Shown here: piece by piece, positions 1 through 64,000 of the stretch
Layout: every line of letters starts with the position of its first letter
Position numbering within the stretch: position 1 is the first letter of the stretch
Assembly: GCF_918797505.1 (NCBI RefSeq)
Contig: NC_092802.1
Coordinates: 8,947,480-9,011,479 of the forward strand
DNA: 64,000 bases
From: Bemisia tabaci
Lineage: Eukaryota; Arthropoda; Insecta; Hemiptera; Aleyrodidae
Direction: 5' to 3'
Notes under the pieces: generated by a model
What the model saw: only the letters and a program-made list of their open reading frames with translations
What the model was told of the DNA's origin: nothing
Databases searched by the model: none
Position numbers and translations under genes: made by a program

Positions 1-1620
1 CGGGACGTTTAAAAATTTTTGGAGTCTTCGTTTTTTCGAGAACGTCCGCTGGACGTCCTTTGGATGTGCGCTGCATACAGCCGAAATCGATGACATCGAA
101 TGGACGTCCCCCGGACATTACCCGGATTCCTAGGCCTACCGATATATCCACGGTGCGTCTTAAGGGCGTGTGAGATTACGGGATTTGCGACCCCTGCCTA
201 ATGTGTCCAACGGATGTCAATGGGATGTGCGCTGCACACCGCGGGAGAAAGAGACCTCCGATGGACGTCTTACGGACATTCATACTGTTTCGGTATATAG
301 CGGATATCCGAAGGATGTCGACAGGACGTTTAAATTCTTTGGAGTCTTCGTTTTTTCGAGAACGTCCGCTGGACGTCCTTTGGATGTGCGCTGCATACAG
401 CCGAAATCTATGACATCGAATGGACGTCCCACGGACATTACTCCAATTCCTACGTCTACCGATATATCAACGGTACGTCTTGACGGCGTGTGAGATAACG
501 GGATTTTTGACCCCTGCCTAATGTGTCCAACGGATGTCAATGGGATGTGCGCTGCACATCGCGGGAGAAAGAGACCTCCGATGGACGTCTTACGGACATT
601 CATAAGATTTCGGTATTTAGCGGATATTCGAAGGACGTCTACGGGACGTTTAAATTTTTTGGAGTCTTCGTTTTTTCGAGAAGGTCCGCTGGACGTCCTT
701 TGGATGTGCGCTGCATACAGCCGAAATCGATGACATCGAATGGACGTCCCACGGACATTACCCGGATTCCTAGGCCTACCGATATATCCACGGTGCGTCT
801 TAAGGGCGTGTGAGATTACGGGATTTGCGACCCCTGCCTAATGTGTCCAACGGATGTCAATGGGATGTGCGCTGCACATCGCGGGAGAAAGAGACAGCCG
901 ATGGACGTCTTACGGACATTCATACGATTTCGGTATTTAGCGGATATCTGAAGGACGTCTACGGGACGTTTAAAAATTTTTGGAGTCTTCGTTTTTTCGA
1001 GAACGTCCGCTGGACGTCCTTTGGATGTGCGCTGCGTACAGCAGAAATCGACGACATCCAGTGGACGTCCCACGGACATTCCTCCAATTCCTACGTCGAC
1101 CGAGATATCCACGGTGCGTCTTAAGGGCGTGTGAGATTACGGGATTTGCGACCCCTGCTTAATGTGTCCACCGTATGAACATCGGATGTGCGCTGCACAT
1201 CGCAGGAGTAGGAGACTTCCGATGGACGTCTTACGGACATTCATACTATTTCGGTATTTAGCGGATATCCGAAGGATGTCTACAGGACGTTTATATCTTT
1301 GGAGTTTTCGTTTTTTTGAGAACGTTGCCGAACGTCGTCCGTATGTGCGCTGCAAAGAGCGGAAATGGGAGATATCCAATGGATATCCCACCGACTTTTT
1401 ATGGCCCCAATTTTTATGGTTTCGTTTCCGACTTATCCACAGTTCGACTTCACGACGTGTGAGAGTATCGGATTTGGGACTCCTTCCCAAAGGGTCCGCA
1501 GAATGGTAATTGAATTATCCCTACATAGCGCGATGAGAGACATAGGATGGACGTTTCACGGCCATTCAGAATATTTCGGTACTTTGCGGAATTTCAGGGA
1601 CGTCTACGGGACGTGTACGT
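1..1620 (+). repeat. Tandem satellite array, ~320-bp dimeric unit (forward)
   Basis: Five consecutive units are visible: the shared segment beginning GACGTTTA recurs at about 4, 325, 645, 965 and 1286, a period of 320-321 bp. Each unit is two related ~160-bp halves. Both halves carry a block of GGACGTCC-like palindromes, a TGTGCGCTGCA box and a GGATGT motif. The last unit (about 1290-1620) is more diverged and matches, inverted, the outer end of the array near 21800, so the array seems to have a defined terminal unit. Several frames stay open through the repeat, but the ORFs are periodic, overlap on both strands and have no recognisable domain. I read this as non-coding satellite. The array runs off the left edge of the window. 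Confidence 0.9.
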
Positions 1621-3472
1621 AGGTCAAAAGTTGAACAGTGACGCTGCATGATATAATATGCATGATGATATATGTCACTGAAATGTAGGACGTCCCCCAG
1701 ACATTCATTCAGCCTATGTGAGCGACTGAGCGTTGTAAAACATAATATTACCGAGCGGTTCAAAAGGTATTGAAGGTGACATAATAACATGCAATCAAGG
1801 CGTTCCACAATATTTAGGAATGGTGTCTTCTGGAATCTGTCTCTTTTGTTTCAGCATGATATTTCAGGAGCCAAATTAATTTTTTGTATGCGCATCAAGT
1901 TACCCACACGAATTTTAGCGGATGGCTCAAATACCTAAGGCGTTGCAAAGTCTAAACAGTCAATCCCAATAGAATGTTATAAACGTTGTTCCACATTTGG
2001 AAGTCTAACTTTTGATTATTAAAGATGTCCATGCACAATGAGAGTAGACGTAGTCTGAAATCAACCATGCGATAAATCACATTTCAATGTTTCATCAGGC
2101 TGCTTTGACTTTCAATGATCGGTCTGTGAGAGGCCAATTAGTAAACCTAATGTTCAATAATACAGAAACTATAGATTCGTGGTGGCGTAAAAAAAAAAAA
2201 TGTAGCCCGCATGGAGCCGTCATTTGATAGGCAGGTGGGAAGTAAACTGTCCAATTAGTATTCTTATCATAACCTCAATAACATGGGATCTTACAGGAAT
2301 TTTTAACGATGAATGATTTAGCGTTCAACTCTTTATGGTAAACTCACTTGAAGAAAGGCTAAGTTATCATATCTGGACACAGATTTTTAAATAGTTTACT
2401 TTGAATCTGATATAAGTCCTTTTTCAGCAACGTCCCATACGAAACCATGGAACTGACTATGCTAGTCCTTGGTCTTGATTTTTCGATTTGACGAACACAA
2501 AATACCAATGATCTACCGGCACTCATCACCGCTTATGCCTAGAACAGGTCTCGCGATCAAGAGCTCCTCACTTTAACTGCAACCCTTCTCTAAAAAATGC
2601 ATAGAAAGATTTGGCTGTCTGTCAAATCTGAGTATGCTTCCCAAAGAATCCTATTTCAAATAGAAAATAAACATATTCAAATTGACTCACCCAAACATCT
2701 TGCACAGTATCCGAGAGACTTGGATACTTTGATACGAACTTAACGGAAGCACTTATTGTAGTAACTGAGGGACACGAATAGTTGATATGAATTTCACAGC
2801 CGCACCAGTTGTATGTATCAAACTATTAAACAGCGGATTCAACCAAACAACCCACGACTTTAGTAGGATAAGCTTATGAAACGTTCTCATCCTATGTACA
2901 CACGAAAACAAATTGTTCCGAGCGCGACAATTTCCACCGGTGGAATAGAAATAGATTCTGACGAGAGCACAGTGACGAAGATGCTTAATTAAGTAATTCA
3001 TTTCCGTAAATATCCTACCTAATTTCTAGTTACTAGAGTAGTGGCGATGTAGTATCTTCGAAGCAACGAGCAAACACTTAAAAATAACATAACCTCTAAA
3101 AATGATGATTTGACGTGATCAAAGCCGGGGAAAATATGTTACCAACTTTACTCAACAGCGGAATCTATTTCACTACTTTTCTCGATGAACTTCTCGGTGA
3201 CTTAGCATCATGTAAACTTAAATTTAAACACTTATTCAGACAAATGTGTTTACCCCTGTTAACTAGAATTGCATTGAGCCAGCAAAGAATTCTAACATTT
3301 TTCTCATCCAATTTGTTTTATGAAACGGAATTTGGGAAAACTAAAGTTGAGAGTCAGGCATCCTTGATAGTATGATTTTACACTTTTACAGGTGCTTTAA
3401 GAATGAATAAATATCCGGAAAAAAAGAGGCAAATTCTGTTATATTAATTTCTTCCCGTCAGTTCAAACAATT
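1621..3472. other. AT-rich stretch with no gene seen
   Basis: Decayed satellite-like motifs (a GGACGTCC-like site near 1690) continue for about 100 bp past the array, followed by AT-rich sequence. The only ORFs are short and have no recognisable domain, splice context or codon pattern. A small hairpin with CAGTGAC/GTCACTG ends lies at about 1635-1681. Confidence 0.5.
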
Positions 3473-3615
3473 GAACTACATTTTGCAATTTGGAACCATA
3501 AATTCTACCCGGTTTAAAAACAACGTAGGTAAGTGCCATTCTTTTCCGTCTACACATAGTAAGTGTTTTTCCAGAAGAGCCAGAATTTATAGTTCCAAAT
3601 TGCAAAATGCAGTCC
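3473..3615. mobile_element. Short MITE, TIR ending in ATTTTGCAATTTGGAAC
   Basis: The two ends are inverted copies of a ~35-bp sequence (ATTTTGCAATTTGGAAC... and its complement), separated by about 75 bp that includes CGGTTTAAAAACAACGTA. A second copy with the same ends and core lies at 4962-5098. At ~140 bp it has no coding capacity, so it is a non-autonomous element. The superfamily is unknown. Confidence 0.75.
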
Positions 3616-4559
3616 TATTGTTTGTATTTTCAGGAAAAAATTAATTTCTTTTCCTCTTTCAAGCCGACGTTCGCATTACTAAACCTGCCCCCCCCCCTTC
3701 CGCGCCTGTAGCTGGAAAAAAACCAGAAAATCAATGGACTTGGAAGAGACGGTGATATTAAGTGCAGAGATGGAGCGTAAAATATCATGCGAATAAATTT
3801 CATGACAGGTTCCAGTTTGGACCGATGGTCATCGTGGAAAAGGCTGATTTATTAAGGGTGGAGCTCATTTCAGAGATCCCCTCAAGGCCCCCCTGGGGGC
3901 GGTTACTCAACATTTTCTTCTTCGCCTATATTTTTTTTTTTTGTTTTTTTTAATGGGATGGAGTTTTTTTTCAACCTCTGCACAGATTATTTTTTCAAAA
4001 TAGAAAATTCTACTCTATAATACTATAGTATCCAATTTTTATTGAAGCGATTATTCCTTCATCATCGCATTCAGGACGTTGGGGTTACCTTTGTGGCTGA
4101 AGTGACCTGCACTACGCAAGCAGATCCATCCATGATAAGCTCACTCCTCACTAGGTACGCAGCTCATCTCTCACAATCAGCGGTTCTGATTAAGTTTCAT
4201 ACCAATAGTTACATGTCAGTGGATATTTCTTTTCTGAAAATCAGTATTAACGATCTATCGTCCTGAGTTGTCCTCTGAACTGTGAGTATTTTAAAAGTAC
4301 TTAAATTTTTTTAGATCCAATGAAGGAAAAAGGCATTCGGTATCTAGTTAAAATATGACAAGCCTTAGAAAGACTATAAAGGATAAATAGTTGGAAGATC
4401 AGCGATACGTTTTAGTGATAAGTAAATGTATTTACTTATCATGACAGAAATTCCCTGACTTTTCGCAGTCACCACCAATTCCCTAATTTTCCAAACTGTC
4501 GGCAATCCTGGAACCGACTTTGACATTGAAACCTGAGGTTCTGGAATACGTAATACTTA
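3616..4559. other. Intergenic, no gene seen
   Basis: AT-rich sequence with a poly-C tract near 3690 and a T-rich tract near 3930. No ORF with recognisable features. Confidence 0.5.
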
Positions 4560-5790
4560 TCTGAAAACAATAAACCAATAAAGCAATAATAATGCACTAA
4601 AAAATGCTTGTAGATTGAGTAAAAATGCGGGGATAGGGACATTCTTTCACCCAAAGCAGCTTTTCTTAGCTGAATTGGTTAAATTTAACTGACATACGAG
4701 TTCTTCGGAAATAAGGCAGGTAAAGGCACACTTAGGTTTTGAAACCTGAGTTTTAGAGGAAGTGGAAAAAATAATTATAGAAATAAAGAACAGAATAAAT
4801 TTAATCTCAAGGAACAATAGAGAAATAATAATAGGAATAATAAAGAAATAATACTAATGTACGAAAAAAGACAAGTAAGGTAAGCTATGTCTGCTAATTT
4901 TTGATGTCTTATAATCAAATTAACTTGAATTAAGTCGATGGAAATATGTTGAATAATAAATGGACTACATTTTGCAATTTGGAACTATAAATTCTAGCCC
5001 GGTTTAAAAACAACGTATGTGCCATAAGTTTCCCTATGCACATAAGTGTTTTTCCAGAGGAGCCATAATTTATAGTTCCAAATTGCAAAATGCAGTCCAA
5101 ATGGTAATGGGCTTTGCATAGAGCACATTTGGCAAACCAATAAAGCAATAATAATGCACTGGAAAATGCATGTCGATTGAGTAAAAATGCGGGCATAGGG
5201 ACATTCTTTCGCCCAAAGTAGCTTTTCTTAGCTGAGTTAATAAAGAACAGAATAAATTGAATCTCAAGTAACAATAGAGAAATAATAATAGGAATAGTAA
5301 AGAAATAATACTAATGTACGAAAAAAGACAAGTAAGGTAAGCTATGTCTGGTTCAGCTAATTTTTAGTGCTAATTATATAGCTATAATAGCTAATTTTTA
5401 GCTAATTTTTAATAATTAGATGTCTTATAATCAAATTAACTTGAATTAAGTCGATGGAAATATGTTTAATAATAAATTGAAATGGGCTTTGCATAGAACA
5501 AATTTGGCGAACCAATAAAGCAATAATAATGCACTGGAAAATGCATGTCGATTGAGTAAAAAGGAGGGAATAGGGACATTCTTTCACCAAAAGCAGCTTT
5601 TCTTAGCTGAGTTTGTTAAATTTAACTGAAATACAAGTTCTGCAGTAATAAGTTAGGTAAAGGTACACTTACGTTTTGAAACCTGAGTTTTAGAGGAAGT
5701 GGAAAAAAAACTGAGTGGCAACGAACACATTTGGGGAAAACATTAAAATAATAAAAATAAGAAACAATACTTAAAAAAAAAAAAAAAAAA
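4560..5790. repeat. Three tandem copies of a ~370-bp AT-rich unit
   Basis: The segment beginning CCAATAAAGCAATAATAATG occurs at about 4570, 5140 and 5513, each followed by GGGACATTCTTTC and GCTTTTCTTAGCTGA. Copies 1 and 3 share a further ~85 bp (about 4690-4770 and 5630-5710) that copy 2 lacks. The array sits immediately downstream of the stop codon of the minus-strand DUF4806-like gene, so it may lie in that gene's 3' region. Copy 2 holds the MITE at 4962-5098 near its boundary. Confidence 0.75.
4962..5098. mobile_element. Second copy of the ATTTTGCAATTTGG MITE
   Basis: Same terminal inverted repeats and core as 3473-3615. It is flanked by AAAT on both sides, and the related tandem copy near 5478 reads through the corresponding site without the insert. 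This suggests a 3-4 bp target duplication, although the empty copy is slightly diverged at that point. Confidence 0.8.
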
Positions 5791-5802
5791 CAACGAAAAA
5801 AC

Positions 5803-8800
5803 CTAAGATGTTTTTTCTTCAGTGGGCTCTTGTGGTTGAGCTGATGTTTTTTCAGTTGCGGTTGTTTGAGCAGTACTTGTTGTGTGTACAGTAGTTGCTG
5901 GTTTGTTTGTGTCCTTTGAAGTCTGAGCCACTGAAATGATGGACTCTGAGTAGCCGTCTGTGAAATAGAATGGCATTTTTCTCTGGATCCTCCGTTTCTT
6001 TTTTTTCGGTTCCTCTGCCCTGAAAAGAAGCATTAAAAAGTATGACAAGATTAGAGAAACATATTAGAATGTATCTTACATCCAGAGTGGTTTATTTTTT
6101 TGGAAAAATCTCATTTTAGAATGTCTGGAGACTCAACAAATCCACTTTCTTCTAGCCTTTCCCTGTAACCCTAACTATAATAAAGATGGATTTCAGAAAG
6201 GGAATGAGGTTTTCCTTTGCAGATATTTAATTATATGTGTATGAACCAGAAATTGTAGTTCCTTCTTGCTAAGTGAAGTCCAATAGTTACTCAGCACTGC
6301 TCTTTTTGGCCGTAATGTTGGAGGTACTTAAAAGAATACCAGGATGACAAAAGCTCTTCAAACTTTCAGTTAGCTGATTCTTCAAAGATGTTGAGACTAA
6401 AAATTCTTTAAAAAAAACATATCCGAAGCTTGATCTTTGGTGATTCAGTACAAGATGCATTTAAGTCATTCAAGAGTTTCTACAGGACAAGAAAATTCAA
6501 GTTTGATTGGGAAATGCCTGCACTTTTCTCTCCAATTTTTGACACCTAAATACGATTTTCAGACTATTTCCAATTTTACCAGTTTACTCAAGAAGTTGTC
6601 ATCATGAGCAAACATGCCAGACAACACCCAGCAATCCAGTCTGCACATGCATGACTTAGAAATTCAAATGAAAAGATTATGTCAAATTCTTCCGGTCCAT
6701 CAAGAGAGTCATAAATTTAAGGTTATGTGCAGATTTACGAAAAAATAAAAATTTATTCTCCCCACATTATTGTCATTCCTCTAGAATAATAATTATTCTT
6801 ATCATTAATTTCATCAATAATAGTATCATCAACTTAAAATTTCAGAAATGTCCAGTCGGGCAACAGAATAAAAAATTACTTACTTTTCATCTGGATCTTC
6901 AAGCTTGAGGTCTGGCGCATGCTTCAAGAAGTTAACTATCGCATTTTCAAGTAGATCTTCATCGTACTGAGCCCGCAACCGGCGTTTTGCAGCAGCTGCC
7001 AAAGGAAACAAAATATTTAATTTTAAAGACTTTTTATCACATTATGTAACATCTAAGTACTCCCAAGATGGATGACTGGATAATGCATAAATACAACTTT
7101 AAAGTCGGAACATTGAACTCAGCCTCTGAGGAGTCCTTCTCAGTGCTGGCCCTTGAGAATCAGGATAAAAATTGGGCAACAAAATCTGAAAATCTATACT
7201 TACTAATACTAGAGCATACATGAATCTTCAACAAAAATTGTGAGACAATAGCCACCCAATATACAATTATCAAATCTGACTTGCAGGATATTTTGGAGCC
7301 AACAGTTAAAAAACATTTATAAAAATAAATAAATAAATAAATTAATAAATAAAAAAAAATAAGTAGAAGCATCATCTTTGATTCCCACAACATAAAATTG
7401 TCGGATAATGATGAAACTTCTTACTTTCCATTGGCAAAAAAATGTACTCAACCACTTACAAATTTATCTTTGGGATACCAGAGTGAGATTTTCTTTGAAA
7501 TTCTACATCCAAATCTTCAACTAGGCTCCATAAACGTCAATAGAGAGGAGAGGTAGAGCACAAGAAAGGGTTTAAAATAATTTTTAAAAAAACTGAAAAA
7601 TCTCATTAACACCTAAGATTCTATTACACCAGACTTGTTTTGGATAATATGTTCATTTCTAGTGGTACCACAAATATGTCGTCAGTGTTGTCACTCAGTA
7701 GTTTCTATCAGTTTTGGTCATCATCATTGTCATCTCACAAGTGGCACCACTGAGTACAGAACGACATGCCAAAATGCACCTAGCATTTTAGAATTTTACA
7801 TGCATGTGAGTTTTTACATTTTTTTGGTAAATTTTTCTGTTTTTAATAGATAATTGATTCAAATTAGCGAAGCTGCTGAGAGAGTTTAACCCTAACAAAT
7901 GTTCATGTACAAGGGAAGAATACTGCTGAGAATCAAACTCATTATTTGAAAGACGATGCGAGAGAACCATTTGAAAAAGGCTAAAGGTTCCTTTTTTTAT
8001 AGCTATGGATGGTTTCAACTGCTGTCCTCTATTGTCAAGTATCATCTAAGATCACCAAGATGCTTCACTTTATCGATGGCCAGTAAGTGTTCCAGATAAA
8101 AGAATGCGAGAATGGACAGCAAACTGGTTTTTATTCAAACATTTTCAAAAGGAGAAGAAACATTTTAAAAAATTTACTTACTTTTTAAAATGCTGTCAAG
8201 CTGAAGAACTTGAAAAGACCTCTTGAGTTTTCGGCCCTCATAAGAAAACAATGACGCTACTTCAGGGGTCAGAATTTGCTTTAGCGATCTTGTCACTATT
8301 TTCCCCTCATCTTTCCCCCCCATGCAGCACACCCATTTGATCTGAAAACATCAATGGAAACAATTGGAGAAATTACTTCACTTTAAAGTAAAAATGCAAT
8401 TAGGCTGAGGAAAGTTTGAAATAATGAATGTATGAGAATCCAAAGGTAAATGAGCTGTTTAGATGAGTGGAACTGGTCAACTGGTGAGAATTGGATCCAT
8501 CTCTCTGATTTTTAAGTGAAGAAATGAGGAGATGCAATTTGCTCGAGGAGCTCTGGCAGGATCGCTATCAGTGGCAGTTGGGTGTCGCAAAGCGCACAGA
8601 ACCTCTATAAGAGCGCCAAGCGCCATGTTAGTAGCAGTGGTATAATTTATTGACATATAAAATTTATTTAAAAAATGCATAAAAGTACTTGCTTTCAAAA
8701 TCATTCACTCTATAAATTCCCTCCGTGATTAGCAAGAAAACTCAGGGGCGACTGTACCAATTACGGTGCGATTCTGTAATGACTGTCACTGTAGAAGGAA

Positions 8801-11800
8801 ATCACTAAAACCATTAGAAGTGAGTCTAGGAATAGTTTATTATTCTTCTCTTAAAAAAGTGAGTAATGAACTTTTGACGAGAAAAAGGAGCAGGTAGTAA
8901 TATTAGATTATAGAATTTTCTGCAGAGCAAAGTTGCTACGTTTCATTGCAGAACACACTTTTGGAGGCAAGATAAGGTCTAATGGAATGTGTTTTCTAAT
9001 TCTAGGTAGGCGAGACCAATCCTCCTAGATATGTACGTAAAAAAACAACCAGAGTAGGAAACCGTCTGAATGAAAAATTAGGTGTAAAAATTTAAATATA
9101 TTACTTCAAAACTTACAGCTTTTTCTTTGAATTCTGGGTTTGAAATGCATTTTTTTTCAAATTCTGTCAGCTTTTTATCATTGTCTAAGGGCAGCATATT
9201 ATCGATAATTTCATAGTCGTAAAAAAAATCGCCCACTAGGTGTTTATGCATCATATTCTCGATACGCTCAAGTCGATCGATAATCTCTGAACCTGAAAAG
9301 AGAAAAAAAATTAAAGCATGAAATAGAGAGGCAAAAATAGATGTGACACTTGCGGATACTGAAACATGCAGCTTCTCGTAAAATTTAAAAAGTGGCTAAT
9401 TACTCAATGTTCAAGTAAGTGCGGCATGCAACAACTCCATTGTACCCTTTCTGTTATTATGGAAGAAGTTAAGAAAGAGAATATAGAGCTCTGTCCCCCT
9501 GAAAATGAATTATTATGTATTTCGCGACTTTTTAAAATGCAACAAATCATTGGATACATTTAAAATGTTTGATTTTTTTCCAGAGACAAATTAGAAGAAA
9601 AACTGTTTTCATAAATGCCTTGTCTGCTAATTAAGTGAAAAGTTTAATGAGTTTAAGACATAATTTTCCTGCTATTCGCCTGATTTTTGAAGGGTGTTGG
9701 GTGAGGCAATAATTTTCACCAGGCACATCTGTGCAAAATTCAAGGTCTGCTTTAAAAAATAGGAAAAAACGACATTTTCAACATTATACTTAATTTGTTA
9801 CCTTACCTTTTGCCTGGTGGTCATTTTCTTTGGGATCACCATCATTTGGATTTTCTTTGGAATCACCATCATTTGGATTTTCTTCGGATTCATTATCCTG
9901 TGGAATTTCCTCTGAAAGAGGTAGAATAAAAGAAAATCAGGGAGGAATAACAAAATGATGCGCGTTGATAATAGATAATACTGTGGTAAAGAAAGAATGC
10001 TGCACTAGAGATCAAATGTTGCCGAACTTGCCCTAATGAGCAGTTACCTAATTTGGAGAAAAACCGTTGAACATTTTTCTCACAATTTTCAAATGCACAG
10101 ACTTAAAATAGGATGTAAAGTTTCATTTGGACAACTTTTTTGTGACCATCACCCGAGTTACCAAGGGTGCTGGGCAGGGGAATGGATTTAAGGGGAAGCT
10201 CCCCCACTGATGGAGCACATGAATTAGAGCATTTCTTTCATTTCAATAGGGACAAGAATTCAATGTTAGAAAACAAAATCGTCTGACCTAATGAGTTTCC
10301 GGCTCCAAAAATTTTACAGACATTTTCAGGTTCACCCAGACTTATCGGAAGTTGGTAACTTCCTGAAATTGAGAATTTAATTCTCTAGAGAAACATGGAA
10401 GAACACTCATGGGTCCAGTAAGTTCCAGACTTTTTCCCAAATAAACATCCTCTTAAGATTACTCTTTTCTAAATAATGAGTTAAACAAAAAAGAAGAAAG
10501 GAGCTTTTTTTTCCATCTCAAAAATGTTGTCATAACAAAAGAACTATTCTATAGCCATCCCCTGTTTTCACTATGTTTCCTCCGACTCAGTCGCATAGTC
10601 CAGGTTTCGCACAAGGAGAGAAACATGTTTCAATTTCATCAAAGAGCCAATTCTGTCAAGGGGTATGCATTCTCCCTCTTGCCATTGGTAATTTTATATG
10701 GATCCAGGTATTCTTGCTCCACTCTTAAACTTAAGATTTTCATGGCTACCCTTATCCCTGTAGCTATTTTTTAAATTAAGCAGGTTATTGTACAGATGAA
10801 AATCCAAAAAGTAGGAAACTAAAGATTATGCTCACCAACATCCGATTCTTCATCCTCAGCATTGTCATCATTGCTATCAACTATATCATCCTGATCCTCA
10901 TTGTCATGATTACTATTAACTGTATCATCCTGATCTTTATCATCATTATTTTTATCCTCCTCTTCTTGATTACCTGAAAAAAAAGAGAAAAGTATTAAGT
11001 AAAGTAAGTTGGGAGGAAGAAATCTACTGTAGAATTGGGACGTAAAGCTAGGATCTAATTGGTCCTGGCTGAAAGCCCATAGATTCAATGTATTTATGCA
11101 TCAGTTATAACGACATAATTTACAATGACACATCAGTCATAGTGGTGGAGTTCTTGTGGATCAACTGGTGGTTCGAGATATAATGTTGATGCATGTAATG
11201 ATGCAGAAATGAAGGATTTATTTATTTCTTCCGTCCTGGAGTTAACTTCCTATTTTTTTCTGGGAATTTCCAGTCCCGTTTAAACTCTGCTATAAAGAGC
11301 CTCGCCAAGTTTAGGCCCTTTTTTCGGATACCCGAGTTGGTCAACGGTACTAGGCTTAAATGAAAGCTTATGGTAAGGCAAACTTCCATACCAAGTATCA
11401 ACTTGAAGTGACTCTTCATTTAGGCAGTACAACGTTGCCAATTTTTCATTTTTATGTGCTAAAATCAAGGAATTCTAGACTGATAGTCCAGTGCATTATA
11501 GTTAAACAAACTTGTACAACGGTCTACAGGCTGAATACTACCCTGAGATTGTATAGAAACGCGACTAAAGGCGATGGTGAACTTTTCGAAAACAGTGTTG
11601 CCAATTTTTTATTAATTTTTTTAACTTAAAATGAGGGTAGTTTCGAGCTTTTTGGCGGAAAACGTCCCTTCATCAACTATAACTTTGACGAGTTTGGGCT
11701 AAAAACATTACCATACGATAGTAAATGATCGCTACTTACATAGAAAATCGACTTCCTAAATCAATGTTGCCAAGTTTATTTTAATTTCTTACGAGAATTA

Positions 11801-13923
11801 AAGAGATTCTCAAGTGAATGCTCCGAAAACGTAATTTTCAAGGCACTTCTCCCATTCTGATGGCTGAGTACCACCATGGAATAGTACATAATTACTGTTC
11901 AAGGCAAAAATGGAATTTTCAGAGCAACGTTGCCAAATTGTGAACATTTATTTTACGGTGAGACGCTGATATTTTTGAGTTTTTGGCACGAAAATTGTAT
12001 TATTTGGTGCTGTCACCATTTGGTGTAGGCAAAATATTACCATACAACACTGTAGGCTTGGTTTTTAAAGGAGAAGACGAAGTTTTAAGCCAATGTTACC
12101 ATTTCATGGCGTTTTTATGATAAAATGAAGATATTTTTCAGCTCCATTTTTGAAAAGCAAAACGTGATTCCAGTGGTTTTCTCTAATCTGGGAGCAGGCA
12201 AGAGAGCCTCAGGCCATAGAATTTAGTTTTCGTTCCTACAAAAAATTGAATTTGCCTATACTTGTCAAAGTTATAGCCCATGAAGATACATTTTTCGCCA
12301 AAAATCTCGAAAATACCCTCATTCTATGTTATAAAAACAAATGAAAAATTGGCAACACTGCTTTGAAAAGTTCACGATGACCTTCACTTGCATTTTTATA
12401 CAATCTCAGGGTAGTATTCAGCCTGCAGACCGATGTACAAGTCTGTTTAATTATAAAACACTGGACTAATAGTCCAGAATTGTTTGATTTATGCACATAA
12501 AAACGAAAAATTGGCGATGCTGTATAGCCTCAACGAGGGGTCACTTCAATTTGAAACTTTGCCTTACCATAAGCTTTCTTATGAGCCTTGTCCCGTCGAC
12601 TAACTCAGGTGCACTAGTCTGCTTAACTTTGATGCACTGGATTAATAGTCCAGAATTCCTTGATTTTAGCACATAGAAACAAAAAATTGGGTACGCTTTA
12701 CAGCCTAAACGAGGGGTCACTTCAAGTTGAAACTTCGCCTGGAAGTCCCTTACCATAAGCTTTTACTTGAGCCTTGTCCCATTGACCAACTCGGGTATCC
12801 AAAAAAAGGCTAAAAAATACCCCTTTTTTGGCGAGGCCCTTTAAACTAAAGACATTGTTGGAATGAAATGCAGAATAGATTCTCACCGAGTTTTGAATTG
12901 CCAACAAAAGGTGATGACAAGGTTTGAGGCTCTTGCCTCTTTGCCTCCGAATGCCTTCTTAAAATTAAGGAGTCATCTTCTGTGTCTGTGGCTGCTTTTA
13001 AAAACTCGGCCTGTTTTGCCAGAAATGCTTTTTCTGCTTTAGTAAAGGAATCTGAAACAGAGATCAATGTACTAATTCAATGCATTCTGAATAGAAAATA
13101 ATTTAATTTCCATCGCACGCTCTTGTGTAACTCTTTCTCCGAATGCTGCTCCTTCTGAGCAGTTTGACAGATTGAAATATATTGTAAAAGTTTTAGCATA
13201 GTACTGTGTCCACACTTCTCTGATTCGATAAAAAGCTGAGGAGATCAAGAAATTGATTCGAAATTTTAAAAATGAAACTTTCGTGATAGGTAGCAGTGCA
13301 AAACTTTTGATTATTGCACTCAGCAAACTTAAAAGGAAGTACTATAGAATGATCAAATCAGCTAAAATCGGTACAAACATTTAGCAAAAAAAGAAAAAAG
13401 AAACAACTATTCGAACTAATTTAGGGATTCATTTATACAATATTAAGGGCAGTGGGTACATTATTTTCTTAATGATTTGATATTGAAGAGAAAGTTTTGT
13501 TGCTTGCAGCGATAGTGGCCTATCACATCTGATTGGAAGGAAAATATGTTGATGGCCGATGAAACTAAACAGGATGGTTGACTGGAGTTTTGGAGCAAAA
13601 CTTCCACAATTTTCAATTAAAATCAGGTCGCTAAAGGAATGGAAAGTTTTGAGTCAAAAGAAAAATTAGAAGAGGTTGATGATGGAATTTACAACTAATT
13701 GAAAAAACTTACTGTATCTTTGGTTGGACAGAAGATGTACTGAGTAGGAAATCCAATTTCTTTCTTTCGGCTGTCCCTTCTTTATAAGGTCTGTAACTTT
13801 TTGATTAGAATAAGATTTCGGCGGCCACCAAACTTTTTTTTCAGTCTTGTCCATCCAATGGAGGGGAACAATATCGCCCCCCCCTTCTTGCCCTGTAAAT
13901 TTCACTAAAACAAATTGCTTCAT
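5803..13923 (-). CDS. DUF4806-like protein, 8 exons (CACTA-associated second gene)
   Basis: I assemble eight minus-strand exons with GT/AG borders and matching phases: 13923-13713, 13051-12887, 10973-10836, 9911-9807, 9292-9117, 8341-8182, 6995-6884 and 6019-5803. They give one ORF of 427 codons plus stop. The N-terminus (MKQFVLVKF, then IVPLHWM and WWPP) matches the short domain typical of insect DUF4806 proteins. The middle is acidic and low-complexity, including a 30-bp repeat (ENPNDGD twice). Exons 5-6 carry the DUF4806-like core: LPLDNDKKLTEFEKKC, then KWVCCMGGK, SYEGRKLKRSF and LQLDSIL. The C-terminus is basic (EEPKKKKRRIQRK) and then Thr-rich. It lies downstream of the transposase on the same strand. 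DUF4806 genes often accompany animal EnSpm transposases, so it may be an accessory transposition protein or a domesticated copy. Its molecular function is unknown. The domain assignment is from memory of the family. Confidence 0.8.
11293..12843. mobile_element. Long foldback element inside intron 2 of the DUF4806-like gene
   Basis: The outer ends are inverted copies (AAAGAGCCTCGCC on the left, GGCGAGGCCCTTT on the right). The arms continue inward to about 11660 and 12295, sharing CCCGAGTTGGTCAA, GCTTATGGTAAGG and CTTGAAGTGAC. The right arm contains an extra direct duplication (about 12480-12600 and 12645-12770). No transposase ORF is present. It lies wholly between exons 2 and 3 of the DUF4806-like gene, which remains in frame. 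It is therefore a later insertion that splicing tolerates. Confidence 0.8.
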
Positions 13924-14084
13924 GGTGTTGTTATTCTGAAAGAAAATAAATAAGTCAAAGCATAAGTGACAATTCACATTTTAAAGAAATATAGTAGCAT
14001 CACTAGGTAAGAAAAACAAACAACAAAAAAGCGAACAGTAAGGAGGTAATTGCGCACAGAGGCTACTTTGGTTTTACATTTGAG

Positions 14085-14322
14085 GGGCTTGGAGGACAAG
14101 GTGCATAAGTGCAGTTTTTACTATTTCGAGAAATGTGTCTTTTTAGTAACAAAATTGTATGGAGCCTTATGGGGGAGAGTTCACATTTACTTATTGATGC
14201 TTAAAAATTGGAATTTGGGAGTGAAATTTTGACTAAGTACCCTTGAAGATCTGTTGTAGTTGAAACCCTTACCATCTCTGTTTTTTCCACAACTGCACTT
14301 ATGCACCTTGTCCTCCAAGCCC
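14085..14322. mobile_element. 238-bp MITE, TIR GGGCTTGGAGGACAAGGTGC
   Basis: The first and last ~30 bp are inverted copies (GGGCTTGGAGGACAAGGTGC... and its complement) around about 180 bp of AT-rich filler with no ORF of interest. It sits between the transposase and the first exon of the DUF4806-like gene. Confidence 0.85.
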
Positions 14323-14684
14323 GTCATTTTTTAGTCATAAATTTTACTGCTTCACCTTAGAAGATAAGGAGAAAATCGGAAAAATTTAAAGGATTCAGCT
14401 TTCTATAGTGGATTTATAAAATTTTATAATGGTTTTTCCTTTCTCTTCTCTCAATATAGATTTAAAAAGGAGTTGGAAAAACCGTATCAACATTTTGCAA
14501 TAATTTATCAAGGAATCTAAAATATCAATCCAATGCAAAACTTCAAAACCCGGGCCAATAAAATACACAGAAAATAATTCCTTTGCTGTCATGGCTTTAA
14601 ATTTTCCTGGAGTTAATGATTTCCTTCCATTGTATTCATACAAAAGGATACTAAGGACTTCGACTTTTAACGAATTATCATGAA

Positions 14685-17600
14685 TTAGAAGGTGAGGGTG
14701 ACTTTCAAGGTAATGGACGGACAGTTAGGGAAAATTTGGGGGGAGCATTTCTGATTACCTGACCTTCCCAGATGCACCATCGGAAAGATGATGCGTAGTC
14801 CATCTTCATTAACCAATTTTGTGCCAATTGGATCATTTGGGTCCAGAAAAAATGGCAGAATGACACATTTTAAAAATATATCCTCAACATCATAGGCAGT
14901 GACTTTTTTTGAGAGACAGCTGACCTCCTGTATCCCTAGTGATGAACTCACGACAGGATCCTGGTAGAAATCTTCTTTCCTTGAAAAATCAGATCCAATT
15001 ATTTTTGGAGATCCATCTTTCATCGATGAGGCAATGTTCGACAGGAGAATTACTTTGTGGTTACGACTCATGAAACATTGATCCCCTGGTCTTTGTATCG
15101 AGAGGGTAAAATGTGGAAAACGAACTGTACGGTATTGCGGATCTGAAGTTTTCGGAGCTAAGGGGCCTCCTTCGTGAGACATTGAGAAAGATGGTTTGGT
15201 GGAGGTGTCAGCTGCGGTTGGTGTAAAATTGGACTGATCGCGTTCATCGATACGCCTGAAAACTTGCTGCACTGCTTCAGCTGGCTTATTAACTAAAGAG
15301 ACGAGGTAACCCAAGTGGTTTTCAAAGCGAAAAGCCGCTACATTATCGAGCGGACCAAATTTAACAGCATCTTCCGCTAGATGTATAAGCCCATGAACAT
15401 TATGCGATACGTAGTCTTCTCCATAAAGTTCTGCAAACTCAAGAACGAACAGTCGTAACTGTTGATCAGCGAAGGCAATATTCTGTTTATTACAAAGGAC
15501 CTCACTCAAAAGTATTGTGATGGCAGTGTGAAAACGCATGAAGTGTTCATAAGCTTTCGAATTTAATATGTCCTTCAAAACCACAGGTCCTAAATATAAA
15601 ATAAATGCTCGGAATTCTGTTGCCTTCCATTTCCCAACATAGGCCAGAGTTCTTGGGTATTTGGCAAATTCCTGAGGAAACAGCTTCTTGTCATGCAGGT
15701 ATGAGATCCTTTGATTTATTCTTTTCAAGTCATGGTCTGATAATTTAGCGAATTTGTTCTTGTGAGAACCTCTGACCCAAAAATTGACAAGTAATTTCTT
15801 CATTACTCCCAAGCAGATGAGATGTTGATGGTCCAGCACCACTTCGGTTGCAAAATCAATACCGTTGATATCTGCCAGGCAGTTTTCTCCTGAAAAAAAA
15901 CAGTCGTCTGACTTAGCTAACCAATCTTGATGCAGCCTTCTAGCGGAATTTTGGGCTTGGTAAGATCGTCTTTTGCCATAACTTTTGCCCATGACCTTGC
16001 AGCGGGTGCATGAAGAAAAAGCATTGTGGTTATTGATACCCAAAACTAGAGCTTTGGCAGGGGCATCCATACAATAAGCAGCCATTTTTATTTTAACGTG
16101 CTTTCCATTGATTAGAAGGCCTTCCTTATGGAGACGATTGAGCTCTGGAATAAAATCCTTGAAAATGGCTTTAGGATTCTGCAATGTCACGTCCGAGCAG
16201 TACAATGCTGCAGTAAAAACAACATGTTTTTTAGATGGGACATTGAGGAATCCTACCATGATCGGATAAAACTCCTTCTTACCAGATTTGGTCAGTGGAG
16301 CTCCATCAAATCCCATGATAAGCTTTAACTTGGACGGCAAGGTCCTTTCGCTTGCCAAAATTCTATTTAGATTTTCGGCAATTCCAAAGTAATGGTAGTC
16401 ACCGTCAATGATTTTTTCCGACAGAACATCTCTAGGGGTACCTAGGAAGGTTGATGCTGTCTTTGGAAGATGATGCAATGAGGGAACATCTTCTTGCAGT
16501 ATCTTTAGCAGATCCGTAGTGGCAATGTGCGTTATCTTGTGCTTGAACACCCAATTTTTTAATTTCTTTGAAAAACTGGTGGTGGATGAATCATTGACCG
16601 TCTCCGATGTTGATTCATAGGCTTTAGAGAATAATGAAGTGGAAGGAATCTCACGGTTACCAACATCCTCATTTCTTTTGGTAGTGGTTGATGTAGAGGG
16701 TATCCCTCTCGGTTCTTCAGATGTCGGCTTGCCATTTCTCTCGTTGGCACTTGGTTTATTCTTTTTCAACCAATCCAAATATTGCTTGTGGTTAGGCCTT
16801 GCTGGTCGTTTCTTTCTTTTCTTTTTCTTTTCTACTGCCAAGTGAACAGCTGCAAAGGAGAAATGTGTCCTCTGAAGATTTGAGACAGAGGGAGAATGTG
16901 TCCTCTGAAGATTTGAGACAGAGGGAGAGGGAAATTCACAGATTTGCAATGAGGAACTATTAAGCAAAATAATGAAGTGATTACTCTGCGCCAGAAAAAA
17001 AGGGGGAAAAAATCACTTCTTGCATAGCGTAGGAAACTATTGCTGTCATTGTATGTCGTCAGGGGCTGCTGGGTGATGTTTTGTCAATAATTAGAGAGAA
17101 GAGCCGAAGTAAGTGGAAGAAATTGTGTGATCACAATAGTGTTTCCTGACCGGGATATAATTAAGCACAATCTCACTTTCTTCAAATCGATCTAAATTTC
17201 AGGTTTTAAAATCAACACCAGAGCCTGGATTGTTGAATCATTATCGAATGATCGTGATCGATAAACAGCATTCGATAGGGATGTATCGATTATGGTCATT
17301 CGGTAACGATTCAACAATCGGCCTGCTCAGATTGGCACATAAGAGATGTAAAGGAAAATTGCCCACCAGGAGGTTATGGAAAAATAAAATTTGATGAGCT
17401 GTACAATGTTATTCCATGAACAGCAGTTATCAATTGGCCAGGATAAAAGCGATGTAGCAATGCCGAGAGGTACACAGAATTCATCCTCAAGACTGGAAGA
17501 TTCCTCCGTTGGACATATAGGCAGCAAGGCCCCAAAATAAATTGGAATAATTCATAGCAAATACGAAGATTGATGAGTCTGTGCTACGCATGAGTTAGGT

Positions 17601-17804
17601 AGGTATTGAGGGAATATTCCAGGCTGCTGCTCAGGGGAGATGGGTACCCATGCGACATGACTGAGAGGTCTGAGGAGCCATCTAAATTGGATTATCTGAT
17701 TCGTTCTAGAGACTCCTCGAGAAAAAGATTCGAAATGTCAGAGAATAAATAGCCATTTACTCACCTCGGAGGCAGATGAAAAATGTTAACATTAAGAGGA
17801 CCAT
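14685..17804 (-). CDS. CACTA/EnSpm (Tnp2-type) transposase
   Basis: One long exon ends at 14685 and encodes a Tnp2-like transposase. A likely first exon, 17804-17765 (MVLLMLTF..., donor GTGAGT), splices in phase to the acceptor at 16849, just before AVHLAVEKKKK. The protein then has a basic stretch, PNHKQYLDWLKKN, and the hallmark motifs GFDGAPLTKSGKKEF, YCMDAPAKA, a C-x2-C pair, VVLDHQHLICLG, WKATEFRAFILYLGP and SHNVHGLIHLAEDA. By family alignment from memory, the catalytic DDE acids would be the Asp of FDGAPL, the Asp of MDAPAK and the Glu of ATEFR. The frame is uninterrupted for about 720 codons, so it could be active or domesticated. An alternative start in the same frame at 16967 would include the 33-bp duplication at 16863. 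The C-terminal exon border near 14740 is uncertain. No matching terminal inverted repeat was found for the whole unit. Confidence 0.85.
16863..16928. repeat. 33-bp direct duplication
   Basis: Two identical 33-bp units beginning ATGTGTCCTCTGAAGATT lie head to tail just upstream of the main transposase exon acceptor. They are in frame, giving SPSVSNLQRTH twice if translated, but probably fall in the intron. Confidence 0.9.
17228..17319. repeat. Short inverted-repeat element (~92 bp)
   Basis: GATTGTTGAATCATTATCGA at the left pairs with an inverted copy ending ACGATTCAACAATC at the right, with a small inner hairpin rich in ATCGAT/TCGATA. It lies upstream of the transposase main exon, inside its proposed first intron. 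It could be a tiny MITE or a structured regulatory element. Confidence 0.65.
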
Positions 17805-18179
17805 GTGGAAGAATGTCTTGTTCGCTCTAAACTTTCGAGAAGCTGTGGCCTACTCTCTCAGTGACATCATCGTAGCGATGTTGGCGGATGCGAGGAACGT
17901 GATTGGCCGAAGGAGCAGAAGGACGGCCATATTGCGGGCAGGAGAATACTAGCTTACTATGTAGCAGACCCCTAGCTACAAATTCATAACATAAACAAAC
18001 TTTCTGAGAGTGAGGTTATGTTTCGTTCATTCAGTTAGTCGAATCCGCATCGTGACGGTGGTTAGCGAGAACACGGGAGGTCAGCAAATCTTTTGATTCA
18101 GTGAAAAAGTGGAGCTTGTTTACAGCTTTGTAGTGTTATAACAGATTACGGTTATTGCGAACATTAGGTACTCAACGTT
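17805..18179. promoter_or_regulatory. Candidate bidirectional promoter segment
   Basis: Sequence just upstream of the transposase first exon is less AT-rich than its surroundings. It contains an inverted CCAAT box (GATTGGCC) and a YY1-like ACGGCCATATTG. An end-like TCTCTCAGTG at 17854-17863 would read CACTGAGAGA outward and could be the right terminus of a CACTA element, but I find no partner at the other side. Transcription start sites cannot be seen from sequence alone. Confidence 0.3.
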
Positions 18180-18569
18180 GTGGTGCTATTAAACCGTTCG
18201 TTTCCACGCAGCAGTAAGTACGGTCAGTTTGGTGCAACAACTCAGATGCCCCTATCTCCAATGGAAATCTTTGCCCTCATCAGCATGGAACTCTTATGCT
18301 CCGGAATAATCATAATCCTTCGGTCAGGAATATTCTCTGCACAATTCGTGTTCGTGTTAGTACAACTTTCCATGGTTATGTTGCCTTCAATTTCATTTCT
18401 CAGTTGGGCCTCAGCTCCTGGAGACACGGCTGCGAGTACCTACCTTAGTGTTTTGTTGGGCTATGAATCATATAGGCATTATCTTATGATTATGAGTTGT
18501 TTTGGAACATTTTCTTGTGAAGTGGCCTTTCATCAAGTTACTCAGTATGGAATTTTGGATCTGATATGA
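18180..18569 (+). other. Undecided open segment (both strands open)
   Basis: The + strand has a 129-codon hydrophobic ORF starting MVLLNRSF. The opposite strand has a hydrophilic frame (18427-18242) preceded by an acceptor-like TGTCTCCAG and closed by TGA. The hydrophobic composition of the + frame is what an antisense reading of a hydrophilic exon produces, so the minus frame may be the real remnant. I recognise no domain in either and cannot decide whether this is an exon, a non-coding RNA or chance. Confidence 0.2.
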
Positions 18570-19740
18570 AAAGCAGCAGTCCTCATGAAAAGCACAGCAG
18601 ACAAGGTAAAGTGATTTTTAACTACACACATACCGAACATTTTCCCTCCAAATTGAAGTTACAGGCTTATTTTAGATCAAAGAATTCTAACTTTTTACTT
18701 TGCTTGCTGGAAAATTCAACATTTTGGAGGTGTTGGCAGATGCAAGCACGTGAAATTGTTTTTAATTTTGCAATGGCATCCAGGGCCGGTGCCTTTCCAG
18801 TGAATATGAAACTTTAGTTTGATTTAGAGATAACGTCAGCTGAATTGGCAATTGGTTACTTTCTGTTTGGAAGCAACCTGAGTGCAGTTGTCCACTAGAG
18901 ATTGAGGACTTGCTACAGTTTGATCGCGAGCAATGTTGCTGCCTTTAGGAGAGGCGCAAATTGGTCCACTGCTCGTGACAATGAAAAGCAAACAACTGCC
19001 AATTAATCTGATAACACCTCTTTCTATTTTCTTGTATGTTTGATTTGATACATGCACCAAAGTCCGAGTAGTGTGTTTTCTAGGTCCAGTTCAAACTGTA
19101 CCAACTGAATAACGATAAGGGAGTAACTAATTCGGACCCTCTAAGAACAAGGAAATGTTTAAATGAGGGAGCTTAGCTTATTAACAATCATCATTCATTT
19201 GTTTCTTCATGTATTTATCTGAAAATGAAAAATAAGAAATAGTTACAACCTACATACTCCAACTTTTAAACTCACTTAACATTAAATAAATTCATACTTA
19301 CCCCAGATTCTTCCAAGTTCGCTTAAACCATCCTCATTCGTGGAAATGCAGCACCATACTCCAAACTTTCAAAACACTTAGTAGTATATTTGAACAATTA
19401 CATAATGTTCTAATCATAAATAGTCACTGTCTTAAACTTTCATGAAACTCAATTAGGTAAAAATCAAATTAACGTGCACTGGTTGGCACTTTTAGAAGAA
19501 ATAATACTACAGTATTTCACAGTGACCTCGCAAATCAGGAAAGAGCCCCTCCAAAAGAGGGACTTATTTAGCCTCTTATTGGGAAGCCCGAAGATTTCTA
19601 TGGTATGCGGCCTTAATGAAACCTTATAATGGGACGAGCCTCCAGTAAAAATTTTAGTTTGGGTGTAAGACTGGTCTCGGAGGTACATCGTTGCAAAGTT
19701 TGCATGTTCGAGCTTTTAAAATATTAATATTCTTAAATAC
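18570..19740. other. Intergenic, no gene seen
   Basis: AT-rich sequence with short ORFs only. No domain, repeat or splice pattern I can support. Confidence 0.5.
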
Positions 19741-19845
19741 CTGTCCCTGAGTCGTCCCGTGAATATCTCGGAAAACCATAACATTTGCGAGGTGTCCGCG
19801 GGACTTCCATCGGATGTCTCTCAAATTTGGGATACGCAGCACAAA
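19741..19845 (-). repeat. Orphan fragment of the ~160-bp satellite half-unit
   Basis: CGTCCCGTGAATATCTCGG, GTGTCCGCGGGACTTCCATC and GGATGTCTCTCAAATTTG follow the order and spacing of motifs in the reverse-orientation satellite, but only about 100 bp is present and it is diverged. It shows the repeat also occurs dispersed outside the arrays. A T-rich microsatellite follows at about 19880-19920. Confidence 0.6.
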
Positions 19846-21688
19846 TGAAATGGATCCAACTTTTCATGTGTTTCTCCTTACTATCTTTCTTTCTTTCTTT
19901 TTTTTTCTTTTTTTTTATATTATACAGCTACAAGCAAAATCTTGGAAGCACTATTTCTGACGAACTGCCGGACCGATAAGGATGATCTTTACATGTATGT
20001 CATCTGTAGTAGATGTAGATGTGCAAAAAATTATGAAACCCCGAACTTTTAATGTTGTTGAGCTTTTAAAGCTCATGTCACTTAAGTCCAATGTTAATAG
20101 CGTGAGAGATATGTCGTTTCCGCTAGAAACGTCAAGGTGTGGGATTCTACTTGAGTGACTCGAATAAACAATAAAACAATGGAAAAGCTCGTGAAGGGCT
20201 CCTCATTCGAAGAGTTGAGGAAAGGTGCATCGCTCAGGGTTCAAGGTCCAAGGTATAAGGTTTAACTCAATTTTTCCTGCATTCTTCCGGCTTCGATTTG
20301 TGGCATTGGTCAATTTACTTGATTGCTGAATTTCTATTATTAATATTTACAACAGATGAACAGCAGATACAAAGTGAGAAGGCAGGCGCTGCGTCGCGTC
20401 GGGACGGATAAAATATTATTAACTCTTAACGGTCGAAATCCGATTTTTTTTTTTTTAAATCAAGAATTTAAAAATAACATATGGAAATTTCTCCAGTAAG
20501 TGGACTGTGAAATTATGTACATCCAGCTATTCCTCATCATTTACAAATCTGAGTGTTACGTCAAAAATTTTGAAATCGATGCAGCTCGAACACAAAATGG
20601 TGTATTAAAATGGAAGAACATCTTTGCCTATACATATGCGTATAGGGCCCGCGGCGCCCTCCCGGGGGTTGGGCCGCGTAGCGGTCAGGGGGCAGGGCCC
20701 CCTAGTAGGATACCCACGCTCTTTTCCAAAATTTCTAGGCCTGAAATGAATTTCTTTCCGCGTAGCAGTGTTACCAAGTTGAAAACCATTGAGTTCCATA
20801 TCTTTCGAACGAAAAAAGATTTTGAGGTCCACTTTGCGCCAAAATTCTCCAAAAATTGCGTTCTTTTGAAATATGCATTCAATTTGATCGTTTAGGTAAT
20901 TTTGGATTGCAATGATGCAATTGTTCACACTCTCTTAAGGGACAATTTTTTTTTCCAGCCCTAGTACATCTTCAAATGACTGATTCCGGATTCGAACAAA
21001 AATCTGTTCATTTTATTTGTCGTACTATTCCGTACATTTTGATATACAGGGTGTTCCAAAAGTCCAACCCCCCCCCCCCCCCTAACTTATGAACGGTTCG
21101 AGATAGAAAAATGAGACTTTGGGAATGTTCCTATCTCCATCCCCTTCATCAGTACTCAGTCTCCTCATCTTTTGGGGGGGGGGGGGTCCAAATCTTGGTC
21201 CCCACACAGGGGGCGGGGGGCCCCCGACTTTTTTTCCAAATGTCAACCCCTACTTATCTTGTGATACCTCTTTCGAAAGAGCATAAAAAACTAAGAATTT
21301 TCGCGCAAACCGTAGATCAACATCTTACTTTTTGACCGAGTTATGATAGGTCAAAGGTCAAATTTGACCTATTTTCAAAGAATCATAACTCCAGTTCAAA
21401 TTATCGTAAATAAATAAGTAAAACGGGAAAATTTACCAAATTGTGTTCGCTTTTGAGGAAAAATTGCAGAAATCGCTTCAAACTAATTTTAAGGGAGGGG
21501 GCTCGGACCCCCAAATACGTCAATTCATAGGTCATTCAATTTTCCTACGAAATAAGCCAATTTCCCCTCGATTTGCCTCCACACTATTTCAGTAGGGTCA
21601 AAATCAGTTCAATATTCCGTTGACAAGTCCCCAAATTTCGGGAAAAGTTAAAAAAAAATGAAATTTAAGGTGATCAAGTTTGACCGCT

Positions 21689-21729
<41 letters not shown>

Positions 21730-21794
21730 CATAAAAAAATACATAAAAGTATTTGTTTCACTTTTTTCTACGTTGCCATGTTTTTGGGGAAATA
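19846..21794. other. Repeat debris: GC-rich block, poly-C, poly-G and poly-T tracts
   Basis: No gene is seen. At 20640-20720 there is a GC-rich block with GCGTAGCGGTCAGGGGGC. At 21048 a TACAGGGTGTTCC end, similar to the Tc1/mariner-like termini at 40802, is followed by about 17 C. A run of G lies at about 21174-21187 and a ~37-bp T tract at 21690-21726. The region is probably the remains of one or more non-autonomous elements. The homopolymers make the exact length unreliable. Confidence 0.4.
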
Positions 21795-22389
21795 CACCCC
21801 TTTAACACGTCACGTAGACGTCCCTGCTATTTCCGCAAAATACCGAATCATAATGAATAGCCGTGAAACGTCCATCCTTTGTCTCTCATCTCCGCGATAT
21901 CCGATCCGCGTAGCGATCATCCAATGGCCATTCTGCGGACCCTTTGGAAAGGAGTCGCGAATCCGATACTCTCACACGTCCTGAAGGTGTACTGTGATGT
22001 GTCAAAAATCCCTATAAATTAGGGCTAAGTCCGCGGGATATCTATTGGATGTCTCCTGTTTCTGCTCTTTGCAGCGCACATCTGGAAGACGTCCGGCGGA
22101 CGTTACAAAAAAAACTGGGAAATGCAGAAAATTTAAACGTCCGGTAGACGTTCTTCGGATATCCGCTAAATACCGAAATAGTATGAATGTCCGTGGGACG
22201 CCTATTGGATGTCTCTTACTCCCGCGATGAGAAGCGCATATCCGATGGACATCCGACGGACACATCAGGCAGGGGTCGCAAATCCCTAATCTCACACGCT
22301 CTCAAGACGTATCGTGGATATCTCGATAGACCGAGAAATCGGAGCAATGTCCTTGGGACGTCAATTGGATGTCTTAGATTCCTGCTGTA
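21795..22389 (-). repeat. Satellite array, left part (reverse orientation)
   Basis: Almost two ~320-bp units in reverse orientation relative to 1-1620. The outermost unit (21800-21990) is the inverted match of the diverged last unit at 1440-1620. The array is interrupted at 22389 by a 6.5-kb insertion and resumes at 28915. Confidence 0.88.
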
Positions 22390-22744
22390 CTATCGCCGAA
22401 TTTAGTTTCACGCAGAGTCTCTGGTGACTATTTAGCGACGGCGCGGCGCGGCGCGTTGCCTGATAACGCTCTCATGAAGACGCACTGGTTCCTCTGTGAG
22501 CGCGTAGTCACTAACACAGACGCACATGAAACACACACAGACATTTTCACTCATTCACCGTGAGAATTCACGTTTTTGGCTCTTTGGAATGTAAACAAAG
22601 ATTCGTAATGACGTATCGCGCATCGATTCCAATTCTCACTTGCCTCTTGTTCTTGTGACTAGAGCAAGGAAGAAAGGACCTCATTCCAAATTGTCCGTTT
22701 CAACCTTGGCCTGATCTTCGAAATATTTTCAAAGTTGATAGAGG

Positions 22745-23845
22745 ATCTCCTCCCGAGTCTAAAACACTGACGCATTTTGAAATCGGACGATCACGGAGGG
22801 AGGGGGAGGGGAGTCAAAGTAAAAAAATTAAACTCGCATATCTCGCTAACGCTTTGTCGTAGAAAGATGATATTGGTCTCAAAATGTAGAGAAAACCACC
22901 AGCTTTCAGGCGATAATTACAAAATTGGTCCATTTTGGAAATTTCATCCATTGTTGCCACGTTGCCGAAGTTCAAATGTTCAGTTTTTCACCTTTTTAGC
23001 TGCGACGTTGAAGGAATCGCACAAAAAGTAATCTAACTATTTTTTGATGAAAGTAGACCGTTTAAGCTTTAAAACAAGCACAAGTTCATCCTGGGGAAAC
23101 AAGTTGGAGGAGAGATATGATTTTTCAAAGTGGATGTGGTACACTTGGACCTGGTTTGTTCCGAGTCCCAAGATCACCAAATGCCCCCAAACCAATCACG
23201 AATTGCAAGGTTGTGCATTTTTATACCCCATTATAGCTAATTCCCGAAGAAAATTATTAAAAAAGAACAAAATATCGAGACATATGAATGTTACAAGACT
23301 AGCCTCAGCTGACTCTCGCTGCATCAACAAAAATTCATGCCTCTTTTTCAAATCGTTTCTGTAGGATGGACTTAAATTTAAAAAGCTCAAATGGTACGAT
23401 TTTATTAGCAATTCCTCTTTTTTCCTCTTATTTCTACCCAGCGAACCGTTGAAGGTAAACATACATTTTTTTATGATCGAAAACTTTGATTTCCCTGTAT
23501 CCATTGCATATTACTCATTTATCCTGATCTTGTCATTTTTGACGAATGATTTAATCTAGGAGTGACCTATAAAGGTATCGCCCCAGCTAAAAATTGAAAA
23601 TTTGAACTACGGCAACGTGACAGCAATGGATGACATTTTCAAAATGGACCAATTTTGTCATCATTGTCTGAAAGGTGGTGGTTTCCTCTATATTTTGAGA
23701 CTAAGATCATCGCTTTACGACAAACCGTTCACGAGATATGCGAGTTGAAATATTTATCTTTGAACCCTTTTCTCTCTATCCGTACTTGTTTGATTTCAAA
23801 AATCGTCGGTGTTTTGGACTCGGAAAGTGATCCTCTATCGCGAAA
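22745..23845. repeat. Internal imperfect inverted repeat, ~265-bp arms
   Basis: The left arm, 22745-23010, includes GTCTAAAACACTGACG, AAAACCACCAGCTTTCAGG and TTCATCCATTGTTGCCACG. It pairs with the right arm 23578-23845, which reads CGTGACAGCAATGGATGA, TGAAAGGTGGTGGTTT and GTGTTTTGGACTCGG. The spacer is 23011-23577. It may be an older foldback element nested in the 6.5-kb element or part of that element's own structure. Confidence 0.75.
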
Positions 23846-23859
23846 AATTAAAAGCGCGA

Positions 23860-24260
23860 TGGCGTGAGTCGTGAGGCGTGAATTCGCAATATGCTCTTCT
23901 CTAGGCTGTTAGTCAGATCCGCGAGAAAAGTTAAAAAGCGAGGCCGGATTACGTTTTTCTTACCTTCGACTGTGTTGCTCACGTAGCCTTTAAAGCACCA
24001 CTACAAGTGAGACAAACGAAACCAACACAATAAGGAAATGGAGCAAGGGAAAGGACTCGCGTTGATCACGGCGCAGAGATACGACTATTCGTGCTTGATG
24101 GATGTCCGTGTTGCATCTGCAAAATTGAAGGCGCAATGGCCCGGGGCATGAACTCGCAATGCTCCGCTATGTGCTGCCAATGAGGTGTCTCTCAGATTCA
24201 GGGAGAAAAGTTAAAAAAGAGGCCCAAATAGGTCCCTCCTTTCTTCGACTGTGTTGATTT
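23860..24260. repeat. Two diverged direct copies inside the 6.5-kb element
   Basis: About 130 bp at 23860-23990 is repeated at about 24130-24260. Shared blocks are GAGAAAAGTTAAAAA, GAGGCC and CTTCGACTGTGTTG. No coding function is apparent. Confidence 0.6.
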
Positions 24261-27200
24261 GATACTCGATTCTTTTTTGGAATGATTTGCAGACCAACAT
24301 CTAAAGCTCGCGTGAACCGGCCCCATCCAATCTGCGGGGCAGGTTTTGTTAGGAAGCCTCGCAATTTGACCCGGCTTCAGCATTTAAGTGTTAATAAAAA
24401 TATCATTAAAATGACTGCACCTTCCTCGCAAAAAGTCAGTATTCAACATTGGATCCAAAATAGGCCATTCAGTCTGTGAATTTCAATAAAATTTGGTTAT
24501 GCTATCTCACAAAGTTAGGCTTCAATTGTTCGGTCACGTCTGAAAATATTCTCATTTCCAACAAAATTATTGCTGAATGGATCTTCCTGCCGTATATACC
24601 TGATGCATTTAATTGATTTGTTCCTATCTCTTTTTTTACTTGCCTTACTGAACACCTTGTCCTTTGCTAGACTCAACACTCTTTTTCCCTCTCTCTCTCC
24701 TTCAAAATTTCACCTTGTACTAACTAGATTGCATGTTTCATTTTCCAATCGAGGAAGCTAAAAAGATCTTTCCAGCTGTCATGTTTCTTGGGTTCATCAT
24801 TTTCAGACTTTTAGTGTTTAAAAGCAGTATTTTAGGTGGCCAGATCTGCCTCAGAATCTCTAGAAATAACGGAGCTTGGATGCGTCTGGTAGCTGTGATT
24901 TGTTCTCTTTTTTTTCGTTTCACAAGTCCATCGGTTACTTTAACACGCTCAATTTTAAAAAATTTTTCTCTGGGGGTGCATCCCCCGGGAAATATCATAC
25001 GACACCCCCTTAACCGGCCAAGGGTCCACGCTCTTAGATGTGAGCCAGTCCGTCCATGCGAGGAACGTTTAATTTTACGAGGGAACTGGTGTCCGATAGA
25101 AATGAATAAGGTAATTTTTGGATCGAGTAATACAAAAGGATACAGGTTATTGCACGTCCAACGAATGTCTCTCACTTTTTCTAATAACAATTTTTCTCCA
25201 GTCAAATGACATAATGCGCTTGTAAAGCCCCATGTGGAACGCATCATTTTGTTTTTCGTCCGAAAGAACGGAAAAAATTATTTTATCTAGGTCCTTAATG
25301 GAGGACCTTCCACTAACTATATGTTTGCTGCTAGATCAGAGAATGGCCGTGTTTTTTGGCGCGTATACGTAGTATACCGCCTTTGCGATCGTTTCGAACC
25401 CTGCTCGATACAATAACCGAGTCCCTTAGTTCCTTACCGAAAAGTGACTACCGCGAACTTCTGAGATTTTCCAAAGCGTGTAAAAAGTTTATTTATCCAT
25501 CAATAATTATGATTTAAAGTTGTTTCTCATTCTGGGGGTCGCTAGTTTATGTGCAGTGAATACCAAGAGTCTACGTTACTTGGTTTTTTTAAAAAAAGCC
25601 TAAGAATGCGACGCGCTGATTTAAAATATGCATATATAAGCAGAATCAAGCGAATTGATTCGAGGATGGCTGAGCAGGTCGGCACTCTCGGAATGAGAAT
25701 CTAACTCCTCCGTTTTGTTCAAAACGTTGCTTTGACAGATCTGTAACCTCGGTTATACTTTTCAAAAGTTGGTACCCGTGCTCTGAAAAACCCAAATAAG
25801 CCAAGTTCGTGTAACTATGGTGTCATTGCCTCGACCGGGCTGTGCTGTGTTGCCAATTGTTGGAGGATAGGTTACTTGCCCGGTGGTGGCTACCGCCACT
25901 CATGATAGTGCAATCTGTGTAAGTGCAATCTGTGATGAGCCTCGAGACTCATTAGACCATTAGCTAAACGTGGCTCATACAGGAATCCACTTACCCCTCT
26001 CTTCCCCACGCTCCTGATCACTGCGTCGGCGTCTCGACGAACAATAGCTAATGACGGTCGCCAAGCGAGGCCGGGATCCTCAGCCCCTCGCCCAATTACT
26101 TACGCTTCATTAACCATTTCACCGTCACGCTAGGATTCGTCCAATTTTCAAAAAAAAATTGTTTCGCGAGTTTTTAGCAATTTTTTCCTTACTCTCCGTT
26201 AAAACACGAATTAAAAGAGGTCTCATTCATAAAAATCGGCCAAATAGAAGAGAAGTTACAGTATTCGAAATCCGAAGAAATCAACAAAACTTCTCCAAAC
26301 AAAAAATAAAATGAAGGGGGAAAAAAAGAAATGTATAAATTACAATTTAATATGATTGACCTCAGAATGTGACAAGCAATTCAATTATAAAAAGGAGAAA
26401 AAATTGAGTGAAATTACAAAAAATTAGCCTCTTGCAAGGGGCTTTCTTGTATGAGTTTTGACCTGAAGACAAGTAAATCCCGTTATATTATTAAAACGAA
26501 ATTGACTCCATAGTTTAATGCCTTAGTTTCTTGAATACGATTATTTTAAGCACTCGAAAATTTATACCAGCAATTTTACCCATGGGGTGATTTCCTGAGA
26601 GCTGATAATATCACGAATTTCTCATAGAGCCCTTCAAAAATGGCTTGCTTTTTGGGCAGCCGATTCGGCCATCAAACCGGGGTTTAAATGGAAGCTGATA
26701 ATAACACAAAGCTCTGAGAAAAATTTTGAGATGAGTATAGGAACGGTTTGTAAATTACGAGGAGAGGCGGGCATTCTGTTCAGCATATCGATACATAAGT
26801 ATTTTCACACGTAGAATTTAATTTTCACGTCAGGGAGTCGACATATTTTGATTTTTTTATTTTATACGGAAAATTTATGGTTTTTCGGGATTGAAATTAC
26901 TTACAATTGTTTCATGAAAAATGAATGCACCCAAAATGACTATAGCATTTTGACTTTCACATACGTGCACTCACTAAATTGATTGGTAAATTCAAAGAGT
27001 GGGTACATCGACCTGGTATATCAAGTTTCTGCGATTTTTTACGGCAAATCGGTAGATTTTCGGGATGTGGATTGCTTACTTTCAATTCATGAATGAATAA
27101 AGCATGGACATGGTTGAGCTTCTTTGCATGAAAAGACGTTTAAAATAACAAAATCAAGACATATTTAAGACAATTGCATTTATATCGAGTCAATTTCTTT

Positions 27201-28914
27201 TCAATAATATAACGGGATTTATAATACCGGTGATTTGGGTATTTTAGCCCCAAAATACCTTTAAATCGACTTTATCTTCTAGGAGTTCGACAGAATTTTT
27301 CCTTTCTTCGCTTAAATTTTTCCGTAGCACTTTTCTTCAAGAATCTGAAAAGATTTTGCTTGAGGCAGATCAAAAAACTTAAATTTGTTCGAATAGCTTT
27401 CTAGATTCACAATACACGGTCTCGTGAAGGTGCGTCGTTGACCTTGCAGTGTTGGATCGTGAATTCTCTTGTTGTGCTGCTTGCCTTTTTTGAAATCTCT
27501 GTAAATGAAAACTAAAGGGGTTGATATGTGCGAGTTAATGACGCGCCTTATCAACACATTGTGTTGGAGTTCACTGCTTGTTTTTTTATATATACTTCTG
27601 ACCAATATTTTGGAAATCCGAAGGTTTATACAAATGCGTATTTTTGGCATCTGAATAAGGGTTTTTTTTGTTGCAAACTCGATCTTTCGGAAAATTAGTG
27701 GGTTGTGGAAAATACAAAGGTCGATTCGGGGTCAGAAGCAAAAAATAAGATATAGTAGCTCAATTATAGCTATCTGAATAAAATGATTTTCTGTCCTTCC
27801 GGACTCAAAACAACGGATCAGTTTTATATAGGATTCGTGGGTGGATAATGCCATTTTGACCGGAAAACTCTCATCAGAAAAAGGGAGACATGTTTTTTGG
27901 ACATGCGGTATGCAATACATGTCTGGCTAGTGTCTATGTATCCTTGGCCCCTAAATTCAAGAATTACTTCGGTTTATCTCGATCATGCATCAATTTCCAG
28001 AAAATCAAATTTTCCTTGGAAAATTCATTTTTAAATAATCCCAATTTGCCTGGAAAATGGCAGAGACAGGGACAAACCGAGGTCATACTTGGACCCAGGG
28101 CTGAATATTACACGAGAATTCGCTAATGAAGCATTCATTTTTTTTTCGGTGTATACTTGTGTAATCTTTCATATTCAACAGCGGACCAGTTTTGCGTCAT
28201 TTTCAAACTTCCTGCGCGAAGAAGTATATCCTGAATTAAGAAGTCCTTTGGAACAAGGGTGTGTGCTCAAAAAGGTAGTTCCGCGGAAATCGCATTTGAA
28301 AGTTCAGAAGTGCATAGCGTTGGTACTAGCCAATATCTTCGCACGAAATTTAATTAGTTTGAAAGAACAAGTCTTTGAGAGTATACTTGCAAAAACGGAA
28401 CATTGTGACTACATTCCCCTATGATCCCTACAAGATAACGTGGATCGTTGTGTAAAAAGGGTGGGGGGGGGGGGGCACGACTTTTTAATACACTATGTAT
28501 ATTTCCTGAAACTAGGAAGAATCCAGTTTCAGAAAACGCGTTCTCCCGAAAAAGGGCGGATGCGCGCATACGCCTTTGTCCCAAAGAACTCCATGTAACC
28601 TGCCGGCACGGCGGTGTCTAGAAGAAAAAAATCAGTTGCACCTCATGAAATTTTAGCTCTATTTTCGAGTGACCGCGGTGTTGCGCTGTCTATTATGGGT
28701 TTGCACCTATAGATGCTTGTCTGAGGGATATTTTCTTGAAAAAGTAGCAGATTTGTCAATTGTTCATGTGCCTCCGTTTTCCTCGTTGGCATGAGATGAG
28801 ATAGGTCCAATCAGCACCCGATATCTCCGAAACGCGCCACGCCGCGCTGCGCCTCGTCGCACAGTTTACATTTGATTTGGAGCGGCCTATGCGTGAAACT
28901 AAATTCGGCGATAG

Positions 28915-31900
28915 TACGTAGCGCACATCCAAAGGACGTCCAGCGGACGTTCTCGAAAAAGAGAAAACTCGAAACAATTTAAACGTCCGGTAGACGTCCT
29001 CTGGATGTCCGCTAAATACCGAAATCGTATGAATGTCCGTGAGACGCCTATTGGATGTCTCTTACTCCTGCGATGTGCACCGCAGACATCCGACGGATAA
29101 ATTAGGCAGGGGCAGCAAATCCCGTAATCTCACACGCCCTCAACACGTACCGTGGATATCTCGATAGACCTAAGAATTGAGGAAATGTCCGTGGGACGTC
29201 CATTGGATGTCATCGATTTCTGCTGTAAGCAGCACACATCCGAAGGACGTCCAGCGGACGTTCTGGAAGAAATGAAAACTCGAAAAAATTTAAACGTCCT
29301 GTAGACGTCCTCCGGATGTCCGCAAAATACTGAATTATTATGAATGTCCGTGTTCCGTCAATTGGATGTCTCTTACTCCCGCTATGTGCAGAGCATATCC
29401 GATTGACATCCGACGGACACATCAAGAAGGGATCGCCACTCCCGTAATCCCACAAGCCCGCGAGACGGACCGTGGATATCTCGGTAGACCTAAGAATTGG
29501 GGAAATGTCCGTGGGACGTCTATTGGATGTTATCGATTTCTGCTGTATGCAGCGCACATCCGAAGGACGTCCAACGGACGTTCTCGAAGAAAAAACTAAA
29601 AAAAATTTAAACGTCCGGTAGACGTCCTCTGGATGTCCGCAAAATACCGACATCGTATGAATGTCCTTAAGACGTCTATCGGATGTCTCTTACTCCCGCG
29701 ATGTGCAGTGCACATCCCATGGACATCCGGCGGACACATTAGGCAGGGGTCGCATATCCCGTTATCTCACACGCCGTCAAGACGTACCGTGGATATCTCG
29801 GTAGACCTAGGAATCGGACCAATGTCCGTGGGACGTCCATTCGATGTCATCGATTTCCGCTGTATGCAGCGCACATCCAAAGGACGTACAGCGGGCGTTC
29901 TCGAAAAAACGAAGACTCCAAAAAATTTAAACGTCCGGTAGACGTCCTCTGGATGTCCACAAAATACTAGATTATTATGATTGTCCGTGGGACGTCAATT
30001 GAATGCCTTTCACTCCCGCGATGTGCAGCGCACATCCGACGGACACATTACAGAGGGGTCGCAAATTCCGTAATCCCACACGCCCGCGAGACGGACCGTG
30101 GATATCTCGATAGCCCGAAGAATCGGAGCAATGTCCTTGGGACGTCCATGGGATGTCTTCTATTCCTGATGTGTGTATCGCACGTCCAAAGGACGTTCAG
30201 CGGACGTTCTCGGAAGAACGAAGACTCCAAAAAATTTAAACGTCCCGTAGACGTCCTTCGGATATCCGCTAAATACCGAAATCGTATGAATGTCCGTAAG
30301 ACGTCTATCGGATGTCTCTTAATCCCGCGATGTGCAGCGCACATCCCATGGACATCCGGCGGAAACATTTGGCAGGGGTCGCAAATCCCGTAATCCCACA
30401 CGCCCGCGAGACGTACCGTGGATATCTGGATAGCCCGAAGAATCGGAGCAATGTCCTTGGGACGTCCATGGGATGTCTTCTATTCCTGGTGTGTGTATCG
30501 CACGTCCAAAGGACGTTCAGCGGACGTTCTCGGAAGAACGAAGACTCCAAAAAATTTAAACGTCCCGTAGACGTCCTTCGGATATCCGCTAAATACCGAA
30601 ATCGTATGAATGTCCGTAAGACGTCTATCGGATGTCTCTTAATCCCGCGATGTGCAGCGCACATCCCATGGACATCCGGCGGAAACATTTGGCAGGGGTC
30701 GCAAATCCCGTAATCCCACACGCCCGCGAGACGTACCGTGGATATCTCGGTAGACCTAGGAATTGGACCAATATCCGTGAGATGTCCATTCGATGTCATC
30801 GATTTCCGCTGTATGCAGCGCACATCCAAAGGACGTACAGCGGACGTTCTCGAAAAAACGAAGACTCCAAAAAATTTAAACGTCCGGTAGACGTCCTCTG
30901 GATGTCCGCAAAATACTAAATTATTACGATTGTCCTTGGGACGTCAAATGGATGTGATTTCACTCCCCCGATGTGCAGCGCACATCCGATGGACATTCGA
31001 CGGACTCATCACAGAGAGGCCGCAAATTCCGTAATCCCACACGCCCGCGAGACGGACCTTGGATATCTCGATAGTCCGAAGAGTCGGAGCAATGTCCTTG
31101 GGACGTCCATTGGATGTCTGCTATTTCTGCTGTGTGTATCGCACATCCAAAAGACGTACAGCGGACGGTCTCGAAACAACGAAGACTTCAAAAAATTTAA
31201 ACGTCCGGTAGACGTCCTTCGGATATCCGCTAAATACCGAAATCGTATGAATGTCCGTAAGACGTCCATCGGCTGTCTCTTTCTCCCGCGACATACAGCG
31301 CACATCCCATTGACATCCGGTGGACACATTAGGTAGGGGTCGCAAATCCCGTAATCTCACACGCCCTCAAGACATACCGTTGATATCTCGGCAGAACTAA
31401 TGATCGGTGACATGTCCGTCGGACGTCTTTTGGATGTCATCAATTTCTGCTGTATGCCGCACACATCCGAAGGACGTCCAGCGGACGTTCTTGAAGAAAT
31501 GAAAACCCCAAAAAATTTAAACTTCCGGTAGACGTCATCCGGATGTCCGCAAAATACTGAATTATTATGAATGTCCATGTTCCGTCAATTGGATGTCTCT
31601 TACTCTAGCTATGTGCAGCGCACATCCGATGGACATCCGGCGGACACATCAGGCAGGGGTCGCAAATGTCGTACTCTCACACGCCCTCAAGACGTACCGT
31701 GTATATCTGGGTAGACCGCGGAATCGGAGCAATGTCCTCTGGACGTCCATCGGATATCTTCGATGTCTGCTGCATGCAGCGCACGTCCGAAGGACGTCCA
31801 GCGGACGTTCCGGAAAAAATGAAAAACCAAAAATAGTTAATCGTCCGGTTTACGTCTTTTGGATATCGGCAAAATTCGGAAATATCACGAATGTTCTTGG

Positions 31901-31975
31901 GACGAATTTTTAATGTCTCCTCTTTCTGCGATATGTAGTGCACTTCCGAGGGATGTCTGAGGGACATTTCAGAAA
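28915..31975 (-). repeat. Satellite array, right part, about 9.5 units (reverse)
   Basis: The block TTTAAACGTCCGGTAGACGT recurs at about 28979, 29290, 29606, 29926, 30238, 30558, 30885, 31198, 31519 and 31838, a spacing of 311-327 bp. The two units covering about 30080-30720 are almost identical, pointing to a recent duplication of exactly one dimer. Other units differ more. The long periodic ORFs in this stretch are by-products of the repeat and have no domain. GACGTC palindromes are kept in most copies. Confidence 0.92.
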
Positions 31976-34080
31976 AACGTTTCGATTCTAAATGTCACTT
32001 TTACATCTCGATGATTAACATCTTGAAGTATGCTGTCGTCTCAGATTTAATGTCCAGGGGACGTTTTTTAGAATTTGTCGTTTGAATTATTCGCTCCCAT
32101 CTTATTTACGGGCTTTAGCGTCTCACACGTACGTGCGACCTGGAAGCTCAATCGGTAGAGCATCGGACTTCGGCGACGGAAACACGGGTTCAAGTCCACG
32201 CAGCGGCATCAGCGACAAATTCGTAAGTACTAAATTGAATTAATTCTCTCTAATGGTGTAATAAATAGAATGTGCATTGTAATTTCCATGTATAATTTGA
32301 ATTACGCGCTTCTCGTTCCAGTTGTTCGCTGAAACGGAACCAGAGCGCGGTGGTAGCGTCGTCGCTTTAGTAATTTTATACTCGGATAGAGGGCGTTGCT
32401 CTTAGATTTTTAAACGTAAATTCGACGTTCCGCGGCGATGTAATATGTCCTCTTATCGGGACTTTCCGGCAACGTCAACTGGTCGTACATGTTCTTCCTT
32501 TTCAAAATATGTATTTTTGATTGTCGATCGGAAATAATTAAGATGTAGCTTGTAACCCTACGAAAGGACGTTTTAAAGTTTCCGTCAGACGTTCAGCGGA
32601 AGTCGTGTTTTGAATCATCGAAGGGATTTTCAACAATGTTCAATAGAACGTCAGGAGGATGTTCGTCGGTGTCTCTCTCGCGATTTTTGATGGTAGTTGT
32701 GGTGACGTCTGTTACCCATTCCATTCGGACGTTCAAATGTTCCCGTTGTAATTTCCGGTGAACACCCCAAGGAAATAGTTTATTCCCTCAATTAACATGA
32801 CGTATGCTGGATCCTTTTTATATTGTTTAGGCTTCTGCTACCTCGCCGTTCGTGTAAGTGCTCTAAAGTACATTTTTTGGAGTTGGTTTTTGCAGCTCGA
32901 CTGAACATAATTACAATATCGATCGGACATTCAAATAAGACCCTCCAATAAGTAAATCCCTCCGGCTATATTGAATGGACGTTATGGAGAGATGTATATT
33001 TTGCCTTGTTTGGCAAGTTCTTACAAGGTCATTTGAGTACTATTTAGACGTTTGCAATCGCCTATCATTTAGTAATGCCTATCTATGTTTTCTAAAGATT
33101 GTTAAAAGGCGATAGAATCATGAGGCCCACAGACCGTTAAGAGGATGTTGGAATCAAACCCCCGTATGAGGATGGAAAATGGGTCATTATCAGTTCCCCC
33201 TCTACCACTTCCATTGGACGTTCTGCGAACACATTTGCTCATCTCATTCAACGACGACGCAGCAGATCAATTTAATATTATCTGGACGTTCGAAATTGTT
33301 CATTTATTTATTAAGTACATCGTACGTACTGCGGAGGCTGTTGTATGATGGCCGTTTGAAACTAATTCCAAAGTTTAGAATACGCCCGTTGGATTTATTC
33401 ATGATGCTAATACCGTCGCCTTTGCACCATAGTCCGCTGCCGTCTTTCGGATGACATCTTATCCGATTATAATGAAATCTTTGAAGAATTCCTCTGAACA
33501 TTCGGAGGAGTTAGAAGAAAGGCAATATTATTGACTTTCAGAAAATGTTTACGGGTCTTCTTTTGGCTATTCAATTTTCGTCCAATATAGTGAAAATGTA
33601 CCACATAATTTGAATATTTTTTGGAAGTCTGCAATCGCCCATTATTTAGTAATGCCTACTCATGTTTTCCGGAGATTGCGAATAGGCGAAAGAATCATGA
33701 GGTCCACAGACGGTCTGTACGACATTGAAATATGACGTTCTTATGAGCATGGAAAATGGATCATCATGGACTCCCTTCTACTACTTCTAATGGAGGTTGT
33801 GCGGACACGTTTTTTCCTCTCATTTTACCGACTACGCAACAGATCATTTCAATATTATTTGGACGTCTGAAATCGTCTTTTCATTTATTTAGGCGCCCGT
33901 ATGTACTTTGGAAATCGTCGCTGAGCATGGGTTTGATAATAATTATCAAGTAGAGAATACGTCCGTCGGACCTCTACGTTAAACACCTGTATTCTTCGCA
34001 TTATGGCCCTAGGATGTCCTTCGGATGTGTCTTTTGATTCTTTATCTTGGGAAACTGCATTTATCCAGCGGACGTCCAAT
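31976..34080. repeat. Decayed satellite-related region with a 580-bp direct repeat
   Basis: GGACGTT/GGACGTC motifs continue at irregular spacing (for example 32566, 32606, 33213, 33860, 34070). About 280 bp at 33050-33340 is repeated, diverged, at 33627-33905, including TTTAGTAATGCCTA, GAATCATGAGG and CAGATCA(A/T)TTTAATATTAT. No gene is seen. It looks like an old, eroded flank of the array. Confidence 0.6.
32140..32215 (+). pseudogene. tRNA-like sequence, likely pseudogene or SINE head
   Basis: An A-box-like AGCTCAATCGGTAGAGC and a B-box-like GGTTCAAGTCC lie 38 bp apart, so D-arm and T-loop elements are present. The anticodon stem does not pair properly, and the acceptor ends (GACCTGG and the bases after the T arm) do not match. 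It is therefore unlikely to be a functional tRNA gene. Confidence 0.5.
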
Positions 34081-34145
34081 TGAGGCCAAACGATTGCGAT
34101 GTTGACGACTACATTCGGCCTCTAGTTAGGCGTTGTTTTGGCGAT

Positions 34146-35228
34146 TCAATTCTTTGCCGGGATATTCCCACATTGGACTCGTTGAAAATACCAAAAAGGG
34201 GTGTGGTTCATCATCCAAATTGTAGGTGTAATGAAGACGTATACCGACCGAGGCAACCCTAGGTGCAGCACTCCCGCGCAAGCCGGATTACTCACACCCA
34301 GCGACAGGGCCGACGTACCGAGGAGGACCTCTATCGTTCCGGCAAGCCATTCTCTTAGACGCGTCTCTTTGTCCATGTCAGATGTTCCTGACTCTATCCA
34401 CGTGGACCTAATGTTGTTCGACTCGATAGCTTCAGCGAGCCTTTTAACACCATCCCGCGATTCGAAGAATACGAGGACGTGCTTTAAATCGTCGAAAAGT
34501 TCATTCAAAATATTCGATAGAAGTAACGGCTGCTTGAGTAGGGAATGAATTGTTTGAACCTCCGAAATGGATGTGATATCTACGTAAGAATACTCGATAT
34601 TTGGTCTAATATGTAGATCCGTAATAGTTCTATGAATATTAATGCGGAAAGCCTTTTCGATAAATCTGATATCCAATTCTGCGATGGTTGCAGAGAGCAA
34701 GACAACTTGACACGTCGGTAAGATTTCCGTCCAACTATGGGCCGCCACTAACGAAGGGCGGAACTCCACACCCCAAGTAGGGATGCAATGCGCTTCGTCG
34801 TATACTATGCATTTATCTTCAAACCTGCCTCCGATAAAATTTTTAAAATCATTTAGATTCTGAAGCCGCTCTGCGGTTACGAAAAAAAAAACGCTCCTGC
34901 CTCCATCTAAAATACGGGACACGCTTAACTGTTCGATTTCGCAAAAATCCGTTTCCCTCAAATCGATACATGCTACTACGTCTTTGAGTTTGTTAAACAT
35001 GTCTAACAAGAGGGCCACTAACGGAAGGACGACAATAACTAAGCACTGACGGACCATGAAAGGTGCCACAAAACATAACGTTTTACCGTAGCCTGTAGGA
35101 AAGCGTAAGCACACGTTTTCGTTATTAAAAACGGCTATTATTGCCGCTGTTTGTGTGTGTCGTAAAGAAACTATGGATGCATCGACACGTTGCGCTGCTG
35201 CCAAGAACCTGCAATTGGACACCTCCAA
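34146..35228 (-). pseudogene. RecQ-like helicase, C-terminally truncated
   Basis: The 360-codon frame contains superfamily 2 RecQ motifs in order: a Q-type RHTQ near residue 23, Walker A FPTGYGKT at 43-50, LPLVALL, DEAH at 144-147 (IVYDEAHCIPTWG), LSAT at 178-181, LVFFESRDGVKRLAE, and motif V GTSALSLGVSNP. After LHLGLPRS the sequence diverges and motif VI (Q-x2-GR-x-GR) and the zinc-binding region are missing. The frame then runs into unrelated sequence beside the satellite. It belongs to the same family as the complete helicase at 51681. A GT at the break (TCGGTATAC) could be a splice donor, but I see no downstream exon. It is probably a fragment of a mobile-element helicase rather than a host RecQ. 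Confidence 0.75.
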
Positions 35229-35401
35229 TTGTATGTGTTGTTACATTTGCTATATAAACGCCCTACACCGCACCGGGTGACACCGCAGTTTTTGTCCACA
35301 CATCGCCGCACAGAACTGTCCTTTCGATCACGGAATTCATAAAATGTAGCACCTTCATGCACAATCATAGGGTTACCCCTGTCACTTTCAATTTTAAACA
35401 T
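35171..35401 (-). pseudogene. FLYWCH-like zinc finger fragment
   Basis: The 76-codon frame starts MFKIESDRGNPMIVHEGATF, resembling the start of a FLYWCH finger (Gly-rich lead, Tyr/Phe, then RCVDKNCGVTRC). The usual Trp-Arg-Cys is changed to RRC, and the closing histidines are not visible. It overlaps the helicase frame by 58 bp in another phase on the same strand. It may be an upstream exon of the same mobile gene or an unrelated remnant. Confidence 0.4.
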
Positions 35402-35950
35402 ATCTAAACCACGTATTAAAACATTGACTAGAATTACTGACCCGACCGGTTGGATTAAAAACGCAACACACTAAAATCACACATTAAAAACCGTAAAATA
35501 CACACGGTATAACGACTGATTAAAAAATTGACTATGATAAAATATTCACTCGACCGCGGCTAAAGTGTCATCGACTGGGCAATGTTCACATTGCTGTTCG
35601 GTTGTATCATTCTTCATTTCTTCTTAACATAGAGGAGATTAGACGATCAGTTTTTATAGTGACACCGCAGTTTTTTTCCACACATTGTATATAATATCCG
35701 ATGACGTCGGATTGCTAGAGTGTCATCGACTGGGCAATGTTTACACTGCTCATGTATCATTTCTTGAAACATTGTGTAAAACAAACATTCATGTATTAAA
35801 ACATTGACTAGAATTATTGACCCGACCGGTTGGATTAAAAACGCAACACACTAAAATCACACATCAAAAACCGTAAAATACATACGGTAAAAACGACTAA
35901 CTAAAAAAAAATTGACCGTGATAAATTATTCACCCGACCGCGGCTACCGA
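35278..35950. repeat. Direct repeats of ~160 bp upstream of the helicase fragment
   Basis: GTATTAAAACATTGACTAGA through CCGACCGGTTGGATTAAAAA to CGACCGCGGCTA occurs at about 35412-35565 and again at about 35793-35947. GTGTCATCGACTGGGCAATG and GTGACACCGCAGTTTTT also occur twice. The repeats carry no gene. They could be terminal or subterminal sequence of the element that carried the helicase. Confidence 0.7.
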
Positions 35951-36402
35951 CGCACAGTGGATCGAGTCAATAAGAGAGGTCGGACACGAAATTTTAAACT
36001 AAAACTACAAATTTTTATGTTTATTTTTTCACATTTTACATTTCAAGGGGTGCGCTAAGAAGAAAACTTTACGAGGAAACCGATGGAACCACATTTAGAA
36101 CCTCAAAGGTTTGTATAAACGAAGTTATAAGCGTTTTAAGTTTCCAAATTCTGTCCGAGATTTCCTATTGACTCGATCCACTGTGCGACGCGGAAATGAT
36201 ATGCAGCCGGAGGAAGTCGAGCTTCATTGTGCGTATATCATTGAAAATTGCTATAAAACTCATCATGAATCCTTGAGGAGAGAACCTCCAAATCTCGTTC
36301 AGAACCCTAGGGTAGCAAGATTCGATGGTCGCAAGGTATTCCTCTTGTTCTTTTATTGCAACAATACTTATGTTTTGAAACATTATTGCTATTTCTTTAT
36401 TC

Positions 36403-37767
36403 TTACTGGTGTCTCAATGAAACCAGCAACACATCCCTCATCTGATTTGAGGTGCTCCGAGTCTTTTCGTGGTTCACTGCGTGGGGATCTTGAATTGAGT
36501 GTGAAAACTCCTTATTTGGTTCTATGGAGAACTCGCTACTCAAGTACCCCAGGAGACGCTTCGCTACAGGGAAGTATTTTGATAAATGCTTGACCCATAT
36601 AAAGTATGCCATATAGGTATCCGGATGACCTCTATACATTAGTGCAGGGAACGGTATGACGGGAAATCCCCCTGCATCCGGTGGAGTTGGTAGAGATAAC
36701 AATTTCAGATCATCATTCCACTCAACACCCTCTGCGGCTAAAAGCTCTTTCAGTCTCTCCTTGTTAGTGGACCCATATCTACATTCTCGGCCAAGGGTAT
36801 TTAATGACTCCAGCATAGAGACCATATATGGGCATATTGCATCAAAACCTTTCATTGTAGCGGCTTGAGCAGATGTTGATATTGCTGCCAATCTGTCTCT
36901 TACAGTTGGATAGATGTCGTTAACATCAGAGTACGTTTTCGACATTTTCTTAAGGGAGCCAGACAGGTAACTTCCGTTGTATATAATGTCTTTTCCATAG
37001 TTTAGTAGGCTAGTTGAGACATAGGTCTCCTCGAGCTTGAGCTCCATGCCGATGCCGTTCATTATCCTTCCCAGATTTACCCAGAAGTTTCCTACGACTT
37101 TATCAACATCAAGTGCATATTTTTGGAGGTACTGGTCTGGAGTGCATGATGGATCCAGGACTGGGATCAGCAGCACCAATACCTGCTTGTCCCCTTGACC
37201 TACAATTACACTGGAAATTCCTGTCTCCGCCATATTCACTACTGAACCAGACGAGATAATGATTGTCCAGAGTTTTTGAATCTGTCCTTCGCATCCTCCC
37301 CCCTGCCCTATGTGAGGAGTTTCAGATTCACAAATGGTACCTGCAGGAATTGTTTCATCACGTTGAGATGTCTTTTTAAGGTACTCAGGTGGTCTAAAGG
37401 GCGAAAATAGGTAGTAGAATGCCTCCTCGAAAAATCTATGTGAGTATGTGAAAAAGTTGTTAGTTCCAAACAACTGGTCTGTGGTGTGGAAACATATATC
37501 TGTTGACTCTTTTCTCCACCGGAGATTGAACTTATTAAAATCTAGTGATATTATGACCTGAGCATATCTGGATGCGTTCACACCCTTGGGGTCTTTCGTT
37601 CCTCCAGTATTGGACAGCAAGACCTTTGTTAATTCTGCATTCGACCATGACATGGTTTGATACGGCATGTATGGAAGGAATGAGTTAGCCACGTTCTTCT
37701 GTGCCATTGAAAAGAAGAATCTTATCTCAGCGCACAACAAGGCATACAGGCGTGATATGATTTTCAA
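36403..37767 (-). pseudogene. Endogenous mononegavirus L (RNA polymerase) fragment
   Basis: The 454-codon frame matches the core of a negative-strand RNA virus L protein. It has the segment before motif A (RLYALLCAEIRFF, LPYMPYQTMS), motif A with SLDFNKFNLRWR, motif B with GGGCEGQIQKLWT at about 156-168, and the motif C region at about 190-195. Motif C reads GDK rather than the usual GDN, so the conserved Asn is replaced. The frame is open to 36403, but the upstream polymerase region is missing: the preceding viral piece (37792-38067) is only about 90 codons long. Integration, deletion and substitution make this a non-functional fossil (EVE). The nearest virus family cannot be named without a search. 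Confidence 0.85.
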
Positions 37768-37791
37768 CTCTTGTTCTTTCGAGTGTGAAAC

Positions 37792-38067
37792 CTACTGTCT
37801 TCCAGTTGATTGGTACCTCACCTCTCTCTCTATCGTCTCTCTGATATCTTTGCAACTGAACTCTATCCGTCTAATAATTTCAATCATTAGCCGTTTGGAT
37901 TCCTCTCTTGTTCTGGTGTGTGGTTCGCGGGTAATGTCTGCATTCAGGCATGTGAACCAGTTCTCTAGGTAGGGAGATAGTGATTTGTCTAGTAACAATT
38001 CTGTGAAATCTGGGAAATCATCGAAGATGAACTCTGGCTCGAAATCTAAGTGATACCAGTGCTCCAT
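37792..38067 (-). pseudogene. Probable N-terminal piece of the same viral L
   Basis: A 91-codon frame starting MEHWYHLDF with acidic content (DDFPDFTELLL) lies directly 5' of the L core on the same strand. It ends in a stop 25 bp before the core frame begins. Position and strand suggest it is the start of the L gene, joined to the core after loss of several hundred codons. This rests on position and composition, as I see no diagnostic motif. Confidence 0.5.
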
Positions 38068-38470
38068 CTCGATTGATAGATCATATTCGTTGATTTGTTT
38101 AGTAACAATTCTGTGAAATCGGGGAAATCATCAATGATTTGTCTAGTAACAATTCTGTGAAATCGGGGAAATCATCGAAGATAAACTCTGGCTCGATATC
38201 GAAGTGATACTAGTGCTCCATCTCGATTGATAGATCATATTCGTTGATTTGTTTAGTAATAATTCTGTGAAATCGGGGAAATCATCAAAGATGAACTCTG
38301 GCTCGAAATCTAAGTGATGCTAATGCTCCATCTCGATTGATAGATCATATTCGTTGATTTGTCTAGTAACAATTCTGTGAAATCGGGGAAATCATCAAAG
38401 ATGAACTCTGGCTCGAAATCTAAGTGATACCAGTGCTCCATCTCGATTGATAGATCATAGTCATTGATTG
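37960..38470. repeat. ~110-bp tandem repeat derived from the viral 5' piece
   Basis: The segment ending GCTCCATCTCGATTGATAGA recurs at about 38062, 38217, 38326 and 38436, intervals of 155, 109 and 110 bp. Each unit includes AACAATTCTGTGAAATC and ATGAACTCTGGCTCG. The repeated DNA is the beginning of the viral frame at 37792-38067, so the amplification happened after integration or during its decay. Confidence 0.85.
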
Positions 38471-38659
38471 CTAAGGGTTTGCTATAACAGGAGTCGTTTT
38501 TCTCTAAAGGTGGAAAGTCCGGAACTTAACGACGTTACCACGTAAGTCAGGATGTACCAACGACGTGGGCCTGCTCATTTTCGTTTACTTGCTTATCCGG
38601 GCACCTCAACGTTTCCATCTCATCATTGGAACTTAAAATTGCAACAGAGCCATTGCCAT

Positions 38660-39510
38660 CGTATTCGGAGTGGAGTGTGTCATTGGTGTCGAAGGCAAAA
38701 ATTCGATTCCACTTATGAAGGAGTTTTCCGGCTGGTTAAGCATGTCGGCGTCGATGGGGGAGTTACACAGATTTCGGTGGCATTTTGGGGCCGTTTTCCT
38801 TTAGTATTAAAAACATCTATAATGAAGATGGCGTGCAATATATCTTTACGTATTAAATTCTGCGTAAAAATTGTGGAGACAAAATCTAGAGAATTTGCAT
38901 CAACCATTCACTGACCGAAGTCCCAGAGGATGCTGCAAATGCAAAAAGAAGTTCATTACAGAAGATGGTTGCAATTGTGGCGACACAAGCTCACCGAGCC
39001 TTTCCGCTCGCATTTGCAATTGCAGATGGAGTCCCAAAAATGTTTTCCTCCAAATTCGGGAGAGGTTTGAGAGAGGAGTATGCCAGAAAAAGTATGTGGC
39101 AAAATAAAAGAAAATCAAATATATCCACCAAGATACCAGAAATAAGCTTGAAATGTTTAGAAATGAGACTCGAAAAATTAAACGGAAGTCGACAAATCGT
39201 AAAGGTGTCGGCCAGAACCGCAGTGGCCGGCACATGCAATGTGTTGCAAAGCAGGGTCCAACAGTTCTGATTGGTATTGGCAGTGGTGTCGAAAGCAAAA
39301 TTTCGATTCCACCCATAAAGGAGCCTTCCAACTGGTCATGCATGTCGGCGTTGATAGGGGAGTAAAACAAATTTCGGTGGCATCTCGGGGCCATTTTCCT
39401 TTCTAATAACACAAATCTTTAATGAAAATGGCGTGCATTAGATCATTACGTATTAAATTATGCGTAATAAATTGTGGAGATAGAATTTAGAAAATTTGCA
39501 CAAACCATTC
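38660..39510. repeat. Two ~240-bp direct copies around a 360-bp spacer
   Basis: About 38671-38912 and 39275-39510 share TTGGTGTCGAAGGCAAAA/TGGTGTCGAAAGCAAAA, CATGTCGGCGT, ATTTCGGTGGCAT and GTGGAGA(C/T)A(A/G)AAT. The copies are about 85-90% alike by eye. Open frames through them show no domain I know. Confidence 0.7.
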
Positions 39511-39614
39511 ACCATATCTTTTCGATTAGTTAAGAAAAACTGGGACTGAGTTCCTTTTTCAGATTTATAATTAAAGATTTAAAATCTGAACAATATTAAG
39601 ATGCCAAAAAATGA

Positions 39615-39905
39615 ATGGAGAGTACTCTGAAATTGTCTTCAGTCATAAATTTATTTGCACAATATGTAATTTTTCGCCAAGAGGCTATTAATTCACTTAT
39701 CAAAAATCGTCTATACAGCCGCACGGTTGATATGAAGAATCGTAAACATCTTTACTCAGCTCTCTTTGCAAGTCTTCAGTCAACGGCGTTAAGACAAACA
39801 CATGATCTACCATTTTCAATGCGATATTCACCTCCAGATTTTGTTCATAATTTTACTCTCAACAATACATTGATGAAAGCTATATTTAAGGATGAGGACA
39901 CCTAA
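39615..39905 (+). other. Unrecognised 96-codon ORF
   Basis: Starts MESTLKLSSVINLF and ends IFKDEDT. The composition is protein-like, with helix-forming stretches and few Pro/Gly, but there is no motif I recognise, no upstream promoter signal and no splice context. It could be a fragment of a mobile or viral gene. It lies between the viral fossil and the duplicated segment. Confidence 0.2.
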
Positions 39906-40524
39906 CTGATTAATACTTGACAAAAATAACGCCTATTTTAATTCTAAATTGAGTCTGAATGTAATCAATATGTATAGTATGGCCTCCAGAGGTAATGCTT
40001 GAATGCATTTTGATGTATGAGTTTCAACCATTTTGTTTTACGTAATTCACTCTGAGGAAAAGAGAAGAGAGAATTTGCGAGGGTGTACCGAAGGCTAGTC
40101 CAATGTAATTACAGGAGACTGTTACCCGTTCCACCAAACGTTGTGACTTTCCGTCTGAGAAACAAAATAAACCTTATAAATTCCACTAATAAAAAGAAGT
40201 AAACATAATTAGTCTCAACTACCAGCCACTTATGTCAGACTCGCTGAAGTATCCAGTCTTTTCAAAGAATAGAAATATTAACAACGAGTTTCTTTCACGC
40301 ATACATTAGTTCTACTATTCTGAATATTAATTATTTACCTCTTCATTTTAATACATAAAAAAATCATGGTTTTCGTTCCGACAATAAAAATAAAATATAA
40401 TCCTGCAGTTTTGGATATTTAAATGTTTCCGTGCAAAATTTAACCCTAAAAATAGGTATATGTTTACAATGGAATGACATTTAATTAAATATCCGTCGGT
40501 GCAAAAAAGAAAAGAATCTAGTGA
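39906..40524. other. Intergenic, no gene seen
   Basis: AT-rich sequence with no supported ORF or repeat. Confidence 0.5.
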
Positions 40525-40801
40525 CGAGATAGGTGCACCCAGTCAGAGAAAGTGTAAGCTTAGACTTACTTAATTTTGTTCTGTTGACTCACGTACACAC
40601 CTCTCGAAGACTTGAAAAACTCATGCATTCTAAATAATCCCTTGATTGGAATATCACTAATTTGCTCAAAGTGCCTGTATACAATAACTTAATTCAGAAT
40701 TTCAATGTCAGAATCCGATTCCTGACTGCAGTTATCTTGCTGGTTGTTCATATTTTTGTCCTCATGCATGGTGACGTTAACAGTTGAGTGGTTGTTGTAT
40801 A
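40525..40801 (-). repeat. Copy A of a duplicated gene 3' end
   Basis: Nearly identical to parts of 42515-43148. Both contain GATAGGTGCACCCAGTCAGA, GGAATATCACTAATT, TTTGCTCAAAGTGCCTGTAT and the minus-strand coding end NVTMHEDKNMNNQQDNCSQE...EILN with its stop at 40689. Copy A lacks the ~320 bp (about 42694-43012) present in copy B. Its coding sequence is cut upstream by the palindromic element at 40802. Confidence 0.8.
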
Positions 40802-42225
40802 CAGGGTGTTTCAGACCACCCGTACCAGGCCTTTTTCTCGGTTGGTATAGGTCGTACGAAGTCGGAGACCGCGGGGTTGAATAGAGAATTGACCCCAAGG
40901 AATCCGAATTTCGTAGTCCCGAAACCCCCCCACCCCCCCTTGGGGGGTAAAGGGGGGGTCACGATGCTGAAAGTCACGGTTCCCGACCGAATTGCGGATA
41001 GATCGCATCAGAATTGAAAAGCACAGAAAATTTCACGTGGAATTGACCCCTAAAAATCCAAAATCGGACCATCCAAGGCCTAAAAATGACCCCCTAAAGA
41101 GGGGGACAGTACCCCCCTCCATAATTTCTCTTTGGTCTCAAAATTGACGTAAATTCTCCAGAAAAAGACGGTTTCCCAGGTAATCGACCTCGAGAAATCC
41201 AAATTTCATGGTCCCGAAGCTCCTCTAGCCCCCCTTGGGAGGTAAACGGGGGGGCCCAATTTTAAAAATCGGGGCTCCTTTCCGAATCGCAAATTGATTG
41301 CATCCAAATTGAGGAGCAGAACACATTTACATCTTAAGTGACTCCTAAGAGTTCTAATTGACCCCCCTGAACGGCAAAAAGTAACCCCCTGAGGAAGGGG
41401 GCCTTGCCCCCGCCAAAAATTTCTCAGAATTCCTCTTTGGTCGCAAAATTGACGTCGATTCTCCAGAAAAAGACGGTTTCCCATGTAATCGACCCCGAGG
41501 AGCTCAGGGAACATGAAATTTAGAGTCCTCGGGGTCGATTACATGGGAAACCGTCTTTTTCTGGAGAATCGACGTCAATTTTGCGACCAAAGAGGAATTC
41601 TGAGAAATTTTTGGCGGGGGCGAGGCCCCCTTCCTCAGGGGGTTACTTTTTGCCGTTCAGGGGGGTCAATTAGAACTCTTAGGAGTCACTTAAGATGTAA
41701 ATGTGTTCTGCTCCTCAATTTGGATGCAATCAATTTGCGATTCGGAAAGGAGCCCCGATTTTTAAAATTGGGCCCCCCCGTTTACCTCCCAAGGGGGGCT
41801 AGAGGAGCTTCGGGACCATGAAATTTGGATTTCTCGAGGTCGATCACCTGGGAAACCGTCTTTTTCTGGAGAATTTACGTCAATTTTGAGACCAAAGAGA
41901 AATTATGGAGGGGGGTACTGTCCCCCTCTTTAGGGGGTCATTTTTGGGCCTTGGATGGTCCGATTTTGGATTTTTAGGGGTCAATTCCACGTGAAATTTT
42001 CTGTGCTTTTCAATTCTGATGCGATCTATCCGCAATTCGGTCGGGAACCGTGACTTTCAGCATCGTGACCCCCCCTTTACCCCCCAAGGGGGGGTGGGGG
42101 GGTTTCGGGACCACGAAATTCGGATTCCTTGGGGTCAATTCCCTATTCAACCCTGCGGTCTCCGACTTCGTACGACCTATACCAACCGAGAAAAAGGCCT
42201 GGTACGGGTGGTCTGAAACACCCTG
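40802..42225. mobile_element. 1,424-bp near-perfect palindromic element, TA target duplication
   Basis: The left arm runs from CAGGGTGTTTCAGACCACCC at 40802 to about 41501. The right arm is its near-identical inverted copy from about 41526 to 42225, with only scattered mismatches and a spacer of about 24 bp near 41502-41525. TA flanks both sides. The duplicated host segment has the uninterrupted site at about 43146-43149 (GTTGTTGTATACC), confirming the insertion and the TA duplication. The identical 100-codon ORFs on the two arms are mirror products of the palindrome. The ends resemble Tc1/mariner-like termini, and there is no transposase. Confidence 0.9.
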
Positions 42226-42514
42226 TACCTTTTACAATAAATTGATCCAAGCGGCCACTTATAACGTGCTCCAGATCACGGCCAAAATACCGACAAGCCC
42301 GACCTCGAAGTAGCGCCTGGCGAAGGAGGGTCAGGACCTCATACCACCCGCGTCCACTACCACGAAACTCAGCGGGAAACATTTCCTATCACTTTACTCT
42401 TCTCGTAACACGTAAAGACACCCAAAACAGACTGAAGCCGAGAGCTAGCCGTCCTGGGGACAGAGCCGATTCCCGGAGAGAAATATCTGCAACTTCAGCA
42501 ATAAGAGAGCAAAC
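42226..42514. other. Unassigned segment
   Basis: Begins with CCTTTTACAATAAATTGAT, which resembles the flank of the empty copy. It then has GC-richer sequence with no gene I can name. Confidence 0.35.
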
Positions 42515-43150
42515 TTCAGAGATAGGTGCACCCAGTCAGAGAAATTGTAAGCTTAGACTTACTCCATTTTGTTCTGTTGACTCAAGTACACCCCTCACTT
42601 ACTCCATTTTGTTCTGTTGACTCAAGTACACCCCTCTCGAAGACTAGAAAAACTCATGCATTCTAAATAATCCCTTGATTGGAATATCACTAATTCAATA
42701 GGATATAGTTCCCACTACAGAATTCTATTGAGCTTCAAGTGATATCCAAATAAGCAGATTATCGCAGAGAGACTTTGTCAAATTTATAGACGGAAAAGTC
42801 AATTAAGAAAAAAAAATCTCTAAGAGTTATTACCTCAAAGAAAATTCGAATTGACCTTCTATCGGAAAAAATTCGACCCAAAAGAAACATTAAATTTATT
42901 TACACATTAATCACTATCTCATTTTAGAACTTTCGAAGGGTTTACTGTTCTCATAATCGCGTGAATTTACTTACTTAAGAATAAAATTATCTACAAAAAA
43001 TTACGACTTTGCTCAAAGTGCCTGTATACAATAACTTAATTCAGAATTTCAATGTCAGAATCCGATTCCTGACTGCAGTTATCTTGCTGGTTGTTCATAT
43101 TTTTGTCCTCATGCATGGTGACGTTAACAGTTAAGTGGTTGTTGTATACC
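42515..43150 (-). repeat. Copy B of the duplicated gene 3' end (uninterrupted)
   Basis: Matches copy A at both ends, with the ~320 bp at 42694-43012 present only here. It also holds a local duplication of ACTCCATTTTGTTCTGTTGA (about 42561 and 42601). The coding end with stop at 43036 belongs to the frame described at 43036-43595. Confidence 0.75.
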
Positions 43151-43595
43151 TTATACAATTGATTTACCGTAATGTGAATATCTTTTGAAGATAATGATTC
43201 CCTTATCAATAAATTTTTATCATCATCTCCTTTTTTCTCACGATTTTGTCGTTTTTTCATATTTCTTCTTTCATTTGATACTTTTTTCTTGAATTTTTGC
43301 CTCTCTTCCTAGTTACTGCCCTGCCTGAAAATGAAGTATTGGCCGTATTCTTGTTTAAATCTTCCGTAATGTGAATATATTTTGAAGTTAATGATTCCCT
43401 CATCAGTAAATTTTTATCATCATCTCCTTTCTTCTCACGATTTTGTCGTTTTTTCATATTTCTTCTTTTCATTTCATACTTTTTTCTTGAATTTTTGCCT
43501 CTCTTCCTAGTCACTGCCTTGCCTGAAAATGAAGTATTGGCCGTATTCTTGTTTAAATCTTCCTCGTAGGAGGACCAGTCTACAGCAGGCTGCAA
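43036..43595 (-). pseudogene. Lysine-rich protein end with an internal duplication and a 1-bp frameshift
   Basis: The minus-strand frame reads EDLNKNTANTSFSG, RKRGKNSRKKY and KKRQNREKKGDDDKNLL, then repeats the same blocks once more before the tail ending SDSDIEILN. At about 43257-43262 the second copy has one fewer T than the first (TTCTTTC against TTCTTTTC), which shifts the frame at KKYQMKEE. The final 74 codons are still open in the shifted frame. This is either an inactive copy or a sequencing slip in a T-rich run. I do not recognise the protein. Its charge and lack of hydrophobic core suggest a disordered tail. Confidence 0.6.
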
Positions 43596-45372
43596 GGGAA
43601 TGCCGGAAGCATATTCCCAAACCCCGCGTGGATTGTGAAAAATCTAGCCTGTCCTCAAAATCGTTAGCCGCTGCCTTCTGAGCCCTGCCGCGGTCGGCAT
43701 GGGCCTCTTCAGCAAGTGGCCTTGGGCACTGCGGCCATCCTCTCTCCTTTCTCCTTTCTCCCGTCTCGCGTCTCGCCGCCCCGTCTGATTGTCTCTTCAA
43801 CCCTTCGGAATGAATGGGGGTGACCTCGCGGTCCACTCTTTTTGTTTTCCGGAAAATATCTTCTTCCTCCTCAAAACAAGCCCTTCGCAGAGTTGTCACA
43901 TGTTGAGTGCATTTTGAAATGCACCATTGACAGTATTTTTAGGTTTCTGCCTTCATTCATTATGTTCAGTCTCTCAAACAACGTAGTTGAATGATGAACT
44001 TTTTTTGGGGAACATTTATTTTTCATAAAAATTTCTATTCCTATTTAATGGGGTTTTAATAGCTCTCCTATTGATTCGGGTGAGACACCAAGTGCATATT
44101 CATCCTCGCAAATGCAGAGACTTTTTTTTATAACTTTTCTTCACCACCAGGTTTACTGTTTATCCTTTCAAGCAAGGTGATAGGTTCTGCGCAGAACTAT
44201 ATAAGTAAAAGAAAGGAAATAATTGAAAAAAGAAAAAAAAAAATTACTTGAATTTTTCGTCAAGAATACTGCTCTTGAATCAAGAATAAGGTCACTGGAA
44301 TAAGGCCGAATCCTGCTCGATATGAGCGGCAGCGGCTTTTTTCTCAAAGTAGGTACGCATTTTGCAGCTTAAGCCAAGAGAAATCTCCTCCTAGCGGCAA
44401 ATTCAAGAATATTAATTCTTACGTAATCATTTTTTTCCAGTACAAAAGCTCCGCAAATTCCACTAATCAAAGAGGCTTGTGAGATGCATATGCATTGCGC
44501 TGCTCTAAAAATGTTCCGAGAGTTATTTTCCATCAAAAATGTTTTTTACAAAGAACATAACGGTAGGCATAGCCAATAGACAAGTTTATTGATCATGCGA
44601 TCAACGAAGGTGACGTCATGACTTTGCATTGCGAAATTTTCGGCATTAAAAAATATTTCCACTGCACGTAATTTAGGCATTTTTCGGTGAAAGGGCGTAC
44701 GAGACGTCCATTTCTGCTAAGATTGTGCAACGTAGTTCTCTATCCGACTGTTTTGCTGTTTATTTTTCGTTGAATCTGCTCAGAGTTTTTCCTGGCGATT
44801 TAAAGGACATAAATCGACTGTGAATGAATTTCATTTGCCGCGAACGGTAAGAAAACTGCGCAATCGCAACAGCATGGCAAGCTCCATTCGCCCTTTTACC
44901 GAAAAAGTCCTCAAATTCTGCTGTTTCAAAAGATTCAACTGAATAAATAAATATTACATCGATTAATTCGTGGCCAAAACTGTTGAGAAGAAATCAGAGG
45001 AAGGGCATGAAGGTTGGACGGAGATGAGAGACTACCTGAGCCGAGCCGGTGCGGAGGAGTCTCGGACCCGCACAAGGGGCTTCGGTTGGGGTCTAAACGG
45101 GATTTCACAATCCACGCGGGGTTTGGGAATATGCGTCCCGGAAGGTGGAGCCTTCCCCGATGCAAGCCCAAAGGTGCAAGCCCGCCACCATTTGTTGGAT
45201 GGCTTCCACCCGGACTGATGGATCGGGGGGCAGCTCCACAACTACCGCTTTCTCCCTACAAAGGTCCGTACCGACCATAGTGAGTTTTTGTATAGGATGT
45301 TGAAAATTTTTCCATTTAGTTTATGAATGGCTCGGTTGACATTGTCGCTGTCTTGCGTGTTGAACCGCTTTG
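43596..45372. other. Mixed repeat sequence, no gene supported
   Basis: ORFs at 43507-43899 (minus) and 44970-45280 (plus) share one short motif in inverted orientation: CACAATCCACGCGGGGTTTG at about 45107 and its complement near 43620. This suggests copies of one repeat. No domain is visible. The stretch 43900-44900 is AT-rich and featureless. Confidence 0.4.
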
Positions 45373-45566
45373 CACGGAAAAAACGAGCTTAGGGTTGGGA
45401 ACTACATGTTAGTGCTGGACACTAACGAGGGTTAGGTCAAATGGAGCCACCAAGTCAGAGTAGTGCTGGGCACTAAACAGCTCGAGGCTGGGTCACTAAG
45501 GAAGAAGTAGTGTCAAGCCCTAAAGTGACTTTGGAGCGAGCGTAAAATATGAAACGCCTCCACCTG

Positions 45567-45803
45567 CACTGAGAAAAAACTATGGCTTATAAACCTATTA
45601 GAGGTAAATATGGAACACCACTAATAGTAGTACCTCTACATATAATAATAGCACATATACCTTAGTTATGGTACCTGTACCTCAATTAGGTACAGAGACC
45701 TTAGTATGGTTCACAGACCGAGAATCATTAGTTTATTTACGACTATTATAGGTGTTCCATATTTACCTCTAATAGGTTTATAAACCATAGTTTTTTCTCA
45801 GTG
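45567..45803. mobile_element. 237-bp CACTG palindromic MITE, TG target duplication
   Basis: Starts CACTGAGAAAAAACTATGG and ends with its complement. Nearly the whole element is palindromic (TAAATATGGAACACC... and GGTGTTCCATATTTA). TG lies on both sides, and the homologous uninterrupted element at 46228-46673 shows the empty site. It is inserted at the edge of the tRNA-like B box. Confidence 0.92.
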
Positions 45804-45804
45804 T

Positions 45805-45872
45805 GGGATCGAACTCGGATTGCGCCGGTGGAAGACCAGCGCGTTACCACCAGGCTATGGTGACTCCGCCGA
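45805..45872 (-). pseudogene. tRNA-like segment inside the CACGG element
   Basis: Read on the minus strand it has AGCCTGGTGGTAACGCGCTG (A box), a hairpin GCTGG/CCGGC around a TCTTCCA loop, and GAGTTCGATCC (B box). The anticodon loop lacks U33, so it is probably a tRNA-derived promoter core rather than a working tRNA. Confidence 0.6.
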
Positions 45873-46119
45873 CTCATGGGTGAATTTACACCTGTTAAGC
45901 GCAACTACGTCTCGCGGCATCTGATTAGCACTACTCATGTTCAGTGCCCACCTGTACTGCCTTCCGGTTTTGAGCTGTACAGCGCTTAGACGCCAGCCCT
46001 CAACTACTCCCCACTAAACGGCCAGTAGTGCTCAACACTAGTCTTGTTTTTTCCGTGTGGAATTTCTACAGAAATGATTTTTCTATTTGAATTTTTTAAT
46101 TCTGCTGAAGTCTAATTAG

Positions 46120-46227
46120 AGCCCCACGTCCAGGAACGACGGCCCGCGAACGAACCGCCGCCCCAGAGCGGGAGGCGCCCGGATCGCCTAACTAGCAGGA
46201 CGGGGTCTCGTTCGTTATCGGAATTAA
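46120..46227 (-). rRNA. 18S rRNA fragment, 3' piece (V7 region)
   Basis: The complement reads ACGAACGAGACCCCGTCC, then TGCTAGTTAGGCG and a GC-rich variable helix, as in the arthropod 18S region after TAATTCCGATAACGAACGAG. It joins the piece at 46674-46900 once the inserted element is removed. The left limit is approximate. It is a partial rRNA copy and unlikely to be functional. Confidence 0.85.
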
Positions 46228-46673
46228 CACGGAAAAAACAAGACTAGTGTTGAGCACTACTGGCCGTTTAGTGGGGAGTAGTTGAGGGCTGGCGTCTAAG
46301 CGCTGTACAGCTCAACACCGGAAGGCAGTTCAGGTGGGCACTGAACATGAGTAGTGCTAATCAGATGCCGCGAGACGTAGTTGCGCTTAACAGGTGTAAA
46401 TTCACCCATGAGATGTCGGAGTCACGATAGCCTGGTGGTAACGCGCTGGTCTTCCACCGGCGCAACCCGAGTTCGATCCTAGGCGGAGGCGTTTCATATT
46501 TTACGCTCGCTCCAAAGTCACTTTAGGGCTTGACACTACTTCTTCCTTAGTGACCCAGCCTCGAGCTGTTTAGTGCCCAGCACTCCTCTGACTTGCTGGC
46601 TCCATTTGATCTAACCCTCGTTAGTGCCCAGCACTAACATGTAGGTCCCAACCCTAAGCTCGTTTTTTCCGTG
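46228..46673. mobile_element. CACGG-terminus element inserted in 18S rRNA, AA target duplication
   Basis: A 446-bp copy in the opposite orientation to 45373-46057 with the same CACGGAAAAAAC... ends. AA is present on both sides. Excision of the element plus one AA restores GGAATTAACCAGACAAATC, the complement of the universally conserved 18S sequence GATTTGTCTGGTTAATTCC. The insertion and its 2-bp duplication are therefore read directly from a known empty site. Confidence 0.95.
46416..46491 (+). pseudogene. tRNA-like segment of the second CACGG element
   Basis: Intact version of the tRNA-like core: ATAGCCTGGTGGTAACGCGC (A box), GCTGG/CCGGC hairpin, and CCGAGTTCGATCC (B box). Two copies keep both boxes, which suggests the promoter-like core matters or was captured before amplification. 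Confidence 0.6.
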
Positions 46674-46809
46674 AACCAGACAAATCACTCCACCAACTAA
46701 GAACGGCCATGCACCACCACCCACCGAATCGAGAAAGAACTCTCAATCTGTCAATCCTTCCGGTGTCCGGGCCTGGTGAGGTTTCCCGTGTTGAGTCAAA
46801 TTAAGCCGC

Positions 46810-46853
<44 letters not shown>

Positions 46854-46900
46854 CCAGTTTTGCAACCATACTTCCCCCGGGACTCTTGGTTTTCTGCTTC
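46674..46900 (-). rRNA. 18S rRNA fragment, 5' piece (central conserved core)
   Basis: The complement contains CTTAAAGGAATTGACGGAAG, GGCTTAATTTGACTCAACAC, GGGAAACCTCACCAGG and GGTGGTGCATGGCCG, all hallmark 18S sequences. The copy becomes imperfect near 46870-46900 and ends there. With 46120-46227 it forms one dispersed rDNA fragment outside an rDNA unit. Confidence 0.93.
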
Positions 46901-47126
46901 ATTTGAGAGGCTTCAGGTGTTGTTCGATCCTGCAATGAGAATTAAGATGGCGTTTCCGTTGATATTTCCCAGATCCATCACCTGCTCATGCACAGCGTTG
47001 GGTTTGAATATTGCGTCAACTTAATATCCCAAGGCTAAAAATTTGTCTATTAAATATCTTCCGTGGCTGTCTGCCCCAGTAGCGATTTGTGGCATTCTAT
47101 AAGGGAAAAAGGAGAGACACAAAAAT

Positions 47127-47501
47127 TCAGATCGAGAATTTTCCTTCATTTCTGGGGTGGCATGTTACTTGGGATATGGTTAGTTTTGCTTTTGATTGGT
47201 TTCTCATTGGAGGGACAGGTTTTAATCTAGATACGTGAATAATTTCTTTGGACATAGCTAAAGCCCGAACTGGATCCAAATCGATCCAGTCTACCGGATC
47301 TGAATCCCAGGAGTCCCAGTTATGGATCATGAGATGGAAGATATGATCTCGTAACCTGAGACCCCTGTTATGCAGGATCCGGTACACCTCTAGCCGGCTT
47401 TGGAGACGCTCTTGTTGATTAGCGATCTTTTCTCTAAGGAAACCGTTTAATCCTAAGGGGTGTATTATTATTCCTTCACAAACGGTTATTACGTAACGCA
47501 C
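47127..47501 (-). other. Unrecognised 124-codon ORF
   Basis: Starts MRYVITVCEGIIIHPLG and contains an Arg/Glu/Gln-rich helix-like stretch (LREKIANQQERLQSRLE) and DWIDLDPVRALAM. The amino-acid composition looks coding, but I recognise no domain and see no partner exons. It may be a fragment of a mobile or viral gene. Confidence 0.25.
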
Positions 47502-49213
47502 TCTACAGTTAATTTTCTAAGAACGCATGATTTCTTTGGCAGTTCTACCGACGTGGAAACATGAAGAGGAATTTTAGTTCTATTTAATTATGATATGTAT
47601 TACTATAAAAAGAAAATTATTTGTCAAGTGAACCGATTATTTAATAACAGTAAACATTTGTTCCACCTGAACGCCCCCTTTCGAAAGTTATACGAATTAT
47701 AATCGGCGCGGAAGTTCTGCGATAGGGTGGGAATCCTTTTTGCATCGACGTCTGCGGTCCTTGTAAACGGACCAGCAGACACCTTGCTCACAACCCCTCA
47801 CAGAAACTTACTATCAAACCGCATTGTGTGTAACCTTACTTCCATCACTAAATTCCTGGTACTATCCTGTCCCGTAGGTTTATGGTACCAAATGCAATGT
47901 GGAATTAAAATATGTGTAATTTCAAAAAACAACTGTATGCGTGATAATGAACCGCCGTACAGCCAGTGCATGAACAAGTCTTGGCTCCACTTTATTTTAA
48001 TCCTTGTCAAAGCACCGGAGGAGGCTAGCTACGCCCTTATGCTAGCCAAGCGACGACTTGTTTGTTGAAGGTGTTTTCCCACATGCACGCACACGCACGG
48101 GTGTTCCTTTCGCTATTAGTACCCGGTCGAACAGAATGCATCATGACGCTCTGTCAAGTCGCGTGCTACGTGTTTCCGTTCAAGAGTCTCTTAGTTTCAC
48201 TCCTATCAACCGTTTATCTCAAGTGCGATCTTCCCTTTTCACGTTTGAAACTGTCATGGCAGCAGAATATGCCTCCGGAACCACTGCGTATTCCAAGAAG
48301 CAGTCCACTAATTAAATGGAAGAAAACCTTTTTTCAACTAATGTAATTAATATCAGTTTCATCCATGCTTTTCCAGGCTCATCCTAATGAGTAGTTACGC
48401 CCTGATGTCAGCCAAGTGACGATTTAATTAAAAGTAGTTTCAATCAAGACCCACTTCGTATCCGGGAGTTTCTCGGCACGAGAAAAACGAATCTTCCATC
48501 GGATTTTTGTGATTCTGAATAATTTTAAAATGGCGCCCGGAGAAATGGAGAAAACTCGGTATTACGGACGCTTCCGGTTAGGTTCGCATGAACTTGGCCG
48601 CTATTTTGATAGTATACAACATTTCTAACATGTTATGCGAGAAAGTCATTTTTGTTTCAACCAGAAACCTTACTGGACCCCGGGTTCCAGGTTTCGCCTC
48701 AATCCGTCAACAAAAACGGAGTTGTCGAATCACCATTTTGTTGAACTTTGACCGGCCGCTATTTTGTCAAAAATTAAGAATTCGACCTGTGGTTTGCGCC
48801 AAGAAATCTTCTTGTGCCAAAAAGTTTTTTTTCTTCATCTTCTTTCGATCGATGTGTCATAAAGGGGGGGGGGCAGAAGTAGCTAATGTTGATCCACGAA
48901 AATCCCTGAAGTTTCGTCTCAACATATTTGTCAGGTAAAATATCAGTCCGCATCAGAAGGCATTATACTTGTGCCAACCAATTTCCGAAGTTCCCTTCGC
49001 CTATACTGGTCGCAGCGGAAGGAATGGCCCATCTACGAATCTACCAAGACAATTTTCTTCCTTCTTCGTTCCGTAGAGCATGCTTAATTGTTGGGTCGCG
49101 TCGCAATGTACGTGGTTGTCACTAACAAACCTATTATTAACCGTTAGAATCGCTATGCTCTGAGCGGGCAGCCAATTTTTGAATCTGGGACACCCTGTAT
49201 GTCCGTAAAATTA
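47502..49213. other. Intergenic, no gene supported
   Basis: Only shadow-length ORFs. A short diverged repeat (GCTA(C)GCCC...GCCAAG(C/T)GACGA) occurs at about 48025 and 48395. A GGGACACCCTGTATG end near 49190 resembles the outer end of a Tc1/mariner-like element. Confidence 0.4.
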
Positions 49214-49770
49214 CAATGGACCACTATACAAGGTACGAATTTAAGCAATCTGATACGTGTTTCTTATCCAGAATTTCACGTAGAACACGATTAGCGCAAT
49301 GGATATTACTGAAATTAACTCCTAACGAAGATATCAACGTTTTTATTTCACATTGGGCACGAGGAATTTGAACTGCCCGTTCCCAAGAAACTCAAAGCTC
49401 TACGTGAGTCAAGTCGCGCACTAAACGGTTTCAGCAAGCTTCTCAATCGAGCAATGTTCATTTCCCTTCATGTGTTGTTCAAACTAGAAGCAATGTGCTA
49501 TAGCTGAGCCAAAGCGTCAAAACTGAGGTTGCCAGATTTTTAAATCCAATGATGACTGTAATGATAACGTTTAGCGCGTGATGTGTATCACGTGGATCAT
49601 TGAGTTTTCATGAGCGGGTAGTTTGAATTTACGCATCAAGAATCATTGAATATCTTCGTAAGAAGTTGATTTCAGTAATTTTCGTTGTGCGCATCATGTT
49701 CTACGTAAAATTTGGGTTAAGAAACATGAATCAGAATGCTGAAATTCGTACCTTGTCTAGTGGTCCATTG
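49214..49770. mobile_element. 557-bp MITE, TIR CAATGGACCACTA...
   Basis: The left end CAATGGACCACTATACAAGG and the right end (complement of CAATGGACCACTAGACAAGG) are inverted, continuing inward through TGTTTCTTA and TTTCACGTAGAACA. A second copy lies at 59864-60425. It ends 43 bp from the stop of the PrimPol-like gene. Confidence 0.85.
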
Positions 49771-49812
49771 TCATAAACACGAAAGTTGTTTGTCGCATGT
49801 TAATGTATGAAA

Positions 49813-51307
49813 TCACAGAACTTGGTGCCTAAAAAAGTTTCGTCTCTTTGAAACGAGTTCGGTTGTTCCGTTATCGGCACATTTTTCGGCACATTCGTTG
49901 CCGTGATAGGGCGACGCGTTCACCTTGTAGATGAGGTTCCTATCTACGCATGTAAATACGGCTGCTGTCAAATCGGCGTCGTTACCGATAGGCGACACTT
50001 CCACGCACGTGTAGACGGGCCGGTTTTCTCTTTTATTTCTGGGCGGCATCGATGCATCGTTGGAAGTATTGGCTTCTGGTGGATTTATAAACCTCGACGA
50101 ACGACCGGTCGACGTCGTGGGATCGAACGAGTGCATCGGTGCGCTATCGATAACTCGGTGCCGATCGTCTATCAGATGTTCCATTTCCCGGCCGCTGAAA
50201 GGTTCGAGACGCATTCCAATACTTGGCGCCAGCGGGGCACCGGCATCCCCGCAAGCGCCCTTTACTCGTTCCCACATCAAGCCTTCTACGTGTGACGATG
50301 ATTGAACAGTAGGGGCGCACACTCCTACGTTACCCCGCCCCCCTCGAGGATCAACAATCGTGGGTGCTGCGGGCTGTTCATTCACCGTCGGGCGTGGAGG
50401 ACGGAAACAAGGGATTCTCCACTGATCAATGGCGCACTCAGAAATGGAGACGTCGCTCGGTGTTCGAGAAGTTGGATGGCACAACGCTTTGATACATCTG
50501 ATAGGCGATGGGTTCCCGGATACGAAGCGCATTATCCGATGCGGCTCTTGAACTTTCGAGCACAATGGCAACCGGAAGTTTTGTCGGGATTTATAAACCG
50601 AAATGTCCAGAATACATTTTCCATTAGGGAACAATGCCTTCGAAATTGTACCCGAGGTGTCGCTTCCTCTCCGAGACTCGAGTTGGGTGTAAAATCCAGT
50701 AACGCACTTCCTTATTGCAGGCATGTTTAAGAAGTACACCTTCTTTAAGGATATAATGTGGAACGAAATTTTACACCCCCCCTCAACTATCGTCGATTCC
50801 ACGGGAGCATTATGGGATTCTAAATACTCAAAATCAGCCACCTCGTGTACAAGAGAGGGACATAATTCCTTAATGTAGTCGTTCCAACATTGCATCAATA
50901 ACGTCACAGAAGCAAAAGCCATATCCTTAAAGGTCACTTCCGTAGCCGACCATTCTACGTCAAAGTACAATTTTACCGATTTGACAGCCGTCGTAATACA
51001 CTCGTAATAGGCGTAGAAACGATTTCTCGGGATATCAGATATGATATCCGCGAAAAATCTATCCTTACGCTCAATTACGCGGAAAACGCGCTTCCTAGTA
51101 CTAATCTCCACAGAAATGAGCATGCATGCCCATCGGCGACCCAGGGGGGTTAATCGCAACACCTCCGCTTCAACGATAGCCCACTTCTCGTAGGAATGGT
51201 TAAAAATGGAACGGGACAACGTGGCTGTGCCTCTAACGTCACGGATAAGGAGGGGAGTTCTTAGATTTGAGGCTGGTGGGGCAACGAACACACACCTTGA
51301 AGTTTCC
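49813..51307 (-). CDS. PrimPol-like archaeo-eukaryotic primase (AEP)
   Basis: The frame holds all three AEP motifs in PrimPol order. Motif I is KLYFDVEW (Asp-x-Glu, residues about 147-149 of the full frame), motif II is KISFHII (Ser-x-His, about 212-214), and motif III is CILDISVY followed by KSRQNFRLPLCSK, matching the PrimPol VDxxVYTxNRxFRLxxSSK block. A Pro/Ser-rich linker follows, then a Cys/His-containing tail (TCVE, FTCVDRN, HGNECAEKC) that may be a degenerate zinc knuckle. An acceptor TTTCCTTTCAG at 51308 marks the exon start; the frame further upstream is MITE-derived. The upstream exon was not found, so translation may begin inside this exon near residue 93 of that frame (MLISVEIS). 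The gene lies directly downstream of the RecQ-like helicase on the same strand. Known AEPs make primers or extend DNA. A role in element replication is inference. Confidence 0.8.
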
Positions 51308-51374
51308 CTGAAAGGAAAAAAAAAAACCAAAAATAAATACCAAATAAGGGTTGGGGTAAAAAGGTTACCACCTT

Positions 51375-51599
51375 CACTGAAAAAAAGGTTTGTGGTCACA
51401 AACCAGAATTCTGGTTGTATTTCGGAACCAGATTTTCTGGTTGATTTAACCAGAATTACAGTTGACTCAAACAGACGGTTAGTAGAATCAACCAGAAGTC
51501 TGGTTGTGACAACTGTAATTCTGGTTGCATCAACCAGATAATCTGGTTCCGAAATACAACCAGAATTCTGGTTTGTGAGAACAGAACTTTTTTTCAGTG
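51375..51599. mobile_element. 225-bp CACTG MITE, TT target duplication
   Basis: Starts CACTGAAAAAAAGG and ends TTTTTTTCAGTG, with TT on both flanks. The interior is a mirror series of CCAGAATTCTGGTT motifs. It sits between the helicase and primase genes, in the presumed 5' leader or intron of the latter. Confidence 0.92.
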
Positions 51600-51680
51600 T
51601 TTTTCCGCCAGCCTATACAAATATTCACCCGAGAAAGTTCCTCAAATGTCAGAAGAAAAAGGATGCTGTAATATTTGAAC

Positions 51681-53609
51681 TTAGTCGGGCGTCTCTCTTA
51701 TGGTAATATCGTATCTGCTGACGGAAAAAGACGTAGCCCCCCTTAATTTTTTCACGTCGACAGATATTTGTAGCCGGCGCAAGAGAACCAGTGTCGTAAT
51801 TAAGATGAGGCAACTCTGAACTGTTCTCCCTGCTAAAGCTCCAAACTTCTGTAGACGGTGAAGGGACAGCTCTGTAACGGACGCATCTATAATACCCGCT
51901 AGAACCTTGGCCAATAACACAAAACTTCGCATATAAGGGTGAGGCGACCTCTGTATTTCCCTAACGAGCCCTTTCACAATTTCCTCGTCCGAGAATGGAA
52001 ACGGGTCACGTTGCGAGAAATTCTCCTTGCAGGCGACGCAATTGTGACACCGAGTTCTCACGAAGTCACGAACCAGCACATCGCTGGGACGCCAAGTGAA
52101 GTAGGCATATATTAAATAATGAAGGCATCCGAAATTTTGATTCCAAAAACCAAAATTTAGAGATACTTCATTATTGGATATAATCGATTTCATGTCGTAG
52201 TATTTCAGCGATGTGCAGATTTGAAAATAATCGTGAATGCCACTCGTTATCAAGATTGCATCACCCCCCAGGATCCGCCCCCCCCTTCCGCATCTACCAA
52301 CTTCCTGCACATACTCCATAAAGGAAGCTGCCGCTCTATACCCAAGATGAATTACAAAAGAAAGCCGGGGATTATTAATGCCGAGGCTCAAAGCAGACGT
52401 GCTTATCATGAGGGGGGGGTTCCCCTCATTCCACGCACAAACTCGTTGTTTTTTTTGTGCGGGTGATAAACGGGAATGGAAAAACGAGCAAGGAATCCCC
52501 CTTCGTGATAATTCCGCCGCTAGCTTTTCGACCCCCTCCCTGTTGTTTACAAAAATAATCCCAACTCTCCCGTGCAATTCTTTGGATAGGAAATTTTTTT
52601 TGATGTACCGAGCGAGGCTCCCGGGCATGTGCTGGATGCACGTAAGAGACGTAGGGGCGAGGGTTACTGGGTGGAAGGCTGTTTGATACGTAGAGATAGA
52701 AATTGCAGTTCTCAACACTGTGAAATCGAGGATTTTGTATATCCGAACGTTAAGCATCAATTGGACAGGGCCTAGCATGTAGGAAGGAAACGTCGCGGTA
52801 CAGAGCACATAAGTCATATTTGGAATCCCCTCGAGATTCCCTGCGAAGCGCAAGTAGGATTTTCGAAAATCCAACCCCCACGTTACGGCCGTATGAATCT
52901 CGTCGAAAACGAGAAGAGTATCACTACTAGCTAATAATAATGCTTGTAAAAAGTGCGATACTCTGCTATTGTAAAAAAATTTTTCTGGGGTTCCCACGAG
53001 AATAACAGGAAGGGTGTGTCTTTTCAGGACGGTTAGAGCAGTGTCCAGAGATGGCATCTCGTCAACATCATCCCTGGCGTTGATAACGAAAAAACTCGCC
53101 TCTAAGAACAACCTTACCTGCTCCTCTATAAGAGACACCAGGGGGGATATCAAAATAACTAAACTACGTTTACATAATGGGGGAATTAGGAATGTTAAAG
53201 TTTTCCCCCATCCTGTGGGAGCTAGGAGTAGGAGATTTTCCTGCCGCGTACACATTAAAAAATCGACTACTTGGCGCTGGTCGTTGCGTAGGCGTTTCTT
53301 TATGAGACATTCCGCTTCTTCCACTGTCCTATTCATTTCAGGAACAAACAAACAAGAAACATATTGTAAATAAGTAGTCGTAGATCGCTATGAACCCCGT
53401 AAGTTCATTATTCTATTTAACACACAAATCAAAGTTCTGCGGTATTAGTATTTTTTGAGTTCAGTGTCTCTACTTACATTTGGGACGATGCCGATTCGTT
53501 GACATTAAGAAATATTTCATCATCAGATGAATGGGAAACAATACGCGAATAAGAATCAGAGGCCTGTTGTGGTGGGGTGGGAACTCCGGATCCGGATGGT
53601 GGGTTGCTC
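51681..53609 (-). CDS. RecQ-like DNA helicase, two visible exons
   Basis: Exon 53609-53478 (acceptor after a T tract, frame SNPPSGSGVPTPPQQ..., donor GTAAGT) joins in phase to exon 53328-51681 (acceptor GAATAG). The main exon has Walker A APTGWGKT (residues about 44-51 of the open frame), DEIH at 150-153 (VFDEIHTAVTWG), CTAT at 184-187, IIFVNNREGVEKL, motif V STSALSLGINNP and motif VI QEVGRCGRGG. A RecQ zinc region follows: one Cys before LHYLIYAYF, then C-x2-C-x2-C in RTRCHNCVACKEN. A C-terminal extension of about 110 residues has no HRDC domain I can see. The frame is intact. Family members unwind DNA 3' to 5'. Its pairing with a primase gene and a related helicase copy at 34146 suggest a mobile-element gene, not the host RecQ. 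Confidence 0.88.
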
Positions 53610-54003
53610 CTAAAAAAAAAAAAAAACATTTCTTAATAATGCTATCAGGGTGCACTTCTAATCTAAAGGGTGTTCTCCTTATGGAACTAGTAAATAAACG
53701 CCTGCATCTATTACTTAAAAAAGGTGACATTTTCGTAATTTTTAGAAAGAGCGGTTTCGCTATTTACAATGGTCAGAAAAGACATCTGCATTCAGCTCCT
53801 CGTTGATACAAAAAACCCCCAGTCCCAACCGGTTTTGCTTACGTGGGAAAGTATGTACTCGAAAAGACGTCTCAAATAGTCGTCTGTGTTACAAAAGATA
53901 AGTTTACACAATAAAAATTATATTTTTACAATGACCATGTTCTCAAAAAGGAACAGAAAAAACCATAAAGGGGGGGGGGGTTTTCAGATTAGAGTTTTTG
54001 ACA

Positions 54004-54418
54004 CACTGAAAAAAAATTCTCGGCATATTTACCAAGGTCCATTGGTAAGTTTACCATCTCACTATTTTCATCAATTATTGGTAATGTTACGAAGATAGAC
54101 TGGTAAACTTACCTAAAAACTGGCATTTTTACTGGTTTTTTTCAGGTAAGAATACCACTTTTATTGGTAATCAATTCCCGGTAACTTTACAATTTTATCT
54201 CGGTAATTCTACCACAGTCGATACAAATCTTGGCGTTTTTACAAAAGTCCATCGGTAAATTTGCCTTATGACCAATTATTTTTACCGAGCTTTCTCGGTA
54301 AAATTACCAATACCATAAATGGTAATTTTACCAAGAAGAAACAGGGATCAAATAGAGCCCTGAATTCTTGGTAATTTTACCCTTTCCTTGGTAAATACAC
54401 CGAGATTTTTTTTCAGTG
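54004..54418. mobile_element. 415-bp CACTG MITE, CA target duplication
   Basis: Starts CACTGAAAAAAAATTCTCGG and ends GAGATTTTTTTTCAGTG, with CA on both flanks. The interior is built of many GGTAA(A/T)TTTACC motifs on both strands. It lies between the disordered-protein ORF and the helicase first exon. Confidence 0.92.
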
Positions 54419-54641
54419 CAATTCATTTTCGACCGAAGACACGAATATCACAGCCTCCCCATTATCCCAGGGAGTATAATGTTTGAAGTTAGGAATTTTG
54501 CCTTGCAGAAAATAATATTACTAAGAGATGACATTTTGGAATTATTGACGACAATAAATTTTTCATTTCATATTACAGAACCAACTCTCTCTCTCTTATA
54601 ATTGGGAGCCGTGTGACATTCGTGCCTTCGATTAAATGAAC

Positions 54642-55595
54642 TTATTTTTCAGGGGAGTCGGAATGTGGCGGAATCTCTACCATCACCGACACAGTAACTT
54701 GATGAGGAGCCGAAGTTGAAATTGGAGGGGGGGTAGCAGTCCCCACGAGGAGTGGACCCCTCGGCAGATCAGTAGGACGAGGAGGGGGCTGTTGATTACG
54801 AGGTCTTAGGCGCATAGCACGCGTTGTTACTGTAGGAGGGGGTGGGACTCTCACTATGTCGTCGCCACGGCGACCTCTTCGCCTTGTGCGCGGGGGGGGG
54901 ATGATAGGGGCCGCGACACCGACAACAGAAATGACTGGGCCCGCGACTGGAGGAAGAGAGGTGCCCGAGGGCTCGACAGGGGGGGCCATTCTAGATCGTA
55001 ATCGGGTCGTGACGGGAGACAGGTTGGATAAAATATTTCGCCCCCTTCGGCGACGAGAAGGCGGGGCTACTGGAGACGTAACGTTTTCCCTCGAAAATAC
55101 CTCTTCCATACCTAGAATCGCAGCAGCCCTCGTCTCCCCGTCAACGTCGGGGTCGACAGCGTCCTCCGCATCGCTACCCGGGTCGGAAAAGACTGGCTCC
55201 CCTGTCGAATCCTCGTCGTCTTCCGGGAGCTGTGAGATAGCTGGTGCAGAATCGGAAGGGTTCTCGGCAACAGAGACATTATCCCCTTCCTCGCGAAGCG
55301 AGGAAGAGGACGATCCAGACCCTGCATTTCCCTCGTCACGAGAAGCAGCGTTGAGTTCGGGGTCTTGTTCTAGGGGGGGTGAGGTGGTGGGTGGCTCGCT
55401 AGAGGGAGGGAGCCTTGTCCTCACCCTGGTCACGATAGGAGAACGAGGGGGTGACACGTTCCTCCCTCGCAAGCGACGAGGAGATGGAGGTGTTGGATAA
55501 GCAGAGGCTGCAGCTGACAGAACCTCTCCTAGAACTGAGAGTACAACGGCCCTCGTCTCCTCGTCAATTGCGAGGGGGATTCCTCCTCCGCAATT
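54642..55595 (-). CDS. Pro/Arg-rich disordered protein with three internal repeats
   Basis: The stop is at 54642. The frame is open upstream past 55595, but there it becomes antisense to the gypsy fragment, so the true 5' part is lost or lies elsewhere. The protein has three related modules: RRLRGRNVSPP...VTRVRTRLPP, RRRRGRNILSN...VTTRLRSRMAPP, and RTRRRGRRGDD...VTTRAMRLRPR. Two are preceded by an acidic (E/D)ETRA segment. RGR cores recall AT-hooks, so DNA binding is possible. The middle is Ser/Asp/Glu-rich. It lies upstream of the helicase on the same strand and could be a 5' exon or partner of that gene, but I found no donor in the required phase. High GC compared with the surroundings. Confidence 0.5.
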   Translation of the reverse strand, partial: NCGGGIPLAIDEETRAVVLSVLGEVLSAAASAYPTPPSPRRLRGRNVSPPRSPIVTRVRTRLPPSSEPPTTSPPLEQDPELNAASRDEGNAGSGSSSSSLREEGDNVSVAENPSDSAPAISQLPEDDEDSTGEPVFSDPGSDAEDAVDPDVDGETRAAAILGMEEVFSRENVTSPVAPPSRRRRGRNILSNLSPVTTRLRSRMAPPVEPSGTSLPPVAGPVISVVGVAAPIIPPPRTRRRGRRGDDIVRVPPPPTVTTRAMRLRPRNQQPPPRPTDLPRGPLLVGTATPPPISTSAPHQVTVSVMVEIPPHSDSPEK

Positions 55596-55604
55596 AATAT
55601 TATA

Positions 55605-56340
55605 GGGACGAAAAGAAAATAAAAGCCATGAAAGAGCTGGAAACGCCCACAACAGTAAAAGACGTGTGTTCAGTCTTGGCGATGGCGGGATTTTACCGAA
55701 ATCACATACCAAAACTGGCGGAAATAAGCAGTCCACTCATCAACATAACCAGAAAAACGTGAAATTCGAATTCGATCGGGAGTGCAAACTCGCGTTTGAA
55801 AAAATCATAACATTGTTGGCGTCAGCACCTTTATTAGCACATTATGATCCAGAAAATACAACCTTGGAATTACATTCTGACGCATCAAATCTGGCGATCT
55901 CAAGTGTCCTGAATCAAAGGTACAAAAACGGCGACTTAAGACCTCTAGGATACATGTCGAGAGTCTTAAGCTCCCCAGAAAAATCTTGGAGCGTGCCCGA
56001 ACGAGAACTTTTGGCCATCACTTATGGATTAGACAAATTTCGGCCTTTCTTATGGAATACGAAGTTTAAAATCATCACTGACAGTCAAGGGCTAGTATGT
56101 GTCAACAAGATGGAAGTGCCATCCATGAAAATATCGAAACTAGCACTGAAACTATCCGAATTTCAGTTTGACGTGATCCACAAGAAAGGAAAATACAACG
56201 TCGTTCCAGATTACTTATGCAGATACACAGTCAACAACGTACACAGCACAAACAAAAGCGCAGATGTCTCAAAACCGGAAGAAATTAACCCAACAATTAA
56301 CTTCTCTGAGGAACAGAAAAAGGACAAACAGTTGGTTTAA
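55605..56340 (+). pseudogene. Ty3/gypsy retrotransposon fragment (RT end and RNase H)
   Basis: The + strand encodes the end of a reverse transcriptase (KELETPTTVKDV, MAGFYRNHIPKLAEIS) and an RNase H domain (LELHSDASNLAISSVL, ERELLAITYGLDKF, ITDSQGLVCV, then YNVVPDYLCR). A one-base deletion in the AGAAAAACGTGAA run near 55755 splits the frame between the two parts. There is no catalytic YxDD box, protease, integrase or LTR. It is truncated at both ends and abuts the disordered-protein ORF on the opposite strand. Confidence 0.9.
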
Positions 56341-56386
56341 CCCTGATTATTTTCAGCAGAACACGACTAGTTTCCGAAATTTTATT

Positions 56387-56700
56387 CAGGGAGGTGCGTA
56401 CTACTTGTTTACTGATACTTAATGATACTTAAAATGTTTTGGAATAAAGTTAGACATACGTAATGATACCTAAAATGTTTGGAATCAAGTTAGACACACT
56501 GATAAATTGTATTCAAGGAGGTACGTACTACTTGTTAACTGATATTTAATGATACCAAAAATGTTTAGGAATCAAGTTAGACACACTGATAAATTGTATT
56601 CAAGGAGGTACGTACTACTTGTTAACTGATATTTAATGATACCAAAAATGTTTAGGAATTAAGTTAGACATACTTAATGATACCTAAAATGTTTTGGATT
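56387..56700. repeat. ~87-bp tandem repeat
   Basis: GGAGGTACGTACTACTTGTT with AATGATACC and AAGTTAGACA recurs at about 56516 and 56603, with a diverged unit at about 56389. It follows the gypsy fragment and may derive from its LTR or untranslated region. Confidence 0.7.
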
Positions 56701-57054
56701 AAAGTTAGACACACTGATACTGCGTCCGTAGGGGTGGACCAGGTTTAATGGACTCAACTCGATCGCTTAGATTTTCCCAATAATCTCCAATATTCTCTCT
56801 GTCCCCTAAGAACTTTTTTTCCTATTTGGAAAATGCATTCGCGCTCTCCATGCCTGTCTGAATTATGGCACGTAACTTCGAAGAGCAGTGTTCTACTGAG
56901 TCGCCCCACTGCTATCCATGCTATTTTCGCCAAAAGTGGCAGCCAACTTTCGGCTTCACTTCCAACGTGTAAAACGAACAACATTTTGGTTGAAAGCAAC
57001 TGAAAATCCTATCTTTCGGAGCTTTAAGTAAGCTCACTTTGTGTCGAAGTCCAT

Positions 57055-57375
57055 CTTGCAGGGTGGCTATCGACCGGGAAAAGTCAGGGAATGCAAATCG
57101 ACCAGGGAAAGTCGGGGAATGCAAATCGACCGGGAAAGTCGGGGAATGCAACTCGACCGGGAAGAGTCGGGGAATACTACTCGACCGGGAAGAAACAGGG
57201 AGTTTAACTCGACCGGGAAAAATCAGGGAATGCAACTCGGCCGGGAAAAGTCAGGGAATGATACTCGACCGGGAAAATTCAGGGAATGCAACTCGATCGG
57301 GAAAAGTCGGGGAGTTAAACTGGACCGGGAAAAGTCAGGGAATGCAAGTCGACCTGGGAAAATCTGGGTAAAGTC
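57055..57375. repeat. 27-28-bp minisatellite, about 11 copies
   Basis: The unit CGACCGGGAAAAGTCAGGGA plus ATGCAACT is repeated from 57068 to about 57360, with small substitutions and one-base length changes. Two frames stay open through it (RPGKVGEC-like repeats), but this reflects the near-multiple-of-three period, not a gene. Confidence 0.9.
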
Positions 57376-59421
57376 AAGGGATTTTTCCTGGAGCTGTGTT
57401 CCATGTACAAAGAGGCTCCGCGACAGGACAGCCGATCGCGTTGTTCCGCCGAACGTGCCAACCGGGTGGCGCTCTCAAGCGGTATTTCCGATGACTATAG
57501 GTCATGAAATTTCATTAGAAGTCGAGGATAAGTCAAGGAACGCCAAAAAAAATGATAAAGTTTGCGAGCCACCCTGATCTTGCCTATCGGTGTAAACTAA
57601 ATTCTCCGTGGATGCCGCGAACTTTACAATTTTCTCCTCAAACGCGAAGTTAAGAATGGCAGAGTTTGGAGATCAGGGTTGCCACAGGGAAAACCGGGAA
57701 ATGTCAGGGAAAATTTGTTAAATCACCTTTACTTGCTTTCTGGAATGGGTTTGAGGTTTCGAATACACATTTTGCCTGAAAACTATTTTCAATCATGCCC
57801 TCGTCACATCTTCAATTTTCAAGGAATTCCACCAAAATGTGTTAGGGAAATGTCAGGGATTTTCATTTTCTAATTTCTGTGGCAACCCTGGGAGATGTCA
57901 TCATCAGTTATTTGTATTCATCGAGTGAGGGCAATCAGAGCTTTTGAAGTTTGAAGTGTTCCCAGTGTTTTTTAATAGATGGCGGAACCTCGCGCTGAGA
58001 TAATCTCAAGTGGACACTTCAAACGTTAGAAACATGATGATACTGATCGTGAAGATATTTTGGAAGCTGAAACTGAATGAATTTAGTATTCATCGATCAC
58101 CGAGCCCGTAAACATGTTAGGTTTAACCAGTTATTATTAAAACGACTTGTTAACGAAAATTGTGGAGAACCGCTTTGCAAAATTCTGGCTGTTCCTCCGG
58201 ACTCTTATTTGCGTGAAAGGTTAGACTTCAGTTTTACTTCCTATATACCTTACCTGCCTATCCTTTTAAGGGAGAGCAAAGTTAGGCCTCATCCCTCTTG
58301 CAAAACATGAAGGATCTTTTCACCTTGGGTTATTGCATTTACACTTCTTTGTATCTAGAAACGGATGCGTTATGCGGTGTTTGCTATTTAAATCCGTAAT
58401 CATGCAATAATGGGATGTCTCAATCCTTCTGTGGTTATTTTAATATTATTTGTTGTTACTCGTCTGGAATAAACTGAAACTTCCGTTTACATACGCACGT
58501 TCTTGCTTTTAATTAACTGGGTAAATGCACAATTTGGATCTCAATTTAATCATCTGTACCGATCACCGTGAAACAAACTTGATGAAGCAACGTATTACAG
58601 CGAAAAGTACTTTAACGATGTACGTTAGTTGAAAATTCGCCTAAATTTGCACAATAAGCCGCACTATATGTAAAAAGTTGAATTGCGCAAGTGAAGTCTG
58701 CAATTGCTGATGTGGTTTTCTGCTTTACGCGGTCGAATTTTGGCCTGGCGCTTTTAATAGAATTGAATCGGGTATATACACATGCTGGCAAGCATGTATC
58801 GATTTTCTGATAGATATGAAAAGTATAAATCTTCCTTAGAACTTTTCAAGAGCGCTGGCATACCCAGGTCTCTGACGGTTAGTCGAAAAAATTCCGGAGT
58901 CATCCCTCCCCAGGCTCGCTCTGTAGCATTAATAGAGCTGCACACATGCCGAAAAACATGGATTACATTTTGCAAGAAGGAACCAAGAGCATGCCAGTGT
59001 CGCTAATGTTGTGCAACTTCCTTTATCATACAAATATAAACTGAGCATCTAAACAAGTTCTATCTTTACTCTGAATAAACAATAAATTCAAGACGAAAAT
59101 TATCTTCATAGATCTGATCATTTACATTATCTTAGTAACTTTATCGCAAAGAATGTAAGTTGCTTAATCTTAGCAACATTGGAGTTATCTTAGTTCCTTT
59201 TTGCATAATGCAATCCATGTGTCGGTTCTCTGGGAGTGTCTTGATATCAAGGGGAAAAAATCCTGGTCCCACAGGACCTTCAAATATCGATGACATACTC
59301 ATGTCTCCTATGAATGTCATTCCCTCAAGATCAACACCTCTTTCTCTTTCTCCATTCGTATGAATTTTATGTGATAAATCACTAGCTGTTTTTCGTGTAA
59401 TTTTCAGACTCACGATCACTA
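57376..59421. other. Intergenic, no gene supported
   Basis: Two phrases of the type GGGAAATGTCAGGGA reappear at about 57700 and 57845 around GTTGCCACAG/TGTGGCAACC, a small inverted pair. Otherwise only short ORFs are present. Confidence 0.45.
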
Positions 59422-59820
59422 TTGCAACCCTATAAGATGGCGAACCTTTTAGTGATTCTAATACCCTGTTTCCTCACGATGGTTTCCGCCCACAAGATAT
59501 TGATTTTTCAGCCGACTCCATCCATTAGTCATCAGCAACCAGCGATGGGTTTAACAGAAGCTCTAGTGACGAAAGGCCACGACGTTTATGTCCTTAGCCC
59601 AAATGCTGTCCCGGTAAAAATGCCTCTGATTACTCTGAATGTGTTGAAATTATATTCTCGTTGCCAACGTGCGTTAAATGTCTTTGAAAAATTCGTCGTC
59701 TTGGACATGAAGGAGCGTAACTCAATTCTTATGTCGTCGAATTTTCTCAAACAATTAATTTATTCGACGAATTTCACCGGAGTAATTTTTATCAAAAGTT
59801 TTTCTGATTTTTTCGTGTGA
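59422..59820 (+). pseudogene. UDP-glycosyltransferase N-terminal fragment
   Basis: The 132-codon frame begins with a signal-peptide-like MANLLVILIPCFLTMVSA. It continues HKILIFQPTPSISHQQP and EALVTKGHDVYVLSP, the standard start of an insect UGT (lumenal, substrate-binding N-terminal domain). Family members are about 500 residues and end with a UDP-sugar signature and a transmembrane anchor, both absent here. The frame closes at 59820 with no clear donor. It is either a first exon whose partners lie beyond the window or a decayed copy. The 3' end of the fragment is repeated at 60427-60580. Confidence 0.75.
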
Positions 59821-59863
59821 TCTTATCGGTGACATAATGCCAATGACTCTTCTAGTTAATATA

Positions 59864-60425
59864 CAATAAACCATTAGACAAGGTACGAATTTAAGCATTC
59901 CACTACATGTTTATTAACCAGAATTTCACGTAAAACACGGTTCGCGCAACGAAAATTACTGAAATAAACTTCTAACGAAGATATTAACGTTTTAATTTCA
60001 CATCGGTCACGAGGAATCTGAACTGCCCGCTCACAAGAAACCCAAAGCTCTAGGTCTTTGAGTCCAATCGCGCACTACAACGGTTTCAGCAAGCTTCTCA
60101 ATCGAGCAGTGTTTATTTCCCACCATGTGTGGTTCAAACCATGAGCAATTTGTTATAGCTGAGCCAAAGCGTCAAGATTGAGGTTTTCAGATTTTTATAT
60201 TGCAGAGACTGTCATGATAAACGTTTAGCGCGCGATGTGAATCACGTAAAGTATTGAGTCTTCATGAGCGGGTGGTTTGAATTCACGCATCAAGAATCAT
60301 TAAATATCTTCGTAAGGAGTTGATTTCGGTAATTTTCGCCGTGCGTATTGTGTTCTACGTGAAATTTTGGTTAAGAAACATGTATCAGAATTCTGAAATT
60401 TGTATCTTGTCTAGTAGTTTATTCT
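59864..60425. mobile_element. Second copy of the ~560-bp CAATGGACCACTA MITE
   Basis: Ends CAATAAACCATTAGACAAGG and the complement of GAATAAACTACTAGACAAG. The interior is homologous to 49214-49770 throughout. It lies between the two copies of the UGT 3' segment. Confidence 0.85.
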
Positions 60426-60426
60426 T

Positions 60427-60580
60427 ATATGTCGTTAGATTTTCTCAAACCATTAATTTATTCGACTAATTTCACCGGTGTAATTTTTATCAAAAGTTTT
60501 TCTGATTTTCTTGTGTAATCTGAAGAAATATCGGTGAAATTTGTATTCAGGAATGCCAAAGACTCTTCTGGTTAATATAC
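60427..60580 (+). repeat. Duplicate of the UGT fragment 3' end
   Basis: TATGTCGTTAGATTTTCTCA through TCACCGGTGTAATTTTTATC to CTCTTCTGGTTAATATACAA repeats 59730-59863 with about 90% identity. The segment after the first copy was the MITE insertion site; the second copy is empty there. Confidence 0.8.
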
Positions 60581-61128
60581 AATTAGCGAGGGGAGACTTG
60601 GCAACATTGAAATTAAATACGTTCTTTCGCGAGCTAAACGTCGAATAGTTCGCGCGAATCAACAGCCGTAGGATAGCGAGAAGCGAAGATTTTGACTGCT
60701 TCCAGGAGGTGTCGCGTATGTGATATACACCCCCTGGAAAAATTGGCAGTAGAATCTGTGTTCCAAAATACCATAGACCTACGGCCGGCTGTAAGACTTC
60801 CGATAGCTTCTATAGCCGGCTCACAATTTCTCAGAGAGTACTTTAACATTCTCAAACACATGGAACTTTAAGGCACACTGGAACTAAGTGCTATACAATT
60901 GCTGCCCTTATAAGGCATACTTGATACAATTACAATTGTTTGTTGAGTGACTCCCTACAGTTAACAAAGGATTTGAGAATATAAGGCATGAAGCGGACGG
61001 ACAAACAAGGTCAGTCGCTTTTCTAGGAATTGACATTAAAATATTCACACGAAATGGGAACATAACAATATACAAATTGAGAATGACAAGAATACAAAGG
61101 AATGCATAGAATATCGTGACAAGAATGT

Positions 61129-61565
61129 CTAGTTTCTGAGGAATGAGGTTTTGGCCGTACGCTTGGTTCTGGTGACAGGCTTTGGACCGGTTGCTTTGCG
61201 CTTGTGGGCAACCTTGCTTGTTGCGCCTCCAGAAGAGCCGCTTGGTGGTTGGTCGTCGTCCATGTCATCTCCATCACTCGATTCCTCGTCGTCAGCGAGG
61301 GGCTCCTTTCGGTCCCCCCCTAGAGAAAATCCTTTTTTATCTTTTCGATTGTTTCGGCTGTTGCCACGGTGCTCTCGTTGAACACCTTCTTCAAGGTTTC
61401 TCCGGCTCCAGCAGCTGCAGAGGCCTTAAATTGGATTAATGTGTTGTTCCACTGTGGGTCGTAGTCAGGGTAAGACTCGACTTTGGCGGGTGTCAAATGT
61501 GGCGACTGTGCGAGAGTGCTTTTGGGCATCATAGCCAATATGAACGTTCCAATCCGCCCTAACAT
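61129..61565 (-). pseudogene. Unrecognised protein end, acidic then basic tail
   Basis: From ATG at 61565 the frame reads LGRIGTFILAMMPKST and so on to IEKIKKDFL and a stop at 61320. In the +1 frame, just after a run of seven G, a coding-looking tail follows: DDEESSDGDDMDDD, KVAHKRKATGPK and TSFLRN, with stop at 61129. Either a one-base slip in the G run broke the gene, or TTTTCTCTAG is a splice acceptor. I do not recognise the protein. A viral nucleoprotein-like origin is conceivable, given the fossil polymerase in this window, but unsupported. A further open minus frame (60861-60634) lies downstream. Confidence 0.4.
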
Positions 61566-62039
61566 ATCCTCAGCAACCGAGCCTATCCATATCCTCTGCT
61601 GTCCCGTCCGTCCGTCCTATGTTCTCCTGTCCATATTGCGTTGACATACAAATTAAAAAGAAGATGAGAGAAGAAGATGAAGAGAAACGCAAAAGAAGAA
61701 AATAATAAACAAACACAGAAGAAGAAGACATATTCAAATTTAAATTCCTGTATCTCTAAACCGTCTACAATAACGAGCAGAGCAGAGAGCACTTTAACAT
61801 TCTCGAACACATGGAAGCTTCCACTCACACTGCAACAATTTCATTTGCCCAGGAATGATTATTCAAGAAGAATAAAAAATCATCACCTGTGATCGCTTAC
61901 ACAAATCAAATGATCAGAGTATAATTTAATTGAATGCTGCACCCTTTTGAGCGACTCTTTTACTCTAGAGCATAAACATTTGAAGTCTAATGTGAAAATC
62001 AATCATTAACTTCAAACAATCTCTTGGTGAACTTGAGAC

Positions 62040-62175
62040 AACTTGAGACTGAGGTTGAGACAACAACTTGGCTAAAAATTCCATTCTGTGATCTATTTGA
62101 TCTCCGTGGGCTAAATATTCCTTGCAGTGATCTATTTGATCTCCGTGCGGGCTAATAGTTCCATACAGAGATAGT
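62040..62175. repeat. ~45-50-bp repeat, three diverged copies
   Basis: GTGATCTATTTGATCTCCGTG occurs at about 62087 and 62131 and in a diverged form at about 62168, each followed by GGGCTAA or GGGACTAA and a TTCC element. Confidence 0.6.
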
Positions 62176-62224
62176 TTTGATCTCTGTGGGACTAAATCAG
62201 TTCTGAAACAATAATGGACTGTTC

Positions 62225-62398
62225 AACTGCAGGGGACGCCCGTAAGACAATGACATTTCAACTGCAGGGGACGCCCGTAAGACAATGACATTTCAACTGC
62301 AGGGGACGCCCGTAAGACAATGACATTTCAACTGCAGGGGACGCCCGTAAGACAGTGACATTTCAACTGCAATGGACGCCTGTAAGACAGAGGCATTG
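62225..62398. repeat. 35-bp tandem repeat, five copies
   Basis: The unit AACTGCAGGGGACGCCCGTA followed by AGACAATGACATTTC starts at 62225, 62260, 62295, 62330 and 62365. The first three are essentially identical. The last has ATGG for GGGG and CTG for CCG. No gene spans it. Confidence 0.93.
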
Positions 62399-64000
62399 TA
62401 TGCATGTAGCAGCAGTATTTATTAGTCTTCCACGGTCCTTCAGCTCTAAATTTAATCTTTAAATGTCTCTACTTTTCTCACAACGAATTTCTCAAGTCTT
62501 TCATCTCTATCCAAGAGGATTATTAAAAGTATAAATACATCATACATTTTGGATGATTTCCTTCCGCACCAAAAAGAAAATCCCAAATTTTTGGAAGGTT
62601 GATTTCCAATTAGAGCGCTATTAAATCGGTTTTTATGTATGCCTTGATAATTTACTGAGGAATTATAAATTTCGCATTATTTTCACCATGTGTTAATATA
62701 GTTCATAATAAGTAATCCGCAACGATGATAAATTAGGATTAGTTAAATCCACATATGTTAAATTTTCTTCATTCTCCATTATGCTCGATCTTAAAACTCA
62801 TGCTCACAATTAGTCTCTGATCATAATCTCATTAACATCCTCTGCTCGCTTATGTCATACTTTTTCTTCTCATTCAGATTTATACTCTTTTTTCGCATTT
62901 AAGTTATTTCCTCTTACTCAAAATGCTTTTTTCTTTTTCTCACTCAGGTTGTAAATTGGAGTCAAGCTTTCTTTGTGAGACGACTGTCTTTCGACGTTGT
63001 TGCTTATACCTGCTTCGTTAGGTCTTCATTGCTTAAATAGGCTTAATATTCGCTTAGATAGGCTTAGATGTGATTTTGTAGCAAATGTTGCAACTTACTT
63101 GGCAACAATGCCAACCTAAATTAACGTTATACACTCGTTGAACATAGTTCAATAATACTTAACTCGTACGATGATTTGACTATAAAGCATATACAACTGA
63201 AATAATTTTAATAGTAGTTTTTCATACCATTTTCGGAAAGGTTAAGGTATAATATCATCAATTTTCAGGAGTTTCTGAACGAGTTCATACTATGTCATAA
63301 TTCCCTTCGGTGGTCTTTCGGTTGAGCTTCTTTCGGTCCTTTTAAATGCACGTTTAAGATGATAAAATTTCGCGATTGTCGAAAAATGGCTTGGCTTGAA
63401 AAGCCTCTGGAGTTTTTAATTTGGTTTTTTGATTGTTGTTAGAAGCATAATTCTTTATATATTTGTCAGGTTCTTGTCTCTTCTCTTCCATTAGTATCTT
63501 TAGACTTTTATCATTGTTTCGTAGAATCTTGTTTCAAATTCACTCAACTCAATTGGATTTATGTGTGGTTCGAACATTTAAAGTTCAAAATTTGCTTGGG
63601 AAAATTGGGTAAATTTCTGCTTTGCTTCCTCCTAACGAATGTTCAAGTTCGTCATGTATCGTTTCTTGTGCTACGAAGTTCTCAAGGCCTGACAGCCGAA
63701 TTACTGCCTGATATTGCCAAATTGAATCGTAGAAATCGGTCGATTACTGCACGATATTTAATAACTTAAGTATGTGGAGATCAATCGATCTTTGCTCATA
63801 CTTGGTATCGACACGGAGATCGAGCGATCCCTGCATGTCACTACCACGAGATGATAATTATCTTTTCATTCCGGCCGCATATTCCACTTTTGTGAACATT
63901 TTTAATTTTCGTTGACGTCTTCCAAATTGCACAGATGAAGATCACGTCGGGGTCCCCATGTTTTTCTTAGTTTTTAATAAGATAAATATACAGGGTTATT
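62399..64000. other. AT-rich end of window, no gene supported
   Basis: Only short ORFs with no domain. ATACAGGGTTATT at the right edge could be the start of an element with a CAGGG-like terminus, but the window ends there. Confidence 0.4.

Follow-up and report, generated by a model that had tools for sequence, protein, structure and literature searches.

A RecQ helicase and PrimPol-type primase gene pair recurs in the whitefly genome and is best read as the replication module of a mobile or virus-derived element not described before

A helicase-primase gene pair is repeated in the genome of the whitefly Bemisia tabaci, with many copies in decay and a few that can still be read. Both enzymes, their pairing and order, a common exon phase, constraint, and many dispersed decayed copies were observed directly. 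Pairing, order and protein-level constraint are well supported, and a selfish origin of the RecQ-PrimPol loci is likely. Dispersed, often broken copies combined with protein-level constraint fit a mobile or virus-derived replicon. In our best reading, the pair is the replication module of such an element, one that has not been described before. The copy analyzed here lies in a stretch of 64,000 nucleotides (referred to as the window), which corresponds to C10:8947480-9011479 in the 610-Mb assembly. We are inclined to regard the RecQ and PrimPol genes of the window as one damaged copy of this module, from a selfish element not previously described.

The RecQ helicase gene of the window (family A) lies in an open reading frame at 51681-53387 on the minus strand. 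The exon itself spans 51681..53328 (acceptor AG/GACAGTGG), and it is open and ends with a stop codon. The translated frame matched Pfam DEAD (2.4e-19) and Helicase_C (8e-16) as well as NCBIfam recQ_fam (5.4e-44; 150.8 bits, under the curated cut-off of 219.8), and an SF2 helicase core with these matches showed that the RecQ gene named in the preliminary description is real. The Pfam match to the RQC domain was weak (E 0.28, 11.4 bits versus a cut-off of 23). In the protein database, the two nearest relatives were a Bemisia protein (61% identical) and a protein piece (63% identical), the latter 99% identical to the locus at C5:25.00 Mb; the next relative was 28% identical. Another helicase of the same family had been placed at 34146. 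The sequence there (34146..35240, minus strand; Pfam DEAD and Helicase_C) is indeed RecQ kin, but it is what remains, in shortened form, of a gene from a second RecQ family, family B; it is cut off before motif VI and matches the RecQ at C7:5.38 Mb at 72% over 334 aa.

We identify the second protein as a PrimPol-type (AEP/UL52) primase from three motifs and from its relatives. Its exon (family A; 49813..51307, minus strand; acceptor TTTCAG/GGAAACT) is open and has no zinc knuckle, and the exon translation is identical to an NCBI-annotated Bemisia tabaci protein. In the open reading frame at 49813-51612 on the minus strand we read LYFDVEW, KISFH and LDISVYKSRQNFRL, whose residues we take to be AEP motifs I to III; all three PrimPol motifs listed earlier are therefore present (YFDVE, ISFH and LDISVYKSRQNFRL). 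When both proteins were compared with profiles, RecQ was matched directly, whereas the window PrimPol alone gave no Pfam match and no credible PDB match and was identified through its relatives. In the protein database, PrimPol-A found its own Bemisia entry and a piece of 210 aa. The predicted structure of PrimPol had a pLDDT of 32, too low for use.

The relatives of the window PrimPol provided the profile matches. Two longer PrimPol-A copies, at C10:20.56 Mb and C9:27.04 Mb, terminate in SRQC...H...CH...C, and they scored 22.5 bits and, just below the Pfam cut-off of 21, 20.4 bits, respectively, against Herpes_UL52 (PF03121). A distant PrimPol family, family B, was first met behind another RecQ at C1:76.38 Mb. 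Among three family-B members tested, the member at C7:5.38 Mb scored 23.0 bits against PF03121, above the cut-off of 21, and the frames of loci L048 and L051 gave no match, one of these two being interrupted ahead of the knuckle region. The family-B profile matched the PrimPol structures 7jk1 and 5l2x ('DNA-directed primase/polymerase protein') with an E value of 3.7e-4 over 51 positions around motif I; single PrimPol sequences used as queries gave no match to PrimPol structures. The profiles of families A and B aligned with each other across motifs I to III (hhalign probability 94.5, E 7.8e-8). No relative was present in the viral contigs scanned or in the prokaryote contigs scanned.

The annotated protein, P0002, is assembled from 57054-57038, 53609-53478 and 51307-49813, so that the RecQ exon is skipped. 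Exon 1 (57038..57054, minus strand) encodes the N-terminus MDFDTK, is followed by a GTGAGC donor, and is not shared with the near-identical copy at C9:31.54 Mb, whose similarity ends at 53871. A 28-bp tandem array of 10.5 copies (window 57070-57362) ends 16 bases from this exon. The shared leader, exon 2 (53478..53609, minus strand), encodes the acidic, disordered residues 7-50 of P0002 and ends at AT/GTAAGTAG. The RecQ exon start at 53328 has the same phase as the PrimPol exon. Since P0002 links the leader directly to the PrimPol exon and both exons fit the leader in one phase, RecQ and PrimPol seem to be encoded by alternative 3' exons belonging to one unit. The two adjacent minus-strand genes of the preliminary description are both real, but they appear to stand as alternatives behind one leader. 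The junctions that it had given, 53478, 53328 and 51308, were correct to within one base: 53478 and 51308 agree with P0002, and the RecQ exon start 53328 is in the same phase. The PrimPol form is annotated as P0002, and the RecQ form behind the leader is a splice form predicted from the sequence.

Other loci have the same arrangement. The leaders ahead of RecQ at C9:27.04 Mb and C1:76.39 Mb carry the same donor, AT/GTAAGTAG, and the acceptor of the C9:27.04 Mb PrimPol matches the leader donor. With the site at the homologous place chosen in several cases that had more than one candidate site, and with three PrimPol-A copies near-identical to one another included, the common phase was found in 18 of 22 exon starts (RecQ-A, 3/3; PrimPol-A, 7/8; third gene, 4/4; family B, 4/7). 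The four misses were the PrimPol-A exon at C10:20.71, both exons at C1:76.38 Mb and the family-B RecQ in the window.

Searches of the whole genome gave at least 62 matches for RecQ (77 of 105 candidates scored), 31 for PrimPol-A (39 of 39 scored), and 70 (107 of 107 scored) and 66 (99 of 99 scored) for two PrimPol-B queries. The matches were located on contigs C1 to C10 and C75, and merging within 3 kb produced at least 53 RecQ clusters and 88 PrimPol clusters. A PrimPol lay within 6 kb downstream on the same strand in 18 of the 53 RecQ clusters scored, a count that includes both the window pair and its near-identical counterpart at C9:31.54 Mb; one PrimPol lay upstream and one on the opposite strand. 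The other 35 clusters had no PrimPol within 6 kb downstream, and some of them are perhaps host RecQ genes. When one PrimPol-B search only was used, the count was 19 downstream, 1 upstream and 0 opposite, with 0.02 expected under uniform placement. Because one C75 locus is 96% identical to C10:9.33 Mb, contig C75 was left out of a circular-shift control in which the sizes of three contigs were estimated; the 15 pairs that remained compare with none in 4,814 of 5,000 shifts and with no more than 4 in any single shift. Neither gene is single-copy, and the pair recurs far above chance in this genome; on the refuting condition set in the preliminary description, these counts favor its reading. The copies are also strongly clumped, as would equally result from local duplication: 102 of the 120 merged loci lie no more than 500 kb from another one.

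Within this one genome, about 75-80% of residues differ between the two families, and RecQ and PrimPol diverge between them in parallel, a pattern that we read as joint inheritance. Over five loci, the pairwise identities of RecQ and those of PrimPol were correlated with an r of 0.96, and 3 of 120 label permutations were as high. The dN/dS values of eight PrimPol-A sequences, which are rough, were obtained for the 26 of 28 pairs that were long enough: the 17 pairs with finite dS gave 0.05-0.29 in 16 cases and 0.56 in one, and the other 9 of the 26 were saturated. At C7:5.38 Mb, the RecQ and PrimPol frames are both open (525 and 379 aa), with a zinc knuckle.

At C10:20.57, C9:31.54, C6:39.28 and C9:4.83 Mb there is a third open reading frame, roughly 205 aa long, less than 2 kb downstream of PrimPol, and at two loci it is followed by a short ATG exon. 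Six matches to this gene were found in total, the two weaker ones having no listed PrimPol match within 6 kb. At C9:4.83 Mb the frame shifts a few codons past the acceptor. No relative of the third-gene protein was recognized: it gave no PDB match, one chance match in Pfam (0.26) and one match in PHROG (0.073), and its predicted structure had a pLDDT of 35, too low for use. The third gene was not found in the window.

The window copy itself is damaged. Its PrimPol departs from the alignment of all other copies at 49894-49896, just ahead of the zinc knuckle, and the window PrimPol is thus without the knuckle; Pfam gave no PF03121 match in it. An inverted-repeat transposon (49209..49775; second copy at 59858-60415) adjoins the PrimPol end, and a palindromic MITE-like insertion (51375..51599; CACTGAAAAAAA ends, inverted arms 86-90%) separates the RecQ and PrimPol exons; neither is part of the module. 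A second MITE-like insertion, at 54004-54418, has the same CACTGAAAAAAA ends. A family-B PrimPol relic covering the motif III region, with a stop, is located at 49004..49186 on the minus strand; it matches L048:940-1983 at 56% over 61 aa and was also recovered in the genome search.

The disordered RGR protein noted upstream was rejected as a part of the element: the genome holds one full copy, six of seven other matches cover only residues 1-60, and the seventh is weak (E 1.6e-4, residues 280-358). Its frame is partly overlapped, on the opposite strand, by an LTR-retrotransposon RNase H fragment (55606-56340, plus strand; Pfam 9.6e-27). Elsewhere in the window we noted a Mononegavirales L polymerase remnant, an endogenous RNA-virus element (36403-37791, minus strand; Pfam E 1.8e-71), and a near-perfect palindrome of 1.43 kb that is 98% identical to its own reverse complement (40800-42227). 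Arrays of a repeat unit of about 320 bases, common to all three places and 75-90% alike, occupy 1-1617, 21801-22390 and 28914-31932. A 775-aa open frame (14685-17012, minus strand) with below-cut-off matches to DUF1258 and DUF4218 looks transposase-derived.

A single dispersed pair of copies looks fresh. Its loci, at C9:27.04 and C1:76.39 Mb on different chromosomes, share stretches that are 96-98% identical and include the leader exon. This is a partial copy, and the shared stretches have no boundary repeats and no target-site duplication. The copy at C9:31.54 Mb is 99.94% identical to the window over 50520-53871 and 81% identical, with 66 gap positions, over 49896-50519; no defined ends and no target-site duplication were found at the boundaries of this pair. 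Flank alignment, which had been expected to reveal shared termini, gave none at these two copy pairs. Beside the 99.94% identity, the C9 copy has dense small indels (C9:31542824-31543448), possibly unpolished assembly. Because part of it looks unpolished, we did not accept this copy as proof of recent transposition, and its near-identity to the window may be an assembly effect. On the other hand, the C9 copy runs on into the part that encodes the zinc knuckle, then into a third gene with an open frame, and a real locus is therefore probable.

No transposase, integrase or recombinase was recognized in the frames read around the modules, some of which were tested with Pfam, in agreement with the earlier remark that no integrase or recombinase was recognized nearby; none of the module proteins tested gave a Pfam transposase match. 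A piggyBac-like element lies at C9:31531156-31535468, and its transposase-like frame of 738 aa is open. The element was rejected as the mobility gene of that locus, as its own TTAA and CCCTTACCTGC ends enclose the transposase alone. A 2107-aa open frame on the same contig (C9:31515002-31521322, plus strand) reads by eye as a Gypsy-type polyprotein whose C-terminal part resembles a helicase; a second long frame comes after it.

Three other explanations were weighed. The pair could be cargo of a known transposon, such as a Kolobok or piggyBac carrying a helicase and a primase, and a piggyBac does lie about 5 kb beyond the third gene at C9:31.53 Mb. However, that piggyBac is self-contained, with ends around its transposase only, and the flanks read at other modules showed no transposase (some frames by Pfam). 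A RecQ is encoded by fungal KolobokH, according to the accessible text of PMC9587614, but we consider the cargo explanation very improbable. It is also unlikely, if less so, that the loci are a family of host genes in the whitefly, derived from an old RecQ-PrimPol pair duplicated locally and between chromosomes and now serving the insect in repair, defence or programmed DNA change. The low dN/dS, the conserved exon phase, the annotation of P0002 as a host protein, and clumping as seen in gene families all agree with a host function. A host family is harder to reconcile with copies that are often broken or short (stops, partial matches) and located among transposons, and with families about 75-80% different in residues within one genome.

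The most serious alternative, although still an unlikely one, is that the loci are endogenised remains of an undescribed nuclear DNA virus lineage with its own RecQ and UL52-type primase. The clumped, broken and highly divergent copies would then be past integrations and local duplications, and nothing would transpose today. The UL52-type zinc knuckle in the copies and their strong clumping are consistent with a viral source, and the window's own remnant of an RNA-virus polymerase is evidence that sequences of viral origin build up in this region. In contrast, no polymerase, capsid or packaging gene was recognized in the flanking open frames, read by eye and in part also by Pfam, and the viral-contig scans were without a relative. 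Prior to 2025 whiteflies had no known insect DNA virus, as far as the accessible text of PMC12297876 states.

For the undescribed mobile or virus-derived element that we favor, we infer the RecQ splice form, replication and mobility. In the proposed mechanism, a single transcription unit would have a short leader exon spliced either to the RecQ helicase exon or to the PrimPol exon, and in other copies the leader is probably also spliced to a third exon. The RecQ helicase would open the DNA of the element, PrimPol would lay primers and perhaps extend them, and their action would yield additional copies of the element. These might re-enter chromosomes via end joining of extrachromosomal copies or via an enzyme not recognized here. 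Of the preliminary idea that the pair drives replication of a large element, the multi-copy, co-occurring and constrained nature of the pair stands, whereas the analysis turned up no ends, no target-site duplications, no integrase and no transposition event.

Taken further, and only tentatively, the loci could represent a new class of eukaryotic self-replicating mobile element. It would express RecQ and PrimPol from one transcription unit via alternative 3' exons, have a third conserved protein and no known transposase, and have diversified for a long time in the whitefly lineage, some doubly open copies maybe still acting. To our knowledge, known eukaryotic transposons rely on host replication or carry their own polymerase. 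If the reading is correct, a chromosomal element based on a helicase-primase pair would be a new replication route for selfish DNA, would give PrimPol a setting beyond host repair and the known viruses, and would provide a test case for replication-gene exchange between transposons and DNA viruses. A search of titles and the beginnings of abstracts, in a collection that holds neither most subscription papers nor Repbase, returned no paper on a RecQ-PrimPol element.

Among known systems, Polinton/Maverick elements are comparable in concept, as transposons that bring along an enzyme for their own replication. They use a protein-primed PolB and an integrase, whereas neither was recognized in the whitefly module frames read. 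KolobokH of fungi, which combines a DDE transposase with RecQ, resembles the module as a eukaryotic repeated element with RecQ (PMC9587614, accessible text), but the whitefly module has PrimPol and an animal host, and no DDE transposase was recognized in it. Teratorn, a piggyBac-herpesvirus fusion of fish, is likewise a chromosomal element with a herpes-type primase and helicase (PMC6431247 and PMC10175614, accessible text); the whitefly helicase, in contrast, is RecQ-type, and no herpesvirus structural gene or enclosing piggyBac was found. With eukaryotic PrimPol and herpesvirus UL52 primases the whitefly protein shares the catalytic motifs in order, the UL52 knuckle in intact copies and the profile match to PrimPol structures. 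It differs from them, apart from the missing knuckle of the window copy, in that the whitefly primase is multi-copy, paired with RecQ and placed behind a common leader exon.
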